Positions 1-64,000 of a stretch of 64,000 nucleotides of DNA are shown one piece after another. A model generated the notes under the pieces. That model worked only from the letters and a program-made list of their open reading frames with translations. It made no database searches and was not told the DNA's origin. Each line of letters starts with the position of its first letter. Within the stretch, counting starts at the first letter, position 1. A program made the position numbers and the translations under genes. The DNA comes from Brevundimonas poindexterae (lineage in GTDB: Bacteria > Pseudomonadota > Alphaproteobacteria > Caulobacterales > Caulobacteraceae), in NCBI RefSeq assembly GCF_020524625.1, contig NZ_JAIVLL010000002.1, forward strand, positions 310,001 to 374,000, written 5' to 3'.

Positions 1-724
1 CCGCTGCGGCCAGCACCAGCGGCGAGAGCAACAGGGCCAGCGCCAGACCGGCGGCCAGCCGCCAGGCCTTCCACCCCTCGCCGGACACCGGACGGGACTG
101 GCCGCCGCCGAGGTCGACCGGCGGGGCAAGAGCCGTCGCGATCAGTCGGGCCTCGACCGCGGCCTCGCTGTCGATCGGCTCGACGGTGCGACCGGCGGCG
201 ATCACCGGCACCAGATCGGGCTGGACGGAAACGGCCAGCCCCTGCCCCCGCACGGCGACCGCCGGACCGAAGACGAGACTGCGCAGACGGTCAGCCTCCT
301 CCGGTGCGTCCGGCACCAGACAGTCGGGCACGAGCGTCGCGCCCTCGACACCGAGCGTCGCCAGACGGCCGGTCCACTCGCCAAGACGGGCGTCGTCGAC
401 CGCCGCCACCAGACGCGGCGAGCCTACGGCGTCAGGCCCGAGCGCGACCCGCATCGAGGCGGGATCGACCGCCAGATCCTCGCGCAGGGCCCAGAGCGCC
501 GCAGCCCTCTGCTGGACCGCGCGTCCGGCGGGCAGGGTCAGCCAGCGCACCAGCACCTCGGTGCCCGGGACGATGGCCACCGTGCGCACGCGGGCGCCCG
601 ACAGGACCGGGCCGTCCACGGACAGGTGCCCGCGCTCCAGCACCCGCCCGTCGTCGTCGAGCATCAGGAAGGGGGCGGCAGCCCCCGGGTCGGCAGGCAG
701 CAGCACAAGGCGGGTTCGGCTCAT
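1..724 (-). CDS. gspL: Type II secretion system protein GspL (partial, runs off left edge)
   Basis: Inner-membrane assembly protein of the type II secretion system; its cytoplasmic actin-like domain binds the GspE ATPase and its periplasmic part pairs with GspM. I translated this frame by hand from the ATG at 724. It gives about 241 residues starting MSRTRLVLLPAD and stays open to the window edge. The visible part is the cytoplasmic domain, followed by a single hydrophobic segment (about residues 222-241, LALALLLSPLVLAAA) where the window ends. The start overlaps the gspK stop as ATGA, the coupling seen across this operon. The call rests mostly on position after gspK and on this one-pass architecture. 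The periplasmic domain and any gspM/gspN lie outside the window. Confidence 0.85.
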   Translation of the reverse strand, partial: MSRTRLVLLPADPGAAAPFLMLDDDGRVLERGHLSVDGPVLSGARVRTVAIVPGTEVLVRWLTLPAGRAVQQRAAALWALREDLAVDPASMRVALGPDAVGSPRLVAAVDDARLGEWTGRLATLGVEGATLVPDCLVPDAPEEADRLRSLVFGPAVAVRGQGLAVSVQPDLVPVIAAGRTVEPIDSEAAVEARLIATALAPPVDLGGGQSRPVSGEGWKAWRLAAGLALALLLSPLVLAAA

Positions 725-1707
725 CGGTCGGCAGTCCAGCGATGGGCGACCGTTTCGACACGGCCGTCGGGAAGGGTTCGGAACAGGGCGGTGCGCGTGA
801 CCCGCGCCCCTGCGAATTCGACGTCGCTGCGGAAGGCAAAATAGCGCGTCGTCAGGGTCAGCTGGTCATAGACCTCGGAGGTCGGGGTCGCCTCGGCCAG
901 GGCGGGCTGGCTCCAGAAGGCGCCGATGTCGCGCCAGCCGCCGCGTGGGCGGGCGGCGATGGCGGCGCGGGCCCGGGCGGGGTTCAGTCGGCCTTCGCTC
1001 AACATCACCAGCAGGGGCGCGTCATCGACCGAAAGCGTGTTCGGATTGATCGGCGACAGGTCGGGGGTCGGCAGGGCGCAGACGAAGGGCCGGAGCCGGC
1101 CATAGACCTCGGCATCCACGCCCCGGATCAGACGCAGCTCGCCGGCTTCGAGCAACAGGGTACCGGGGGTCCTCAGCGGCTGTTCGCGCCCGGCGTAGGC
1201 GGCGGTCTCGGCCCCGCGCGGCAAGGGGGTCTGGTCGCTGTCGATCCAGTCGGTCAGGGCATCGGCCACGGCCCGCATCCGACCTTCATCGACGCCGAGC
1301 GCCCGGCCCAGCGCCACCAGCTGTTCGGCCCCGCGCGGACGGGCGATGTACGCCCCCTCGATCCCGGAGACGACGCTGTTCAGATTGAAGCAGGCCTGGC
1401 CGTCGCGGACCACGGCGGTGATCTGACCGGCCTCGACCGGGAAGGCGAAGGGCGTCCCGTTCCAGGCGGGCTCAACGGGGGTGACCGGCCCGGCCTGGCG
1501 CAGAAGGCGCTGGATCCGGGTGCGGGCCAGCGCCTCGGCCCCGAGGGCGTACCACTGGGCCTGACCGACCGAGGACAGGTTGGAGGCGCGCCGCGTGCCA
1601 AACCGCACATCGTCCAGCAGGGCCACGGCGATGGCGGCCATGACGGTCACCATCAGCAGCACGGTCAGCAGGGCCATGCCCTTGCGGTCTCGCCGGTCGC
1701 GCCTCAT
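721..1707 (-). CDS. gspK: Type II secretion minor pseudopilin GspK
   Basis: Large minor pseudopilin expected at the tip of the type II pseudopilus with GspI and GspJ. The protein is 328 residues from the ATG at 1707, whose ATGA overlaps the gspJ stop. An upstream ATG at 1731 would start inside gspJ and is less likely. The leader MRRDRRDRKG is strongly basic and ends in Gly10, the prepilin peptidase site. It is followed by a hydrophobic helix (MALLTVLLMVTVMAAIAVAL). There is no glutamate at mature position 5, a known hallmark of GspK. The long body after the helix fits the family's inserted alpha domain. The order I-J-K-L supports the assignment. Confidence 0.93.
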   Translation of the reverse strand: MRRDRRDRKGMALLTVLLMVTVMAAIAVALLDDVRFGTRRASNLSSVGQAQWYALGAEALARTRIQRLLRQAGPVTPVEPAWNGTPFAFPVEAGQITAVVRDGQACFNLNSVVSGIEGAYIARPRGAEQLVALGRALGVDEGRMRAVADALTDWIDSDQTPLPRGAETAAYAGREQPLRTPGTLLLEAGELRLIRGVDAEVYGRLRPFVCALPTPDLSPINPNTLSVDDAPLLVMLSEGRLNPARARAAIAARPRGGWRDIGAFWSQPALAEATPTSEVYDQLTLTTRYFAFRSDVEFAGARVTRTALFRTLPDGRVETVAHRWTADR

Positions 1708-2303
1708 CGGCCGCTTCCGATCAGCAGCCACTGGTCGAGCGCGCCATAATCCTCGAGCGTCAGCTCCAGATGCACGGCGTCGGGCATGGGCAGACGCAGG
1801 CGCGGCTCGAACACCGGCACCTCGGCGCCATAGACGACAAAGCGCGCCTCGGCCCGGCTGACCCCCGTGGCCAGAACCTGGACCACACCCGGTCCGGGCG
1901 CGTCCGGATGCGGGCGAACCCGGCGCTCCAGCCGGTCGCCGACCAGATGGTATTCGATGCCGATCAGGCCCGAGCCGTCCTCGTCCAGACCGACACCGGC
2001 GCCCGTGCGGGTCAGGGCCAGGACGAGGGTGGGGTCAGCCCCCGGCACCGCCCGGGTACGCAGGGGGGTACCGCCATCGCCGCCGGGCAGCGGACGGGCC
2101 ACGGCCTGACTGACATCGGCCTTCAGCAGGGCGCGCATCCGCTGGACCGCGGCCAGCCGGTCGGAGGCCGCCTTGACCGTAAAGCGGCTGTCGATCGACA
2201 CGCCCATCACGGCGGTGCCCGCCGCCGCGATCAGGGCGAAGATGGTCAGGGCGATCAGCACCTCGGTGAGGGTGAAGCCCGCGCGGGTCCGTCTGCGCAT
2301 CAC
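1704..2303 (-). CDS. gspJ: Type II secretion minor pseudopilin GspJ
   Basis: Minor pseudopilin of the type II secretion tip complex, 199 residues. It has the class III leader MMRRRTRAG, then FTLTE with Glu at mature position 5, then a hydrophobic N-terminal helix (VLIALTIFALIAAAG). The C-terminal half is the beta-rich globular domain expected for GspJ. The start overlaps the gspI stop by four bases and the stop overlaps the gspK start, so translation is probably coupled. A leader of this length is normal, in contrast to GspG and GspH upstream. Confidence 0.93.
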   Translation of the reverse strand: MMRRRTRAGFTLTEVLIALTIFALIAAAGTAVMGVSIDSRFTVKAASDRLAAVQRMRALLKADVSQAVARPLPGGDGGTPLRTRAVPGADPTLVLALTRTGAGVGLDEDGSGLIGIEYHLVGDRLERRVRPHPDAPGPGVVQVLATGVSRAEARFVVYGAEVPVFEPRLRLPMPDAVHLELTLEDYGALDQWLLIGSGR

Positions 2304-2671
2304 GACACCGCCCGGAACAGGACGGCCTCGGCCGCGGTCCAGACCCCGTCATCAGAGACGCGCACCTCGATCCGCGTCAGCGACGGATCGCCCGTGCCGC
2401 TGACGATGCGGCGCCACATCCAGCGGCGTCCGCCCAGCTCGGTTTCGCCGGCCGTTTCGCCGGGGGCCGGAGGGTCGACCGCCACCAGCGCCTGAACCGC
2501 CAGATTGTCGGCGACAATGCCGGCGAGGGTGCGGGTCTCCAGCTCGGCCGCCGTGCGGGTGTTCTCGGTCGTCATGCGCAGCAGGGCGAGCGCCGCCAGG
2601 CTGAAGACCGCCAGCGCCACCATCATCTCGATCAGGGTGAAGCCCCCGCGTCCGGCCCGGCGTCGCATCAT
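2300..2671 (-). CDS. gspI: Type II secretion minor pseudopilin GspI
   Basis: Minor pseudopilin that nucleates the pseudopilus tip with GspJ and GspK. The 123-residue length is normal for GspI. The leader MMRRRAGRGG is followed by FTLIE with Glu at mature position 5 and a hydrophobic helix (MMVALAVFSLAALALL). The start overlaps the gspH stop by four bases and the end overlaps gspJ, continuing the chain of ATGA junctions. Unlike its two upstream neighbours, the leader is short and free of repeat-derived sequence. Confidence 0.93.
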   Translation of the reverse strand: MMRRRAGRGGFTLIEMMVALAVFSLAALALLRMTTENTRTAAELETRTLAGIVADNLAVQALVAVDPPAPGETAGETELGGRRWMWRRIVSGTGDPSLTRIEVRVSDDGVWTAAEAVLFRAVS

Positions 2672-3081
2672 TCGACCCGCACCTCCCCGGCGAGGTCGAT
2701 ATGGACGGTGGCGCGCGCGCCGTCCCGGCTGAGCGTCAGGGTGGCCGGCTCAGCCAGTCCCACAGGATCGAAAAGCACGGTCGTGTCCGGCGCGGCGCGC
2801 GTGCCGTCTTCCCACGCGACGCGGTCGAACGGGCCGACGGTCAGCGGCGTCCAGCCGCCCTCGGCCCGGACCCGAAAGCCATAGCCGGCCGGGCCGATGT
2901 CAACGGCCACCGGGCGATTGGTCAGCAGGGATTCCTCGCGGGCCCGCACCAGATGGGCAGCCAGTCGCTCCGCCTCGACCGGCAGGCGCGGCACCGGATC
3001 GGGCGCGGCCAGCACCACGGCACTGGCGGCCAGGCCTAGGATGGCCACCGTCACCATCATCTCGACCAGGGTGAAGCCCAT
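2668..3081 (-). CDS. gspH: Type II secretion minor pseudopilin GspH (start uncertain)
   Basis: Minor pseudopilin of the type II secretion system. The GFTLVEMM cleavage motif and hydrophobic helix are followed by a beta-rich domain of normal size. The coordinates use the ATG at 3081, directly before GFTLVE, giving 137 residues. That start would leave a leader of only Met-Gly with no basic residues, which prepilin peptidase substrates normally need. The same frame is open upstream through a palindromic element (3082-3212) that encodes a very basic stretch ending RRGRGRMG. Two adjacent GTG codons at 3177 and 3174 could start there. I think the working start is inside the element, but the sequence alone does not decide. 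Confidence 0.85.
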   Translation of the reverse strand: MGFTLVEMMVTVAILGLAASAVVLAAPDPVPRLPVEAERLAAHLVRAREESLLTNRPVAVDIGPAGYGFRVRAEGGWTPLTVGPFDRVAWEDGTRAAPDTTVLFDPVGLAEPATLTLSRDGARATVHIDLAGEVRVE

Positions 3082-3212
3082 CCTCCCCCGTCCTCTACGG
3101 GGGAGGGGGACCGCCCGAAGGGGGGTGGTGGGGGCGACCGTCAGGCGTCGGTGTCCGGGTTTTGCCCCCTCCACCACTCCGTGGTCCCCCTCCCCCGCTT
3201 CGCAGGGGAGGA
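3081..3212. repeat. Palindromic repeat element, copy A (gspG-gspH junction)
   Basis: A 132-bp element with hairpin-forming ends: TCCTCCCCC-loop-GGGGGAGG on one side and CCCCTCCCCC-loop-GGGGAGGA on the other. The interior has GGGTGGTGGGGG opposite CCCCCTCCACC. It begins two bases beyond the gspG stop and ends at the gspH start codon. Read on the plus strand it encodes ILPRPLRGRGTARRGV, nearly the same as copy B read on the minus strand, so copies A and B are inverted relative to each other. A third copy lies at 15751-15885. Confidence 0.85.
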
Positions 3213-3214
3213 TC

Positions 3215-3802
3215 TCAGCCCTGCCAGTTGCCGATGTCGGCGTCATTGCCCTCGCCTCCCGGCTTGCCGTCGGCGCCGTATGAGAAGACGTCGAAGGTCT
3301 GACCGTGCTCGCTCTCGCGGCGGTATTGATAGGCATTGCCCCACGGGTCTTCCGGCAGGCGGCGGATGTAGCCGCCGGGCCGATAGCGGTCGGCGCGGGT
3401 CGAACCGGACGGCACGGTCGTCAGGGCCGACAGCCCCTCGCCCGTCGTCGGGAAGGCCAGCATGTCCAGCCGGTACTGCTCCAGCGCATTCTCGAGCGTG
3501 GCGAGGTCAGCGCGCGCCTTGCCGATCATCGCCTTGTCCTGGCTGGGCAGCACATTGATGATCACCACCGTGGCCAGCAGGCCGATGATGACGATGGTCA
3601 CCATCATCTCGACGAGGGTGAAGCCGCTCCTCCCCCGACGCGCAGCTTCGGGGGAGGGGGACGGCGGAGCGGTGGAGGGGGCGGAACCCGGGCGCCGGCG
3701 TGCGAAGGTCGCCCCCTCCACCCCCCTTCGGGCGGTCCCCCTCCCCCGTGAAGGACGGGGGAGGATCGTGTTCATACGGAGGGTCTTCATGGCGGGCCTC
3801 AT
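3215..3802 (-). CDS. gspG: Type II secretion major pseudopilin GspG with a 60-residue leader containing a repeat element
   Basis: Major subunit of the type II pseudopilus. The mature part starts FTLVEMMVTIVIIGLLATVV and carries the family's C-terminal features, including an FPTTGEGLSAL-like region, LPEDPWGNAYQY and a C-terminal DIGNW. The start at 3802 overlaps the gspF stop as ATGA. From there the leader is 60 residues to Gly60|Phe61, against the usual 6-15. Residues of about 14-58 are encoded by palindromic element B (46 codons, in frame). Removing it leaves a normal leader of about 14 residues beginning MRPAMKTLRMN. A GTG at codon 28 could shorten the leader but would still start inside the element. 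The mature 135 residues look intact. Confidence 0.92.
   Translation of the reverse strand: MRPAMKTLRMNTILPRPSRGRGTARRGVEGATFARRRPGSAPSTAPPSPSPEAARRGRSGFTLVEMMVTIVIIGLLATVVIINVLPSQDKAMIGKARADLATLENALEQYRLDMLAFPTTGEGLSALTTVPSGSTRADRYRPGGYIRRLPEDPWGNAYQYRRESEHGQTFDVFSYGADGKPGGEGNDADIGNWQG
3628..3765. repeat. Palindromic repeat element, copy B, in frame inside the gspG leader
   Basis: A 138-bp (46-codon) element of the same family as 3081-3212, with TCCTCCCCCG and CGGGGGAGGA at its ends and internal GGTGGAGGGGG/CCCCCTCCACC arms. It lies between the coupled start codon of gspG and its prepilin cleavage site and keeps the frame. On the coding strand it reads ILPRPSRGRGTARRGV followed by a Pro/Ser/Ala-rich stretch. 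It is inverted relative to copy A, so the two flank the mature GspG coding region as inverted repeats. Confidence 0.88.
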
Positions 3803-5013
3803 ACGGCGGCGAGGGTGTTGATCTGGAGGATGGGCAGCAGGATCGACAGGACGATCAGGGCCACCACACCGCCCATGACGATGATGATGCCGGGCTCCAG
3901 CAAGCTGAGCATGACGGCGGTGAAGGTGGCGAATTCGCGGTCCATATAGTCGGCGGCGCGGTCCAGCAGGGGCTCCAGCCGGCCCGAGCCCTCGCCCGAG
4001 GCGGTCATGTGAACCAGCAGCGGCGGAAACACATCGGCGCGGCGCATGGCCCCGGACAGGGAGCCCCCCTCGCGCACCACCTCGGCCATGGTGCGGGTGG
4101 CGGCGGCCAGACGGGTGTTCGAGACCGTGCGGGCCGTGAGGTTCAGTCCCTCCAGCACCGGCAGGCCCGAGGCGATCATGGTCGACAGGGTGCGGGCCAT
4201 GCGCGCGGCGTGCAGATCGCGGATCAGCCGTCCGATGACCGGCAGGCGCAGCAGGGCGGTGTCGGCCTTCAGCCTGAGCGCCGGGCGCCGCAGGGCAAGG
4301 CCGGCCAGCGCCCCCGCGCAGACCAGCCCGAGGGCCGCCACCCAGCCCCAGTCGCGCATGGCGTGGGAGATGCCGATGATGATCCGCGTCAGCAGGGGCA
4401 GCTGCTGGTTCATGCTGGTGAACTGGTCGACGACCTTCGGCACGACAAAGGTCATCAGGGCGGTGATGACGGCCAGCGCCACGACCGCCAGGGCGGCGGG
4501 ATAGACCAGGGCGGTGATGACCTTGCCGCGCACTTCCTGCTCGCGCTCCAGCCCGTCGGCCAGCCGCTCGAGGATCGGCTGGAGCGCGCCCGAGGACTCG
4601 CCCGCCGCGATCATGGCGCGGTAGAGTGGCGGAAAGGCCCGGCCCTGTTCGCCCATCGCTTCGGACAGGCGGCGGCCCTCAACCACCCCCTTGTGCACGG
4701 CCTCGAGACAGCGTCGGACCTTCGGTTTTTCGGCCTGGAGCGCAAGGGTGCGAACCGCCTCCTCGACCGGCACGACCGCGATCAGGGTGGCGAGCTGGCG
4801 GGTGGCGAGCGCCAGCGCCCGGGCATCCAGCCGGGTGCCGCGCGCCGGGCCGGTGGTCCCGGTACGCGAAACGCCACGGCCAAGCTGGACCTCGAGCGGC
4901 ATAAGCTGCTTTCGGCCCAGCTGATCGCGGGCCAGGGCGAGGTCGCGGGCCTCGACACTGCCGGTCACCGTGCGCCCGGCGCCGTCCACGGCCACATAGT
5001 CGAAGCGGGGCAT
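3799..5013 (-). CDS. gspF: Type II secretion inner-membrane platform protein GspF
   Basis: Polytopic platform protein of the type II secretion system that links the GspE ATPase to pseudopilus assembly. The 404 residues from the ATG at 5013 match the family length. It has two repeated T2SSF domains (about residues 75-195 and 280-395), each with an FPPL-xxM-x-A-GE(S/G)SG pattern (FPPLYRAMIAAGESSG and FPPLLVHMTASGEGSG). There are three transmembrane segments, the last forming the C-terminal tail. The N-terminal MPRFDYVAVDGAGR is typical. The start shares one base with the gspE stop (TGATG) and the end overlaps gspG. Confidence 0.95.
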   Translation of the reverse strand: MPRFDYVAVDGAGRTVTGSVEARDLALARDQLGRKQLMPLEVQLGRGVSRTGTTGPARGTRLDARALALATRQLATLIAVVPVEEAVRTLALQAEKPKVRRCLEAVHKGVVEGRRLSEAMGEQGRAFPPLYRAMIAAGESSGALQPILERLADGLEREQEVRGKVITALVYPAALAVVALAVITALMTFVVPKVVDQFTSMNQQLPLLTRIIIGISHAMRDWGWVAALGLVCAGALAGLALRRPALRLKADTALLRLPVIGRLIRDLHAARMARTLSTMIASGLPVLEGLNLTARTVSNTRLAAATRTMAEVVREGGSLSGAMRRADVFPPLLVHMTASGEGSGRLEPLLDRAADYMDREFATFTAVMLSLLEPGIIIVMGGVVALIVLSILLPILQINTLAAV

Positions 5014-6518
5014 CAGGCCACGGCCTCGATCGGCGGCAGGTCCTCGGACCGGGTGCGGGTGACGCGCAGCGCCTCCTCGACCGAGGTCGTGCCGTCCAGC
5101 ACCAGCGCCCGCGCCTGACCGGCCAGCGTCCGCCCGTCCCCGAGCGCCTCGGCATTGATGGCGGCCTCGTCGGCGCCGGTGGTGATCAGCCGACGCAGGG
5201 TGTCGGTGACGCGGATCGTCTCGTAGAGGCCCACCCGTCCGACATAGCCGGTCTGGCCGCAGGCGTCGCAACCCGTCGGCCGCCAGACCGTCTGGCCTGG
5301 CGCAATGCCGACCAGCCGCGCGGTCGCCGCATCGGCGACCTCGGGCGTATGGCAATGGGGGCAGAGACGCCGCACCAGCCTCTGGGCCATGATCAGGCGC
5401 AGGGTCGAGGCCAGCAGGAAGGGCTCTACCCCCATGTCGCGCAGGCGTGTGACGGCCCCGGCGGCGTCATTGGTGTGCACGGTCGACAGGACCAGGTGAC
5501 CGGTCAGGGCGGCCTGCACCGCGATCGAGGCGGTCTCGACGTCGCGGATCTCGCCAACCATGACCACGTCGGGGTCCTGACGCAGGATGGCGCGCAGCCC
5601 GGCGGCGAAGGTCATGCCGACCTTGGCATTCACCTGGGTCTGGCCGACGCCCTCGACCGCATATTCGACCGGGTCCTCGACCGTCAGGATGTTGCGCGTG
5701 CCGGTGTTGAGCAGCGACAGGCCCGCATAGAGGGTCGTGGTCTTGCCAGAGCCGGTCGGGCCGGTGACCAGAAGGATGCCGTTCGGTTCGGCCAGGGCCG
5801 CCTCATAGGCGCCGAGCGTGGCCTCATCCATACCGAGGTCGCGCAGGCCGAGGCCCGCCTGATCCTTGTCGAGGATCCGCAGCACGACCCGTTCGCCCGC
5901 CCGCGACGGCAGGGTCGAGACGCGCACGTCAAGCGTCTTGCCGCCCAGCGCCAGCGGAATACGGCCGTCCTGCGGGATGCGCTTTTCAGCGATGTCGAGG
6001 CGCGCCATGACCTTGATCCGCGACACCACGACGGGCGTCAGGCGGGGGTTGAGGGTCACGGCTTCCTTCAGCACCCCGTCGACGCGCATGCGCACGATCA
6101 GCGCCTGCTCATAGGGCTCGAGGTGGATGTCCGAGGCGCCGGCGCGCACGGCCTCGGCGATCAGGCCGTTGATCAGCCGGATGACCGGGGCGTCGTCGGT
6201 GGTGTCCAGCAGGTCGGCGGCGGCCGGCATCTCGTCGACCAGACTGTCGAGGCCGCCGGGCAGGGCCAGGTCGTCACCGGCGTCCGGGCCCGCCAGCGGA
6301 TCGCCCGCATAGGCCTCGGACAGCAGACGATCAAAGGCGCTGCGGCTGACCGGCTCGACCTTCAGCGGCCGGCCCAGCACGCGCCGGGCCTCGACCAGCG
6401 CCAGGGGATCGGCCCCCTCGCGCAGGGCCACCTCGGCCACATCGCCGAGCGCGATCACCGCCACACCGTGGCGCTTGGCAAAGGCATAGCTGAGGGAAGG
6501 AACGGCCGGCGCGGTCAT
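5013..6518 (-). CDS. gspE: Type II secretion ATPase GspE
   Basis: Cytoplasmic hexameric ATPase that powers pseudopilus assembly. The protein is 501 residues from the ATG at 6518; a longer upstream reading begins inside gspD and was rejected. The Walker A motif GPTGSGKTTT lies near residue 258, followed by the Asp box (ILRQDPDVVMVGEIRD) and His box (GHLVLSTVHTND). Two CxxC pairs (CPHC and CDAC) form the family's zinc-binding region. The N-terminal GspE_N domain contacts GspL. It is followed by gspF with one shared base. Confidence 0.96.
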   Translation of the reverse strand: MTAPAVPSLSYAFAKRHGVAVIALGDVAEVALREGADPLALVEARRVLGRPLKVEPVSRSAFDRLLSEAYAGDPLAGPDAGDDLALPGGLDSLVDEMPAAADLLDTTDDAPVIRLINGLIAEAVRAGASDIHLEPYEQALIVRMRVDGVLKEAVTLNPRLTPVVVSRIKVMARLDIAEKRIPQDGRIPLALGGKTLDVRVSTLPSRAGERVVLRILDKDQAGLGLRDLGMDEATLGAYEAALAEPNGILLVTGPTGSGKTTTLYAGLSLLNTGTRNILTVEDPVEYAVEGVGQTQVNAKVGMTFAAGLRAILRQDPDVVMVGEIRDVETASIAVQAALTGHLVLSTVHTNDAAGAVTRLRDMGVEPFLLASTLRLIMAQRLVRRLCPHCHTPEVADAATARLVGIAPGQTVWRPTGCDACGQTGYVGRVGLYETIRVTDTLRRLITTGADEAAINAEALGDGRTLAGQARALVLDGTTSVEEALRVTRTRSEDLPPIEAVA

Positions 6519-6522
6519 GGGA

Positions 6523-8568
6523 TCAGGGCTGCACCGGCGGCAGGGTCTCGCCGGCCACCGGGGCGACCGGGGCGGCCTCAAGGTACTGCGGGGGCACGGG
6601 CGGCTGGGTGCGGATGTAGTCGCGCAGCAGTTCGTCGAGGCTGGGCTCCTGATCCGGGGCCACGCGCAGCTGTTCCTGACGCATATAACCCCAGCGGTCG
6701 GCGGTCAGGCGCTGGGCGTCGGCCGGGCTGCGGATGATGGTCGGGCGGATGAAGATCATCAGATTGGTGCGGCCACGCTGGCGGCTCTCCGAGCGGAACA
6801 GGCCACCGATCAGCGGCACGTCGGACAGCACGGGGACGCGGTCGACCGACAGCCGGTCGTTCTGGTCCAGCAGGCCCCCGGCCACGGCGATGTCACCGTC
6901 GTCGACCACGAGGGTGGTCTCCAGCTCGCGCTTGTCGAGGATCAGGTCGTTGGCGTTGCTGCTGAGGATGCCGTTGATGCTCGACACCTCCTGGCGGATG
7001 AACAGGGTCACCGAGCCGCCGGCGTTGATCTGGGGCCGGACGATCAGCTTGACGCCGATGTCCTGACGCTGGGTCGTGCGGAAGGGATTGTCATTGCCGT
7101 TCAGCAGGGTCTCGCCGGTGGTGATCGGCACTTCCTGACCGACGAGGATGGTGGCCTCCTCATTGTCGAGGGTCATCAGCGAGGGGGTCTGCAGCAGGTT
7201 CGAGCCCGAGTCGGTCTTGGCCGCATTGATGATGAAGCCGAACAGGGCATCGCCGATCCGCCCGCCGCCGCCGCCGATGAAGCCGTTGGCGCCCAGCAGG
7301 CCATTGACCGCCGCGGTCGCCAGCTGGTCGCGCAGGGGATCGTCTGCATCCAGATCGCGACCGGCCAGCGCCCCGCCGACCGACAGCAGCGGCGCGGCCC
7401 GGTCGGTGTAGTTGGTCGCCAGGATCGGATTGCCGTCCTCGCCCGCCAGCAGCCACTGGACGCCCAGTTCGCGCACGGCATTGTCCGACAACTCGACGAC
7501 AATGGCCTCGATCAGGACCTGCTGGCGGCGGCGGTCCAGCTGGGCGATCACATCGCCCAGCATGCGCTGGGTCTCGGGCGGGGCCGAGATCACCAGGGCG
7601 TTGGCACCGGGATAGCGGGCGATGGTGGCGCGCTGGCCGGGCGCGGGCGGGGCCGCTGCACTGTCGGCTCCCTCGCCCCCCGCCGAAGCCGCCTCGGTCG
7701 AGACCGCCTGTCCGACGATCTGTTGCAGCACGGGCAGCAGTTGTTCGGCGTCGATGTGTTCGAGGAAGACCACGCGGACGTCGTCTGAGGTCAGGGCCCG
7801 CTGGTCGAGGTCGAAGATCAGCGACTGGACCCGGGTCAGGGCCGCGGGCTCGCCGCGCAGGACGATGGAGTTGGAACTCTCGACCGCCGTCACCTTGACC
7901 AGTCCCTGCCCCGCCTGACCCCCGACCGGGGCCAGCACCTCGTCCAGCACGGCGGCAATCTCGCGCGCCGAGGAGTTTTCGAGCGTGACGACGACGATGT
8001 CGGTGCGGTCCACGTCGATGCGCGCGATCAGGGCGCGCACGCGCGCCAGATTGTCGACGAAGTCCGCCACCACCACCGTATTGCTGTTGGGGTTGGCCAG
8101 CACCTGGCCCTGCGGCCCGACCAGCGGGCGAATGGTCTCGGCCGCCGAGGCCGCGTCGATGTGGTGCAGCTGGAAGACTTCGGTCGAGAAGCGCTCGGTC
8201 CCCACGGTCGCCGGCCCTTGCGCCGCACCCTGGGCTGGGGCGATGCGATAGGCGCCCGATCCGGTCGGGATGACCACCAGACCATTGGCGCGCAGGGTCG
8301 AGAGGAACACCTCATAGGTCTCGGCCGGCGTCAGGGGCCGGTCGCTGGTGACCGTCACCGTGCCGGTCACCGCCGGATCGACGATGAAGGTCCGGCCGGT
8401 CGAGCGGGCGATGTCCTGGATGAAGGCGCGGATGTCGGCACCCTGCACATTCAGGATCTGGCGCTCCTGGGCCCTGGCGGCGGTAAAGGGCAGCCCCGCC
8501 TGCACGACCAGGGCCGCAAGCATCAGGGCGGCCAGGCGGCCGAAAAGTCGGGAAGACGACCGGATCAC
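6523..8568 (-). CDS. gspD: Type II secretion outer-membrane secretin GspD
   Basis: Forms the outer-membrane secretin channel of the type II system. The protein is 681 residues with a signal peptide ending about ARA33|Q34. An N0 domain (ILNVQGADIRAFIQDIARSTG) and three N1-N3 repeats follow, the last holding an acidic Gly/Ala/Ser-rich loop near residues 292-312. The C-terminal secretin domain has the conserved VPVLSDVPLIGGLFRSE segment. It ends in a Pro-rich tail without an obvious pilotin-binding S domain. It overlaps gspC upstream by four bases. Confidence 0.97.
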   Translation of the reverse strand: MIRSSSRLFGRLAALMLAALVVQAGLPFTAARAQERQILNVQGADIRAFIQDIARSTGRTFIVDPAVTGTVTVTSDRPLTPAETYEVFLSTLRANGLVVIPTGSGAYRIAPAQGAAQGPATVGTERFSTEVFQLHHIDAASAAETIRPLVGPQGQVLANPNSNTVVVADFVDNLARVRALIARIDVDRTDIVVVTLENSSAREIAAVLDEVLAPVGGQAGQGLVKVTAVESSNSIVLRGEPAALTRVQSLIFDLDQRALTSDDVRVVFLEHIDAEQLLPVLQQIVGQAVSTEAASAGGEGADSAAAPPAPGQRATIARYPGANALVISAPPETQRMLGDVIAQLDRRRQQVLIEAIVVELSDNAVRELGVQWLLAGEDGNPILATNYTDRAAPLLSVGGALAGRDLDADDPLRDQLATAAVNGLLGANGFIGGGGGRIGDALFGFIINAAKTDSGSNLLQTPSLMTLDNEEATILVGQEVPITTGETLLNGNDNPFRTTQRQDIGVKLIVRPQINAGGSVTLFIRQEVSSINGILSSNANDLILDKRELETTLVVDDGDIAVAGGLLDQNDRLSVDRVPVLSDVPLIGGLFRSESRQRGRTNLMIFIRPTIIRSPADAQRLTADRWGYMRQEQLRVAPDQEPSLDELLRDYIRTQPPVPPQYLEAAPVAPVAGETLPPVQP

Positions 8569-9443
8569 GGGCGGGTCCTTACGGTGGTGGTCTGGGGGGT
8601 GCCGTCCCGCTCGAAGCGGATGACGGCTTCCGGCGCCTGGGCCAGATCGGTGCGCAGGCGATTGAGGGCAGAGGGGCCGTCCAGGGCGATGCCGTTGACC
8701 GACAGGATGACGTCGCCGGCCCGCAGTCCGGCGGCGGCCAGCTGGGGACTGTCGCCCCGGGCCGTGACGGTCAGGCCGTTGACCGACAGGCCCTGCATGC
8801 GGGGGCGCAGGCCGGCCTCGGCCATCAGACGCTCTGGGTCGACAACTGCGGCCGCGGTCGCCGCCGGAGCGGTCGGCGCCGGGCGCGGCGGAGCCACAAC
8901 CTGCGGCGTGGTCGGCGGTGGGGGCACGGACGCCGCCCCGACCGGCAATTCGCCAAAGTCGATGCGGCTGACCGAGGTGCCGCGCGCGACCGTCACATGG
9001 TCTTCGGCCACGGCGCGCAGGATCAGACCCGGCTGGATCTCCTCGCCGACCCCGACCGACAGCTGGGTGCCGTCGGGCAGACCGAGGATGGCCGAGCCGC
9101 CCCCGCCGGCACCGGCCCGCACGCCGAACAGGCGCAGTTGCTCGCTGCCCGCCTGGGTGATGCCCGCCAGACTGCTGGGCTCGCCCGTGTGGAAGAAGGC
9201 ATCGAAGCGCGACAGGACCCCGGCGTCTGCGACCGGCGCCTCACCGGGTAAAGCGGTTGGAGCCGGCGCCACCAGCAGGGCACCCAGCCGCACCAGCTGG
9301 ATGAGGATCAGGAGGGCGAGCGCGATCTCGGCCCAGCGACGTGGCGCGGGCAGACGCAGGCCCGTCCCGGCCGCCGTCTCACGACGGGCGGGCCAGGCGA
9401 TCGGCCAGACCTGGGAGATGGATACGCTGCGGATCACCGACAC
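8565..9443 (-). CDS. gspC: Type II secretion protein GspC
   Basis: Inner-membrane protein that connects the GspLMF platform to the GspD secretin. The protein is 292 residues: a short cytoplasmic N-terminus, one transmembrane segment (about 38-59), a homology-region domain (about 90-165), a Pro/Ala-rich linker and a C-terminal PDZ-like domain (LRAGDVILSVNGIALDGPSA). It is the first gene of the gsp operon, so the promoter should lie between 9444 and the tRNA at 9655. A small inverted repeat (GTCCGC-N7-GCGGAC, 9499-9517) is the only structure I see there. Confidence 0.92.
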   Translation of the reverse strand: MSVIRSVSISQVWPIAWPARRETAAGTGLRLPAPRRWAEIALALLILIQLVRLGALLVAPAPTALPGEAPVADAGVLSRFDAFFHTGEPSSLAGITQAGSEQLRLFGVRAGAGGGGSAILGLPDGTQLSVGVGEEIQPGLILRAVAEDHVTVARGTSVSRIDFGELPVGAASVPPPPTTPQVVAPPRPAPTAPAATAAAVVDPERLMAEAGLRPRMQGLSVNGLTVTARGDSPQLAAAGLRAGDVILSVNGIALDGPSALNRLRTDLAQAPEAVIRFERDGTPQTTTVRTRP

Positions 9444-9654
9444 TTGCCCCGCCGACCCGAACCGGGCCCCTGAAATCTTCAGGAGACGGACAAGTGACGT
9501 CCGCTCCGATTGCGGACGGTCTTACCCCGGACCCGATCACCCGAGCCCGCGCGGCTTGATGACATTGCGGCGTCTGAATCGCGAAGATTGCTCCGAACGC
9601 GGAGCCAGTTTCGCGGCGGCGTCACCGTCGCGCTGATCGCGGCACAGCAGACGC

Positions 9655-9728
9655 TGGAGCGGGTGAAGGGAATCGAACCCTCGTCGTCAGCTTGGGAAGC
9701 TGCTGCTCTACCATTGAGCTACACCCGC
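9655..9728 (-). tRNA. tRNA-Gly (anticodon CCC), CCA encoded
   Basis: A complete 74-nt cloverleaf on the minus strand. The acceptor stem is GCGGGTG/CACCCGC, the D arm GCTC...GAGC, the anticodon loop TTCCCAA with anticodon CCC, and the T arm GAGGG-TTCGATT-CCCTT. The discriminator is T followed by encoded CCA. It reads GGG glycine codons. It stands alone between gspC and arfB. Confidence 0.97.
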
Positions 9729-9787
9729 GTGACCGTGCGGTCGGGGCGAGCATAGTGTGGCGGCGGGCGGCGCGCTAGACTGTCGGG

Positions 9788-10189
9788 ATGATCCGTATCG
9801 GCGAGGACGAGCTTGAATTCCGGTTCTTTCGGGCCGGGGGCCCGGGGGGCCAGAACGTCAACAAGGTGGCGACGGCGGTCGAGCTGCGCTTTGACGCCCG
9901 GGGCTCGCCCAGCCTGCCGGAGGGCGTGCGCGCGCGGCTGCTGAAGGCGGCGGGGCGGCGGCTGACCCTGGAGGGGATTCTGGTGCTGACGGCGACGCGC
10001 TTTCGCACGCAGGAGCGCAATCGTCAGGACGCCATCGACCGGCTGCATGCCCTGATCGATTCGGTGACGGCACCGCCGCGGCCGCGGATTGCGACCCGGC
10101 CCACGCGGGCGTCAAAGGAACGGCGGCTCAAGGCCAAGACGCGCCGGTCGCAGATCAAGAGCGCCCGGGGCCGCCCGGACGCGGACTAG
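9788..10189 (+). CDS. arfB: Alternative ribosome-rescue factor ArfB (YaeJ-type peptidyl-tRNA hydrolase)
   Basis: Releases nascent chains from ribosomes stalled without a stop codon. The 133-residue length is typical. The catalytic GGQ lies at residues 20-22 within AGGPGGQNVNK. The C-terminal tail is Lys/Arg-rich (KERRLKAKTRRSQIKSARG), as expected for the part that enters the empty mRNA channel. It lacks the other domains of RF1 and RF2. The stop is shared as CTAG with the convergent gene at 10186. Confidence 0.95.
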   Translation: MIRIGEDELEFRFFRAGGPGGQNVNKVATAVELRFDARGSPSLPEGVRARLLKAAGRRLTLEGILVLTATRFRTQERNRQDAIDRLHALIDSVTAPPRPRIATRPTRASKERRLKAKTRRSQIKSARGRPDAD

Positions 10190-10701
10190 TTGGCGGTCGG
10201 GGCGGCTTCAGCGGCGGCTTCGGCCGGGGCCTCGCGGAACAGCAGCACGGCGATGTGGTCGTCGGCATCGAAGCCGATCACCCATTGGGTCACCAGTTCC
10301 GAGAAGCGCACCTCGAACATGTCGGCCCCGTTCTGGCGCCCGACATAGGTGATGTCCTCGAGGTCGCCGAAGCTCTGGATGGCGCCGGTCAGATCGGCCT
10401 CGACCGGGCGCAGGCGACCGGCCACATCCTCGCTGAAGGCGGTGAAGTCGAGCGCGCCGTCCTGGGCGTCCTCGATGACGGCCATCAGGGTCTCGCGGCC
10501 ACGGGCGACGTCGGGGGCCTCGTCCGTCGGAGCGGCCTGGACCGGCGCGGGGGCCGCCGCGCGGGGCGAATTGTCAAAGGCGTTCGGCAGGCTGGCCGCA
10601 GCCGCGTCCTGGGCGAAGGCGGTGCCGGACGTCAGGCCGAGGACGAGGCCGCAGGCCAGTGCGGCACCCGCGACGGTGAACGGCTTTCCAGTGATACGCA
10701 T
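10186..10701 (-). CDS. Hypothetical secreted protein, 171 aa
   Basis: I do not recognise a family. The protein has a clear Sec signal peptide (MRITGKPFTVAGAALACGLV..., cleavage near AFA|QD, residue 30). An Ala/Pro-rich low-complexity stretch follows, then an acidic globular part of about 100 residues (roughly 65-160) that could be a small periplasmic domain. The tail is Ala/Glu-rich. Its stop overlaps the convergent arfB stop in CTAG. It lies downstream of ubiB on the same strand but has about 48 bases of its own leader, so it may be transcribed separately. Confidence 0.75.
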   Translation of the reverse strand: MRITGKPFTVAGAALACGLVLGLTSGTAFAQDAAAASLPNAFDNSPRAAAPAPVQAAPTDEAPDVARGRETLMAVIEDAQDGALDFTAFSEDVAGRLRPVEADLTGAIQSFGDLEDITYVGRQNGADMFEVRFSELVTQWVIGFDADDHIAVLLFREAPAEAAAEAAPTAN

Positions 10702-10749
10702 GCCTTGCCTCCGGCTGTGGCGGTACGGAACTGCCCTACATTTGCGCTG

Positions 10750-12276
10750 TCAAAGCGACAGAACAAGGGCAGCCGTTGCGGCACCCAGCGCCACAATTGA
10801 CAGAACCGTGGGCCACCAGGAGGGGCGCGGCACCACGACCACCGGGGCGACCGGGGCGCCGTCGGTCTCGCGGTGCAGGCGCTGGGACAGGGCGCGGAGG
10901 CCGGTGACGACCTCCTCGAGCGCATCGCGCACCTGGGCCTGCGGCCCCAGCTCGCGGCGGATCCAGCGCTCGACCACCGGGCGGGCGGCCGCCCACAGGT
11001 CGTGGTCGGGGTTCAGGCGGCGGGCCACGCCCTCGACCGAGACCATGGTCTTTTGCAGCAGGATCAGCTCGGGCCGCAGCCGCATGTCGAACAGGGCGGT
11101 GATCTCGAACAGCTGGCCCAGCAGACGGCCCATGGAGACCTGACTGGCCTGTTTGCCGATCACGGGCTCGCCCACGGCGCGCAGGGCCTGGGCGAAGGCC
11201 TCGACCGAATGGCTGGGCGGCACATAGCCGGCCTCGAAATGGACGCGGGCGATGCGGTCATAGTCGCGGCTGAGGAAGCCCCAGAGGATTTCGGCGAGGT
11301 AGCGGCGCTCTTCCTTGCCCAGCCGGCCGACAATGCCGAAGTCGACCGCCACCAGCCGCGCGGGCGGGTAGGCGAACAGGTTTCCCTCGTGCAGGTCGGC
11401 GTGGAAGGTGCCGTGGTCCAGCGCCTGGATCAGGAAGGCGCGCACCACATTGTCGGCCAGGGCGTCGGTATCCAGCCCCGGCTGTTCGCGACAGGCGGGA
11501 TCGGTCATGGGCAGGCCCTCGGCCCATTCCAGTGTCAGCACCCGCTTGCCGACCCCGTCCCAGACGACGCCGGGCGCGGTCATCAGGGCGCCGTCCCCGG
11601 CCTCGCCCTTCTGCATGACCTCGCCCATTTCCGAGGCGGCGGCGGCCTCGAGCCGCATGTCCAGCTCCAGCTCCATCGAGCGGGCGATGGTCTCGACAAA
11701 GGCGCGGGGCTCCAGACGGCGGGCCGGGGCGACGAAACGCTCGGCCCATCCGGCCGCGAGGCGCAGGGCGTCCAGCCCCTCGGCCACGCGCCCCTCGACG
11801 CCGGGGCGCAACACCTTGACCGCCACCTTGCGGCCGTCCTGCAGATGGGCGGCGTGGGCCTGGGCCAGGGAGGCGGCGGCGATCGCGGGCTGCAGGTCGA
11901 CGAACAGACTCTCGACCGGGCGGCCGAGGGCGCGCTCGATCTCGATGCGGGCCTGCTCCAGCGGGAAGGGCGGAAGGCGATCCTTGAGACGGCCGAGATC
12001 GAGCGCGAATTGGGTGCCGAAGATGTCGGCCCGGGTCGCCAGCACCTGACCCAGTTTGATGGCGGCCGGACCCAGCTTTTCAAGCGCGCGCCCGACCCGC
12101 TCGCCGGGGCGGCCGGTCCGGGCCTCGCGCCCCGAGAACAGGTGCAGCAGGGCCGCCACGGGGCGCAGCCAGGCGGGCAGCAGCGGAGTGATCTCGCGCG
12201 GCAACAGGGCGTCGTGGCGGATCAGGATCCAGCCCCAGCCGATCAGGCGCAGGGCCGCGGCCACCGGGTGGCGCAC
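10750..12276 (-). CDS. ubiB: Ubiquinone biosynthesis protein UbiB (ABC1/ADCK-type kinase-like ATPase)
   Basis: Membrane-associated kinase-like ATPase needed for ubiquinone synthesis. The protein is 508 residues from a GTG at 12276. Seen in order are the family KxGQ motif (KLGQ, 74-77) and the ATP-binding lysine strand (VAVKVL, about 151-156). The catalytic loop DLHEGN (294-299) and metal-binding VDFG (311-314) follow. A C-terminal hydrophobic segment (VLSIVALGAATAALVLSL) anchors it to the membrane. It follows ubiE on the same strand with about 50 bases between, the usual alphaproteobacterial pairing. The reading frame remains open upstream, so a slightly longer N-terminus is possible. Confidence 0.95.
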   Translation of the reverse strand: MRHPVAAALRLIGWGWILIRHDALLPREITPLLPAWLRPVAALLHLFSGREARTGRPGERVGRALEKLGPAAIKLGQVLATRADIFGTQFALDLGRLKDRLPPFPLEQARIEIERALGRPVESLFVDLQPAIAAASLAQAHAAHLQDGRKVAVKVLRPGVEGRVAEGLDALRLAAGWAERFVAPARRLEPRAFVETIARSMELELDMRLEAAAASEMGEVMQKGEAGDGALMTAPGVVWDGVGKRVLTLEWAEGLPMTDPACREQPGLDTDALADNVVRAFLIQALDHGTFHADLHEGNLFAYPPARLVAVDFGIVGRLGKEERRYLAEILWGFLSRDYDRIARVHFEAGYVPPSHSVEAFAQALRAVGEPVIGKQASQVSMGRLLGQLFEITALFDMRLRPELILLQKTMVSVEGVARRLNPDHDLWAAARPVVERWIRRELGPQAQVRDALEEVVTGLRALSQRLHRETDGAPVAPVVVVPRPSWWPTVLSIVALGAATAALVLSL

Positions 12277-12326
12277 CGGCAGGGTCCGGGGCGGAGGCGG
12301 AGGCTGTCGGAACAGACGGGCCAGGG

Positions 12327-13115
12327 TCAGATCGCCCAGGCGTGGTGCAGCGCGGCAATGCCGCCGGACAGATTGGTCACGCTGACATTCGAGAAGCCGG
12401 CCTGCTCGATCATGGCCTTGAAGGTCTGCTGGTCGGGGAAGCGGCGGATGCTCTCGACCAGATACTGGTAGCTGTCGCGATCGCCGGCGACCCAGCCGCC
12501 GATGCGGGGGATCATCCGGAACGACCAGGCGTCATACGCCTTGGCCAGCGCCTCGCTGGTGGGATGGGAGAATTCGAGGCAGAGGAAACGACCGCCGGGC
12601 TTGAGCACGCGCCGGGCCTCGGCGAGGGCTTCCTCGATCCGGGCCACATTGCGGATGCCGAAGCCGATCGAATAGGCGTCGACCGAGGCATCGGGCAGCG
12701 GCAGGGACAGGGCGTCGCCCACCATCCAGGTCACCTCGGGCGAGGCCTCGCGGGCGCCGGCCTCGCGCGCCCGGCCAGCGGCGATCATCTCGGCATTGTA
12801 GTCGAGCACCAGCACGGTGGCCGGTTCGCCCCCGCTGCGGGCAGCAGCCTTGCGGGCCAGTTTCGCATAGCGCAGGGCCAGATCGCCCGTGCCGCCGGCG
12901 ACGTCCAGTATGACCTCGCCCGGACGGGGGTTGAGACGGGCGGCCGCGGCGTCCTTCCACAGGCGGTGCACGCCGCCGCTCATCAGGTCGTTCATCCGGT
13001 CATAGGACGGGGCGACGCTGTCGAACACGCCGCGCACCCGGCGCACCTTCTCGTCGCGCGGCATGTCGCGGTAGCCGAAGGGCGAGAGGGACGGATCGGG
13101 GGAGGAAGCGCTCAT
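12327..13115 (-). CDS. ubiE: Ubiquinone/menaquinone biosynthesis C-methyltransferase UbiE
   Basis: SAM-dependent C-methyltransferase of quinone biosynthesis. The protein is 262 residues from the ATG at 13115. It contains the family signature [19 protein letters not shown] near the N-terminus and the SAM-binding glycine motif [11 protein letters not shown]. It also has [23 protein letters not shown] and the C-terminal [15 protein letters not shown]. An ATG at 13151 would add 12 residues of no obvious conservation. ubiB follows on the same strand, so the two probably form a quinone-synthesis unit. Confidence 0.96.
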
Positions 13116-13190
13116 GGCGGGCGGTTTAGCCTGTCGGTGCGGCGGCGTCACCGGTCCGTGTGGTCGCGGGCGTCAGGCACATACTCCGGA

Positions 13191-13904
13191 TCAGGCGGCC
13201 ACGCGTCGCGGCTGGCCCAGATCGGCCATCACCCCGCGCACCAGACCGTAACAGCCGCAGGCCGCCCCCTCGAGCGCGTCGCGGTCCAGAACCTCGACCC
13301 AGCCGCGGCCCCGCCGGATCAGGCCGCGGCCCTCCAGCTCGGCGCCAACCTCGCTGACGGTCGCCCGACGCACGCCGAGCATGCCGGCCACATCGGCCTG
13401 GGTCAGCTCGAGCCGGGCGCTGTCGGTGCGATCCTGGGTCGCCAGCAGCCAGCGGGCGAGGCGCTGGTCCAGCCGGTGCTGGGCGTTGCAGGCGGCGGAC
13501 TGCTGGACCTGGGCCATCAGCCCCTCGGTGAAGCGGGACAGGGCGGCGCGCATGGGCGCGCTCTCGGCCAGCAGTTCGGCAAAGGTATCGGCGTCGCAGC
13601 AGGCGGCCACGCCCTCGATCTGGCAGATGGCGCGGGTCGCGGCGCGCCCGTTCAGCGGACCGCAGGTGACGCCGACCAGACCCTCGCGACCGATGGCGGC
13701 GGTCTCCACGGCATGGCCCTCGTCCAGCACGGTCATCAGGGAGACCACCCCGTGCAGGGGGAACCAGATGCAGTCCACGGCCTCGCCGATGTCGTACAGC
13801 ATCAGGCCCGTGTCGAACGGGCGCTCGGTCAGATGCGGAGCCAGCCGCTTGCGATCCACGGGACGAAGCGTCGCCAGCCACAGATTGTCGGTGAACGCAT
13901 CCAT
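13191..13904 (-). CDS. Crp/Fnr-family transcriptional regulator
   Basis: A 237-residue regulator with an N-terminal cyclic-nucleotide-binding-like beta barrel (about 10-120). A dimerisation helix and a C-terminal winged helix-turn-helix follow (LTQADVAGMLGVRRATVSEV, about 167-186). It lacks the N-terminal cysteine cluster of oxygen-sensing Fnr. The CNB domain does not show the cAMP phosphate-binding RGE pattern, so its ligand is unknown. The ATG at 13904 has GGGAGG six bases upstream and was preferred over 13949. It is divergent from phhB, with 113 bases between starts. The target genes are not evident. Confidence 0.88.
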   Translation of the reverse strand: MDAFTDNLWLATLRPVDRKRLAPHLTERPFDTGLMLYDIGEAVDCIWFPLHGVVSLMTVLDEGHAVETAAIGREGLVGVTCGPLNGRAATRAICQIEGVAACCDADTFAELLAESAPMRAALSRFTEGLMAQVQQSAACNAQHRLDQRLARWLLATQDRTDSARLELTQADVAGMLGVRRATVSEVGAELEGRGLIRRGRGWVEVLDRDALEGAACGCYGLVRGVMADLGQPRRVAA

Positions 13905-14017
13905 GCGAAACCTCCCTCGAACTGAGCAAGCAACGACAAGCTTGACCATTCGGTTCCCGCCTTTCGGAAGCGACGAAGGGCGGTCTATAGAGGGCGGAAC
14001 AACAAGGGAGTGACGCC

Positions 14018-14320
14018 ATGGGCGAGACGATCGGGGCCGAAAAGGCCGTCCAGACCCTCACGGACTGGTCGGTCGATGCGGGCGAGGGCGACGCCATCCA
14101 GCGGACCTTCCGCTTTGCTGACTTCAACGCCGCCTTCGGCTTCATGACCCGCGTGGCCCTGATGGCGGACAAGCGCGACCACCACCCGGAATGGTTCAAT
14201 GTGTACGACTGCGTCGAGGTGAGGCTGACCACCCACGATGCCGGGGGCGTGACCGACAAGGATGTCGAGCTGGCCCGCTTCATGGACACCGTCGCCGCCG
14301 CCATGGGAGCCCGCGCATGA
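14018..14320 (+). CDS. phhB: Pterin-4a-carbinolamine dehydratase
   Basis: Dehydrates 4a-hydroxytetrahydropterin during pterin recycling for aromatic amino-acid hydroxylases. The 100-residue length is normal. The signature [19 protein letters not shown] carries the catalytic histidine pair, and [16 protein letters not shown] follows. GGGAG lies seven bases upstream of the ATG. The end overlaps the next gene as ATGA, so the short-chain dehydrogenase is translationally coupled. No phenylalanine hydroxylase is present nearby. Confidence 0.95.
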
Positions 14321-15099
14321 CCGATCGCGTCAAGGACAAGACCATCCTGATCACCGGGGCCGCCGGCGGACTGGGCCAGGCCATGGCCCTGCGCCTGCTG
14401 GAGGAAGGCGCCAGCGTTGCCCTGACGGATCTGGACCTCGGTACGGTCGAGGCCCTGCGGGACCGGCTGGCGGCAGATCACCCGGGGCGGGTGTTTGCCT
14501 TCGCCCAGGACGTCACCCGCGAGGACGACTGGGTGCGGGTGGTGGCCGATGCGGTCGCGGCCATGGGCGGCCTGTCGGTGCTGATCAACAATGCCGGGAT
14601 CGGCGGCGAGCTGCGCTATGCCGAGGCCGACAGCCTTGAGAACTGGCGCAAGGTCCAGGCCGTCAACATCGAGAGCATCATGCTGGGCTGCAAGCACGCC
14701 ATGCCGCACCTCAGGGCCTCCGCGCCGGCGTCGATCATCAACCTGTCGTCGGTGGCGGGACTGGCCGCCGCCCCGGGGATGGGGGCCTATAACGCCACCA
14801 AGGCCGCCGTCTGGATGTACACCAAGACCATCGCGCTGGAGGCCGCCAAGCAGGACTGGAACGTGCGCTGCAACTCGGTGCACCCGGTCTTCATCAAGAC
14901 GCCGATCCTCGATCCCTTCATCGCCATGGCCGGCGGCGACGAGGCCAAGGCCCACGAGCGGCTGACGCGCGGCATTCCGATGAAGCGCATCGGCGAGCCC
15001 GACGATGTGGCCTGGTGCGTGGTCTATCTGGCCTCGGACGAGTCCAAATTCGTGACCGGCAGCGAGTTCAAGATCGACGGCGGCATGCTGGCGCAGTGA
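14317..15099 (+). CDS. Short-chain dehydrogenase/reductase (SDR)
   Basis: A 260-residue classical SDR, NAD(P)-dependent. The cofactor motif TGAAGGLG lies near residue 13, with NNAG near 92. The catalytic residues are Ser in INLSSV, then YNATK. The C-terminus [13 protein letters not shown] is typical of cyclopentanol or 3-hydroxyacyl dehydrogenase-like enzymes. The ATG at 14317 overlaps the phhB stop. The substrate cannot be read from sequence. Coupling to phhB might suggest pteridine reduction, but this is weak because the protein looks like a general-purpose SDR. A CCGGGC-CTTC-GCCCGG stem (15174-15189) follows it. Confidence 0.9.
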
Positions 15100-15648
15100 C
15101 GCTTTCACGGTTCTCCTGACGAGCCTGAGCGCCTCTCGCCGCGCGCGACGGAGGGTGGAGGGCAGGCGGAGCGCCGGGCCTTCGCCCGGAGAAGATGAGT
15201 ATTACCGTTTCGACGAAGACCGACGCTCCGCGCGGTGGTTTTCCGGAAGCTTGCGTCGGGTGGCCGTATTCGGGCCTTACCGCAGCGCCTCCGACGGGCG
15301 GGCTGAACCTGCGTTCAGTCCCGGAACGGCCGAGTATCCCCCTCGACCCTTGCCTCGATCACGCACCCGGAGGCGGAGATCGAGGGTGTTTGAAGGTGGG
15401 CCTATCGCTCGGCTCGCGGAGCCTCGCTGCTTGAGGCCCGAAAGCCGGGTGTGGGCGTCCTCCAACCCCGCTCCATCGCTCCCGCCACTCACAAGGTCGC
15501 AGGCCTTACGAGCCCTCCGCGCGACGGGACGGGAGGAGGTTTGCACAGGCCCGGAGTGAGGCGAGGAAGTCGGGGCGGGAAATGGTGGGGGTGTTGAAAG
15601 GGTTGGGGAATTTCGACGCTGCTTTCATAGCTGTGCCCTTTAGCCCAT
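15100..15648. other. Gene-free stretch with no convincing coding sequence
   Basis: About 550 bases between the SDR stop and the repeats at 15649. The short open frames on both strands have Arg/Pro/Ser-rich translations without family resemblance, and none has a plausible ribosome-binding site. The one clear structure is the CCGGGC/GCCCGG stem-loop at 15174-15189, without a T-run, a possible transcript end for the SDR gene. I cannot identify an RNA gene or pseudogene here. Confidence 0.6.
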
Positions 15649-15740
15649 CGTCATCCTCCGACTTGATCGGAGGATCGGTCCATCCAGACCGTCTCCCGTC
15701 GCGGGCGGCACCGATCCTCGGGTCAAGCCCGAGGATGACG
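15649..15740. repeat. REP-like pair of inverted palindromes
   Basis: Two imperfect hairpins face each other. The left arm is GTCATCCTCCGA-loop-TCGGAGGATCGGT; the right arm is ACCGATCCTCGGG-loop-CCCGAGGATGAC. The arms are also reverse complements of each other, so the whole could form one larger stem. This is the layout of paired REP/BIME elements in extragenic DNA. It sits directly before another repeat at 15751. Confidence 0.8.
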
Positions 15741-15750
15741 GGCTTTCTGT

Positions 15751-15885
15751 CTCCTCCCTAACGAAGTTGGGGAGGTGGATCGGGGGCGATAGCCACCGAG
15801 ACGGAGGGGCTCTGGAGGGGTGTGCATCCGGTGAAGAGCCCCTCCACCGCTACGCGGTCCCCCTCCCCATCAAGATGGGGAGGAG
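15751..15885. repeat. Palindromic repeat element, copy C (intergenic)
   Basis: A 135-bp element related to the two copies in gspG/gspH. The shared parts are CTCCTCCC...TTGGGGAGG at one end, CCCCTCCACCGC near the middle, and GGTCCCCCTCCCC-loop-GGGGAGGAG at the other end. It ends nine bases before the stop codon of the convergent DUF885 gene, so here it lies outside coding sequence and may act as a transcript-end hairpin. Confidence 0.82.
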
Positions 15886-15893
15886 ACGGTTAG

Positions 15894-17192
15894 TCAGAGC
15901 AGATCAGTCGGCAGGATCTGGCTGCCCAGCAGGCGTTCCATGGTCGACCAGTGGTCGGGGCCCTGGGACTCCACCCAGTCCTGCACCATGTCCCGGCCGA
16001 GGCCGTAGTTGATGATGTAGCTGCGGTAGGTGTCGATGAAGCGGATGCGGCGTTCCGCCGAGCCGCGGCTGTGCAGGCCGTATTTGATCAGGTGCTGGAT
16101 GGTGGTCTCGCGGTCCGCGCGGCCGGACAGATAGTCGTCGGCGATGGTGTATTCGGCGCGGGCCAGTTCGCGGGTGATGTCGAGGATGGCGGTCTGGAGC
16201 TCGACCTTCTGGGGGTTGAGGCCGGCCAGCGGATAGAGGACCGCGCGCTCCCAGTCGCCGCGCGTCTCGCCCGGGAAGGCCAGGTCGATGCCGTAGTTGG
16301 CGCTGCCCTCGGCGATCAGGCTCATCGGGCTGTAGAGCGGATAGACGCTCATCTCGACCCAGCCCTTTTCGCGGACGAAGGTCTTCTCCAGCAGCATGTT
16401 GTAGACGTGGTGGCCGGGATAGCCCTCGTGGCAGCCGAGATCGATGGCGCGCTCGATCGAGATCGGCTGGTCGACATTGATCTGGATCAGGCTCTGCGAC
16501 TGGCCCTGGTACCAGTTGTAGCCCGACCAGGGTTTGTCGGTGACGAACTCGAGGGTGAAGTTCTCGCCTGCGGGCAGGTCGATATGGGCCTCGGTGCGGG
16601 CCTTGCACTCGGCGATGGCGGCCTCGATCACGGCCTGCTGACGGTCGCGCGGAATGGCGGTGCCGCCCCGGAAGGCGCCGAGGCGGGCGTTGATCGACCC
16701 CTCGCCCGGCAGCAGGGCGTCCAGCCGCGCCAGCACGGGATCGAAGCTTTCCAGCGGGCGCAGTTCGGGGCGGATGCCGAACAGGGCCTCGGCCTCATCG
16801 GCAAAGCCCATTGTCTCCCCGGCGATCATGCGAAGCCGCGCGTGGGCCGCCGAGACGTGGGCGCGCAGATAGGCGCGACGCTGGCGCAGCTCGGGGGTCA
16901 GGCCCGCCTCGGGCACCGCCTCGATCTCGGCCAGCAGGGTGGTGGCCGCAGCGGTCAGCTCAGGGACGGAGCGCAGTTCGGCCTTGGCCTCCGCCGGCCA
17001 TTCCTCCGGACCGTAATAGGCGTCGACATAGCCGGGCTCATGCTCGCCGATCTCGAGGATCAGGTGGACATAGTCCTCGGCGATCACGTTCAGCGCGGCC
17101 TCGCGATCCGCAGCGGGCGGCGCGACACTGGCACAGGCCGCGACCAGCAGGACGACGACGGCGGCCAAAAGACCGGGGAACGGTGAACGCAT
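15894..17192 (-). CDS. DUF885-family lipoprotein, putative metallopeptidase
   Basis: A 432-residue envelope protein of the DUF885 family, a thermolysin-like fold with a presumed zinc site. A lipoprotein signal peptide ends LLVAAC with Cys20. The zinc motif HEGYPGHH lies at 255-262, and a downstream glutamate in EGSANYGIDLAFPGE fits the third ligand. The ATG at 17192 has GGGAGG upstream and starts the signal peptide cleanly; an upstream ATG at 17222 does not. The substrate is unknown. It is convergent with the SDR gene across the repeat-rich stretch. Confidence 0.9.
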   Translation of the reverse strand: MRSPFPGLLAAVVVLLVAACASVAPPAADREAALNVIAEDYVHLILEIGEHEPGYVDAYYGPEEWPAEAKAELRSVPELTAAATTLLAEIEAVPEAGLTPELRQRRAYLRAHVSAAHARLRMIAGETMGFADEAEALFGIRPELRPLESFDPVLARLDALLPGEGSINARLGAFRGGTAIPRDRQQAVIEAAIAECKARTEAHIDLPAGENFTLEFVTDKPWSGYNWYQGQSQSLIQINVDQPISIERAIDLGCHEGYPGHHVYNMLLEKTFVREKGWVEMSVYPLYSPMSLIAEGSANYGIDLAFPGETRGDWERAVLYPLAGLNPQKVELQTAILDITRELARAEYTIADDYLSGRADRETTIQHLIKYGLHSRGSAERRIRFIDTYRSYIINYGLGRDMVQDWVESQGPDHWSTMERLLGSQILPTDLL

Positions 17193-17345
17193 GAGACTGA
17201 ACCTCCCGTAGCAGAGACCCAAGGCTTAAGGCCCGGACGGCGTGGCGCCAAGGCCGGACTTTCGGGCCGGACAATCGGGCCGCACCTTTTGCGCTTTGGG
17301 ATTGAGGCCCGCCCCGCGATACGATAAGCACCGCCTCCTTGACCC

Positions 17346-17422
17346 GCACCCGTAGCTCAGCTGGATAGAGTGTTGCCCTCCGAAGGCAAAGGTCACAGGT
17401 TCGAATCCTGTCGGGTGCGCCA
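17346..17422 (+). tRNA. tRNA-Arg (anticodon CCG), CCA encoded
   Basis: A 77-nt cloverleaf. The acceptor stem is GCACCCG/CGGGTGC and the anticodon arm TTGCC-CTCCGAA-GGCAA with anticodon CCG. The T arm is ACAGG-TTCGAAT-CCTGT, the discriminator G, and CCA is encoded. It reads CGG arginine codons. Confidence 0.97.
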
Positions 17423-17467
17423 GTCAATCCGGGTTTCCAGACCCGCCCTTCCAGACGGACATTCCAG

Positions 17468-17869
17468 ATGAACGATGAGGCCGAACTGCCCGCGGGGATG
17501 CCCGTTGGCCGGGTGATCGCCATGCCGGCGGACACCAACCCCGAGGGTGACATCTTCGGCGGCTGGTTGCTGGCCCACATGGACCTGTCGGGGGCGACCC
17601 CGGCGTTCGAGCGGGCGCAGGGGCGCTGTGTGACCATCGCCCTGGACGGGATGGTGTTCCACAAGCCGGTGTCGGTGGGCGACGAAGTTTCCATCTATGC
17701 CGAGATCGTCTCGACCGGACGCAGCTCGATCCGGGTGCGGGTCGAGGCGTGGAAACGGCCCCGCAACCAGGCCCACGCCCGGTCCGAACGGGTGACCGAG
17801 GGCGTCTTCACCTATGTCGCCATCGGCGACGACCTGCGGCCGCGGCCCTTGCCGGACCTGTCTGTCTAG
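17468..17869 (+). CDS. Acyl-CoA thioesterase, YciA-type hotdog-fold
   Basis: A 133-residue hotdog-fold thioesterase hydrolysing acyl-CoA. The family features are MPADTNPEGDIFGGWLLAHMD near the N-terminus (catalytic Asp region) and DGMVFHKPVSVGDEVSIYAEI. It starts 45 bases downstream of tRNA-Arg. Its stop shares CTAG with the convergent pentapeptide-repeat gene. Chain-length preference cannot be told from sequence. Confidence 0.92.
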   Translation: MNDEAELPAGMPVGRVIAMPADTNPEGDIFGGWLLAHMDLSGATPAFERAQGRCVTIALDGMVFHKPVSVGDEVSIYAEIVSTGRSSIRVRVEAWKRPRNQAHARSERVTEGVFTYVAIGDDLRPRPLPDLSV

Positions 17870-18987
17870 ACTGCGACCGCCTCAGGAGAAGCTGTGGCCT
17901 GCAGCGCCGGGTTCGCGCCATCAAAAAGCGCCCCCAACAGGACGGCTCCGTCGAAGCCGGTCTCAAGACGCCGCCCGTCACGCATGACGAGCGGTCCAAG
18001 ATCCGCACCCCGGAAATCCGCGAACCCCAGACGGCAGTTCCGGAAATTGGCGCCCCGCAAATCGCAGTTGCGGAAGTCGGCGCCGCGCAGATCAGCGTCG
18101 CGGAAATTCGCGCCCGCCAGCAGGCTGCCCGTGAAACGGACGTCGATGGCCCGCGCGCCCGACGCGGACAGACCCGCCAGTTTTCGGCCGGACAGGGCGT
18201 CCCCCAGAGGACGGAGGTCCTCGTGGGAAAAGTCTTCATCGGCCCCGGTGCGCTTGCTCCCCTGGACCCAGGCCTCAAATCGGTCGACCGCTTCCCTGAG
18301 CGGGGCTGACCGGGCGAGAGCAGCGGCATCCGGGTCCCGCACACAGCGGGCGAGCGCGGCCGGATCGAGGTGGACCCGCTCCAGATTGACGCCGGTCAGG
18401 ATGGTGTCATTGAAGGTCGCTCCCTCAAGCACGGCAGCGTCGAGCGAAGCCCCTGTCAGATTGGCGCCGCTAAAGTCCGCGCCCTGAAGCCGGGCCCCGC
18501 CCAGCCGTGCACGTTTCATGGACGCGTGGCGAAAATCGACGCCCAGCCGCACCTCTCCGTCCGGGCCGAAGCGCTGGTGCTCGCGCTCGGGATCGGCGCT
18601 CCACACCCGGAACAGGCCGTCTGCATGGACCTTGGCGAGGCGCGCATCACGAAAATCGGTCCCGTCAAGACAGGCACCGTACAGGTTGGCCGCCTTCAGG
18701 CTGACGCCGCGCAGGTCGGCATTGGTCAGGTTGGCCGCCCGCAGATCAGCCCTCCTGAGGTCGCAGCAGTAGAGAGTGGCCTCGTCCAGACGGGCGGCAG
18801 CCAGACGACCGCTCTCGAGATTGCACCCGGTCAGGTCGGCTCCGCGCAGGTCCCGCTGCTGCAACATGACGCCGCAAAGACTGCCGAAACGGAGGATCAG
18901 CCGCAGGCCGCCGGGTCGACCGGATGCGAACCGCTCGTGGGACGCTACGGCGTCATAAAACCGGAAGGGCAGGGCCGTAGCGCTCAT
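17866..18987 (-). CDS. Pentapeptide-repeat protein, 373 aa, two repeat blocks
   Basis: A right-handed quadrilateral beta-helix protein with many A(D/N)LXX repeats. Block one covers about residues 40-205 and includes [16 protein letters not shown]. It is interrupted near 105-145 by a non-repeat insertion. Block two covers about 255-350 ([18 protein letters not shown]). A helical linker of about 50 residues separates the blocks. No signal peptide is seen, so it is probably cytoplasmic. Some pentapeptide proteins mimic DNA and protect gyrase, but most have no known role and I do not assign one. The stop shares CTAG with the thioesterase gene. Confidence 0.9.
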
Positions 18988-19052
18988 GCCCCGGAGTGTC
19001 GCGCGAAATCGTTACAACAGCCTCTACAGCGACGCTGCGACCCTCGGAAATC

Positions 19053-19087
19053 TTGACCTTTGGGGGTATCGAGCCTACCTCGACCCC
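19053..19087 (+). promoter_or_regulatory. Possible promoter for a leaderless def transcript
   Basis: TTGACC (19053-19058), a 17-base spacer, then TACCTC (19076-19081). Transcription would begin about seven bases later, at or next to the ATG of def (19088). No Shine-Dalgarno sequence precedes that ATG, which fits a leaderless mRNA. The -10 match is only partial, so this is tentative. Confidence 0.4.
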
Positions 19088-19642
19088 ATGGCCATCCGAC
19101 GTATCCTGACCATCGACAATGCTGCCGATCTGGCGGTTCTGAAGCGCGTGTCCGAGCCGGTCGAGGGGCCGGTCACCGATGAGCTGCGCACCCTGATGGA
19201 TGACATGCTCGAGACCATGTACGCCGCGCCGGGCATCGGCCTGGCCGCCGTGCAGATCGGCGACCTGCGCCGGGTGATCGTCATGGATCTGGCCGACAAG
19301 GCGGACGTGGCCGAGGACGCCGAGGACGCGGACCGCAAGAATCCCCGCTACTTCGTCAATCCGGAGATCCTGTGGACCTCTGACGAGACGGCTCCGTACG
19401 AGGAGGGCTGCCTGTCGGTGCCGGAGTATTTCGACGAGGTCCAGCGCCCGGCCCGCGCCCGTATCCGGTATCTCGACTACAATGGCGAGACCGTCGAGGA
19501 AGAGGTCGACGGCCTCTATGCCGTCTGCATCCAGCACGAGATGGACCACCTGAACGGGGTGCTGTTCATCGACCATCTGTCACGGCTGAAGCGCGAGCGG
19601 GCCGTGGCCAAGGTCAAGAAGCTCGCCCGGATGGCTGCCTGA
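19088..19642 (+). CDS. def: Peptide deformylase
   Basis: Removes the N-formyl group from nascent proteins. The protein is 184 residues from the ATG at 19088. The three family motifs are [10 protein letters not shown] (49-58), EGCLS (106-110, metal ligand Cys108) and QHEMDH (149-154, ligands His150 and His154 with catalytic Glu151). An acidic insertion near 74-88 makes it slightly longer than the E. coli enzyme. It shares one base with the next gene and is clustered with fmt, which adds the formyl group. A reading extended back to 18986 would overlap the divergent pentapeptide-repeat gene and was rejected. Confidence 0.97.
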
Positions 19643-19890
19643 TGACCCGACGCGCCCCGAAACGCACCCCCCTGAAGCGCTCGCGGGACCGGATCGTCGA
19701 TCCCAGTGGACGGCGCCGCCTGACCCGGTCGGAGAAGATCGGCATCGGCAGTGTGGCGACCCTGCTGGCCGTGGGCGCGCTGGGCGTGATTGCCGGGGTC
19801 ATCATCGACCGGCTGCTGGACTTTGACGACACGCTCGACACCGGTGGCGAGTGGGACGAAGGCGGCGGCGTCTTCACGCGCTGGGATTGA
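19642..19890 (+). CDS. Small single-pass membrane protein, 82 aa
   Basis: Unrecognised small protein coupled to def through a TGATG junction. It has a very basic N-terminus ([17 protein letters not shown]), then one hydrophobic segment (about 34-54, GSVATLLAVGALGVIAGVII). The tail is acidic and Asp/Glu/Gly-rich, ending FTRWD. The charge layout predicts N-in/C-out. Its place between def and fmt hints at co-expression with translation-initiation genes but does not show a function. Confidence 0.75.
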   Translation: MTRRAPKRTPLKRSRDRIVDPSGRRRLTRSEKIGIGSVATLLAVGALGVIAGVIIDRLLDFDDTLDTGGEWDEGGGVFTRWD

Positions 19891-19952
19891 TCACACTCCC
19901 CGGTCTGCCGCTCCCGTCGGCTCCCCGTCTGGCTTACCCGAGGTAATTTTTC

Positions 19953-20906
19953 ATGCGTCTGGCCTTCATGGGAACGCCTGCGTTCGCCGTGCCCTCGCTG
20001 GCTGAACTGGTGGCCTCGGGCCATGAGGTGGTGGCCGTCTATTCGCAGCCGCCCAGGCCACGCGGGCGGGGCATGAAGCTGACCCCCTCCCCCGTCCAGG
20101 CGTTCGCCGAGACCCTGGGCCTGCCGGTCTTTAAGCCGGAAAGCATGAAGGCGGCCGAGGCGATCGAGACGTTCCGCAGCCTCGATCTGGATGCCGCCTG
20201 CGTGGTGGCCTATGGCCAGATCCTGAAGCCCGAGGTGCTGGAGGCCCCGCGGATGGGCTGCCTGAACCTGCACGGGTCGCTGCTGCCGCGCTGGCGCGGG
20301 GCGGCGCCGATCCAGCGGGCCATCATGGCGGGCGACGCCCAGACGGGCGTGCAGATCATGCAGATGTCCGAGGGGCTGGACGAGGGGCCGGTGCTGCTCT
20401 CCGAGACGGTGGCCATCAGCCCGCGCGACACGGCGGCCAGCCTGTCGGAGCGGATGGCGCACATCGGGGCGGGCCTGTGGCCCCGGGCGCTGGCGGCGCT
20501 GGAGCGCGGCGGCGACCGGCCTGTGGAGCAGGTCGGCGAGCCCACCTATGCGAAGAAGATCAGCCCGGCGGAGGCGCGCATCGACTGGACCCGGCCGGCC
20601 CGCGAAGTGGATGCCCATATCCGCGGCCTGTCGCCCTTTCCAGGGGCCTGGTTCGAGGTCGAGAGCGACGAGGGGCCGGTGCGCATCAAGGCGCTCATGT
20701 CCGGTCTGGCCGAAGGGTCGGGCCCGGCAGGCACGGTGCTGGATGACGCCCTGACGATCGCCTGCGGGGATGGCGCGGTGCGACTGGAGCGGGTGCAGCG
20801 CCCGGGCAAGGCGGCACAGGGCGCGGAGGACATGCTGCGCGGATTCGCCATTCCGGCAGGAACGGTCCTCCCCTCTAGTAGCGAGCCGCCGCGCGGCGAG
20901 CGGTAG
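19953..20906 (+). CDS. fmt: Methionyl-tRNA formyltransferase
   Basis: Formylates initiator Met-tRNA using 10-formyltetrahydrofolate. The protein is 317 residues. It begins [16 protein letters not shown]; the catalytic region includes [20 protein letters not shown] and the [11 protein letters not shown] segment, and a C-terminal OB-fold domain follows. The last 12 or so codons ([12 protein letters not shown]) and the stop lie inside a palindrome (20868-20911) and look like a non-native tail. truA follows 12 bases after the stop. Confidence 0.96.
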
Positions 20907-20911
20907 GGGAG
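20868..20911. repeat. Palindrome forming the end of fmt and the truA ribosome-binding site
   Basis: CTCCCCT (20868-20874) pairs with AGGGGAG (20905-20911), and an inner GCCGC-CGC-GCGGC stem lies between them. The fmt stop codon TAG (20904-20906) is inside the right arm. The GGGGAG of that arm lies seven bases before the truA ATG at 20919, so it also serves as the Shine-Dalgarno sequence. Folding would hide that site. Confidence 0.75.
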
Positions 20912-20918
20912 AAACGCC

Positions 20919-21668
20919 ATGCCGCGCTACCGGCTGACGGTGGAATATGACGGGTCGGGCTATTGCGGCTTTCAGGCCCAGGCCGATCTGCCGACCGTGC
21001 AGGGGACGCTGGAGCGCGCCATCCTGGCCTTCAGTGGAGAGGCGGTGCGGATCGCGGCGGCCGGGCGGACGGACACCGGCGTGCATGCCACGGCCCAGAC
21101 GGTGCATGTCGACCTGACCCGCGACTGGCCCGCCCAGACGGTCATGAACGCCATGAACGCCCATATGGCGGACGAGCCGGTTTCGGTGCTGGCATGCCGA
21201 CCTGTGTCGGACGACTGGCATGCGCGGTTCTCGGCGACCGGGCGGGGCTATCTGTACCGGATCCTGAACCGCCCGGCCCCGCCGGCGCTGGACCGGGGGC
21301 GGGTCTGGCATGTGCGCAAGCCCCTCGATGCAGAGGCCATGCAAGCGGCGGCGCAGGCGCTGGTCGGCCTGCACGACTTTACGACCTTTCGCGATGTGAA
21401 CTGCCAGTCGGCCTCGCCGCTCAAGACACTGGACGTGGCGACCGTCACGCGGGTCGGCGAGGAGGTGCATCTGGTGTTTGCGGCGCGCAGTTTCCTGCAC
21501 CGGCAGGTGCGCTCCATGACCGGGACGCTGGTCCAAGTCGGGCTGGGCCGCTGGGCCGTGGAGGATGTGGCGCGCGTGCTGGAAGCGCGCGACAGGGCCG
21601 CCTGCGGGCCCGTGGCCCCGGCCGAGGGATTGTACCTCGACCGGGTCGACTATGAGGTCGAGGCCTAG
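20919..21668 (+). CDS. truA: tRNA pseudouridine(38-40) synthase TruA
   Basis: Converts uridines 38-40 in the anticodon stem to pseudouridine. The 249-residue length is normal. The catalytic Asp52 is in GRTDTGVHA, and RGYLYRILNR and FLHRQVRSMTG are family landmarks. GGGGAG seven bases upstream serves as the ribosome-binding site and belongs to a palindrome. The stop shares CTAG with the convergent entericidin gene. Confidence 0.96.
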   Translation: MPRYRLTVEYDGSGYCGFQAQADLPTVQGTLERAILAFSGEAVRIAAAGRTDTGVHATAQTVHVDLTRDWPAQTVMNAMNAHMADEPVSVLACRPVSDDWHARFSATGRGYLYRILNRPAPPALDRGRVWHVRKPLDAEAMQAAAQALVGLHDFTTFRDVNCQSASPLKTLDVATVTRVGEEVHLVFAARSFLHRQVRSMTGTLVQVGLGRWAVEDVARVLEARDRAACGPVAPAEGLYLDRVDYEVEA

Positions 21669-21802
21669 TTCCTGGCGTCTTCGGCGCTGTTGGTCACAGC
21701 GTCGCCGACGGCTTCCACGTCGCGGCCAAAACCGGAGATGGTGTTGCAGGCCGAAACGGCCAGGGCCGAGGCGATGAGGGCGAGGGTGATGATCTTGCGC
21801 AT
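21665..21802 (-). CDS. Entericidin A/B-family small lipoprotein
   Basis: A 45-residue lipoprotein that I translated directly: MRKIITLALIASALAVSAC, then NTISGFGRDVEAVGDAV and a short acidic tail. The lipobox VSAC at Cys19 and the CNTI-G-G-RD core are the entericidin signature. In E. coli, entericidin B is a toxic, stress-induced lipoprotein and entericidin A its antidote; the role in alphaproteobacteria is unclear. A close paralog lies at 63329-63466. AGGAG-like bases (AAGGAGCTTGACC) precede the ATG. The stop overlaps truA in CTAG. Confidence 0.9.
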   Translation of the reverse strand: MRKIITLALIASALAVSACNTISGFGRDVEAVGDAVTNSAEDARN

Positions 21803-21903
21803 GGTCAAGCTCCTTTATGGCCAAGCTCAAACGCCGATCTGCACGGCGGGTTGCACGCCCGGGCGATGGTCAAGACAGGCTGTGATCTGCTAGCAGCAGG
21901 GGC

Positions 21904-23589
21904 ATGAGCCACACCGCCCACACCGCCCGTACAAGCGCCGCCCACCGGCTGGTCCAGACCCTGGTCGCCAACGGCATCGACACCGTCTTCTGCGTACCCG
22001 GCGAAAGCTATCTGGCGGTGCTGGATGCCCTGGCCGATGTGCGCGACCAGATCCGGGTCATCACCTGCCGGCACGAGGCGGGCGCCGCCAATATGGCCGA
22101 GGCCTACGGCAAGCTGACCGGAAAGCCCGGCGTCTGCATGGTTACGCGCGGGCCGGGCGCGACCCACGCCTCGATCGGCGTGCACACGGCGCATCAGGAC
22201 TCCACGCCGATGATCCTGTTCGTCGGCCAGATCGCCCTGACCGACCGGGGCCGGGGCGCGTTTCAGGAGGTCGACTATCGCGAGGTGTTCGGCGGACTGG
22301 CCAAATGGGCGACCGAGATCGAGAGCCCGGAACGCACCGTCGAGATCGTCGAGCGCGGCATCGCCACGGCGCTGCAGGGGCGGATGGGGCCGGTGGTCAT
22401 CGCCCTGCCCGAGGACATCCTGCACGACGACGGCGGACCGGCGCCGGTCCGGCCCGTCACCCCGGCGCGCGCGGCGCTGGACCCTGCCACCCTGCGCGAG
22501 ATCGAGAGCCGGCTGGCCAAGGCGGAGCGGCCGCTGCTGATCGTCGGGGGCTCGGGCTGGACCGATGAGGCGGCCCATGCGCTGGCGGCCTGGTCCGAGG
22601 CGCTGGGCCTGCCGATCTCCGGCTCGTTCCGGCGGAAGGACATCATCGCCAATGACCGCCCCAACTATGCGGGCGATCTGGGGCTGGGCTGCAATCCGAA
22701 GCTGATGGCGCGGGCGCGCGAGGCCGACCTGATCATCGCCATCGGCGCGCGGCTGGGAGAGAATCCGACGCAGGGCTACACCCTGTTCGACCGCGACCAT
22801 ACCGCCCGGGTGCTGGTGCATATCCATCCCGGACCCGAGGAGCTGGGCCGCGTCTGGCCGACGCTGACGTCCGCCGTGGCCGACAACAGTCTGGCGGCGC
22901 TGGCCCTGTCGCAGCTGGAGCCGGGCCGCACCTGGCACGATCAGGGCGAGACCGCCCACAGCGACTTCGAGGCCTTCTCGACCCCGGTCGAGGTGACCGG
23001 CGCTGTCAATATGAGCCTGTGCATGAAGCATCTGGGCGAGGTCATGCCCGCCGATGCCATCGTCACCAACGGGGCCGGAAACTTCGCCGCCTGGCTGCAT
23101 CGCTTCTATCGCCACCGGGCGTGCCGGACCCAGCTGGCGCCGACGTCAGGCGCCATGGGCTATGGCTGGCCAGCGGCCCTGGCGGCCAAGGCCGTCCATC
23201 CCGACCGCGAGGTGGTCTGCGTGGCCGGCGACGGCGACTTCATGATGACCGGTCAGGAGATGGCCACCGCCGTCCAGCACGGGCTGAACCCCGTGGTGAT
23301 CGTGGTCGACAATTCGACCTATGGCACCATCCGCATGCACCAGGAGGGCCATTATCCGGGAGCAGAACGGGTGATCGCCACCGACCTGAAGAACCCCGAC
23401 TTCGTCAAATGGGCCGAGGCCTTCGGCGCCTTTGGCATTCGCTGCGAGACCACGGCGGATTTCGCCGGCGCCCTGCAGACCGCCCGCGAGACCGCGCAGG
23501 CCCGTCAGGTTCCGGCACTGGTCCACCTGATCACCTCGGCCGAGGATATCGCCCCGAACCGCACCATCAGCGGGATGCGAAAGGGATAG
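21904..23589 (+). CDS. Thiamine-diphosphate-dependent enzyme, acetolactate-synthase-like
   Basis: A 561-residue ThDP enzyme with the usual three domains. The N-terminal Pyr domain has catalytic-type Glu in CRHEAGAANMAEAYG (about 58-72). A central domain follows, and the C-terminal PP domain has the ThDP motif GDGDFMMTGQE...N-S-YGT. The IlvB-like motif GPGATHASIGVHTA is present. There is no adjacent small subunit (ilvN) or branched-chain gene, and the central domain lacks clear FAD-binding landmarks. It is therefore probably not the anabolic acetolactate synthase. Alternatives are a glyoxylate carboligase- or benzoylformate decarboxylase-like enzyme; the substrate is unassigned. Confidence 0.88.
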   Translation: MSHTAHTARTSAAHRLVQTLVANGIDTVFCVPGESYLAVLDALADVRDQIRVITCRHEAGAANMAEAYGKLTGKPGVCMVTRGPGATHASIGVHTAHQDSTPMILFVGQIALTDRGRGAFQEVDYREVFGGLAKWATEIESPERTVEIVERGIATALQGRMGPVVIALPEDILHDDGGPAPVRPVTPARAALDPATLREIESRLAKAERPLLIVGGSGWTDEAAHALAAWSEALGLPISGSFRRKDIIANDRPNYAGDLGLGCNPKLMARAREADLIIAIGARLGENPTQGYTLFDRDHTARVLVHIHPGPEELGRVWPTLTSAVADNSLAALALSQLEPGRTWHDQGETAHSDFEAFSTPVEVTGAVNMSLCMKHLGEVMPADAIVTNGAGNFAAWLHRFYRHRACRTQLAPTSGAMGYGWPAALAAKAVHPDREVVCVAGDGDFMMTGQEMATAVQHGLNPVVIVVDNSTYGTIRMHQEGHYPGAERVIATDLKNPDFVKWAEAFGAFGIRCETTADFAGALQTARETAQARQVPALVHLITSAEDIAPNRTISGMRKG

Positions 23590-23593
23590 GCGG

Positions 23594-24028
23594 ATGAAAG
23601 CTGTGCTGGCCCTGTGTGCCGCCGTCGCCCTGTCGGGCTGCGCGACTACTCTTGCCCCCGACGGCCCGTCGAACGGTGGGACCGGCGATGACTGTGCCGT
23701 GATCGCGGCGGTGGCGAAGGAGCACTATGGGTTCAACACCACCGACCGGCTGCCGCCTCCGGTGAAGTTCGATCCGGGTTTTGATCCGCAGTGCGACTGG
23801 AGCCACTTTGGTCTGGCGTTCGAGCCCTATGACGAACAGGCTGGCGGCGATCCGCGCGAGCGGCAGAAATGGGTCAGCTTTGGCCGGCCGATCTATGACG
23901 GACGCGGCGCGTCGATCCGGAGCGGGATCATGCATGGCCCGCTGGCCGGCATGGGCGTGCGCTGCCGGGTGATCTCGGGCTTTGCCGGCTGGACCGTCGG
24001 CGAATGCGAACAGACCTGGGTGTCGTGA
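23594..24028 (+). CDS. Hypothetical lipoprotein, 144 aa
   Basis: Unrecognised envelope lipoprotein. The signal peptide ends LSGC with Cys16. The mature part is about 128 residues and contains paired cysteines ([37 protein letters not shown]), consistent with disulfide bonds in the periplasm. It starts four bases after the ThDP enzyme stop, so the two are probably co-transcribed. Its stop overlaps a possible GTG start of trmD (GTGA at 24025). Confidence 0.78.
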
Positions 24029-24033
24029 GCGTC

Positions 24034-24741
24034 ATGCCTTGGCCCGTCACCGTTCTGACCATGTTTCCGGAAGCGTTTCCGGGGCCGCTCGGCGTGTCGC
24101 TGATCGGCACGGCGTGGCGCGAGCGCGGGCTGTGGAGCCTCGAAACGGTTGACATCCGGGCCTTTAGCGACGATAGGCGCGGCTTCCTGGACGACACCCC
24201 TGCGGGTGGCGGCCCCGGAGCTGTGCTGAAGGCCGATGTGGTCGCCCGGGCTCTCGACAGTCTGGATGGCCCCAAACGACCCCTTCTGTACATGAGCGCC
24301 CGGGGGCGGCCCCTGACCCAGGCGCGGGTGAAGGACTGGGCCACGGCCGACGGTCTCGTCGTGCTGTGCGGCCGGTTCGAGGGGGTGGACCAGCGGGTGC
24401 TCGACGCGCGCGGGTTCGAGGAGGTCGCGGTCGGCGACGCGGTCCTCGCCGGTGGCGAGGCGGCGGCGATGGTGGCGATCGAGGCCTGCGTAAGACTGTT
24501 GCCCGGCGTCCTCGGCCAGGCGGCCAGTCTGGAGAGTGAGAGTTTCGAGGACGGGCTTCTGGAGCATCCGCAGTACACGCGACCGCGGACGTTTGAGGGG
24601 CACGACATTCCCGAGGTCCTGCTGTCGGGTGACCATCAAAAGGTCGCACGGTGGCGCCAGGAACAGCGGGAGCAGACCACCCGCGAGCGACGGCCCGACC
24701 TGTGGGCGGCGTTTGCGGACAAGACCACCCCGCGAGGCTGA
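24034..24741 (+). CDS. trmD: tRNA (guanine37-N1)-methyltransferase TrmD
   Basis: SPOUT-family methyltransferase making m1G37, which prevents frameshifting. The protein is 235 residues from the ATG at 24034. A GTG at 24025 overlapping the previous stop would add three residues. Landmarks are [19 protein letters not shown] at the N-terminus, the trefoil-knot region [15 protein letters not shown]...[14 protein letters not shown], and YTRP...[10 protein letters not shown]. The downstream partner rplS fits the usual rpsP-rimM-trmD-rplS order, but rpsP and rimM are not here. Confidence 0.96.
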
Positions 24742-24792
24742 TCGCCTCGCCAACTGACAGCTAAAGGGCGCAAAAGCCCGACGGAGAGTGAC

Positions 24793-25218
24793 ATGAACAT
24801 CGTCCAGCAGCTTGCTGCCGAAGAAAAAGCCCGCCTGCTCGAAGCCCGCGAGATCCCGGTTTTCCAGCCCGGCGATACCCTGCGCGTCAATGTGCGGATC
24901 AAGGAAGGCGAGCGCGAGCGCGTCCAGGCCTTTGAAGGCGTCTGCATCGCCCGCTCGGGTGGCGGCGTGAACGAGACCTTCACGGTCCGCAAGATCAGCT
25001 TCGGCGAGGGCGTGGAGCGGAAATTCCCGATCCTGTCCCCGAACATCGAATCCATCGAGGTCAAGCGCCGCGGTATCGTGCGCCGGGCCAAGCTCTATTA
25101 TCTGCGCGACCGTCGCGGCAAGTCGGCCCGGATCGCCGAGCGCCAGACCGTCCGCCCGACCAAGGGCGTCGCCGTCCCGGAAACCGGCAAGGCCGAGACC
25201 CCGGACACCGAAGCGTAA
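24793..25218 (+). CDS. rplS: 50S ribosomal protein L19
   Basis: Large-subunit protein at the 30S/50S interface. The protein is 141 residues. The core matches L19 ([46 protein letters not shown]). The tail of about 25 residues beyond the usual end ([21 protein letters not shown]) is a common alphaproteobacterial extension. GGAGAG precedes the ATG at a suitable distance. A strong terminator follows at 25242. Confidence 0.97.
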
Positions 25219-25241
25219 GATCGACGTCCGCAAGGACAGGA

Positions 25242-25270
25242 AAGGCCCCGGAGCGATCCGGGGCCTTTTT
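25242..25270 (+). terminator. Rho-independent terminator after rplS
   Basis: AAGGCCCCGG-AGCGAT-CCGGGGCCTT: a perfect 10-bp GC-rich stem with a six-base loop running into TTTTT. It lies 23 bases after the rplS stop and ends the trmD-rplS transcript. Confidence 0.93.
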
Positions 25271-25379
25271 GCTGTCTGAGGGCCGCGCATGACTGAACCT
25301 GACGCCGGGCGCCCGCCCCCTGTCGGATTTCAAAAAGCCGGGTTATGAATTCAAGCAGACGCCTGTTCAGGAGATCATC

Positions 25380-25868
25380 ATGCGCCTCGCCCTTGCCCTC
25401 GCCGCCGGTACGCTGGCCGCCACCACCTTCGGGATCGCGGGCGCGCACGCCCAGTCGGCCCCGCCGGTTTCCGCCCCGTACTACATCATCGATGCCAGCG
25501 ACGACGCCCTGACGATCGCCTCGGGCGGCTCGGTCCGCAAGTCGGGCAATATGGCCAGCATCACCATCATCATGGGCGCCCATCCGGATGAGGTGGCCAA
25601 GAGCGGCATCGCCCGTCTGGATATGGCCTATGAGTTCAACTGCTCGAACTCGACCTACCGCACGCCCGGCGCTGCCGGCTATGACGTCAGCGGCGGCTTC
25701 ATGGGCGCGATCGACGACGATTCGCCGTGGGAAGCGGTCGCTGAAAACAGCAACAACGCCACCTTCATGGGCATCGCCTGCAACGGTGTCATCCCCGAGG
25801 ACAGCGAAGTGGGCGGCGACCCGAACGACGTGATCGCCGTTTATCGCGATTGGGTCTTGGAAGAGTAG
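25380..25868 (+). CDS. Hypothetical secreted protein, paralog of 26643-27179
   Basis: A 162-residue protein with a signal peptide cleaved near AHA24|Q25. The mature part contains PYYIID, a GGSVRKSGNMASITI strand, EFNCSNSTYRT and a second Cys in GIACNG. This layout recalls surface-adhesin E-like beta-sandwich proteins, but the match is by pattern only. The same landmarks occur in the protein at 26643-27179 (PYYVVQ, GGSADRYGDIAHLTM, EFDCDKSLSRT, AYACRG), so the two are paralogs. A terminator follows. Confidence 0.8.
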   Translation: MRLALALAAGTLAATTFGIAGAHAQSAPPVSAPYYIIDASDDALTIASGGSVRKSGNMASITIIMGAHPDEVAKSGIARLDMAYEFNCSNSTYRTPGAAGYDVSGGFMGAIDDDSPWEAVAENSNNATFMGIACNGVIPEDSEVGGDPNDVIAVYRDWVLEE

Positions 25869-25891
25869 GTCCAACGACTGTCCTGACTGGG

Positions 25892-25920
25892 GGCTCCGGC
25901 GGCCGCCGGAGCCCTTTGTC
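25892..25920 (+). terminator. Terminator-like hairpin
   Basis: GGGCTCCGGC-GGCC-GCCGGAGCCC, a perfect 10-bp stem followed by TTTGT. It lies 23 bases past the stop of the secreted-protein gene and 18 bases before the convergent stop at 25938, so it could serve both directions, better for the plus strand. Confidence 0.8.
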
Positions 25921-25937
25921 GTGCCCGCAAGCGGTGG

Positions 25938-26420
25938 CTAGCCCGCCATCGGCTGATCGTTCGGTGGGATCAGATGGTCCTTGCGGTCGCCCGGATGCGG
26001 GTCAATGACCTCAAAACCGCTGCGGATCACCTCGCGCACCGGCTCGCTGAGGTCGGGATCGTTGAGGGCGGCCTCCCAGGTGTCGACCAGCCAGGCCTCG
26101 CCATTACGGATCGAGCCGTCGAGGGTGTCGTCATCGCGAAGCAGGGCATGTTTGACGTCCATGAGGGCCCGGTGGGCCTTGCCCAGCAGGGTTCCGCCTT
26201 CGGCCGGCGCGCCGCCGAGCTCCTGCACAGCGGCCTTGAGCCGTTCGACCAGTTGTTCGCGATGATCGGCACGTCGGGCGTAGCGCTCTGCCCGGGCGGT
26301 ATCGCGGCTATCGCGCGCCGCGTCGCGATACCCGGCGGCGCTGTCGCGGGTCACGTCGATCAGGCGGCTGAGCACATCGATATCGTGCGAGCGGGCCTGT
26401 GAGATATCCAGTCGGGCCAT
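25938..26420 (-). CDS. DUF2383 / PA2169-type four-helix-bundle protein
   Basis: A 160-residue, largely helical protein. It matches the PA2169/DUF2383 family pattern: an N-terminal DVLSRLIDVTRDSAAGYRDAA helix with a long charged second helix, then LGKAHRALMDVKHALL and NGEAWLVDTWEAAL. The fold is ferritin-like, but ferritin metal ligands are not clear. The ATG at 26420 has AGGAGGT five bases upstream and was chosen over 26540. The longer reading would run through the kynA remnant. Confidence 0.88.
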   Translation of the reverse strand: MARLDISQARSHDIDVLSRLIDVTRDSAAGYRDAARDSRDTARAERYARRADHREQLVERLKAAVQELGGAPAEGGTLLGKAHRALMDVKHALLRDDDTLDGSIRNGEAWLVDTWEAALNDPDLSEPVREVIRSGFEVIDPHPGDRKDHLIPPNDQPMAG

Positions 26421-26507
26421 GGTGACCTCCTGTTCCTGCATCTCTCCCCGCAGGAGAAATGCCGGGACGGCCCCGAGGGTTGCCGGGCTGCGGAAGGATC
26501 CGGGCGC

Positions 26508-26578
26508 GGGGCGGCAACGCCGCTTCAGCGTTTCGATCAAACAGCCGAGCCCTCGGTGCTCCCCGTACCGGTCTTGCG
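26508..26578 (-). pseudogene. Remnant of the 3' end of kynA
   Basis: About 71 bases resemble the last codons of intact kynA (compare 27232-27307). Aligned on the minus strand, both contain CGCAAGACCGG, CACCGA and CGAAACGCTGAAGCG. Roughly four in five positions match, with one single-base deletion. Translation gives KTGTGSTEG in one frame and LIETLKRRC after the shift, against KTGTGGTDG...LTETLKRRC in KynA. No upstream kynA sequence remains. It lies between the DUF2383 gene and the secreted-protein paralog. Confidence 0.75.
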
Positions 26579-26642
26579 GACTGCTTGAAGGCCATGGAAG
26601 GTATGGCCCTCCATGAGGGGCTGGTCCGTACGAGGGGTACCT

Positions 26643-27179
26643 ATGCGCGTCGTTTCAGGGATGCTTGCCGGCATGGTCGCTGCGCTGGCGCTTACGCCGC
26701 CAGCGCTGGCACAAGACAATCCCTCAAGCGCTCAACCGCCCCCCTTGCTGATCCCGGTCCTGCGGAGGCCATGGGCAGAGCCGCCTTACTACGTTGTCCA
26801 AATGGACTATGAGAGCGTCGTCATTCTCTCAGGAGGATCCGCCGATAGATACGGCGATATAGCCCATCTGACGATGATCTTCGCGGCTGCAGAGATCACT
26901 GGGGACTACAGGATCGCGCGTTTTGACAGCGCAATTGAGTTTGACTGTGACAAATCCCTGAGCCGAACCACTCATGTGGCGGCCTATGACGAGGACGGAA
27001 ACATACTGACGCGTCAGCGATGGGAAGACGATTCCTGGGAACCGGTTTCGCCTCGATCACCCAATGGTACGGCCTTGGCATATGCGTGCAGGGGCTTGGT
27101 TCCTTCCCGGGGTGCGAGCTTCGACACTGACCTGACAGAATACCTGCGGGCGTACCGGCAGCAGGTCATAGGGGGCTGA
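26643..27179 (+). CDS. Hypothetical secreted protein, paralog of 25380-25868
   Basis: A 178-residue protein with a signal peptide cleaved near ALA23|Q24. The mature part shares the ordered landmarks of the 25380 protein: PYY strand, GGS, EFDC, a W-EPV segment and a second Cys (AYACRG). Conserved cysteines suggest one disulfide. Base composition is slightly less GC-rich than its neighbours. The ATG at 26643 begins the signal peptide; an in-frame start at 26613 would add a charged extension. The function is unknown. Confidence 0.75.
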   Translation: MRVVSGMLAGMVAALALTPPALAQDNPSSAQPPPLLIPVLRRPWAEPPYYVVQMDYESVVILSGGSADRYGDIAHLTMIFAAAEITGDYRIARFDSAIEFDCDKSLSRTTHVAAYDEDGNILTRQRWEDDSWEPVSPRSPNGTALAYACRGLVPSRGASFDTDLTEYLRAYRQQVIGG

Positions 27180-27201
27180 CGAATGCCCTCACAGCCCTGA
27201 C

Positions 27202-27993
27202 TCAGAGCTGCGTCCGAAGCGACCAGAGTTCGGGGAAGCAGCGACGCTTCAGCGTTTCGGTCAGATAGCCGACGCCATCGGTGCCGCCGGTGCCGGTCTT
27301 GCGACCGATGATGCGCTCGACGGTCACGACGTGCTTGTGCCGCCAGGTGAGCAGGGCGTCGTCGATGTCGACCAGCTTTTCGGCCAGCTGGTAGAGCGGC
27401 CAGTAGCGTTCGGGCTCACGATAGACCGCCAGCCAGGCGGCCTCGACCGCCGGATGGGGCGCGTAAGGGGCGCTGATGTCACGCTCCAGCACCTCGGACG
27501 GCAGGTCGAAGCCGGCGCGGGCCAGCTGGTGCAGGGCGTCGTCATAGAGGCTGGGGGCCTCGATCGCCGCCTTGAGCGCCGCATGGGCTTCGGGCCGGTC
27601 CTCGTGCCAGGCCAGAAAGCGCGCGTCCTTGAGGCCCAGCATGGCCTCCACCCGGCGGAACTGATCGCTCTGGAAGCCCGAACTGGTGCCCAGCACGCCG
27701 CGGAAACGCAGATAGTCGGCCGGGGTCAGGGTGGCCAGGATGTCCCAGCTCTGGGTCATGACCGCCTGGATGCGGCTGATCCGGGCCATGCTCTTGTAGG
27801 CGGGGACCAGATCGCCGGCGCGCACCAGAAGCTGGGCCAGCGCCAGCTCGCGCAGGATCTGCTTGAGCCACAGTTCCTTGGTCTGGTGGATGATGACGAA
27901 CAGCATTTCGTCATGCTGGTCCGACAGCGGGTGCTGGCACGCCAGGAGGTCATCCAGCGCCAGATAGCCGGCATAGGTGATGGGGCGGGTCAT
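27202..27993 (-). CDS. kynA: Tryptophan 2,3-dioxygenase
   Basis: Heme enzyme opening the indole ring of tryptophan to N-formylkynurenine, the first step of the kynurenine pathway. The protein is 263 residues. Landmarks are YAGYLALDDLLACQHPLS and HDEMLFVIIHQTKELWLKQ with the substrate-binding region. The proximal-heme histidine region is WRHKHVVTVERIIGRKTGTGG, and the C-terminus is LTETLKRRCFPELW. No kynB or kynU lies in the window. A decayed copy of its 3' end lies at 26508-26578. Confidence 0.96.
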   Translation of the reverse strand: MTRPITYAGYLALDDLLACQHPLSDQHDEMLFVIIHQTKELWLKQILRELALAQLLVRAGDLVPAYKSMARISRIQAVMTQSWDILATLTPADYLRFRGVLGTSSGFQSDQFRRVEAMLGLKDARFLAWHEDRPEAHAALKAAIEAPSLYDDALHQLARAGFDLPSEVLERDISAPYAPHPAVEAAWLAVYREPERYWPLYQLAEKLVDIDDALLTWRHKHVVTVERIIGRKTGTGGTDGVGYLTETLKRRCFPELWSLRTQL

Positions 27994-28000
27994 GCCGCCC

Positions 28001-28537
28001 TCACGGCTGGCCGAAGCCGAACTCCGAGGCAGTCTCCGGCAGGGCCGCCTGACGCAGCGGGGTCGCGCTGGAGAGGGGCTCCTTGTAGACGAATCCGTAG
28101 ATCGGATAGACGCTCGAGCCGAGGTCGTTGATCGGGGCGTACCAGACCTTGACCGCGCTCCAGTCCCCGTTGGCCGAGACGTCGACGACGGTGACGTTCT
28201 CCTCGATCTTGCCGCGGCTGCCGCCCCAATTGGCGTGGGTGACGCGGATGACGCGATCGGTCAGCACTTCGGAGACCATGGCGACGTGACCGCGGGTCAT
28301 GCGGCCGTGGGGCTGGAACACCAGAACCGCGCCGGTCTCAGGCTGATTGCCGGTGCGGAAACGCTCGGTCCCCTGACGCCACCAGGTCCAGGCGTCACCG
28401 TAGATATCGATGCCGGACGCGAGCCGCGCAAAGGTTACACACTGCCAGTAGACATCCTGGGCCCGTCCGGGAGTGACGGTGATCAGGCTGGTTCCAAGAA
28501 CAATGGCAACCAAGAGGGCGGAGACGCGTTTCAGCAT
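28001..28537 (-). CDS. Secreted CHAP-domain protein (putative peptidoglycan amidase/peptidase)
   Basis: A 178-residue protein: signal peptide to about GRA26|Q27, then a CHAP domain. The presumed catalytic Cys33 is in WQCVTFAR, His84 in RGHVAMVSE and a polar residue in THANWG (about 101-105). This order fits the CHAP Cys-His-Asn/Glu arrangement. Proteins of this shape occur as single-domain cell-wall enzymes in Caulobacterales. It lies 34 bases after an acyltransferase gene on the same strand and may share its transcript. Confidence 0.87.
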   Translation of the reverse strand: MLKRVSALLVAIVLGTSLITVTPGRAQDVYWQCVTFARLASGIDIYGDAWTWWRQGTERFRTGNQPETGAVLVFQPHGRMTRGHVAMVSEVLTDRVIRVTHANWGGSRGKIEENVTVVDVSANGDWSAVKVWYAPINDLGSSVYPIYGFVYKEPLSSATPLRQAALPETASEFGFGQP

Positions 28538-28571
28538 GCGGATTGCTCTGCGCTGTTGAGACTGCTTCGGC

Positions 28572-29717
28572 CTATACGATAGTTTTCGAGCCCTGAAACC
28601 CCTCGACAGGGGAATTTGCTGTGGGCGGAAGGACGCGCTTGCGACCCGGGCGCCGGGCCCGCAGCCAGCCGCGCGCCGGCTTTTCCACCAGATGGTAGGT
28701 GACGGCGGCCACGACGGGCACGCTCAGGACCAGCGCGATCCAGATCGGAAAGGCCAGCCCGGCATCACCGCTGCCGGTCAGGCGGGCGGCCAGATTGACG
28801 GTCACCAGCTTGACCGGAATGCAGACCATATAGACCGAATAGCTGATCTCGCCGAGGTAGACGGCCGGGGCCGAGGCCATGACCCCTGCGCGGCTGTTCG
28901 GAAGGGCGGCGAGGCCGAGGATCATCAGGCCGGCCGCCAGAACGATCACGGCGTCGGGTGCACCGAGGGCGGCGGCTGCCATGAGGCCGAGGGCCGCGAC
29001 GCCAGCCAGAAGGCCCGGCCGGGTGATCGGGCCGCGACGGTAGATCAGGTACAGGGCGCAGCCATAGGCGAAGCAGGGCACGATCCGGAGCGCGCCCCAG
29101 CGGATGGTGGCCTGGGTCAGGGGGAAGCCCGCGAGGGCCTCGAACACCAGATAGATGGCCGGGATGAAGGCGGCGGTCGCGGCCAGCGCGATCCACGGGC
29201 GGTTGCGCATACGCCAGGCGGCCGCGGCAAAGACCGGGAAGGCCAGATAGGCGAACCACTCGGCCGAGATCGACCAGGAGGGGTGGTTGAAGGCGGCCTC
29301 GGGCGCGAGACCCCAGGCGTGGACCATGGCCAGATTGGCCGGAAGCGAGGCCCAGTCGAGCATATTGGCGTCGAGCGACATGCCGGCGACCGTGGCCGCC
29401 AGCCCCAGGGCGATCACGCCGAACAGGGTGAAGAGATGCAGCGGATAGACCCTCGCCAGCCGCGCCCAGAGGAAGCCGCCATAGTCCGAGCGCTTGGTGC
29501 CGAACGCCTCAAGATAGACGTGGCACAGGATGAAGCCCGACAGGACGAAGAACACCTCGACGCCCAGATAGCCCTTGGCCACGGCATGGGGCAGGACGCC
29601 GACATTGAGGTCAGGCCAGAAGGCATAGACGACCACCCAGGCCGCCGCGAGGAATCGCAGCGCCGTGAGCGGGCGGATGTCGGCCGGGGCATGGAGAACA
29701 GGCGGGGTCGCGGTCAT
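28572..29717 (-). CDS. Acyltransferase 3 family membrane protein
   Basis: A 381-residue polytopic inner-membrane acyltransferase of the kind that O-acylates surface polysaccharides. It has about ten hydrophobic segments. It shows the family N-terminal pattern (IRPLTALRFLAAAWVV) and GVEVFFVLSGFILCHVYL, and WSISAEWFAYLAFPVF includes the conserved E-W-F. A basic Arg-rich tail follows the last helix. The usual RxxA-LxxH histidine is not obvious in the first segment. The substrate is unknown, and no sugar-synthesis genes are adjacent. Confidence 0.9.
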   Translation of the reverse strand: MTATPPVLHAPADIRPLTALRFLAAAWVVVYAFWPDLNVGVLPHAVAKGYLGVEVFFVLSGFILCHVYLEAFGTKRSDYGGFLWARLARVYPLHLFTLFGVIALGLAATVAGMSLDANMLDWASLPANLAMVHAWGLAPEAAFNHPSWSISAEWFAYLAFPVFAAAAWRMRNRPWIALAATAAFIPAIYLVFEALAGFPLTQATIRWGALRIVPCFAYGCALYLIYRRGPITRPGLLAGVAALGLMAAAALGAPDAVIVLAAGLMILGLAALPNSRAGVMASAPAVYLGEISYSVYMVCIPVKLVTVNLAARLTGSGDAGLAFPIWIALVLSVPVVAAVTYHLVEKPARGWLRARRPGRKRVLPPTANSPVEGFQGSKTIV

Positions 29718-29753
29718 GACCGCAACCCTGCCATACCGTCGATGTGGGAACCG

Positions 29754-30212
29754 TTAAGAGGCGGGATCGACGACCCGTCCGGACTCGCCGACCGTCTCGA
29801 TCGCCGAGGTCGAGGCCGCGCAGCCGTTCAGGGTTTCATCCCCGACCTGCAGGCGGGCGGTCAGGGGATAGGTGCGGTCGCTCATGCCGTCCGAACATTC
29901 GGTGGCCATCAGCGTCAGGGTCATCGCACCCCCGTCCGGCGTCGTGCCCTGCCAGGTGGCGACCGTACCCATCACTTCGGGGCCGTCGTGGGTGGCCCGG
30001 CGCTCGGGCCGGTCGACGCCCGAATAGAGAAGCTCATTGGCGGTGACGTCGACGCCCCAGAAAGGCTCGGTGCCCAGCGCGCGGAGCGGCTGATCCAGAT
30101 TGACGCCGCCCAGTTCCACGGGAGGGGGAGGCTCCGCCGGGGCCGGCGCCTCGGTCTCGGACGAGCAGGCGGCGAGGGCCAGAACGGCCAACGAGGACAG
30201 GATCAGACGCAT
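29754..30212 (-). CDS. Hypothetical lipoprotein with a GTEPFW motif
   Basis: A 152-residue lipoprotein. The signal peptide ends LAAC with Cys16 and is followed by a Pro/Glu-rich linker. The mature domain has RALGTEPFWGVDV and a C-terminal Cys pair (ATECSDGMSDRTYP, LNGCAAS). The GTEPFW-plus-CSDGMSD pattern matches a widespread family of small bacterial lipoproteins (COG3650-like) of unknown function. The ATG at 30212 starts a proper lipoprotein signal; a start at 30275 does not. It is divergent from the gene at 30344. Confidence 0.85.
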   Translation of the reverse strand: MRLILSSLAVLALAACSSETEAPAPAEPPPPVELGGVNLDQPLRALGTEPFWGVDVTANELLYSGVDRPERRATHDGPEVMGTVATWQGTTPDGGAMTLTLMATECSDGMSDRTYPLTARLQVGDETLNGCAASTSAIETVGESGRVVDPAS

Positions 30213-30343
30213 CAGACAACTCCCGGACGGATTTGGTCGCCATGCCAACGCCATCCGGTCGCCCGGGTCAAGCACGGCCGCACACTCTCGGTAATCCGAG
30301 ATTTCCGGTGTAGGGTTAACGCCGTCATGCGAAAGGACCGGTC

Positions 30344-30868
30344 ATGAAGTTCCTGCGTATTCTGCTCGTTCTGGCGGTGTTGGCCTATGCGGGCTGGCTG
30401 GCCTGGCCTTTCCTGTCGCCCTTCTTCGAGGGCGCCGGTCTGGATACGGCCGCGACCCGGGCCGGGGCTGAGGCCCAGGTCGGTCTGGACCTGCCGGTGA
30501 TCGCCCTGTGGGTCGGCGCGGTCGTCCTCTACCTGGTGGCGGCGGGCCTGCTGGGCTCCGGAAATCCCCGGGCGGCGGTCGCCTATTTCCTCGGTTTCAT
30601 CGCCGATGCTGTCCTGCGCCTCGCCATCGACCGCGGCGGCTTCGGCAGCGGCAGCGATATGGGCGGCAAGGTCGATCCGAATTCGCCGATGGCCCAGTCG
30701 ACCATCACCGAGGGCGGCCCGGCGGCAGCCCCCGGCGGGCTGGGCGCTGATCTGGGCGTCGACCCGACCTGGCTGGTGCTGGGTGCGCTGGTGCTGCTGG
30801 GCATACTGATCGTCGTGGTCAGCCGGGCACGACGGCGCAAACGTGTGCCGGGACAGCTTTCGGTCTGA
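30344..30868 (+). CDS. Hypothetical membrane protein, 174 aa
   Basis: Unrecognised. Hydrophobic segments lie at about 3-23, 50-73, 78-95 and 143-160. A Gly/Ser/Asp-rich stretch (GGFGSGSDMGGKVDPNSPM) and a Gly/Ala loop precede the last segment, and the tail is Arg/Lys-rich (RARRRKRVPG). This predicts an inner-membrane protein with a cytoplasmic C-terminus. It stands alone between the divergent lipoprotein gene and lpd. Confidence 0.75.
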   Translation: MKFLRILLVLAVLAYAGWLAWPFLSPFFEGAGLDTAATRAGAEAQVGLDLPVIALWVGAVVLYLVAAGLLGSGNPRAAVAYFLGFIADAVLRLAIDRGGFGSGSDMGGKVDPNSPMAQSTITEGGPAAAPGGLGADLGVDPTWLVLGALVLLGILIVVVSRARRRKRVPGQLSV

Positions 30869-30994
30869 CCCGACCATCCCCACATCGGTCTTGATGGTTG
30901 ATTCCCGCGACAGGCGCGCTAGAGCGGGGGCCGACCGATCCGGCGCGGCCCTCCCCTGTTCCGCGCCGCGCCCCTGACCCGACCGAGGAACCCC

Positions 30995-32409
<1,415 letters not shown>

Positions 32410-32413
<4 letters not shown>

Positions 32414-33348
32414 CGGACGGACAGTGGCGGCCTGAGCCCGCTCAGGGTCATGCGTCTGCGCCCATAGTCCAGTTCGACCCGCCGGAAACGGTAAAGGATG
32501 TCGGCCCCGATCAGCAGGGCCGGAGCGGCGATCAGGTCCAGCGCCTGAAAGGCGTGCAGGTCGGCGAACAGCAGGGTTGTGGGGCCGAGGTCGCGATTGG
32601 CGATCTCCAGTCCCTGCACCTCGCGTTCGCGGGCGGTCAGAACCTGACCGGTGACCCCATATACCTCGATGTCGCGGCCGGGCTGGTCCGCGCGCCCGGC
32701 GCTGAGGGCGTTCAGCAGGGCCAGATTGCCGATCGAATACTGGGCGCCGGTGTCGATGAAGGCTGACAGGGTAACGCCCCCGGCCCGGGCTGTGGGCAGG
32801 ATCAGCTGGCCGAAGCGGCCGATCTCGGCGCGCACCCCCTCGCGGGTCAGGCGGGACGGAGAGGTGAAGGCGGGGCTGCCCTCGAACACATCGGTGCCGG
32901 ACGGCCGCATCGAGACCCGCCGGCGGGCCAGATCGAGGCTGATCCGGTAGCGCGACAGGACATCCAGCCCCAGCAGCCCGTCTGCGGCCAGCAGCTCGCG
33001 GCTGACCACCGGGCAGATCAGGTCATTGATCCTGCGGCCTGCGAAATCCAGTTGGGCCAGCCGCACGGTCGGCAGGACCTCGGCCGAGGTGATGGCGTGG
33101 ACCAGAACCGGCGGCCCTTCCGGCAGGGCGAGCTCGCGCGCGACTGTATCGGCCAGCACGGTCCGGCCCGCGCCGGTGTCGAGCACCAGCGGATAGCGGC
33201 CGCGCCCGTTCAGCTCGACCTCGGCCGCCACCCGCGTCAGGATATTGGTCAACAGCCGGGGTTCGGGATCCTGGGCCGCCCGTGCGGGGCCCGCCAACGC
33301 CAGTCCCGCCGCCGACACGATCAGGGTCCGCCGATCCAGACCGGTCAC
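32410..33348 (-). CDS. Two-domain retropepsin-like aspartic protease
   Basis: A 312-residue protein with two DTGA motifs, LVLDTGAGRT (57-60) and AFIDTGAQYS (199-202), about 140 residues apart. Each is followed by a hydrophobic flap-type strand. This suggests a single chain carrying both halves of an aspartic-protease active site. The N-terminus MTGLDRRTLIVSAAG is Tat/Sec-like with cleavage near ARA|AQ, so it is probably periplasmic. The substrate is unknown. It shares CTAG with the lpd stop. Confidence 0.87.
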
Positions 33349-33396
33349 CCTTGCCTCCCTGTGCTCGCCCGATCTGACGCCGGACCGGCCGGAACC

Positions 33397-34332
33397 CTAA
33401 CCCCTCGGGTGGGCGGATGAATAGACACCCATCAGGCGGGCGGCGTCGACGGCGGTGTATTTCTGGGTGGTCGACAGGCTGGCGTGACCCAGCAGGTCCT
33501 GCAGGCTGCGCAGGTCCGCTCCTGCGCCCAGCAGATGGGTGGCGAAGCTGTGGCGGAGCGCATGGGGCGTGGTGCTCTCGGGCAGGCCGAGGCGGCGGCG
33601 CAGCGTCTGGACGGCCGCCTGCACCTGACGGGGGCTGAGCTTGCCGCCGCGTCTGGCGAGGAAGAGGGCGCGGTCGGGGCCCTCGGTCCACGGCCGGAGG
33701 TCGCGATAGGCGGCGACGGCCTCGGCTACCGGGGGCAGGACGGGCACGATGCGGGTCTTGGAGCCCTTGCCGGTGATGCGCAGGGTCTCGCCCAGAGGGA
33801 CATCGGCATCGGTCAGGCCGAGGGCCTCGGAAATCCGCAGGCCACATCCATACAGCAGCATCAGCACAGCCCGGTCGCGGGCGGCCTCCCACGGCGGTGT
33901 TTCGGGATCGTCGCCGGTCGCCGTCATCAGGTCGAGCGCCTGATCGACCTTGAGCGCGCGCGGCAGGGTGGCCTTGATGCGGGGTCCCCGGACGAGGGCC
34001 AGCTCGGGCGCCTCGACCCCCAGGCGCCGCTCCAGAAAGCCGTGAAAGGCGCGGATGGCCGACAGGGCCTGGCTGAGCGAGCGGCCGGACAGGGGGTGCG
34101 GACCCGATCGGCGCTCGGCCAGATGGGCGCGCAGGTCCGAGGCACGGACTCGCCCCAGATCCTCAATGCGAACCTCTCCACCGAAATGGCCGGACAGGAA
34201 GGCCAGATAGCGCCGGCCGGCATGGCCATAGGCCTCCAGCGTGCGGGGCGACAGGCGTCGCTCGTGCGCGAGATGGTGCAGCCAGGCGTCGAGGGCCGCC
34301 CCGGCGGGCGCGGTCAGTTGAGGATCGGCCAT
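33397..34332 (-). CDS. xerC: Tyrosine recombinase XerC
   Basis: Chromosome-dimer resolving tyrosine recombinase that acts at dif. The protein is 311 residues. An N-terminal SAM-like domain (LAHERRLSPRTLEAYGHAG) precedes the catalytic domain. Catalytic residues are Arg in YGCGLRISEALGL, HALRHSFATHLL, HASLSTTQKYT and the Tyr in MGVYSSAHPR. XerC rather than XerD is favoured because the DUF484 gene immediately upstream is a known xerC neighbour. The start overlaps the DUF484 gene by 19 bases. Confidence 0.92.
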   Translation of the reverse strand: MADPQLTAPAGAALDAWLHHLAHERRLSPRTLEAYGHAGRRYLAFLSGHFGGEVRIEDLGRVRASDLRAHLAERRSGPHPLSGRSLSQALSAIRAFHGFLERRLGVEAPELALVRGPRIKATLPRALKVDQALDLMTATGDDPETPPWEAARDRAVLMLLYGCGLRISEALGLTDADVPLGETLRITGKGSKTRIVPVLPPVAEAVAAYRDLRPWTEGPDRALFLARRGGKLSPRQVQAAVQTLRRRLGLPESTTPHALRHSFATHLLGAGADLRSLQDLLGHASLSTTQKYTAVDAARLMGVYSSAHPRG

Positions 34333-35021
34333 CGCTCGGCCATGCGCTCGATCACCCGCGTCAGGAAGGCCGCCAGTTCGCAGCCCATGTCAGGGGTGAA
34401 GCCCTCCGGATCGGGCGAGCCGAAGGCGCAGAGCGCCGGACGCGCCCCCCCGTTCGGTCCGACGTGCGGAGCCATACGGACAAGGGCGATCGAGCGGACC
34501 TCGTCCTCGGCGGCCCCGAACAGGCCCAGTCCCTGCCCGCCCATGCCCAACCGGTGCAGGCCATTGCGGCCCAGCAGGCCGTCGACGCCGCCGGGCTCAA
34601 GCGCGCGCCAGCCGAAGGGAATGCCGCCGGGCTTTTCCAGAACGATCGAGGCGCCGGCCAGTCCGAAACGGGCCTGGGCCGCGGCGTCCAGACGGCGCGC
34701 CAGATCGGAGGGGTTGCGGGCCTCCATCAGGTCGAGGACGGCGACGTGGGTCTGGGCCTGGGCGGCGAAATTGGCGCGGGCGACGGCCTCGATGGCCTTG
34801 CGGGCCCCGGCCTCGCGCGCGGCGACGGCCTCGACCCGCGACAGGGCGGCCGCGCCGAAATCCACGACATTGGGACCATGCGGGCGCAGACCCAGTTCCT
34901 GCAGCAGGGCGCGATCGCCCGCCACGGTTTCGGCATGCCCCTGCAGCCAGGCGCGGACCTCGGGCCAGCGCAGGCCCTCGTCCTCAGCGGCGTCGTCGAA
35001 CAGGTCGGCGGTCTCGGTCAC
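34314..35021 (-). CDS. DUF484-family protein
   Basis: A 235-residue protein, GAF-like in fold, from a GTG at 35021. The N-terminal pattern LRWPEVRAWLQGHAE with LGLRPHGPNVVDFGAAALSRV matches DUF484 (V-D-F---L-R). The C-terminal part has the DMGCELAAFLTRVIERMAERW segment. It overlaps xerC by 19 bases, the conserved DUF484-xerC pair. The reading frame extends upstream to 35117, but that part is Arg-rich and near the tal stop. The role is unknown. Confidence 0.9.
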   Translation of the reverse strand: MTETADLFDDAAEDEGLRWPEVRAWLQGHAETVAGDRALLQELGLRPHGPNVVDFGAAALSRVEAVAAREAGARKAIEAVARANFAAQAQTHVAVLDLMEARNPSDLARRLDAAAQARFGLAGASIVLEKPGGIPFGWRALEPGGVDGLLGRNGLHRLGMGGQGLGLFGAAEDEVRSIALVRMAPHVGPNGGARPALCAFGSPDPEGFTPDMGCELAAFLTRVIERMAERWPILN

Positions 35022-35067
35022 GGTCGGCCCCGGTTGGCGCGCCGGCCGGGCAAGGCGACGCGCCGTC

Positions 35068-35721
35068 TTACAGAATGCTCTGGCCGGTCTTGCCCCAGTC
35101 GGCCAGGAAGGCATCAAGCCCCTTGTCGGTTAACGGGTGCTTGACCAGCGCCTTGAAGGTGTCGGCCGGCAGGGTCGCCGCATCGGCCCCCGCAAGCGCC
35201 GCCGCCGAGACGTGGCCGGGATTGCGCAGCGAGGCGGCCAGAACCTCGGTCTCGAATCCGTGGATGTCATAGAGGGTGCGGATTTCTTCCAGCAGGCCGA
35301 TGCCGTCGGCGCCGTGGTCCTCGAGGCGACCCACGAAGGGCGAGATGAAGCTGGCGCCGGCCTTGGCCGCCAGCATGGCCTGGGCCGCCGAGAAGCAGAG
35401 GGTCACATTGGTGCGGATGCCCTTGTCCGAAAAGGCCCGCGTGGCGCGGAGGCCATCCCAGGTCAGCGGCAGTTTGACCACCACATTGGGGGCGATGCCG
35501 GCCAGCTTCTCACCCTCCTTGACCATGGTCTCGAAGTCGGTCGCGACGGCCTCGGCCGAAATGGGCCCCTCGACGAGGGCGCAAATCTCGGCAATGACCT
35601 CAGCGATGTTGCGACCCGACTTTGCGATCAGGGATGGATTGGTGGTGACGCCATCGACCATGCCCGTGGGCAGCATGTCCTTGATGACGGCGACGTCGGC
35701 GGTATCGAGAAACAGTTTCAT
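35068..35721 (-). CDS. tal: Transaldolase / fructose-6-phosphate aldolase
   Basis: A 217-residue TIM-barrel enzyme of the short transaldolase subfamily. It has the N-terminal [10 protein letters not shown] and [14 protein letters not shown], the Schiff-base Lys83 in VVVKLPLT, and [28 protein letters not shown]. Subfamily membership is clear, but transaldolase and fructose-6-phosphate aldolase activities cannot be separated by eye. The start codon is 18 bases from the divergent priA start. Confidence 0.94.
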
Positions 35722-35739
35722 GTGGGCGGTTCTAGACCA

Positions 35740-37920
35740 GTGGGTCGGGCGGTGAAAGTCGCCTCGGTCCTGATTCCCCTGCCGGTCGAAGAGGCCTTCG
35801 ACTATGTCGTGCCCGACGACATGGCCGTGGCGCGTGGCCAGTTGGTCACCGTGCCGCTGGGGCCGCGCCGGATCACGGGTGTGGTGTCCGAGGTTCGCGA
35901 GGTTCCCGCCACCAACCGGCGGCTGAAGCCGGTGGCGGGTGTGCTGGACCTGTCGCCCCTGCCCCTGGCAACACTGGACTTTCTGGAGTGGGCCGCGCGC
36001 TGGACGCTGTCGCCGCCCGGCGAGATGGCGGCCCTGGCGCTGAAGGCCCTGCGGCATGCGCCGCCCAAGCCGCCCATGCAGCTGATCCGCGTGGCCGGAA
36101 AGGCGCCCGTGCGCCTGACACCCTCGCGGGCGGCCGTACTGCAGGCGCTCGAGGGCGGGCCGGCGGTGTCCAGCGCGGCGGAACTGGGCCGCGCGGCCGG
36201 CGTATCGGCCGGGGTGGTCAAGGGACTGGTGGACGAAGGGGTGATCACGGCCCGGCCGGCGGACCGCGCCGCCCCCTTCCCCGCCCCCGACCCGCACCAT
36301 GCCCCGGTCAGCCTGAATCCCGATCAGGCCGAGGCCGCGCGCCAGATCGGCGAGGCGGCGGTGGCCGGACAGTTCGCCGCCTTCCTGCTGGACGGGGTGA
36401 CGGGCTCGGGCAAGACCGAGGCCTATCTGGAGGCCGTGGGGCAGTTGCTTGAGGTCCAGTCCGACGCCCAGGTGCTGATCCTGTTGCCCGAGATCGCCCT
36501 GACCCAGGCGGTGATTTCGCGGATCGCCGCGCGGTTCGGGGCGGCGCCGGCGGAATGGCATTCGGGGCTGACGGGACCGCGACGGCGACAGGTCTGGGAT
36601 GCAGTGGCCGCAGGCGATTGCCGGATCGTGGTGGGCGCGCGCTCGGCCCTGTTCCTGCCGTTTCCAAACCTCAGGCTGCTGGTCGTCGATGAGGAGCACG
36701 ACGCCTCGTACAAGCAGGAAGACGGCCTGATCTATCAGGGCCGGGATCTGGCCGTGGCGCGGGCCCGGTTCGAGAGCGCCGCCGTGGTGCTGGCCTCGGC
36801 AACGCCGTCGCTGGAGACGCTCGGCAATGCCCGGCAGGGCCGGTACCGGGAGCTGAGGCTGACGGCGCGACACGGGACGGCGGTGCTGCCCGACATCGCG
36901 CTCGTTGACCTGCGGGCCGATCCGCCCGAGCCGCAGACGTGGCTGAGCCCTCCCTTACGCACCGCCATGGCCGAGACGCTGGAGCGGGGCGAGCAGACCC
37001 TGCTGTTCCTGAACCGGCGCGGCTATGCGCCCGTGGTGCTGTGCCGGGCCTGCGGTCACCGGATGACGGCGCCGGACACCGATTCCTGGCTGGTCGAGCA
37101 TCGCTATACCGGGCGGCTGGTGTGTCACCTGACCGGCTTTTCCATGCCGAAGCCCGAGACCTGCCCGTCGTGTGGTGCGAAGGACAGTCTGGTGCCGGTC
37201 GGCCCCGGGGTCGAACGGGTCGAGGAGGAGGTCCGCAGCCTGTTCCCCGACGCGCGCACGGCGATCTTCTCGTCCGATACCACGCCGGACGGGCGTTCGG
37301 CGCGGGAACTGGTCGAGGCGATGGAGCGGGGCGAGATCGACATTCTGGTGGCGACCCAGGCGGCGGCCAAGGGCCACAACTTTCCCAACCTCACCCTCGT
37401 CGGTGTGGTCGATGCCGATCTGGGGCTGAGGGGCGGTGACCTGCGCGCGGCCGAGCGCACCTTCCAGCTGCTCATGCAGGCCACGGGTCGGGCGGGCCGG
37501 GCCGAGCGGCCGGGCCGCGCCCTGCTGCAGACCTGGACGCCCGAGCATCCGGTGCTCCAGGCGCTGGCGGCAGGCGACCGCGACAGCTTCCTCGCGACCG
37601 AATCCGAAGAGCGCAGGATGGCCGCCCTGCCCCCGTTTGGACGGCTGGCGGCGCTGATCCTGTCGGGCGACAAGGCGGATGCCGTCGAAAAGGCCGCCCA
37701 GCTGCTGGCCGGGGCGATCCCCAATGCCGAGCGGCTGGAGGTCTATGGCCCGGCCGATGCGCCGCTGGCGCTGGTGCGGGGTCGGCGCCGGAAACGCCTG
37801 CTGGTTCGGGCCGACCGGGATGTCGATATCCAGGCGTTCCTGAGGGCGTGGCTGTCGCGCGTGAAACTGCCGTCCTCGGTGAGGCTGGCGGTCGACGTCG
37901 ACCCCTACAGCTTCCTCTAG
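35740..37920 (+). CDS. priA: Primosomal replication-restart helicase PriA
   Basis: 3'-5' helicase that reloads the replisome at stalled forks. The protein is 726 residues from the GTG at 35740; a second GTG at 35752 is also possible. An N-terminal DNA-binding domain precedes Walker A ([10 protein letters not shown]) and the DEEH box ([14 protein letters not shown]). The C-terminal helicase lobe has [14 protein letters not shown] and [10 protein letters not shown]. The zinc region keeps CRAC and CPSC but reads MTAPDT and VCHLTG where E. coli has CPRC and CHHC. One zinc site therefore looks intact and the other lost. The stop shares CTAG with the TerC-family gene. Confidence 0.95.
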
Positions 37921-38774
37921 CTCTTGCGGTCCACCTCGGCGGCGGCACGGGCCTCGGCAACGACGGCGCGCTGTTCGGCAGCGGTCGCCTCGGCCCGGGC
38001 GCGGGCGGCATCCTCGGCCGCAGACCGTTTGGCCTCCGAGCCCCGCGACAGCATGTTCAGCGCCTCAACCCCGGCCGAGAAGGCCATGGCCGCATAGATG
38101 TAACCCTTGGGCACATGGAAGCCGAAGCCGTCGGCGATCAGCACCATGCCGATCATCAGCAGGAAGCCCAGCGCCAGCATGACGACCGTCGGGTTCTTGT
38201 TGATGAAGTTGGCCAGCGGATCGGCGGCCAGCAGCATGACGGTGACCGCGACCAGCACCGCCACGACCATGATGGGCAGGTGCTCGGTCATGCCGACCGC
38301 GGTCAGGATGGAGTCGATCGAGAAGACCAGGTCCAGCAGGATGATCTGGAAGATGGCGGCGCCCGCGTTGGAAATGACCACGTCCTTGGCGTTGCCCTTC
38401 TTGTCCAGCATGTCGTGGCTGGGGGCCGGGTCGACCGTGTGGTGGATTTCCTTGGTCGCCTTCCACACCAGGAACAGGCCCCCCGCGATCAGGATCAGGT
38501 CCTTCCACGAGAACTCATTGCCGAACACCGTGAGGACCGGCTGAACCAGACCGACCAGCCAGGCGATGATCGACAGCAGACCCAGCCGCATGACCAGGGC
38601 CAGACCGATGCCGATCCGGCGCACGCGCGAGCGCTGATGCTCCGGCAGTTTGTTCGACAGGATCGAGATGAAGATCAGATTGTCGATCCCCAGCACCACC
38701 TCCATCACCACAAGGGTGACCAGGGCGGCCCAGGCCGCAGGGTCGGAGAGAAGGGGCGTGATGCTGTCGAGCAT
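37917..38774 (-). CDS. TerC-family integral membrane protein
   Basis: A 285-residue polytopic protein of the TerC/Alx-like family, linked in other bacteria to metal (Mn) export or tellurite resistance. It has seven to eight hydrophobic segments. The conserved acidic transmembrane motifs are [14 protein letters not shown] and [14 protein letters not shown], the Asp pair being the family hallmark. The C-terminal tail is Ala/Glu/Arg-rich and probably coiled-coil. No yybP-ykoY-like riboswitch is visible in the 56-base gap upstream. Confidence 0.92.
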
Positions 38775-38830
38775 GAAGGGGGTTCCGGTTCCGGTGATTT
38801 ACGCTGTGGTAGCGGGGGGCCTGCCGCCCA

Positions 38831-39838
38831 TCAAGCGGCAGGAATGTCACCCCCCAGACCGTCCGGCACATCGCGGACAAGGGAGGCAGGACCACCTGCG
38901 GCCAGGACGGCCGCGTGGACGGCGGCATGGTTGGCGGCGCTCTGCGCCTCGATGTAGATGCGGCCGGCCTGGGGGAAGGCCGCACGGATACGGTGCTCCA
39001 GCCGGGCGACGGTGTTCTCGACCTGGGCGGCGGACAGGGCGTCGTCGAAATCGAGGCTGAGCACGACCAGCACCTCGTTCGGGCCGAAATGCATGGTACG
39101 GGCGTCGTTGATACCGATGACGCCGGGCTCGACCCGGGCCAGCGCCACAATCCCCTCGCGGGTTTCGGGATCGGCGGCCTCTCCGGTCAGCAGGCTCTGG
39201 CTCTCGAAGGCAAGGAAACCGGCGGTGATCGCGAGGATCAGGCCGATAACGACCGAGGCGACGCCGTCCAGAACCGGCATGTCGAGCATCTGGCTGGCGG
39301 CCAGCCCGATCAGGGCCACGACCAGGCCCGACAGGGCCGCCGTGTCCTCGAACAGGACGGTGAAGACGGTGGGGTCCTTGCTGTTGCGCACCGTGCCCAG
39401 CCAAGGGCGGCCGGCCCGCTCGCGATTGAAGGCGCGCAGGGCGACCCACCAGGAGGCGCCCTCGAACAGAATGGCCAGGCCCAGCACCAGATAGTTGACC
39501 CAGGGCGACGCGATCGCCTCGGGATGCTGGATCCGCTCGATGCCGTGCTGGATCGAGATCACCGCCCCGACGCCGAAGATCAGCACCGCGACGACAAAGG
39601 TATAGAAGTAGAGCTGCAGGCCGTGGCCGAACGGATGGGCCTCGGTCGCCGGGCGCGCGGCCCGCCGCAGGCCGATCAGCAGCAGGATCTGGTTGCCCGT
39701 ATCGACCGCGGAGTGGATCGCCTCGCTCATCATGGCCGCACTGCCGGTGAACAGCGCCGCCACCAGCTTGGTGATGGCGATGGCCGTATTGCCGGCGAGG
39801 GCAGCGAAGATGACGTTTCGGGAGGTGGAGGCGGCCAT
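38831..39838 (-). CDS. Cation diffusion facilitator family transporter
   Basis: A 335-residue divalent-metal/proton antiporter of the CDF family. Six hydrophobic segments occupy the first two-thirds, with the metal-site pattern SEAIHSAVDTGNQILL in helix 2 (H-x3-D) and HPFGHGLQLYFYTFVVA. The cytoplasmic C-terminal domain (GIVALARVEPGVIGINDARTMHFGP) follows. The metal is not decided by sequence; Zn, Fe and Mn are all possible. It lies upstream of the TerC-family gene on the same strand, so a shared metal-homeostasis role is plausible. Confidence 0.93.
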   Translation of the reverse strand: MAASTSRNVIFAALAGNTAIAITKLVAALFTGSAAMMSEAIHSAVDTGNQILLLIGLRRAARPATEAHPFGHGLQLYFYTFVVAVLIFGVGAVISIQHGIERIQHPEAIASPWVNYLVLGLAILFEGASWWVALRAFNRERAGRPWLGTVRNSKDPTVFTVLFEDTAALSGLVVALIGLAASQMLDMPVLDGVASVVIGLILAITAGFLAFESQSLLTGEAADPETREGIVALARVEPGVIGINDARTMHFGPNEVLVVLSLDFDDALSAAQVENTVARLEHRIRAAFPQAGRIYIEAQSAANHAAVHAAVLAAGGPASLVRDVPDGLGGDIPAA

Positions 39839-40082
39839 CGTCCGTGCGCAGGTCCTGACAGATCAAGGGATGTGGGACGGGAGCGCGGGTGCGACCGTAA
39901 CGTTCCTTCGGCCTCGGTTGCGAGGGGGAAAGGCCCGTGCTATCAGGCGCCCGGCTGAACCGGGACCTCTATCGAAAGACGGGGGACCGTTGTGCTTTCT
40001 TCAAGCATTTCAAGCCTTTGATCGGGGTGATCCGTCACCGCCGGTTGCGACCCAAACGCTTTTTGATCGCGGACCTTGACGA

Positions 40083-40640
40083 GTGGCTGACGATTTCAGG
40101 ACTACGACTGTCGGCGCACGCTACGCGCAGGCCCTTTTTGACCTCGCTGACGAAGGTCAGGCGCTGGATGCCGTTCGCGCCGACCTGAAGTCGCTGCGCA
40201 AGGCCTGGGGCGAGAGCGCGGACCTGCGCCGCCTGGCCACCTCGCCGGTGATCAGCGACGAGGACCAGGTCAAGGGCCTGACCGCGATCGCCGACAAGGC
40301 CGGCTTCAACGGCCTGACCCGCAAATTCCTCGGCCTGCTGGCCCAGAACGGCCGCTCGGCTGACCTGACGGCCGTGATCGCGGGCTTCGACAAACTGTAT
40401 GCCATCCGCACCGGGCTGGTGTCGGCCGAGGTCGTTTCGGCCGCGCCGCTGGACACGGCCCAGATGAACGCCATCAAGGCCTCGCTGCGCAAGGCGCTCG
40501 GCAAGGACCCCGAACTTGAAGCCCGCGTCGATCCGTCGCTGCTGGGCGGACTGAAGGTCAAGGTGGGCTCGCGTCTGTACGACGCCTCGCTGAAGACCAA
40601 GCTGGACCAGATGAAATTCGCCCTCAAGCGGGCCGGATAG
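40083..40640 (+). CDS. atpH: F1 ATP synthase delta subunit
   Basis: Peripheral-stalk subunit linking F1 to the b subunits. The protein is 185 residues from a GTG at 40083. The N-terminus (VGARYAQALFDLADEG) and the C-terminal signature (GGLKVKVGSRLYDASLKTKLDQMK) are typical. It is the first gene of the atpHAGDC operon. The promoter should lie in the 244-base gap before it, where I recognise no strong -35/-10 pair. The F0 genes are elsewhere, as in other alphaproteobacteria. Confidence 0.96.
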   Translation: MADDFRTTTVGARYAQALFDLADEGQALDAVRADLKSLRKAWGESADLRRLATSPVISDEDQVKGLTAIADKAGFNGLTRKFLGLLAQNGRSADLTAVIAGFDKLYAIRTGLVSAEVVSAAPLDTAQMNAIKASLRKALGKDPELEARVDPSLLGGLKVKVGSRLYDASLKTKLDQMKFALKRAG

Positions 40641-40697
40641 GCCGAACCGCCCACCGCCCCGCCTACTGATTGCCCGCCCCTCACGACTGAACGCTAA

Positions 40698-42251
<1,554 letters not shown>

Positions 42252-42285
42252 TCGCCGCCACAGCTAGGAGCTAGAGGAACGCCGA

Positions 42286-44767
<2,482 letters not shown>

Positions 44768-44769
44768 TC

Positions 44770-45039
44770 ATGGCCGGCAAGCTCTCCTTCTCCCTCGTCT
44801 CGCCGGAACGCGAGGTCTTTTCGGGCCTCGTGGACCAGGTGGACGCGCCCGGCGTCGAGGGTGACTTCGGCGTGCTGGCCGACCACGCGCCCTTCATGAC
44901 GGCCCTGCGCGAAGGCACCGTCACCGTTCTGGACGGCGGTAACCGTCGCCAGTTCGAGGTCGAGGGCGGTTTTGCCGACGTGACCCCGGCCGGCCTGACC
45001 ATCCTGGCCGAGCGCGCCTCGGAAGTGGCGGCGGGCTGA
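44770..45039 (+). CDS. atpC: F1 ATP synthase epsilon subunit, short form
   Basis: Central-stalk subunit. It has only 89 residues, against roughly 130-140 in E. coli. The N-terminal beta-sandwich is present (LSFSLVSPEREVFSG, DFGVLADHAPFMTAL, FEVEGGFADVTPAGLTILAE). The sequence stops just after it, at ASEVAAG. The C-terminal two-helix domain that can block ATP hydrolysis is missing. It starts two bases after the atpD stop. No continuation appears in other frames downstream, so this looks like the true length rather than a frameshift. Confidence 0.95.
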   Translation: MAGKLSFSLVSPEREVFSGLVDQVDAPGVEGDFGVLADHAPFMTALREGTVTVLDGGNRRQFEVEGGFADVTPAGLTILAERASEVAAG

Positions 45040-45073
45040 TTCCCGCTTGACGCGTTTCATCTGAAGAAGCCTT

Positions 45074-45101
45074 ATGGCCGCTTCCGGAAGGAGGCGGCCA
45101 T
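45074..45101 (+). promoter_or_regulatory. Hairpin holding the ribosome-binding site of the gene at 45101
   Basis: ATGGCCGC (45074-45081) and GCGGCCAT (45094-45101) form a perfect 8-bp stem. The loop contains TTCCGG and most of the AAGGAGG Shine-Dalgarno sequence (45088-45094). The TTG start codon begins at the last stem base. This could act as a transcript-end hairpin for the atp operon or modulate initiation of the next gene. Confidence 0.5.
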
Positions 45102-45646
45102 TGCGCATTTCAGGTGCCCTGATCCTTGCTCTCATGACGGTCCTGCCGGTTCCGGCGGCTGCCGGACAGGACGCGCCACGCTGCGTCGCAGAACCGCCAC
45201 AGCCGCCCGCACCTGTCGACTGGTTCCTTCTGTCGTGGGACGGTCAGCCGGACTTGAGACTGCATGTGCAATCCGAACGCTTCTGCGGCCAGGTCGCGGA
45301 CGCGATCAAGGCGGCCCTTTCCGGGTCTACGTCGCGCCGGGATCGGCGGGCCAGGACTCAGGGCGAGAGCCTGCTGGCCAGGCTTCCTGCGTCGGGAGAC
45401 CTTTATCTGGACCGTTTCGGCCGCGCGCACCACTTCGTCCGCTCGGAGGACCCCACCCTGACCAGTGCGGAAATCAGCCTCGGGCCGGACGTGTCCGGAG
45501 AAATCTATGCGCGGGTGCGCTATCCTCGCTCGTACGAGGGTGTGCGCAATCTGTACGCCACGCCCACCTCCTCGGTCGCCTTTTTCGACGATCCCAGCGC
45601 GTCCGAGGGCATGCGGGCGGTGACCTACGGGCCTGAGACGCCATGA
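45101..45646 (+). CDS. Hypothetical secreted protein, 181 aa
   Basis: Unrecognised protein with a signal peptide (RISGALILALMTVLPVPAAAG). I chose the TTG at 45101 because AAGGAGG lies six bases upstream and translation then begins at the signal peptide. The ATG at 45074 would add nine residues and lies in a hairpin stem. The mature part has a Cys pair near the N-terminus (APRCVAEPPQ, ERFCGQVADAI) and a C-terminal half with ISLGPDVSGEIYARVRYP. The end overlaps the next gene as ATGA, so the two act together. Confidence 0.75.
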   Translation: MRISGALILALMTVLPVPAAAGQDAPRCVAEPPQPPAPVDWFLLSWDGQPDLRLHVQSERFCGQVADAIKAALSGSTSRRDRRARTQGESLLARLPASGDLYLDRFGRAHHFVRSEDPTLTSAEISLGPDVSGEIYARVRYPRSYEGVRNLYATPTSSVAFFDDPSASEGMRAVTYGPETP

Positions 45647-46485
45647 GCCGGATTTTGGCTGGAGTCGCCGGCCTCTGCCTGCTCGCCGCGCTTGGCGGCT
45701 GCACCGCGGTGGGAGAACCGGCTCTGGATGCCCAAGGGTGCCGCCCGGCAACGACGATCTATCAGCCCGGCGTGGGGCCCGGCGGCGGGGGCCAAGTAAT
45801 CCACATTCCCCGATCCTGCCCCCGGGCCGCCCTCGTGACACCCGAAGAGGCGGTCGCTGCCGCCGTCATCGCCGGGGCGGAAGATGCCTTGCGCGACCGA
45901 AGCCAGGACGCCCGGCCACCGGTCGAGCGCCCCGACCCGCCGCCGCCCGTCAGCGTCGAAGCGGCCATCCGTAACGGGATCGAGGACTTCTGCGGCTGGT
46001 TTTTCAGCGACGCACCCTATTCTATGGATGGGCTGAGGCAGGCTGCGTTTGACGCTGGCTATGCGCCCGGATCGCCGGCGCAGTTCTTTCCTCTGCCCGA
46101 GATGCTGCGGGCGCCGTCGTTCAGCTCCCTGGGCTTCACCGCCATCATCGCGGACCGTCTGAGTGACCGTCATGGCGTCGTTGCCTTTGTCAGCTTCCAC
46201 CATCCGACTTGCCAGATTCAGCTTTATGGCCACGGACCGGAGGGCGATGCGGTGATTGCGCAGCTTGAGGCCGAGGGCTGGCACAAGGCAGGCGCGCCCG
46301 TGGAGGGGGGCGGGCTCTCGGCGCAACGCTATTATGGCGGAGATCCGGATCAGCGGCTGACCATGGTGGTGAGCCGGGTGATCGGCGAAGATCCCGACCG
46401 GGACGGGGCGTGGCTCGATATGATCATCAATGTCGTACCGGGTGAGGACCCCCAGCGGGGCCTGATGGTCGATCCCGACACTTGA
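45643..46485 (+). CDS. Hypothetical lipoprotein, 280 aa
   Basis: Unrecognised lipoprotein; the signal peptide ends LGGC with Cys20. A Pro-rich linker (VERPDPPPPVSVEAA, about 94-108) separates a short N-terminal region from a C-terminal domain of about 170 residues. That domain includes DFCGWFF, FSSLGFTAIIADRL and CQIQLYGHG. The start overlaps the upstream secreted-protein gene by four bases. Both lie after atpC but are probably separate from ATP-synthase function. Confidence 0.78.
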   Translation: MSRILAGVAGLCLLAALGGCTAVGEPALDAQGCRPATTIYQPGVGPGGGGQVIHIPRSCPRAALVTPEEAVAAAVIAGAEDALRDRSQDARPPVERPDPPPPVSVEAAIRNGIEDFCGWFFSDAPYSMDGLRQAAFDAGYAPGSPAQFFPLPEMLRAPSFSSLGFTAIIADRLSDRHGVVAFVSFHHPTCQIQLYGHGPEGDAVIAQLEAEGWHKAGAPVEGGGLSAQRYYGGDPDQRLTMVVSRVIGEDPDRDGAWLDMIINVVPGEDPQRGLMVDPDT

Positions 46486-46527
46486 TGCTCACGCCCGCTC
46501 CCCCACGAGGAGAGGATTGAAAATCAC

Positions 46528-46803
46528 GTGCTCCAGCTCAGACCCAACTGTGAATGCTGCGACCGGGACTTGCCGTTTGACAGTTCGGCGGCCCGCATCT
46601 GCACCTTCGAATGCACGTTTTGCGCAGATTGCGTGGATGGACCGCTGAAGGGCGTGTGCCCGAACTGCGGCGGCGGCTTCGTCCCACGCCCGATCCGGCC
46701 AGCACGGCTGATGGCCAAATATCCGGCGTCGACAAAACGCGTGCTCCAGCCGCAGGGCTGTCAGGCGGCGAACCGGGCGAACGCGGCACAGACCTCTTCA
46801 TAG
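46528..46803 (+). CDS. DUF1272-family zinc-ribbon-like protein
   Basis: A 91-residue Cys-rich protein from a GTG at 46528. Nine cysteines in the first 47 residues (8, 10, 11, 25, 29, 32, 35, 44, 47) fit the DUF1272 pattern LRPNCECCDRDLP...ICTFECTFC...CPNCGG, probably binding zinc. The C-terminal 30 residues are unrelated to the core. They are encoded on DNA that is also the 3' end of rppH (43-base antisense overlap), so this tail may simply be read-through to the first available stop. Confidence 0.9.
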   Translation: MLQLRPNCECCDRDLPFDSSAARICTFECTFCADCVDGPLKGVCPNCGGGFVPRPIRPARLMAKYPASTKRVLQPQGCQAANRANAAQTSS

Positions 46804-47243
46804 ACGGCGCGCTTGAAGGGCACGATCAGGCCGGGCGCTTCGGACAGGTCGGCCCAGCGCCAGGTGTCGAACTCCTGCTCGCCGTGCGCGGTCAGGTCGA
46901 CCTCCTCGTCGCGCCCCGTGAACCGGTAGGCGAACCACATCTGCTTCTGGCCGATGTTGCCCCGGCGCTTCATGGGGCCGTTCAGGATTTCGGGCGGGAA
47001 GTCATAGGTCAGCCAGTCGTCGGTCTGGCCCAGCCACTCAACCGAGCGGACTCCGGTTTCCTCGAACAGTTCGCGGCGCGCGGCGGCCTCGAGGTCCTCG
47101 CCCTTGTCGACACCCCCTTGCGGGAACTGCCAGTTCCAGGGATCGGGCGTCCCGATGCGGCGGCCAAGCCAGACAAGGCCTTCCGCGTTGAACAGGACGA
47201 CACCGACATTGGGCCGATAGAGGGACAGATCGCGCACGCGCAT
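46761..47243 (-). CDS. rppH: RNA pyrophosphohydrolase
   Basis: Nudix hydrolase that removes pyrophosphate from mRNA 5' ends and starts RNase E-dependent decay. The protein is 160 residues. The Nudix box spans residues 43-65 (GGVDKGEDLEAAARRELFEE plus TGV). RPNVGVVLFNAEGLVWLGRR and WQFPQGG are typical of RppH. It is the last gene of the minus-strand run from obgE and starts six bases after the deacetylase gene. Its last 43 bases overlap DUF1272. Confidence 0.95.
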   Translation of the reverse strand: MRVRDLSLYRPNVGVVLFNAEGLVWLGRRIGTPDPWNWQFPQGGVDKGEDLEAAARRELFEETGVRSVEWLGQTDDWLTYDFPPEILNGPMKRRGNIGQKQMWFAYRFTGRDEEVDLTAHGEQEFDTWRWADLSEAPGLIVPFKRAVYEEVCAAFARFAA

Positions 47244-47249
47244 CCCCCC

Positions 47250-48449
47250 CTAGCGCCCCGGGCGACGGGTCATGGCACTGGCGGGCGCCAGTTGCAGACC
47301 ACGGGCCTCAAGCCCGGCCGCCCAGCGGGCCACGGCCTCGACCGTCACGGGATAGCTGAATCCGGTGCCGAGCGCATCGCCGCGCTGCTTGGCCATGGCC
47401 TCGACCGCATTCAGCTGACCCATGATGGCGACCGGGGTCTGGGTCTCGTCAATCACCCGGTCGGCACTGGCGCGCGACCAGGCACCGGGTCGGCGGCGCG
47501 CTTGGCCGTCGTCGATGAAGGCCAGACCGTGGGTGCGCAGCGTGCCCAGCATGCTGCCGAACGCCGCGTCTGACGTCATGAAGCGGTCGCCCAGATAGTT
47601 GGTCACGCCGAAATAGCCGGTCGCCCGGCCCAGCAGCCAGGGCAGCTTGCTGGCGACATCGTCGGGGCCGCCGTCCGCCAGCAGGGTGTAGGGGCCCGGA
47701 TCGTTGTCGGGATAGCCGGTCGGCTCCATCGGGATTTCGATCATCACCTCATGGCCGTGCGCGCGGGCGAGGTCGATCCAGGCCTGCAGGTCGTCAGCAT
47801 AGGGGACGAAGCTGAGGGTGATTTCCGGGGGCAGGCGTTCGATCGCGGCGCGGGTGGTCGTGGCGTTCAGGCCGAGGCCACCGACGATCAGGGCCACGCG
47901 CGGCTTGCCGTTCGCCCGGAACGGACGGGCATAGGCTTCGGCCGGGGTGCGTCCGTCGGCCGAGATGACCGGCAGCGGGCCGGCGGGTCCCGGGCGGCTC
48001 AGGCCCTCGATCGGCGCGCGCGGCAGGGGCGAGGTGGCGGCCAGACGCGGGGCGGTGATGCCCTCGCCCGAGCCCGAGACGCTGGCGCCGTCGGGCAGGG
48101 TGATGACGGCCTCGGTCCCGAGGGCGTCGGGGTCGGCGCCCAGATCCAGCCAGGCCGCGTCGGCACCGACGGTAAAGGCCTCCATGCCGGTCGGCACGCG
48201 CTCCACGGCCGCCTCGCGCTTGAGGTCGACACGGGCGGACGGCAGGCCCGCGCGAGGGTCGCCCAGAACCGCGACGAACAGCCCGGCGCTCAGCAGGACC
48301 AGCAGCCCGGCCGAGGCGACGGCTACCGGCGGGCGACGGAAGAAGGCGACGGCCCGCCTGGCCAGGGCAGCGAAATCCATCCGCGGCGGCGGAGTGCCGG
48401 CCCGGCGGGCAAGACGCGACTGGCGTTTGGCGAAACTGGACTCAGACAT
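47250..48449 (-). CDS. Divergent polysaccharide deacetylase family protein (YibQ/DUF610)
   Basis: A 399-residue membrane-anchored protein. One hydrophobic segment lies near residues 42-63 (VAVASAGLLVLLSAGLFVAVL). A variable linker follows, then a NodB-like barrel: RVALIVGGLGLNATTTRAAI, PPEITLSFVPYADDL, HEVMIEIPMEP and LAFIDDG. The family usually sits, as here, between ctpA and rppH and is thought to act on the cell envelope. The activity is not established. It is 125 bases downstream of ctpA. Confidence 0.9.
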   Translation of the reverse strand: MSESSFAKRQSRLARRAGTPPPRMDFAALARRAVAFFRRPPVAVASAGLLVLLSAGLFVAVLGDPRAGLPSARVDLKREAAVERVPTGMEAFTVGADAAWLDLGADPDALGTEAVITLPDGASVSGSGEGITAPRLAATSPLPRAPIEGLSRPGPAGPLPVISADGRTPAEAYARPFRANGKPRVALIVGGLGLNATTTRAAIERLPPEITLSFVPYADDLQAWIDLARAHGHEVMIEIPMEPTGYPDNDPGPYTLLADGGPDDVASKLPWLLGRATGYFGVTNYLGDRFMTSDAAFGSMLGTLRTHGLAFIDDGQARRRPGAWSRASADRVIDETQTPVAIMGQLNAVEAMAKQRGDALGTGFSYPVTVEAVARWAAGLEARGLQLAPASAMTRRPGR

Positions 48450-48574
48450 CGGACCCGGTCGGCATCACGGCCCGGCCCGCAGACGCGGTTCAGGCTACCT
48501 TGCCCCATGATGCCGGGCGCCGGTTAAGAAAGCCTAACGCCCGATTCACCATGACGGGGTCGCGGCCCCCTGCC

Positions 48575-49939
48575 CTATTCCGGAGTGGCGGTCGCCGCCA
48601 TCTGGGCGGGTTCGGTGCCCGGCGGCGTGACGACGATGCCCTCGGGGGCCGCGGCCAGTTCGGTCAGGTCCCCGCCCGCGCGCAGCACGTCAAAGGCGCG
48701 CTCCAGCTGATAGTCCTTGTCGTCGGGATAGTCCTCGCCCGGGGCCTCGAACGGCACGTGGGGGCCCTTGCGCTCGGCCCCGATCGAGGCGTCCAGCGCG
48801 GTCGCATAGGCCGCCTCGGAGTAGATAAAGTTCGACCGGGCGACGATGCCCGCCTCGGCGAAGGAGCGCGAGACCTCCAGATCCGGCTCGATGCCGATCT
48901 TCTGGATGGAGGCGCCCGACGGGGTGTAATAGCGCGCCGTGGTGATCGACACGGCCCCATCCTGTCCGCCGCGCATCGGGATGACGGTCTGGACCGATCC
49001 CTTGCCGAAGCTGGTCAGGCCGACGATGGTCGCGCGCTGGTGGTCCTTGAGCGCGCCGGCCACGATTTCGGACGCCGAGGCCGAGCCATAGTTGACCAGC
49101 ACGACGACCGGCAGGCCGTTGGCCAGATCACCCGGACGGGCCGAATAGCGCTCGAACTGCTCGGGCCGCCGGCCACGCTGGCTGACGATCTCGCCGCGTT
49201 CGAGGAAGGCGTCCGACACGGCGATGGCCGCGGTCAGCAAGCCCCCGCCATTGTTGCGCAGGTCCAGCACATAGCCCTTGATGTTCGGGTTCTCGCCCTG
49301 CAGGCGGGCCATGACCTCGTTCAGCTCGCGGCCGGTGTTCTCGTTGAAGGTCGAGATGCGGACATAGCCGAAGTCGCCCTCGACCCGGCCCGTCACGGAC
49401 TCGATCTTGATGATCTCGCGCGTCAGGGTGACCTCGAGCGGCTCGGAGCCGTCACGCAGGAAGGTGACGCGCACGTCCGTACCCGCCGCCCCGCGCAGCT
49501 TCTCGGACACTTCCGACACCGACAGGCCCGCCGCGGTCATGCCCTCGATCGACGAGATCACATCGCCCGCCTGGACCCCGGCCCGGGCAGCGGGACCGCC
49601 GTCCATCGGCGAGATGACCTTCACGAAGCCGCCCTCGGCCGAAATGGTCAGGCCGACGCCGGAATACTGTCCTTCGGTGCGCTCGCGCAGCTCGCCAAAG
49701 CCCGCCGGCGCCAGATAGCTGGAGTGGGGGTCGAGCGCGGTCATCATGCCGCTCAGGGCCGCCTCGACCAGCTTCTTGTCGTCGACCGGGACCACATAGG
49801 CCTGCTTGACCACCGCCATGACGTCGCCGAACAGCTGGATGGCCTCGAAGGTCGAGTTGTTGCGGGCGTTCTGGGCCATGGCCGCAGCGCCGCCACCCAG
49901 AGCCAGGGCCGCACATCCGACAAGCAGCAGTTTACGCAT
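48575..49939 (-). CDS. ctpA: S41-family C-terminal processing peptidase
   Basis: Periplasmic serine protease of the CtpA type. The protein is 454 residues from the ATG at 49939, with a signal peptide cleaved near AMA|QN. The order is an N-terminal helical region, a PDZ domain (GLTISAEGGFVKVISPMDGGPA...GDVISSIEGM) and the S41 core. The catalytic Ser is in NYGSASASE and the Lys in GLTSFGKGSVQ. It follows envC on the same strand. An EnvC-like activator beside a Ctp protease fits joint control of peptidoglycan remodelling. Confidence 0.94.
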   Translation of the reverse strand: MRKLLLVGCAALALGGGAAAMAQNARNNSTFEAIQLFGDVMAVVKQAYVVPVDDKKLVEAALSGMMTALDPHSSYLAPAGFGELRERTEGQYSGVGLTISAEGGFVKVISPMDGGPAARAGVQAGDVISSIEGMTAAGLSVSEVSEKLRGAAGTDVRVTFLRDGSEPLEVTLTREIIKIESVTGRVEGDFGYVRISTFNENTGRELNEVMARLQGENPNIKGYVLDLRNNGGGLLTAAIAVSDAFLERGEIVSQRGRRPEQFERYSARPGDLANGLPVVVLVNYGSASASEIVAGALKDHQRATIVGLTSFGKGSVQTVIPMRGGQDGAVSITTARYYTPSGASIQKIGIEPDLEVSRSFAEAGIVARSNFIYSEAAYATALDASIGAERKGPHVPFEAPGEDYPDDKDYQLERAFDVLRAGGDLTELAAAPEGIVVTPPGTEPAQMAATATPE

Positions 49940-50076
49940 ACGTTCGTCTTTCCTTTGGCGGTGACGACGGGAGAGGACCCGAGCGTCCGACATGGGCCTT
50001 ATCAAATAGTGGAACCCGGGACCAAATCGAGGCGAAACCCCAGCCGGGATATAAAATCTGTGTCACCGGGCCGGGC

Positions 50077-51147
50077 CTAGTCCAGCCAGGGCGAGGGATC
50101 GACCGGCAGTTCCTCGCGGCGCAGCTCCAGCAGGACCGGCAGGGCCTCGCTGCCCTGCCCCAGCCGCTGGCCCGTCTCGACGCGCTGACCGGTGGCGACG
50201 TCCAGCGCACCCAGACCCGACAGGACGACCCGCCAGCCGGGCCCGGCATCCAGAATGACCACCTGACCCCAGCCTTCGAGCGAACCCGCGTGGATGACCT
50301 CGGCCGACAGGGGCGCGACCACGGGCTGGCCCGCGGCCCGCCATTGCCAGCCCGTCGATCCGCTGCCGAACCGCTCGACCGGCGCCCCCTCGACCGGTGC
50401 CATCAGGCTGTCGCGGCCGGCGGGCAGGCGCAGGGCCGGTGTCTGGTTGACGGCGACGGTCGGGACGTTGGCGCCCGAGGACCGCAGGCGGGCTTCCAGC
50501 GCGCGGGCCTCGCGACCGGCCCGCGCCGCCTCGGCCCGAAGACTGGCCCGACGGGCACGATCCGCGGACAGGCGGGCATCCAGACTGGCGCGACGGTCGC
50601 CCGTCTGGCTTTCGCTGACGAACAGCCGCTCGCTTTTCAGGGCCAGGGCCCGACGCTCCGCGACCACGGCATCCCGGCGCCGGTCGGCCTTTTCCACCTG
50701 GGCCTCGAGCGGCGCGACCAGCGCCTGCATCAGGACGGCGGCGCGCACCGTGTCGACCGCCTCGTCCGACGAGACCAGCAGCGGCGGCGGCGGATGCCGG
50801 GTCAGGGTCTGGAGCGCGCCCAGCACCCGGGCCAGCGGCCCCCGGGCAAGGGCCAGGTCCTCAAGCGCCCGCGCCTCGAGCCGACCGGCCGCATCCAGCT
50901 GGCGGCGCTGGAGCTGGACGGTCAGATCGCCCTCGACCGGCTGGCGGGCCAGGGCGGCTTCGGTCGAGGCGATGCGACGATCGAGGGCAGAGACATCCGC
51001 CTCCAGCCGCCGCGAGCGGATGACCGCGTCGCGATAGCGGGCCTGAAGCTGGGCGACGGCTTCCGGATCGGCACGGGTCGGGGTCTGGCCCGAGACGGGC
51101 CCGACCAGACCGCAGGCCAGCAGGACGATAAGGAGGGCACGCCACAT
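50077..51147 (-). CDS. EnvC-like murein hydrolase activator with degenerate LytM domain
   Basis: A 356-residue periplasmic protein: signal peptide, long Arg/Ala-rich coiled coil (about 25-225), then a LytM/M23 domain (about 245-356). The domain keeps the fold landmarks (PVVAPLSAEVIHAGSLEGWGQV, QRVETGQRLG, PVDPSPWLD). It lacks the usual HxxxD and HxH zinc ligands; these positions read GWQWRAA and LLELRR. A catalytically dead LytM domain with coiled coil is the hallmark of EnvC, which activates amidases at the division site. Confidence 0.92.
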   Translation of the reverse strand: MWRALLIVLLACGLVGPVSGQTPTRADPEAVAQLQARYRDAVIRSRRLEADVSALDRRIASTEAALARQPVEGDLTVQLQRRQLDAAGRLEARALEDLALARGPLARVLGALQTLTRHPPPPLLVSSDEAVDTVRAAVLMQALVAPLEAQVEKADRRRDAVVAERRALALKSERLFVSESQTGDRRASLDARLSADRARRASLRAEAARAGREARALEARLRSSGANVPTVAVNQTPALRLPAGRDSLMAPVEGAPVERFGSGSTGWQWRAAGQPVVAPLSAEVIHAGSLEGWGQVVILDAGPGWRVVLSGLGALDVATGQRVETGQRLGQGSEALPVLLELRREELPVDPSPWLD

Positions 51148-51152
51148 CGCCC

Positions 51153-51617
51153 TCAGTCCCGATGATAGGGGGTGCCGGCCAGCAGGGAGGTCGCCCGGTA
51201 GATCTGTTCGGCCAGCATGGCGCGGGCCAGGGCGTGGGGCCAGGTCTGTGGCCCGAAGGCCAGTGTCATCGAGGCCGCGTCCCGCACGCTGGCGTCCAGA
51301 CCGTCGGCGCCGCCGATGACAAAGGCCAGATGGCGCTCTCCGCCGTCGCGGATGTCGCGGATCAACTCGGCGAAGGCGCGCGACGAGAAGGTCCGCCCGC
51401 GCTCGTCACAGGCGATCAGGCGCGCCCCGGCCGTGGCCGCCAGCAACGCTGCGGCCTCGGGTGCCGGACCCGACTTTTTCGGTTCTAGATCCACCAGATC
51501 ACAGGGGCCCAGGCCGATCGCCCGGCCGGTGCGGCCCACGCGTTCGGCATAGTCGCTGGCGAGTTCAGCTTCGGGACCCCGCCCCGCGCGGCCGATGGCG
51601 ACGATCGAGAGTTTCAC
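51153..51617 (-). CDS. rlmH: 23S rRNA (pseudouridine1915-N3)-methyltransferase RlmH
   Basis: SPOUT methyltransferase acting on pseudouridine 1915 of assembled 70S ribosomes. The 154-residue length is normal. The SAM-binding knot is visible in LAFVIGGADGLD and MTLAFGPQTWPHALARAMLAEQIYRA. The C-terminal GTPYHRD is the family end motif. It lies six bases before envC and just after rsfS, the usual pair. Confidence 0.96.
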   Translation of the reverse strand: MKLSIVAIGRAGRGPEAELASDYAERVGRTGRAIGLGPCDLVDLEPKKSGPAPEAAALLAATAGARLIACDERGRTFSSRAFAELIRDIRDGGERHLAFVIGGADGLDASVRDAASMTLAFGPQTWPHALARAMLAEQIYRATSLLAGTPYHRD

Positions 51618-51644
51618 GAAGGCCGTCCCCGGACCGGCAAGGGA

Positions 51645-52067
51645 TCAGACGCGGGCCGTGCGGTGGGCGGCATCGACCGCCCAGATCTTTTCAATGTTGT
51701 AGAAGGTCCGCACCTCGGGCCGGAACAGGTGGACGATGACGTCACCGGCATCGATCAGCACCCAGTCGCAGTGCGGCAGGCCCTCGACCTTGACCCGGCC
51801 GAGGCCGTGATCCTTGAGCGTCCGCAGCAGGTGGTCGGCAAGCGCGCTGACGTGGCGATGCGAGCGGCCCGAAGCCACGATCATGGTGTCGGACATCGGG
51901 CTTTTGCCCTTGAGGTCGATCAGGACGATGTCCTGCGCCTTGTCCTCGTCCAGCTTGGCCAGGAGGGCGTTTTCGAGCGGGGTGCTTCCGGTCGGAAGTT
52001 CCGCAGAGTGGGCGCCGGGACTGTCCGGGCCGTCGGTCTCGGCGGAAGGCGTGTCGTCAGCGTGCAC
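51645..52067 (-). CDS. rsfS: Ribosomal silencing factor RsfS
   Basis: Binds L14 and blocks subunit joining in starvation. The protein is 140 residues from a GTG at 52067. The core begins near residue 35 (LDEDKAQDIVLIDLKGKSPMSDTMIVASG) and ends with HCDWVLIDAGDVIVHLFRPEVRTFYNIEKIW. The first 28 residues are acidic and low-complexity, so a later start is possible, though no better start codon is evident. It lies in the nadD-rsfS-rlmH order common in bacteria. Confidence 0.95.
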   Translation of the reverse strand: MHADDTPSAETDGPDSPGAHSAELPTGSTPLENALLAKLDEDKAQDIVLIDLKGKSPMSDTMIVASGRSHRHVSALADHLLRTLKDHGLGRVKVEGLPHCDWVLIDAGDVIVHLFRPEVRTFYNIEKIWAVDAAHRTARV

Positions 52068-52149
52068 GTCGTGCGCGGGCGAGGGGGTCAGCGGAATACT
52101 CCAGTCGGTGACAGATCAGGCGCCAGCCTAGCACATCCCGCCGGGGCGG

Positions 52150-52818
52150 TCACGAGCGGCCCGCCGCCGCACGAATCTCGGTCGAGGAGGCCCGGTTGAG
52201 CGGCGCCGTCAGATAGACCCAGGCCGGGGCCTCGCGGTCGGCGAGGGTCAGCGCCTCGTGGGCGTGGATGCGGTAGCGGCGATAGCGGAGGGCCGCAGGC
52301 GCCGAGCGGCTCTCCAGCAGGCTGCCGGGGCGGGCGACGACGGCCATGGGCATCAGGGACAGCAGGTCGGTCCAGCCGCGCCAACGATGGAAGCTGGCCA
52401 GATTGTCCGACCCCATAAGCCAGACGAACTTCACACCCGGATAACGGGCCGTGAGCGCCCGCAATGTGTCGATGGTGCGGGTGGTGCCGACCCGGGACTC
52501 AAAGTCGGAAATGACCATGTGGCGGGCGCCGTCGCCCCGGTCGGCCCAGTGACGGGCCGAGGCCATCCGCTCGGCGAGCGGGGCGGTTTCGGTCGAGGAC
52601 TTCAGCGGATTCTGGGGCGAGACCAGCCAGATGACCCGGTCCAGGCCCAGACGACGCAGGGCCGTTTCGGCCACATGGACATGGCCCTCATGCGCGGGAT
52701 TGAACGAGCCGCCGAACAGGCCGACCCGCATGCCCGGATAGAGCAGCAGCCCGTCGTTCAGGCCGCCGGGGCGGGGCCCGGAGGTCCGGGGGGCAGGGCC
52801 GGCGTGAAAGAAGCTCAA
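52150..52818 (-). CDS. nadD: Nicotinate-nucleotide adenylyltransferase
   Basis: Adenylates nicotinate mononucleotide in NAD synthesis. The nucleotidyltransferase motif GLFGGSFNPAHEGHVHVAE includes the (H/T)xGH-type site. WLVSPQNPLKS and the C-terminal SSTEIRAA (ISSTxIR-like) are also present. The reading starts at a TTG at 52818 (222 residues). An ATG at 52731 just before VGLFGG would remove the first 29 residues. A short N-terminal extension seems likely but the start is unsure. Confidence 0.94.
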   Translation of the reverse strand: MSFFHAGPAPRTSGPRPGGLNDGLLLYPGMRVGLFGGSFNPAHEGHVHVAETALRRLGLDRVIWLVSPQNPLKSSTETAPLAERMASARHWADRGDGARHMVISDFESRVGTTRTIDTLRALTARYPGVKFVWLMGSDNLASFHRWRGWTDLLSLMPMAVVARPGSLLESRSAPAALRYRRYRIHAHEALTLADREAPAWVYLTAPLNRASSTEIRAAAGRS

Positions 52819-52910
52819 GGACGGGTCTCGGCGGGGCTTATGCTCAGCGCTGCCCTAACATTCCCGTCCCGGCTTGTCTCGACCTGATTGCGGGGCCCTG
52901 ATTGTGGGGC

Positions 52911-54218
52911 TCAGGGCCGGGCGTGGCCCTTGCCGCGTACCACATATTTGAAGCTGGTCAGCTGTTCGGCGCCCACCGGGCCGCGCGCGTGCAGTCGGTC
53001 GGTGGAAATGCCGATCTCGCCGCCAAATCCAAACTCGCCGCCGTCGGCATACTGGGTCGACGCATTGGCCAGCACGATGCCGGCGTCCGCCTGGGACAGG
53101 AAGCGCTCGATCACCGCATCGTCGGAGGCGACGATCGCCTCTGTGTGACCCGAGCCGTAGCGGGCAATGTGCTCCAGCGCGCCGCCGATGCCGTCGACCA
53201 GTTTCACGGCCATGATGGCGGCCAGATATTCGGTGGGCCAGTCGGCGTCGGTGGCCTCGGTCGCGTCGGGGATGATCTTGCGGGCCGCAGGATCGGCGCG
53301 CAGCTCACAGCCGGCCTTGGTCAGGGCCTCGGCGATGCCCGGCAACAGTTTCTCGGCCCCGGCCTTGTCGACCAGCAGGGTCTCGGCGGCCCCGCAGACC
53401 GACACGCGGCGCATCTTGGCGTTCAGCACCACCTCGCGCGCCATGTCCGGATCGGCGCTGGCGTCGACATAGACATGATTGACGCCCTCGAGATGGCCGA
53501 GGACGGCGACGCGCGCCTCGGTCTGCACGCGCTCGACCAGCGAGCGGCCGCCGCGCGGGATGAGCAGGTCGATGGACCCGTCCAGGCCTTGCAGGATGTG
53601 ACCGACCGCCGCCCGATCGCGGGTGGTGACGATCTGCACGCACTCCTGCGGCAGGCCGGCATGCTTCAGCCCTTCGGCAAGGGCGGCGTGAATGGCGAGG
53701 TTCGAGCGCAGGCATTCCGAGCCTCCGCGCAGGATCACCGCATTGCCGGCGCGCACGGCCAGGGCCGCGGCATCGGCCGTCACATTGGGGCGGCTTTCAT
53801 AGATGATGGCCAGCACGCCGATCGGCGTACGCACCCGGGCGATGTCGAGGCCGTTGTCGGGGGTCCAGCGCGCCGTTTCGATGCCGACGGGGTCGGGAAT
53901 GGCCGCGATCTTCTCCAGAGCCTCGATCACCCCGCCCAGACGTTTTTCGTCGAGCGCCAGCCGGTCCATCATGGCCGACGCCATGCCCTTGGCCTTCGCG
54001 GCCTCGAGGTCCGCAGCATTGGCCTCCAGCACCTCGGCCGAGCGGGCCTTGAGCGCCTTGGCCATGCTGGCGATGGCGCGTGTCCGCGTCTCGGCCGAGG
54101 CAAGGCCCAGCTCTCGTGCTGCAGCGCGGGCCTTTCGGCCCAGAGCCAGCATCTCGGCTTCGAGGGTGGATCCGGTGGATGTGTCGGGTGCGATCTCCGC
54201 AGTCTGGGTCATGGTCAT
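52911..54218 (-). CDS. proA: Gamma-glutamyl phosphate reductase
   Basis: NADPH-dependent reduction of glutamyl phosphate, the second step of proline synthesis. The 435-residue length is normal. Landmarks are IGVLAIIYESRPNVTADAAAL, NAVILRGGSE and the catalytic Cys in MRRVSVCGAAETLL. GRGKGH-type residues end the protein. It follows proB by 59 bases on the same strand. Two near-identical 14-base units (CCTGATTG[C/T]GGGGC) lie between its stop and nadD. Confidence 0.96.
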   Translation of the reverse strand: MTMTQTAEIAPDTSTGSTLEAEMLALGRKARAAARELGLASAETRTRAIASMAKALKARSAEVLEANAADLEAAKAKGMASAMMDRLALDEKRLGGVIEALEKIAAIPDPVGIETARWTPDNGLDIARVRTPIGVLAIIYESRPNVTADAAALAVRAGNAVILRGGSECLRSNLAIHAALAEGLKHAGLPQECVQIVTTRDRAAVGHILQGLDGSIDLLIPRGGRSLVERVQTEARVAVLGHLEGVNHVYVDASADPDMAREVVLNAKMRRVSVCGAAETLLVDKAGAEKLLPGIAEALTKAGCELRADPAARKIIPDATEATDADWPTEYLAAIMAVKLVDGIGGALEHIARYGSGHTEAIVASDDAVIERFLSQADAGIVLANASTQYADGGEFGFGGEIGISTDRLHARGPVGAEQLTSFKYVVRGKGHARP

Positions 54219-54277
54219 TCCTTTAAGGTCGGTCCGTCTCCGTCAGTTTCAACCCCCGAGGGGCGGTTCGGGCTTCG

Positions 54278-56517
<2,240 letters not shown>

Positions 56518-56587
56518 TTACAGGCGTCTTTAAGCGGATCGAAAGCCGCAGCCTGCAGGATGGGCGGCGAAATCACGGGGGATCAGA

Positions 56588-57250
56588 ATGATCTCGACCA
56601 TCACAGGCCTGCTCCCGGCACCGCCGAGGCTGACGCCGACGCCGAAGGCGGAAGCGCCCGCGCGCGCGCCGAAGACACCCGACAAGACGGAGGAGGCCGG
56701 GGACGCCCCTGCCCTTCAACCCGCCTCGCAGAAGGCCCAGGCCCGCGACCTGGCCTGGAAGCGGCTGGAGCGGGTCAAGGCACGCATGGACGCGCTGAAG
56801 CTGATGATCAAGATCGATCCGCGCACCGCCCTGAAGCTGGCGGGCGAAATTGCGCGCGAGATGAAGGCGGCGGTCAAGGCCTATGCCGAGGCCGGCGGAC
56901 GCAATGTCTCGGCCGGGGACCTGGCCCTCATACGCCGACAGGCCGCCGATGCCATCGCGGCCCGCGACGCGTCCGCCGAAGCAGGCCTCGATACGACCGG
57001 CATGGATTCACAGATCAAGGCGCTGGAGGCCCGCGAGGCCGACGCCTTCTCGGATTATGCCTTCTTCGATGAGGTCCGGCAGATCGTGCGCGGCCTGAAG
57101 AAGGCCCGCGAGGATGTGCGCAGCGAGTCCCTCCAGTCCATCCATCCCCCGAGCGAGGAGGACTGGAAGCGCGCCGATCGCGATCAGGCCGAGCTGGAGC
57201 GAGAGATCGACAGGGCCGCGTCCGGCCCCGCCGTCTCGATCCGGGTCTAG
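56588..57250 (+). CDS. Hypothetical charged helical protein, 220 aa
   Basis: Unrecognised. There is no signal peptide or membrane segment. The N-terminal 50 residues are Pro/Ala/Lys-rich and probably disordered. The rest is helical and charged, with likely coiled coils around 52-100 (WKRLERVKARMDALKLMIKI, ALKLAGEIAREMKAAVKAYAE) and 140-200. It resembles flagellar or cell-envelope accessory helical proteins only in composition. It stands alone between divergent obgE and convergent ald, whose stop lies three bases after its own. Confidence 0.72.
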   Translation: MISTITGLLPAPPRLTPTPKAEAPARAPKTPDKTEEAGDAPALQPASQKAQARDLAWKRLERVKARMDALKLMIKIDPRTALKLAGEIAREMKAAVKAYAEAGGRNVSAGDLALIRRQAADAIAARDASAEAGLDTTGMDSQIKALEAREADAFSDYAFFDEVRQIVRGLKKAREDVRSESLQSIHPPSEEDWKRADRDQAELEREIDRAASGPAVSIRV

Positions 57251-57253
57251 GCC

Positions 57254-58369
57254 CTATTTGCCCCAGACGCCGTAGGGGTCGGACCACTCCATGCCCATGG
57301 CCTCGGCCACGGCGGGATAGGTGATCTGGCCGCCCAGCACATTGAGGCCGCGCGCCAGGTGCGGGTCCTTCTTCAGCGCGTCGAGGCCATGATCGGCCAG
57401 CGCCAGGCCGAACGGCAGGGTCGCGTTGTTCAGGGCTTCCGAAGAGGTGCGCGGCGCGGCGCCCGGCATATTGGCCACGCAGTAGTGGACCACGCCGTCG
57501 ATCTCATAGGTCGGGTCCTCGTGGGTGGTCGGCTTGGAGGTCTCGAAGCAGCCGCCCTGGTCGATGGCGACGTCGACCAGCACCGAGCCGTTCTTCATCT
57601 GCTTCAGGTGCTCGCGCTTGACCAGCTTGGGCGCGGCGGCGCCGTGCACCAGAACCGCGCCGATCACGACGTCGGCCTTCATGATCTCTTCCTCGATGGC
57701 GTTGATCGAGGAGTAGCGGGTGATGACCCGGCCGTCGGTCAGTTCGTCGATTTCGCGCATGCGGGGGATGGAGCGTTCCAGCACCACGACCTCGGCACCC
57801 AGACCCAGCGCCATGCGGGCCGAGTTAAAGCCCACCACGCCGCCACCCAGCACCGCCACGCGGGCCGGGGCCACGCCGGGCACGCCGCAGAACAGCAGGC
57901 CCATGCCGCCGTTGTGCTTCAGCAGGGTCTCGGCCGCCGAGAAGACGGCGATCCGGCCGGCCACTTCCGACATCGGCGCCAGCAGCGGCAGGCCGCCGTT
58001 GCGGTCGGTGACGGTCTCATAGGCGATGGCCGCGCACTTGGAGGCCAGCAGGCCCTTGGTCTGCTCGGGATCGGGCGCCAGGTGGAGATAGGTGTAGAGG
58101 ATCTGGTCCTCGCGCAGCATCTCCCATTCGACCTTCTGGGGCTCCTTGACCTTCACGATCATGTCGCTGTCGGCAAAGACGGTCCTGGCGTCGGGGGCGA
58201 TCTTTGCGCCCGCCAGCTTGTACTCGGCATCGGGGAAGCCCGCGCCCTCGCCGGCCCCGGTCTGGACCAGAACCGAGTGGCCGTGGGCCACATATTCGCG
58301 CACCGCCGTCGGCGTCAGGCCGATCCGGTGCTCGTTCTTCTTGATCTCCTTGGGGACGCCTACGCGCAT
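57254..58369 (-). CDS. ald: Alanine dehydrogenase
   Basis: NAD-dependent interconversion of L-alanine and pyruvate plus ammonia. The 371-residue length is typical. The N-terminus [20 protein letters not shown] matches, with substrate-binding Lys/His regions. The Rossmann motif is [19 protein letters not shown], followed by [19 protein letters not shown]. It is divergent from an Lrp/AsnC regulator, with a palindrome between them, so it is probably controlled by that regulator in response to alanine. Confidence 0.97.
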
Positions 58370-58445
58370 GACGGTTTCCTCTGCTGGGCGGCGATGGCCG
58401 GACCGGTGTCGGGTCGCAATCTAGCGAGGGGCGCGGCGCAGGTTC

Positions 58446-58469
58446 CTGTTCATTTTGCGAAGTGAACAG
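58446..58469. promoter_or_regulatory. Palindromic operator candidate for the Lrp/AsnC regulator
   Basis: CTGTTCA-N10-TGAACAG: perfect 7-bp inverted arms around TTTTGCGAAG, which is itself partly palindromic. It lies 77 bases upstream of the ald start and 34 bases upstream of the regulator start, in the divergent intergenic region. That position fits autoregulation and ald control by an Lrp-type dimer. Confidence 0.55.
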
Positions 58470-58503
58470 CGTAAAGTCGCAGAAGCTTGCGCGAGGAGCG
58501 ACC

Positions 58504-58980
58504 TTGAAGACTGTTTCTGCCGTCACCCTGGATGCGATCGATCGCAAGATGCTGCGCGCCCTGCAGGAGAATGGACGCATCTCGAATGCCGATCTGGCCC
58601 GCGCGGTGAACCTGTCGGAGAGCGCCTGCCTCAGGCGCCTGCGGGCGCTCGAGACCGCCGGTGTCATCAGCCGCTATGCCGCCATCATCAATGAGCGGGC
58701 CGTGGGCCTGCCGATCAGTGTGTTCGTCACCGTCACCCTGTCATCCCAGGCCGAAAGCGCCCTGACCGCCTTCGAGACGGCCGTCGCCACCGTGCCCGAG
58801 GTGGTCGAATGCTATCTGATGACCGGCGGCTCGGACTACCTGCTGCGACTGGTGGTGCGCGACGTCGACGATCTGGAGCGGGTCCATTCGCACGAGCTGA
58901 CCCGCATCCCCGGCGTCACCCGCGTCTCGTCCAGCGTCGCCATGCGCACCGTGGTCAAGCGCGGCGCGCTGCCGGTGTAA
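58504..58980 (+). CDS. Lrp/AsnC-family transcriptional regulator
   Basis: A 158-residue regulator from the TTG at 58504, chosen because GAGGAG lies five bases upstream and the length is then normal. An in-frame GTG at 58462 would start within the palindrome. The N-terminal helix-turn-helix is LDAIDRKMLRALQENGRISNADLARAVNLSESACLRRL in pattern. The C-terminal RAM domain (about 80-155) includes VPEVVECYLMTGGSDYLLRLVV. It is divergent from ald, the arrangement of AldR-type alanine-responsive regulators. Confidence 0.93.
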   Translation: MKTVSAVTLDAIDRKMLRALQENGRISNADLARAVNLSESACLRRLRALETAGVISRYAAIINERAVGLPISVFVTVTLSSQAESALTAFETAVATVPEVVECYLMTGGSDYLLRLVVRDVDDLERVHSHELTRIPGVTRVSSSVAMRTVVKRGALPV

Positions 58981-58984
58981 GACG

Positions 58985-59893
58985 TTAGCGATAGGCGAGC
59001 CGCTCCAACGCTGTCTGGTAGCGAGAGATAAGTGCTGCCGCAGGGTCTGCGGCTTGAAAAAACGCGGCAGAATCAAACCCATCCCGATAAGTCAGTCCGG
59101 TCGCCACCCTTACCTCGTCGACCACATCCTTATTCACTTCACGAGTCCAGCCGGGAAAGCCGATTTGCTTGACTTTTTGGTCCACAACCTCACGGGGCCC
59201 CCAGCCAAGCCACTTCCTTCGAGGGACCCTCCTAACGACGTCGATATAGTTCTTGTCCGGATTCGACAGCTCATAGCCAAAACGTTTTAATATCTGATTC
59301 AGCTCTCTATAGTTTACCAAATACCTCCTTTTATCCACTTTGCGAAAGTTATCTGACAAATACTCCGCGATAAAGTATACTGCTGCGTCAGATTCGCCAT
59401 ATCTATCTTTTAACGACTTAAATCTCGCCTTCGTCTTATAGTTATTGCTGGCAATATTAACGGTAAAATCTTCTATTTCTTTTTCTGATATTTTCGGAGT
59501 GTACTTTTCTACGTGTAGCGCATACAGCATTATCAAAAATGCGGTGCGCTTATTCGCATCATGAAAAGGGTGATCTTTTATTAGCCCAAAAAATAGAGAC
59601 GCAATCTTTTCGATTTCATTGTGCCACTTTACTGAATTAAAGTGGACCGACTGCTGTCGCGAAACCGCCGACTCCAGTAAAGATAGGTCTCTTGGGCCCG
59701 CCTGAAAAAGACCTTCGCCTTTCTCAGAAAAAAAGTCGCATATTAAGTAATGCGCTCTCAGAACGTCAAACAGTCCAATAACACAATGGCTGGAAAATGG
59801 GTCATCATGGTCGTACTTCGAGAATAAGGAATCGAGCGCCTTTTGAGCATCAGGGCTCAGCGTCTCAAACTGCCATTGCCTATCTTTCGCCAT
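58985..59893 (-). CDS. Fic/Doc-family protein with C-terminal extension (AT-rich, probably acquired)
   Basis: A 302-residue protein from the ATG at 59893 (a TTG at 59899 is possible). The Fic core covers about residues 38-150, with GPRDLSLLESAVSRQQ typical of Doc/Fic proteins. The active-site loop HPFHDANKRTA (108-118) has the Doc-type Asp-Ala and Lys before Arg. Doc of phage P1 phosphorylates EF-Tu, while canonical Fic proteins AMPylate. About 150 further residues include NYRELNQILKRFGYEL (about 194-209), faintly like a small dsRBD/HicA-type fold, and TGLTYRDGFDSAAFF. No Phd-like antitoxin gene is adjacent. Base composition is far more AT-rich than its neighbours, and rare codons such as TTA and ATA are common. 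Confidence 0.85.
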   Translation of the reverse strand: MAKDRQWQFETLSPDAQKALDSLFSKYDHDDPFSSHCVIGLFDVLRAHYLICDFFSEKGEGLFQAGPRDLSLLESAVSRQQSVHFNSVKWHNEIEKIASLFFGLIKDHPFHDANKRTAFLIMLYALHVEKYTPKISEKEIEDFTVNIASNNYKTKARFKSLKDRYGESDAAVYFIAEYLSDNFRKVDKRRYLVNYRELNQILKRFGYELSNPDKNYIDVVRRVPRRKWLGWGPREVVDQKVKQIGFPGWTREVNKDVVDEVRVATGLTYRDGFDSAAFFQAADPAAALISRYQTALERLAYR

Positions 59894-59919
59894 TCTCAAC
59901 TTGTGCCGCGATTCGCGTA

Positions 59920-59936
59920 CCGTTCAATGCGAACGG
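59920..59936. promoter_or_regulatory. Short perfect hairpin upstream of the Fic/Doc gene
   Basis: CCGTTC-AATGC-GAACGG, a perfect 6-bp inverted repeat between the gabD stop (59970) and the Fic/Doc start (59893). There is no T-run. It could be an operator or a transcript-end stem. It lies at the edge of the change in base composition. Confidence 0.4.
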
Positions 59937-59969
59937 CATAGCTAAGGAGAGCACCTGCTCGTGCCGCGC

Positions 59970-61421
59970 CTAGCCCAGCTTCAGCGTCAGGGTCTTGATG
60001 TCCAGATAGTCGTCGATGCCGTGGGTCGAGCCCTCTCGGCCATAGCCGGACTGTTTGACGCCGCCGAAGGGGGCGACCGGCGTCGACATCAGGCCGGTGT
60101 TGATGCCGCACATGCCGGCCTCGATCCGCCGGCCGATGCGGATGGCGCGGTCCAGGTTCGAGGTGAACAGATAGGAGGCCAGACCCAGGTCGCTGTCGTT
60201 CGCCTTGTCCAGCACCTCGTCCTCGCTGTCGAAGGCGAACACCGGCACCAGCGGGCCAAAGGTCTCCTCCTCGCGGAACAGAGCGTCATCGCCGCCGAAG
60301 GTCACGGTCGGCGTATAGAACCGCCCGCCCAGTGCGTGACGTTCGCCTCCGGTCAGCACCTCACCGCCTGCGGCCTTCACCTTGTTCAGATGATCCTCGA
60401 CCTTGTCGACGCCCTTGTCCTCGATCAGCGGACCGACCTTGACGCCATCGTCAAAGGCATTGCCGACCTTGAGCTTTGACACCTCGGCCGCCAGCCTGTC
60501 GGCATAGTCCCGCGCCACGGATCGTTCGACATAGACCCGGTTCGGACAGACGCAGGTCTGGCCGGAATTGCGGAACTTGCCCTTGATGGTCTCGGCCACG
60601 GCCTGATCCAGATCGGCGTCGGCGAAGACGATCAGGGGGGCGGCGCCGCCCAGCTCCATCGACACGCGCTTCAGGGTGGGCGCGCACTGCTCGGCCAGCT
60701 TGCGGCCGACGGGGGTCGAGCCGGTGAAGCTGAGCTTGCGGATCACGGGCGAGGCCGTGAGCACCCCGCCGACCGTCGCGGCATCGCCGGTGACGAGGTT
60801 CAGCACGCCATCGGGCAGGCTGGCTTTCTGTGCCAGTTCGACCAGGGCGATGGCGGTAAAGGGCGTCTGGCTGGCCGGCTTGACCACGGCGGTGCAGCCG
60901 GCGGCAAAGGCTGGGCCCAGCTTGCGCGTCAGCATGGCCGCCGGGAAATTCCACGGGGTGATGAGGGCACAGGGACCCACGGCCTTGCGGAAGGTCAGGA
61001 TGACATGGCCCAGCGGGCTGTCCTGGGTCTCGCCGATCATGCGCTCGGCCTCGCCCGCGAACCACTTCAGAAAGCCGTTGGCGTACGCGACCTCGCCCTT
61101 CGCCTCTTCCAGCGGCTTGCCGTTTTCCAGCGCCATCAGCCCCGCCAGCCCCTCGGCGTTCTCGTCGATCAGCCGGGCCCATTCGCGCAGGAAGGCTGCG
61201 CGTTCGTCCGTGCGCTTGCCGGACCAGCCCTCGAAGGCGCGGTCGGCGGCGTCGATGGCCTGCTGCGTTTCGGCCTCGCCGAGGTCGGGCACGGAGCCCA
61301 GAACCTCACCGGTCGCCGGATCATCCACCGCAATGGTCTTGCCGCCCGTCACCGCCTTGCCGTCGATCAGGGCATGCTCACGCAGCAGTTTCAGACCGGC
61401 GTCGCGGGCGGAATGGGACAT
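59970..61421 (-). CDS. gabD: NAD(P)-dependent succinate-semialdehyde dehydrogenase
   Basis: Oxidises succinic semialdehyde to succinate in the GABA pathway. The protein is 483 residues. It is closest by pattern to GabD: FRKAVGPCALITPWNFPAAML, KPASQTPFTAIAL, FTGSTPVGRKL, the catalytic Glu in MELGGAAPLIVF and the catalytic Cys in RNSGQTCVCPNRVYV. The end PFGGVKQSGYGREGS and GIDDYLDIKTLTL also fit. Related semialdehyde dehydrogenases such as glutarate semialdehyde are not excluded. No gabT is adjacent; an MFS transporter gene lies upstream on the same strand. Confidence 0.92.
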   Translation of the reverse strand: MSHSARDAGLKLLREHALIDGKAVTGGKTIAVDDPATGEVLGSVPDLGEAETQQAIDAADRAFEGWSGKRTDERAAFLREWARLIDENAEGLAGLMALENGKPLEEAKGEVAYANGFLKWFAGEAERMIGETQDSPLGHVILTFRKAVGPCALITPWNFPAAMLTRKLGPAFAAGCTAVVKPASQTPFTAIALVELAQKASLPDGVLNLVTGDAATVGGVLTASPVIRKLSFTGSTPVGRKLAEQCAPTLKRVSMELGGAAPLIVFADADLDQAVAETIKGKFRNSGQTCVCPNRVYVERSVARDYADRLAAEVSKLKVGNAFDDGVKVGPLIEDKGVDKVEDHLNKVKAAGGEVLTGGERHALGGRFYTPTVTFGGDDALFREEETFGPLVPVFAFDSEDEVLDKANDSDLGLASYLFTSNLDRAIRIGRRIEAGMCGINTGLMSTPVAPFGGVKQSGYGREGSTHGIDDYLDIKTLTLKLG

Positions 61422-61464
61422 GACAGGACCTTTCAGGCGGGGAGAAATATGGGCAGGGAACGCG

Positions 61465-63138
61465 TCAGTCGCCGATGGTATCCAGATCGCGCCCCCGCGT
61501 TTCCGGCAGCCAGATGAGGCTGACGATCACCGCGATCAGGGTGAAGGCGACCGAATACCACAGACCGAAATAGATATTCCCCGACCAGGCCACCAAAGCA
61601 AAGCTGGCCGCCGGCAGAAGCCCCCCGACCCAGCCGGTGCCGATATTGTAGGGCAGGCTCATGGCCGTATAGCGCACCCGGGTCGGGAACAGCTCGACCA
61701 GGGCCGCAGCCTGCGGCCCGTAGAGTGCCGTCGCCGCCACCATGAAGATCATCAGGATTCCGAATACGGCCGGAAGATTGACGCGTGCCGGATCGGCCCG
61801 CTCGGGATAACCCGCCTCGAGCAGGGCCGCCTTGATGCGGGCCTCAACTTCCGTCCGGGCGGCCTTGAGCGCCGCGTCGTCCAGCTGGCCACCCTCGACC
61901 GAGGCGACCCGCGTCCCGCCGACCTGCACGACAGCCGACGTTCCGGCGGGCGCCGCGACATTGTCATAGCTGACCCCGGCGTTCGACAGCACAGCCTTGG
62001 CGATGTCGCAGCTGCTGGAGAAGGCCGCCTTGCCTACGGGGTCGAACTGGACCGCGCATGTGGACGGGTCCGCCACCACCGTGACCGGCGCCCGGGCCTG
62101 TGCCTCGGCCAGTGCCGGATTGGCCGCTCGCGTCAGGGCGTGGAAACCGGGGAAGAAGGCGACGAGCGCCAGGATCATGCCGAACAGCATGACCGGCTTG
62201 CGCCCCACCCGGTCCGACAGCCAGGCGAAGAACACATACATCAATGCCGACGCCACGGTGATCGCCAGCACCAGCTGATCGACGGTCGCTACATCGACCC
62301 GCAGGACCCGCTCCATGAAGAAGCGCGTGTAGAAATAGCCGCAGTACCAGACCGCCCCCTGGGCGATCATGATGCCGAACAGGGCGATGAGCACGAAGCG
62401 CCCGTTCTTCCATGTGGCGAACGCTTCGCGATAGGGCGCGCGATGCGCAGCCCCCTCTGCCTCCATGCGGACATAGGCGGGGCTCTCGTTCAGCTTCATG
62501 CGGATCCACAGGGACACCGCCAGCAACAGGGCCGACAGGAGGAACGGAATACGCCAGCCCCAGGCGTCGAAGGCCTCACTACCGACGACCGCGCGTGTAA
62601 TCAGGATCACGCTGAGGGCGCCGATCAGGCCGAGGGCGGCGGTGGTCTGGATCCAGCCCGTCATCAGGCCGCGCCGCTCGCGCGGGGCATGCTCGGCCAC
62701 ATAGATGGCCGCCCCGCCGTACTCTCCGCCCAGGGCAAACCCCTGCAGCACGCGCATCAGGATCAGCAGGATCGGCGCGGCGACATTGATCTGGCCATAG
62801 TCCGGCAACAGGCCGATGGTCACGGTCGCCCCGCCCATGAGGGTGATGGTCACGAGGAAGGTCGTCTTGCGACCGGTCCTGTCGCCGAACCAGCCGAACA
62901 CCAGCGCGCCCAGCGGCCGGACGACAAAGCCGACCCCGAAGGTCAGCAGGGCGAGGATATAGCCCGTCGTCTCGCCCACCTCGGCATAGAAGTGACGGGC
63001 GATGATCGTCGCCAGCGAGCCGAAGATGAAGAAGTCATACCATTCGAAGGCCGTGCCCGCCGCCGAGGCGGTCACCACGGTCCTGAGGCCCGGCCCGCCG
63101 TTCGGCTGGTCCGAAGCCTGAATCCGGTCGGCCCCCAT
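61465..63138 (-). CDS. MFS transporter, metabolite:H+ symporter type, with a long extracytoplasmic insert
   Basis: A 557-residue, 12-helix transporter of the MHS (proline/betaine, citrate, alpha-ketoglutarate) subfamily. Landmarks are AAGTAFEWYDFFIFGSL, GWFGDRTGRKTTF, RVLQGFALGGEYGGAA and LSDRVGRKPVML. Between the eighth/ninth and tenth helices is an insert of roughly 115 residues with two cysteines (TCAVQF, SSCDIAK) predicted outside the membrane. The ATG at 63138 has GGAGG six bases upstream; a start at 63243 is less likely. The substrate is unknown. It is 43 bases upstream of gabD, so a dicarboxylate or related acid is plausible. Confidence 0.92.
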   Translation of the reverse strand: MGADRIQASDQPNGGPGLRTVVTASAAGTAFEWYDFFIFGSLATIIARHFYAEVGETTGYILALLTFGVGFVVRPLGALVFGWFGDRTGRKTTFLVTITLMGGATVTIGLLPDYGQINVAAPILLILMRVLQGFALGGEYGGAAIYVAEHAPRERRGLMTGWIQTTAALGLIGALSVILITRAVVGSEAFDAWGWRIPFLLSALLLAVSLWIRMKLNESPAYVRMEAEGAAHRAPYREAFATWKNGRFVLIALFGIMIAQGAVWYCGYFYTRFFMERVLRVDVATVDQLVLAITVASALMYVFFAWLSDRVGRKPVMLFGMILALVAFFPGFHALTRAANPALAEAQARAPVTVVADPSTCAVQFDPVGKAAFSSSCDIAKAVLSNAGVSYDNVAAPAGTSAVVQVGGTRVASVEGGQLDDAALKAARTEVEARIKAALLEAGYPERADPARVNLPAVFGILMIFMVAATALYGPQAAALVELFPTRVRYTAMSLPYNIGTGWVGGLLPAASFALVAWSGNIYFGLWYSVAFTLIAVIVSLIWLPETRGRDLDTIGD

Positions 63139-63235
63139 GCCGCCCTCCCCTGTTGCCGGGCCTTCTGGCGAGGCCCTCCCCACGGCCATGCTTAAACCGT
63201 CAGACGGCGTCCGCAAGCGGGTGCCGGACATGACA

Positions 63236-63267
63236 GACCCCACCGGTGGGGGGAAACCGGTGGGGTC
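63236..63267. terminator. Perfect 12-bp hairpin between the entericidin and MFS genes
   Basis: GACCCCACCGGT-GGGGGGAA-ACCGGTGGGGTC: a perfect 12-bp stem with an eight-base loop. It lies 62 bases downstream of the entericidin stop and about 98 bases upstream of the MFS start. It lacks a T-run on either strand, so it may be a Rho-assisted transcript end or a mobile repeat. Confidence 0.5.
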
Positions 63268-63328
63268 CGACCTTCACGCCATAGCCTGGGGGGAGGCAAA
63301 CGCGGCGTGGCTGTACTGTGGGGTCGCC

Positions 63329-63466
63329 TTAGTTGGCGGCGTCTTCGGCCGCTTCCTCGACGGCACCGCCGACGGCCTGGGTGTCACGGCCGGCGCCGGC
63401 GATGGTGTTGCAGGCGGCGGTGGTCAGGGCGGCGGCAGCGGCGACCAGAATGAAGATCTTGCGCAT
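63329..63466 (-). CDS. Entericidin A/B-family small lipoprotein (second copy)
   Basis: A 45-residue lipoprotein: MRKIFILVAAAAALTTAAC, then NTIAGAGRDTQAVGGAV and an acidic tail EEAAEDAAN. Cys19 is the lipidation site. It has exactly the same length as the copy at 21665-21802 and shares the CNTI-G-GRD-AVG-AV core, so the two are paralogs. The ATG at 63466 is preferred over a start at 63523, which adds a non-signal extension. It lies about 100 bases downstream of a histidine-kinase gene on the same strand. Confidence 0.9.
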   Translation of the reverse strand: MRKIFILVAAAAALTTAACNTIAGAGRDTQAVGGAVEEAAEDAAN

Positions 63467-63566
63467 GGTGTGTATCCTTCTCTCGGGGCGCCGGAGCGCG
63501 GGGTGTCTCGCCGGAAATAACACCGGACCGGCCCCCGGGTTCCCGGGCAGGTGATGGATTTGGCGA

Positions 63567-64000
63567 CTACACGCGGGGCGTGACGAAGGTCATGCGCACA
63601 CAGGTGCCGTGGGGCGACGCCCCCAACACTTCGGTCTGGCCCCGCAGCTGGCGCCCGAAGGCTGTCATCAGGGTCCGGCCCACGCCCACGGGGTCGGTTT
63701 CCGACAGGCCGGGGCCGTCGTCCTCGACCTCGAGCACACTGGTCTCGCCATCCACCTTGAACCGCACGGTCAGCGTCCCGCCCTTTTCGGCCAGGGCGTG
63801 CTTGAGCGCATTGGAGATCGCCTCGACCAGCCAAAGAGCCATGGGCGCCAGCTTGTCGGGGTCCATGATCAGGCTGTCGGCCTCGACGCGGCTGCTGACG
63901 GCCGGGCCACGCCCCACCTCGCTGGCGACCAGTTGGCCCGCCAGATCATTCAGGAAGACCTTGGCGTCCGCGTGCCGGATGTCCTCGCTCTGGTAGAGGG
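63567..64000 (-). CDS. Sensor histidine kinase, C-terminal part (HWE/HisKA_2 type; truncated by window edge)
   Basis: The visible 144 residues are the catalytic end of a histidine kinase; the frame is open to base 64000. The HATPase domain shows MALWLVEAISNALKHAL (N box), VLEVEDDGPGLSE (G1 box) and GVGRTLMTAFGRQLRGQ (G2-like). The last beta strand is GTCVRMTFVTPRV. The N box with Asn-Ala-xx-His/Lys and the short ATP lid fit the HWE/HisKA_2 group, common in alphaproteobacterial general-stress signalling. The phosphoacceptor and sensor domains lie outside the window. Confidence 0.88.
   Translation of the reverse strand, partial: LYQSEDIRHADAKVFLNDLAGQLVASEVGRGPAVSSRVEADSLIMDPDKLAPMALWLVEAISNALKHALAEKGGTLTVRFKVDGETSVLEVEDDGPGLSETDPVGVGRTLMTAFGRQLRGQTEVLGASPHGTCVRMTFVTPRV

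Follow-up and report, generated by a model that had tools for sequence, protein, structure and literature searches.

We found that the gspG gene in the window (the whole stretch of 64,000 nucleotides that was analysed) carries a multicopy palindromic repeat in frame within its leader, where the repeat is very probably translated and would then be removed by prepilin peptidase; comparison with related sequences suggests that such leaders form a tolerant landing zone for repeats. An earlier note on this DNA had proposed that a repeat sits in frame in a leader that is cleaved off, so that the mature protein stays as it was, and this proposal is supported, with the frame being kept, the leader sequence free to vary and the mature part constrained. 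The T2SS operon lies on the minus strand of the window, and its relevant features are as follows (G000 being the genome from which the window was taken):

3215..3790, minus strand: gspG, given from its likelier start at 3790; mature part 3218-3622; matches TIGR01710, PF08334 and PF07963
3623..3790, minus strand: predicted cleavable gspG leader, 55 residues plus Gly; the entire spacer is open in the gspG frame
3628..3765, minus strand: palindromic repeat of family A, copy 1, 138 bp, in frame within the gspG leader
2668..3246, minus strand: gspH, with its ATG inside the 3' end of gspG; PF12019 (GspH) above cut-off
3076..3246, minus strand: cleavable gspH leader as predicted from sequence, 56 residues plus Gly
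3082..3211, plus strand: repeat of family A, copy 2, inverted relative to copy 1 and in frame within the gspH leader
2300..2671, minus strand: gspI; TIGR01707, 93.3 bits; leader short and ordinary in G000
1704..2303, minus strand: gspJ; TIGR01711, 67.8 bits; leader short and ordinary in G000

The GspG product reached 169.5 bits against TIGR01710 (cut-off 88.85; profile positions 1-134) and 30.2 against TIGR02532 (cut-off 16.3), and it has a GFxxxE cleavage motif at which PF07963 matches; gspH scored 62.2 bits against TIGR01708, under the cut-off of 80. Two Peptidase_A24 genes are found in the genome, one of them within an ORF of 220 aa. Prepilin leaders are described as remaining in the cytoplasm, with prepilin peptidase cutting after the Gly (PMC10191384, PMC4471445).

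The leader of gspG is indeed too long, with 55 residues plus Gly as compared to leaders of 13-22 residues (Gly not counted) in the 31 loci of the genus that have short ones. The start codon, which had been taken as fixed at 3802 by its overlap with the gspF stop, was probably misplaced, however, and we rejected 3802 as a fixed start by comparison with three related genomes: in G077 an ATG overlapping the gspF stop runs into a stop codon, the usable G077 ATG aligns with 3790, and the gspG starts of G021 and G072 likewise lie a few bases past the gspF stop. Position 3790, which has GAGG just upstream, is therefore the likelier start.

Between this start and the cleavage site, the 138-bp palindrome was borne out at 3628-3765, with nested inverted arms, and a genome-wide search established it as a multicopy repeat. 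Family A gave at least 55 blastn matches in the 2.71 Mb of G000 (40 of 71 first-look candidates scored), a count in which one palindrome often matches both strands; merging left 33 distinct places in the G000 sequence examined, of which 20 measure 106 bp or more. Copy lengths range from 112 to 140 with no tie to multiples of three, and by codon usage (score trained on 26,477 G000 codons) only a few of the 33 are bordered by coding sequence on either side in one open frame. Five of the six frames of copy 1 are open. The family has terminal inverted repeats, as expected of a MITE, and no clear target duplication was seen when the junctions were compared to the empty gspH site of G021. In Rfam, a manganese riboswitch was the sole match at E ≤1 (E 0.21; it scored 15.5 bits, the gathering score being 45), and we therefore rejected a known structured RNA. 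Mobilisation by a resident RAYT was also rejected, because a search for RAYT (Y1_Tnp) genes gave 0 matches in G000; such genes are present in 4 of 131 genomes of the genus.

The second copy (3082-3211) had escaped the earlier note. The two inverted copies flank the mature part of gspG, which recombination between them could invert.

We compared the locus across the genus, where 92 of 131 genomes gave a GspG-like match, using one locus per genome from the 69 genomes with close orthologs (identity 63-100%). Named records whose leaders are identical to those of G077 (Brevundimonas sp. A19_0) and G021 (B. halotolerans MCS24) indicate that the genus is Brevundimonas. This set leaves out a second copy in G104 (L155, same leader), a fragment in G095 and matches at 38-46% identity, 20 of which served as control loci from a second T2SS. 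The distance from the gspF stop to the gspG Gly is 50-65 nt in 31 loci and 77-305 nt in the other 38, with the longest leaders reaching up to 98 residues before the Gly; gspH was found in 68 of the 69 loci (all except G099).

The alignment of related gspG leaders, an analysis that the earlier note had suggested, revealed that long leaders recur across the genus with unrelated repeats at the same place. At least one of four unrelated repeats (A, B, D and E) was present in 34 of the 38 long gspG spacers as compared to none of the 31 short ones, and in 35 of 39 long gspH spacers as compared to 0 of 29 short ones, the threshold being the highest score among 276 control windows taken from gspF and the mature part of gspG; four long leaders of each gene (4/38 and 4/39) had none of these repeats above it. 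Family A (3 loci), family B (a palindrome of about 40 bp), family D (a 115-bp palindrome) and repeat E occupy the same place in gspG, alone or combined. These repeats are themselves dispersed: family A was found in 94 of the 131 genomes of the genus at E ≤1e-8 (6 candidates scored per genome); the B pattern occurred in 30 of 31 genomes of the genus and, with a single match apiece, in 2 of 5 genomes from outside it, with counts near the reversed control in several genomes and well above it in most; and E occurred in 7 of 11 genomes at ≤1 mismatch (control 0).

Close relatives illustrate this turnover. G000 and G077 are sisters, followed by G021 and G072; the gspG repeat is of family A in three of these genomes and of family B in G077, while gspH carries family A in G000, G077 and G072 and no repeat in G021. 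The earlier note had held that a relative with an equally long leader of unrelated sequence would speak against its reading. Such a relative does exist in G077, whose mature GspG is 100% identical, but the refutation does not follow: the G077 leader consists of a multicopy repeat too, family B, and extends the reading of in-frame repeats. On a quick tree with many weak branches, for loci that are related by descent and in which gain and loss are indistinguishable, we counted at least 14 (gspG) and 16 (gspH) changes between long and short, and 23 and 22 changes of type.

Two further observations concern these operons. G104 has the T2SS segment twice (L095 and L155; G104:C1:1305063 and 1980115), with identical long leaders. 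In G021 and G072 (L033 and L034) a repeat-like peptide, SSPRKRG...WVPASAGM, is open in frame upstream of gspI; it may resemble a widespread proteobacterial repeat.

Within the operon the repeats are concentrated in leaders. Among the 69 segments, 55 matches fell in gspG leaders, 61 in gspH leaders and 9 in gspI leaders, a total of 125 matches in 13,735 bp of leader as compared to one borderline match in 167,404 bp of gspF and mature gspG, gspH and gspI; this sole match, in gspF, reads as ordinary gspF on inspection. Beyond these defined regions there were 18 further matches. Of the 13 that were inspected, 10 are in frame in gspJ leaders, two are low-scoring and lie about 120 bp inside gspJ, and one (in L044) runs into N; the others are one match each in L044, L050, L063, L076 and L080.

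That the repeats recur at identical junctions could also mean that they are kept as mRNA hairpins between gspF, gspG, gspH, gspI and gspJ, setting transcript stability or the ratio of pseudopilins, with translation as a side condition. Copy 1 does fold very stably as RNA (−105.9 kcal/mol, z −4.93), none of 200 shuffles being equally stable, and 11 of the 38 long gspG spacers reach z < −2. The other 27 do not, however, while 5 of 38 windows of the same length from the mature part do; moreover, 31 of the 69 gspG loci, and likewise the orthologs in other genera, manage without a repeat. We consider this explanation improbable, and the fold counts led us to reject a general hairpin role as the main cause, although single cases such as the window may differ.

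Throughout its length, the spacer stays open in the frame of gspG in 38 of 38 long loci, as compared to 4 and 10 for the two alternative frames; for gspH the corresponding figure is 39 of 39, with 19 and 4 for the alternatives. In 37 of the 38 long gspG loci, the earliest ATG to follow the gspF stop, whatever its frame, is an in-frame, open one; in the exception, G064, gspG is open from another ATG. All 39 long gspH loci, and 28 of the 29 short ones, have an in-frame, open ATG where the gspH of the window has its start.

If translation began near the cleavage site, the element would be an untranslated spacer. At some loci an ATG does stand right before the Gly (gspG of G021 and G072; gspH of G000, G077 and G072), and a start there is possible. 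Yet ATG, GTG and TTG are all absent from the last 20 codons of 29 of the 38 long gspG leaders and of 21 of the 39 long gspH leaders, and an untranslated spacer need not keep one frame open in every long locus of both genes; we thus rejected this explanation, which is now very unlikely. The window gspG is among the 29 loci, which excludes, as far as these three codons are concerned, the start next to the cleavage site that the earlier note had named as a possible refutation. Leaders that have no late start codon are very likely translated through the repeat, and the repeat of the window is, judging from its open frame and start codons, very likely translated within a predicted 56-residue leader.

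While the frame is kept, the leader sequence drifts. In 12 pairs with alignable leaders, dN/dS was 0.47-2.3 in the leader, i.e. near 1, as compared to 0-0.15 in the strongly constrained mature part (the way the alignment was built forces leader gaps to whole codons, and they were not used as evidence). The drift argues against a long basic leader recruited for a protein function, e.g. tighter membrane targeting or slower maturation of the pseudopilin, which is highly improbable: the basic leader end that favours it (net charge of at least +1 over the last 8 residues in 66 of 69 gspG leaders) is a count that takes in short leaders too, and unrelated repeats replace each other in the sister species G000 and G077.

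The best explanation, which we consider likely, is that leaders are a tolerant landing zone for translated repeats. Translation would begin at the start adjoining the gspF stop, and the Arg-rich leader would stay in the cytoplasm until cleavage after the Gly. The genes gspF, gspG and gspH lie so close together that an insert falling between a stop and the next start would pull coupled genes apart, and one in the mature part would disrupt the protein. The leader would then be the only permissive place, provided that the frame stays open, and this is the likely reason for the site: an insert there that keeps the frame and the basic end would leave both the mature protein and the tight start-stop spacing unchanged, while inserts elsewhere in the operon would be purged. 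The matching places in gspG, gspH, gspI and gspJ do hold unrelated repeats in different species. This mechanism accounts for the location, the frame, the relaxed sequence and the variety of families, and the predicted removal of the leader is likely why these genes tolerate repeats.

A cleaved leader is not sufficient on its own. In the second, diverged T2SS of the genus (L177-L196, GspG loci located by coordinates), none of the repeats was present in the 150 bp upstream of any GspG locus (0 of 20); perhaps operon packing, expression or age plays a part. The other genera of the family also lack them, with 0 of 40 motif matches having such a repeat within 150 bp upstream and the gspG spacer measuring 43-69 nt in 36 of 38 loci (the other two, L120 and L154, gave no gspF stop and are not counted). 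Outside the genus, 56 loci were compared: the leader has at most 24 residues including the Gly in 47 and is longer in 8, and one locus is a piece without ATG; leaders were counted from the first ATG past the gspF stop where found, and otherwise from the nearest ATG. The longer leaders include three with other palindromes, in Sphingomonas solaris (L217), a Sphingomonadaceae MAG (L223) and a Novosphingobium MAG (L231), and one with tandem copies; for the rest (L230, L264, L267 and L271) the start is the nearest ATG. The repeat cores of L217 and L223 occur 8 and 7 times (≤1 mismatch), and that of L231 23 times (≤2 mismatches), in their own genomes, reversed controls giving 0. The gspG leaders of the Sphingomonas loci L217 and L220 also contain, just upstream of 2501, tandem stretches that include the cleavage motif (AEHGFTP), giving several candidate cleavage sites in a row.

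Family A and family B copies also lie in frame in genes outside the T2SS. One family A copy is in frame in an HK97-type major capsid gene (L017:1503-1633; G000:C2:80665-80795; 387.9 bits for TIGR01554); it lies on the N-terminal side of the Pfam capsid domain and presumably near the point where the scaffold part is removed in HK97. Two partial copies are in frame in interdomain linkers of an E2 acyltransferase with PF00198 and lipoyl domains (L027:1035-1131 and 1491-1581; G000:C2:400840-401386). A family B copy (L107:1501-1532) keeps an open frame at the N-terminus of a putative thiD gene, so named from the look of its peptide; among the 12 strict B copies of that genome it is the only one with an adjoining coding frame.

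In-frame coding palindromes as such are already known, from Rickettsia and from other MITE-like elements (PMC2229807, PMC10969869). Rickettsia palindromic elements (RPE) are described as palindromic repeats of 105-146 bp that are intergenic or fused in frame within conserved protein genes (PMC2229807, PMC10969869), and family A resembles this description in being a multicopy palindrome of about 100-150 bp that lies in frame inside conserved genes (gspG, gspH, capsid and E2). RPE as described there, however, occur in varied metabolic and other genes and the insert stays in the product, whereas in the present case a number of unrelated families have converged on a single type of site, one predicted to be cut away. 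Caulobacter intergenic repeats (CIR), which are likewise long inverted repeats in an alphaproteobacterium of the same family, are characterised by GANTC sites and stops in all six frames, and have not been found inside genes (PMC2229807). Family A does not belong to them, since the two window copies have 0 GANTC sites, several frames are open and the repeats are in frame within genes. Enterobacterial RU/ERIC and the Correia-type MITEs of Neisseria are short non-autonomous inverted-repeat elements, some with gene-fused frames, and their description mentions no concentration in cleaved prepilin leaders (PMC2229807). Class III leaders have 6-26 residues in general and about 15-30 for T4bP (PMC4471445), and those of Streptococcus sanguinis pilins are called 'very long' (PMC10191384); type IVb and S. 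sanguinis pilins are thus likewise cases of longer class III leaders, for which these accounts mention no repeats. Among the literature matches listed, no title concerned repeats in prepilin leaders, and it is the recurrent invasion of these leaders that differs here.

We tentatively suggest, with clearly less confidence than for the leaders themselves, that segments discarded by proteases might, for short palindromic repeats, be a bacterial counterpart of introns, in which many unrelated repeat families collect independently as the insert goes after translation. The first example would be prepilin leaders, and the family A copy at the scaffold edge of the G000 capsid could be a second. The rule would be a simple one: selfish repeats survive inside conserved genes in those peptide segments that are removed after translation. 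If this is true, prepilin leaders, for all that they are generally called short, can in nature accommodate nearly 100 residues of variable sequence, with consequences for how substrates are read by prepilin peptidase and during membrane insertion. A natural series of leader lengths is available in the genus, whose pattern also cautions that start prediction is delicate in these pseudopilin genes.
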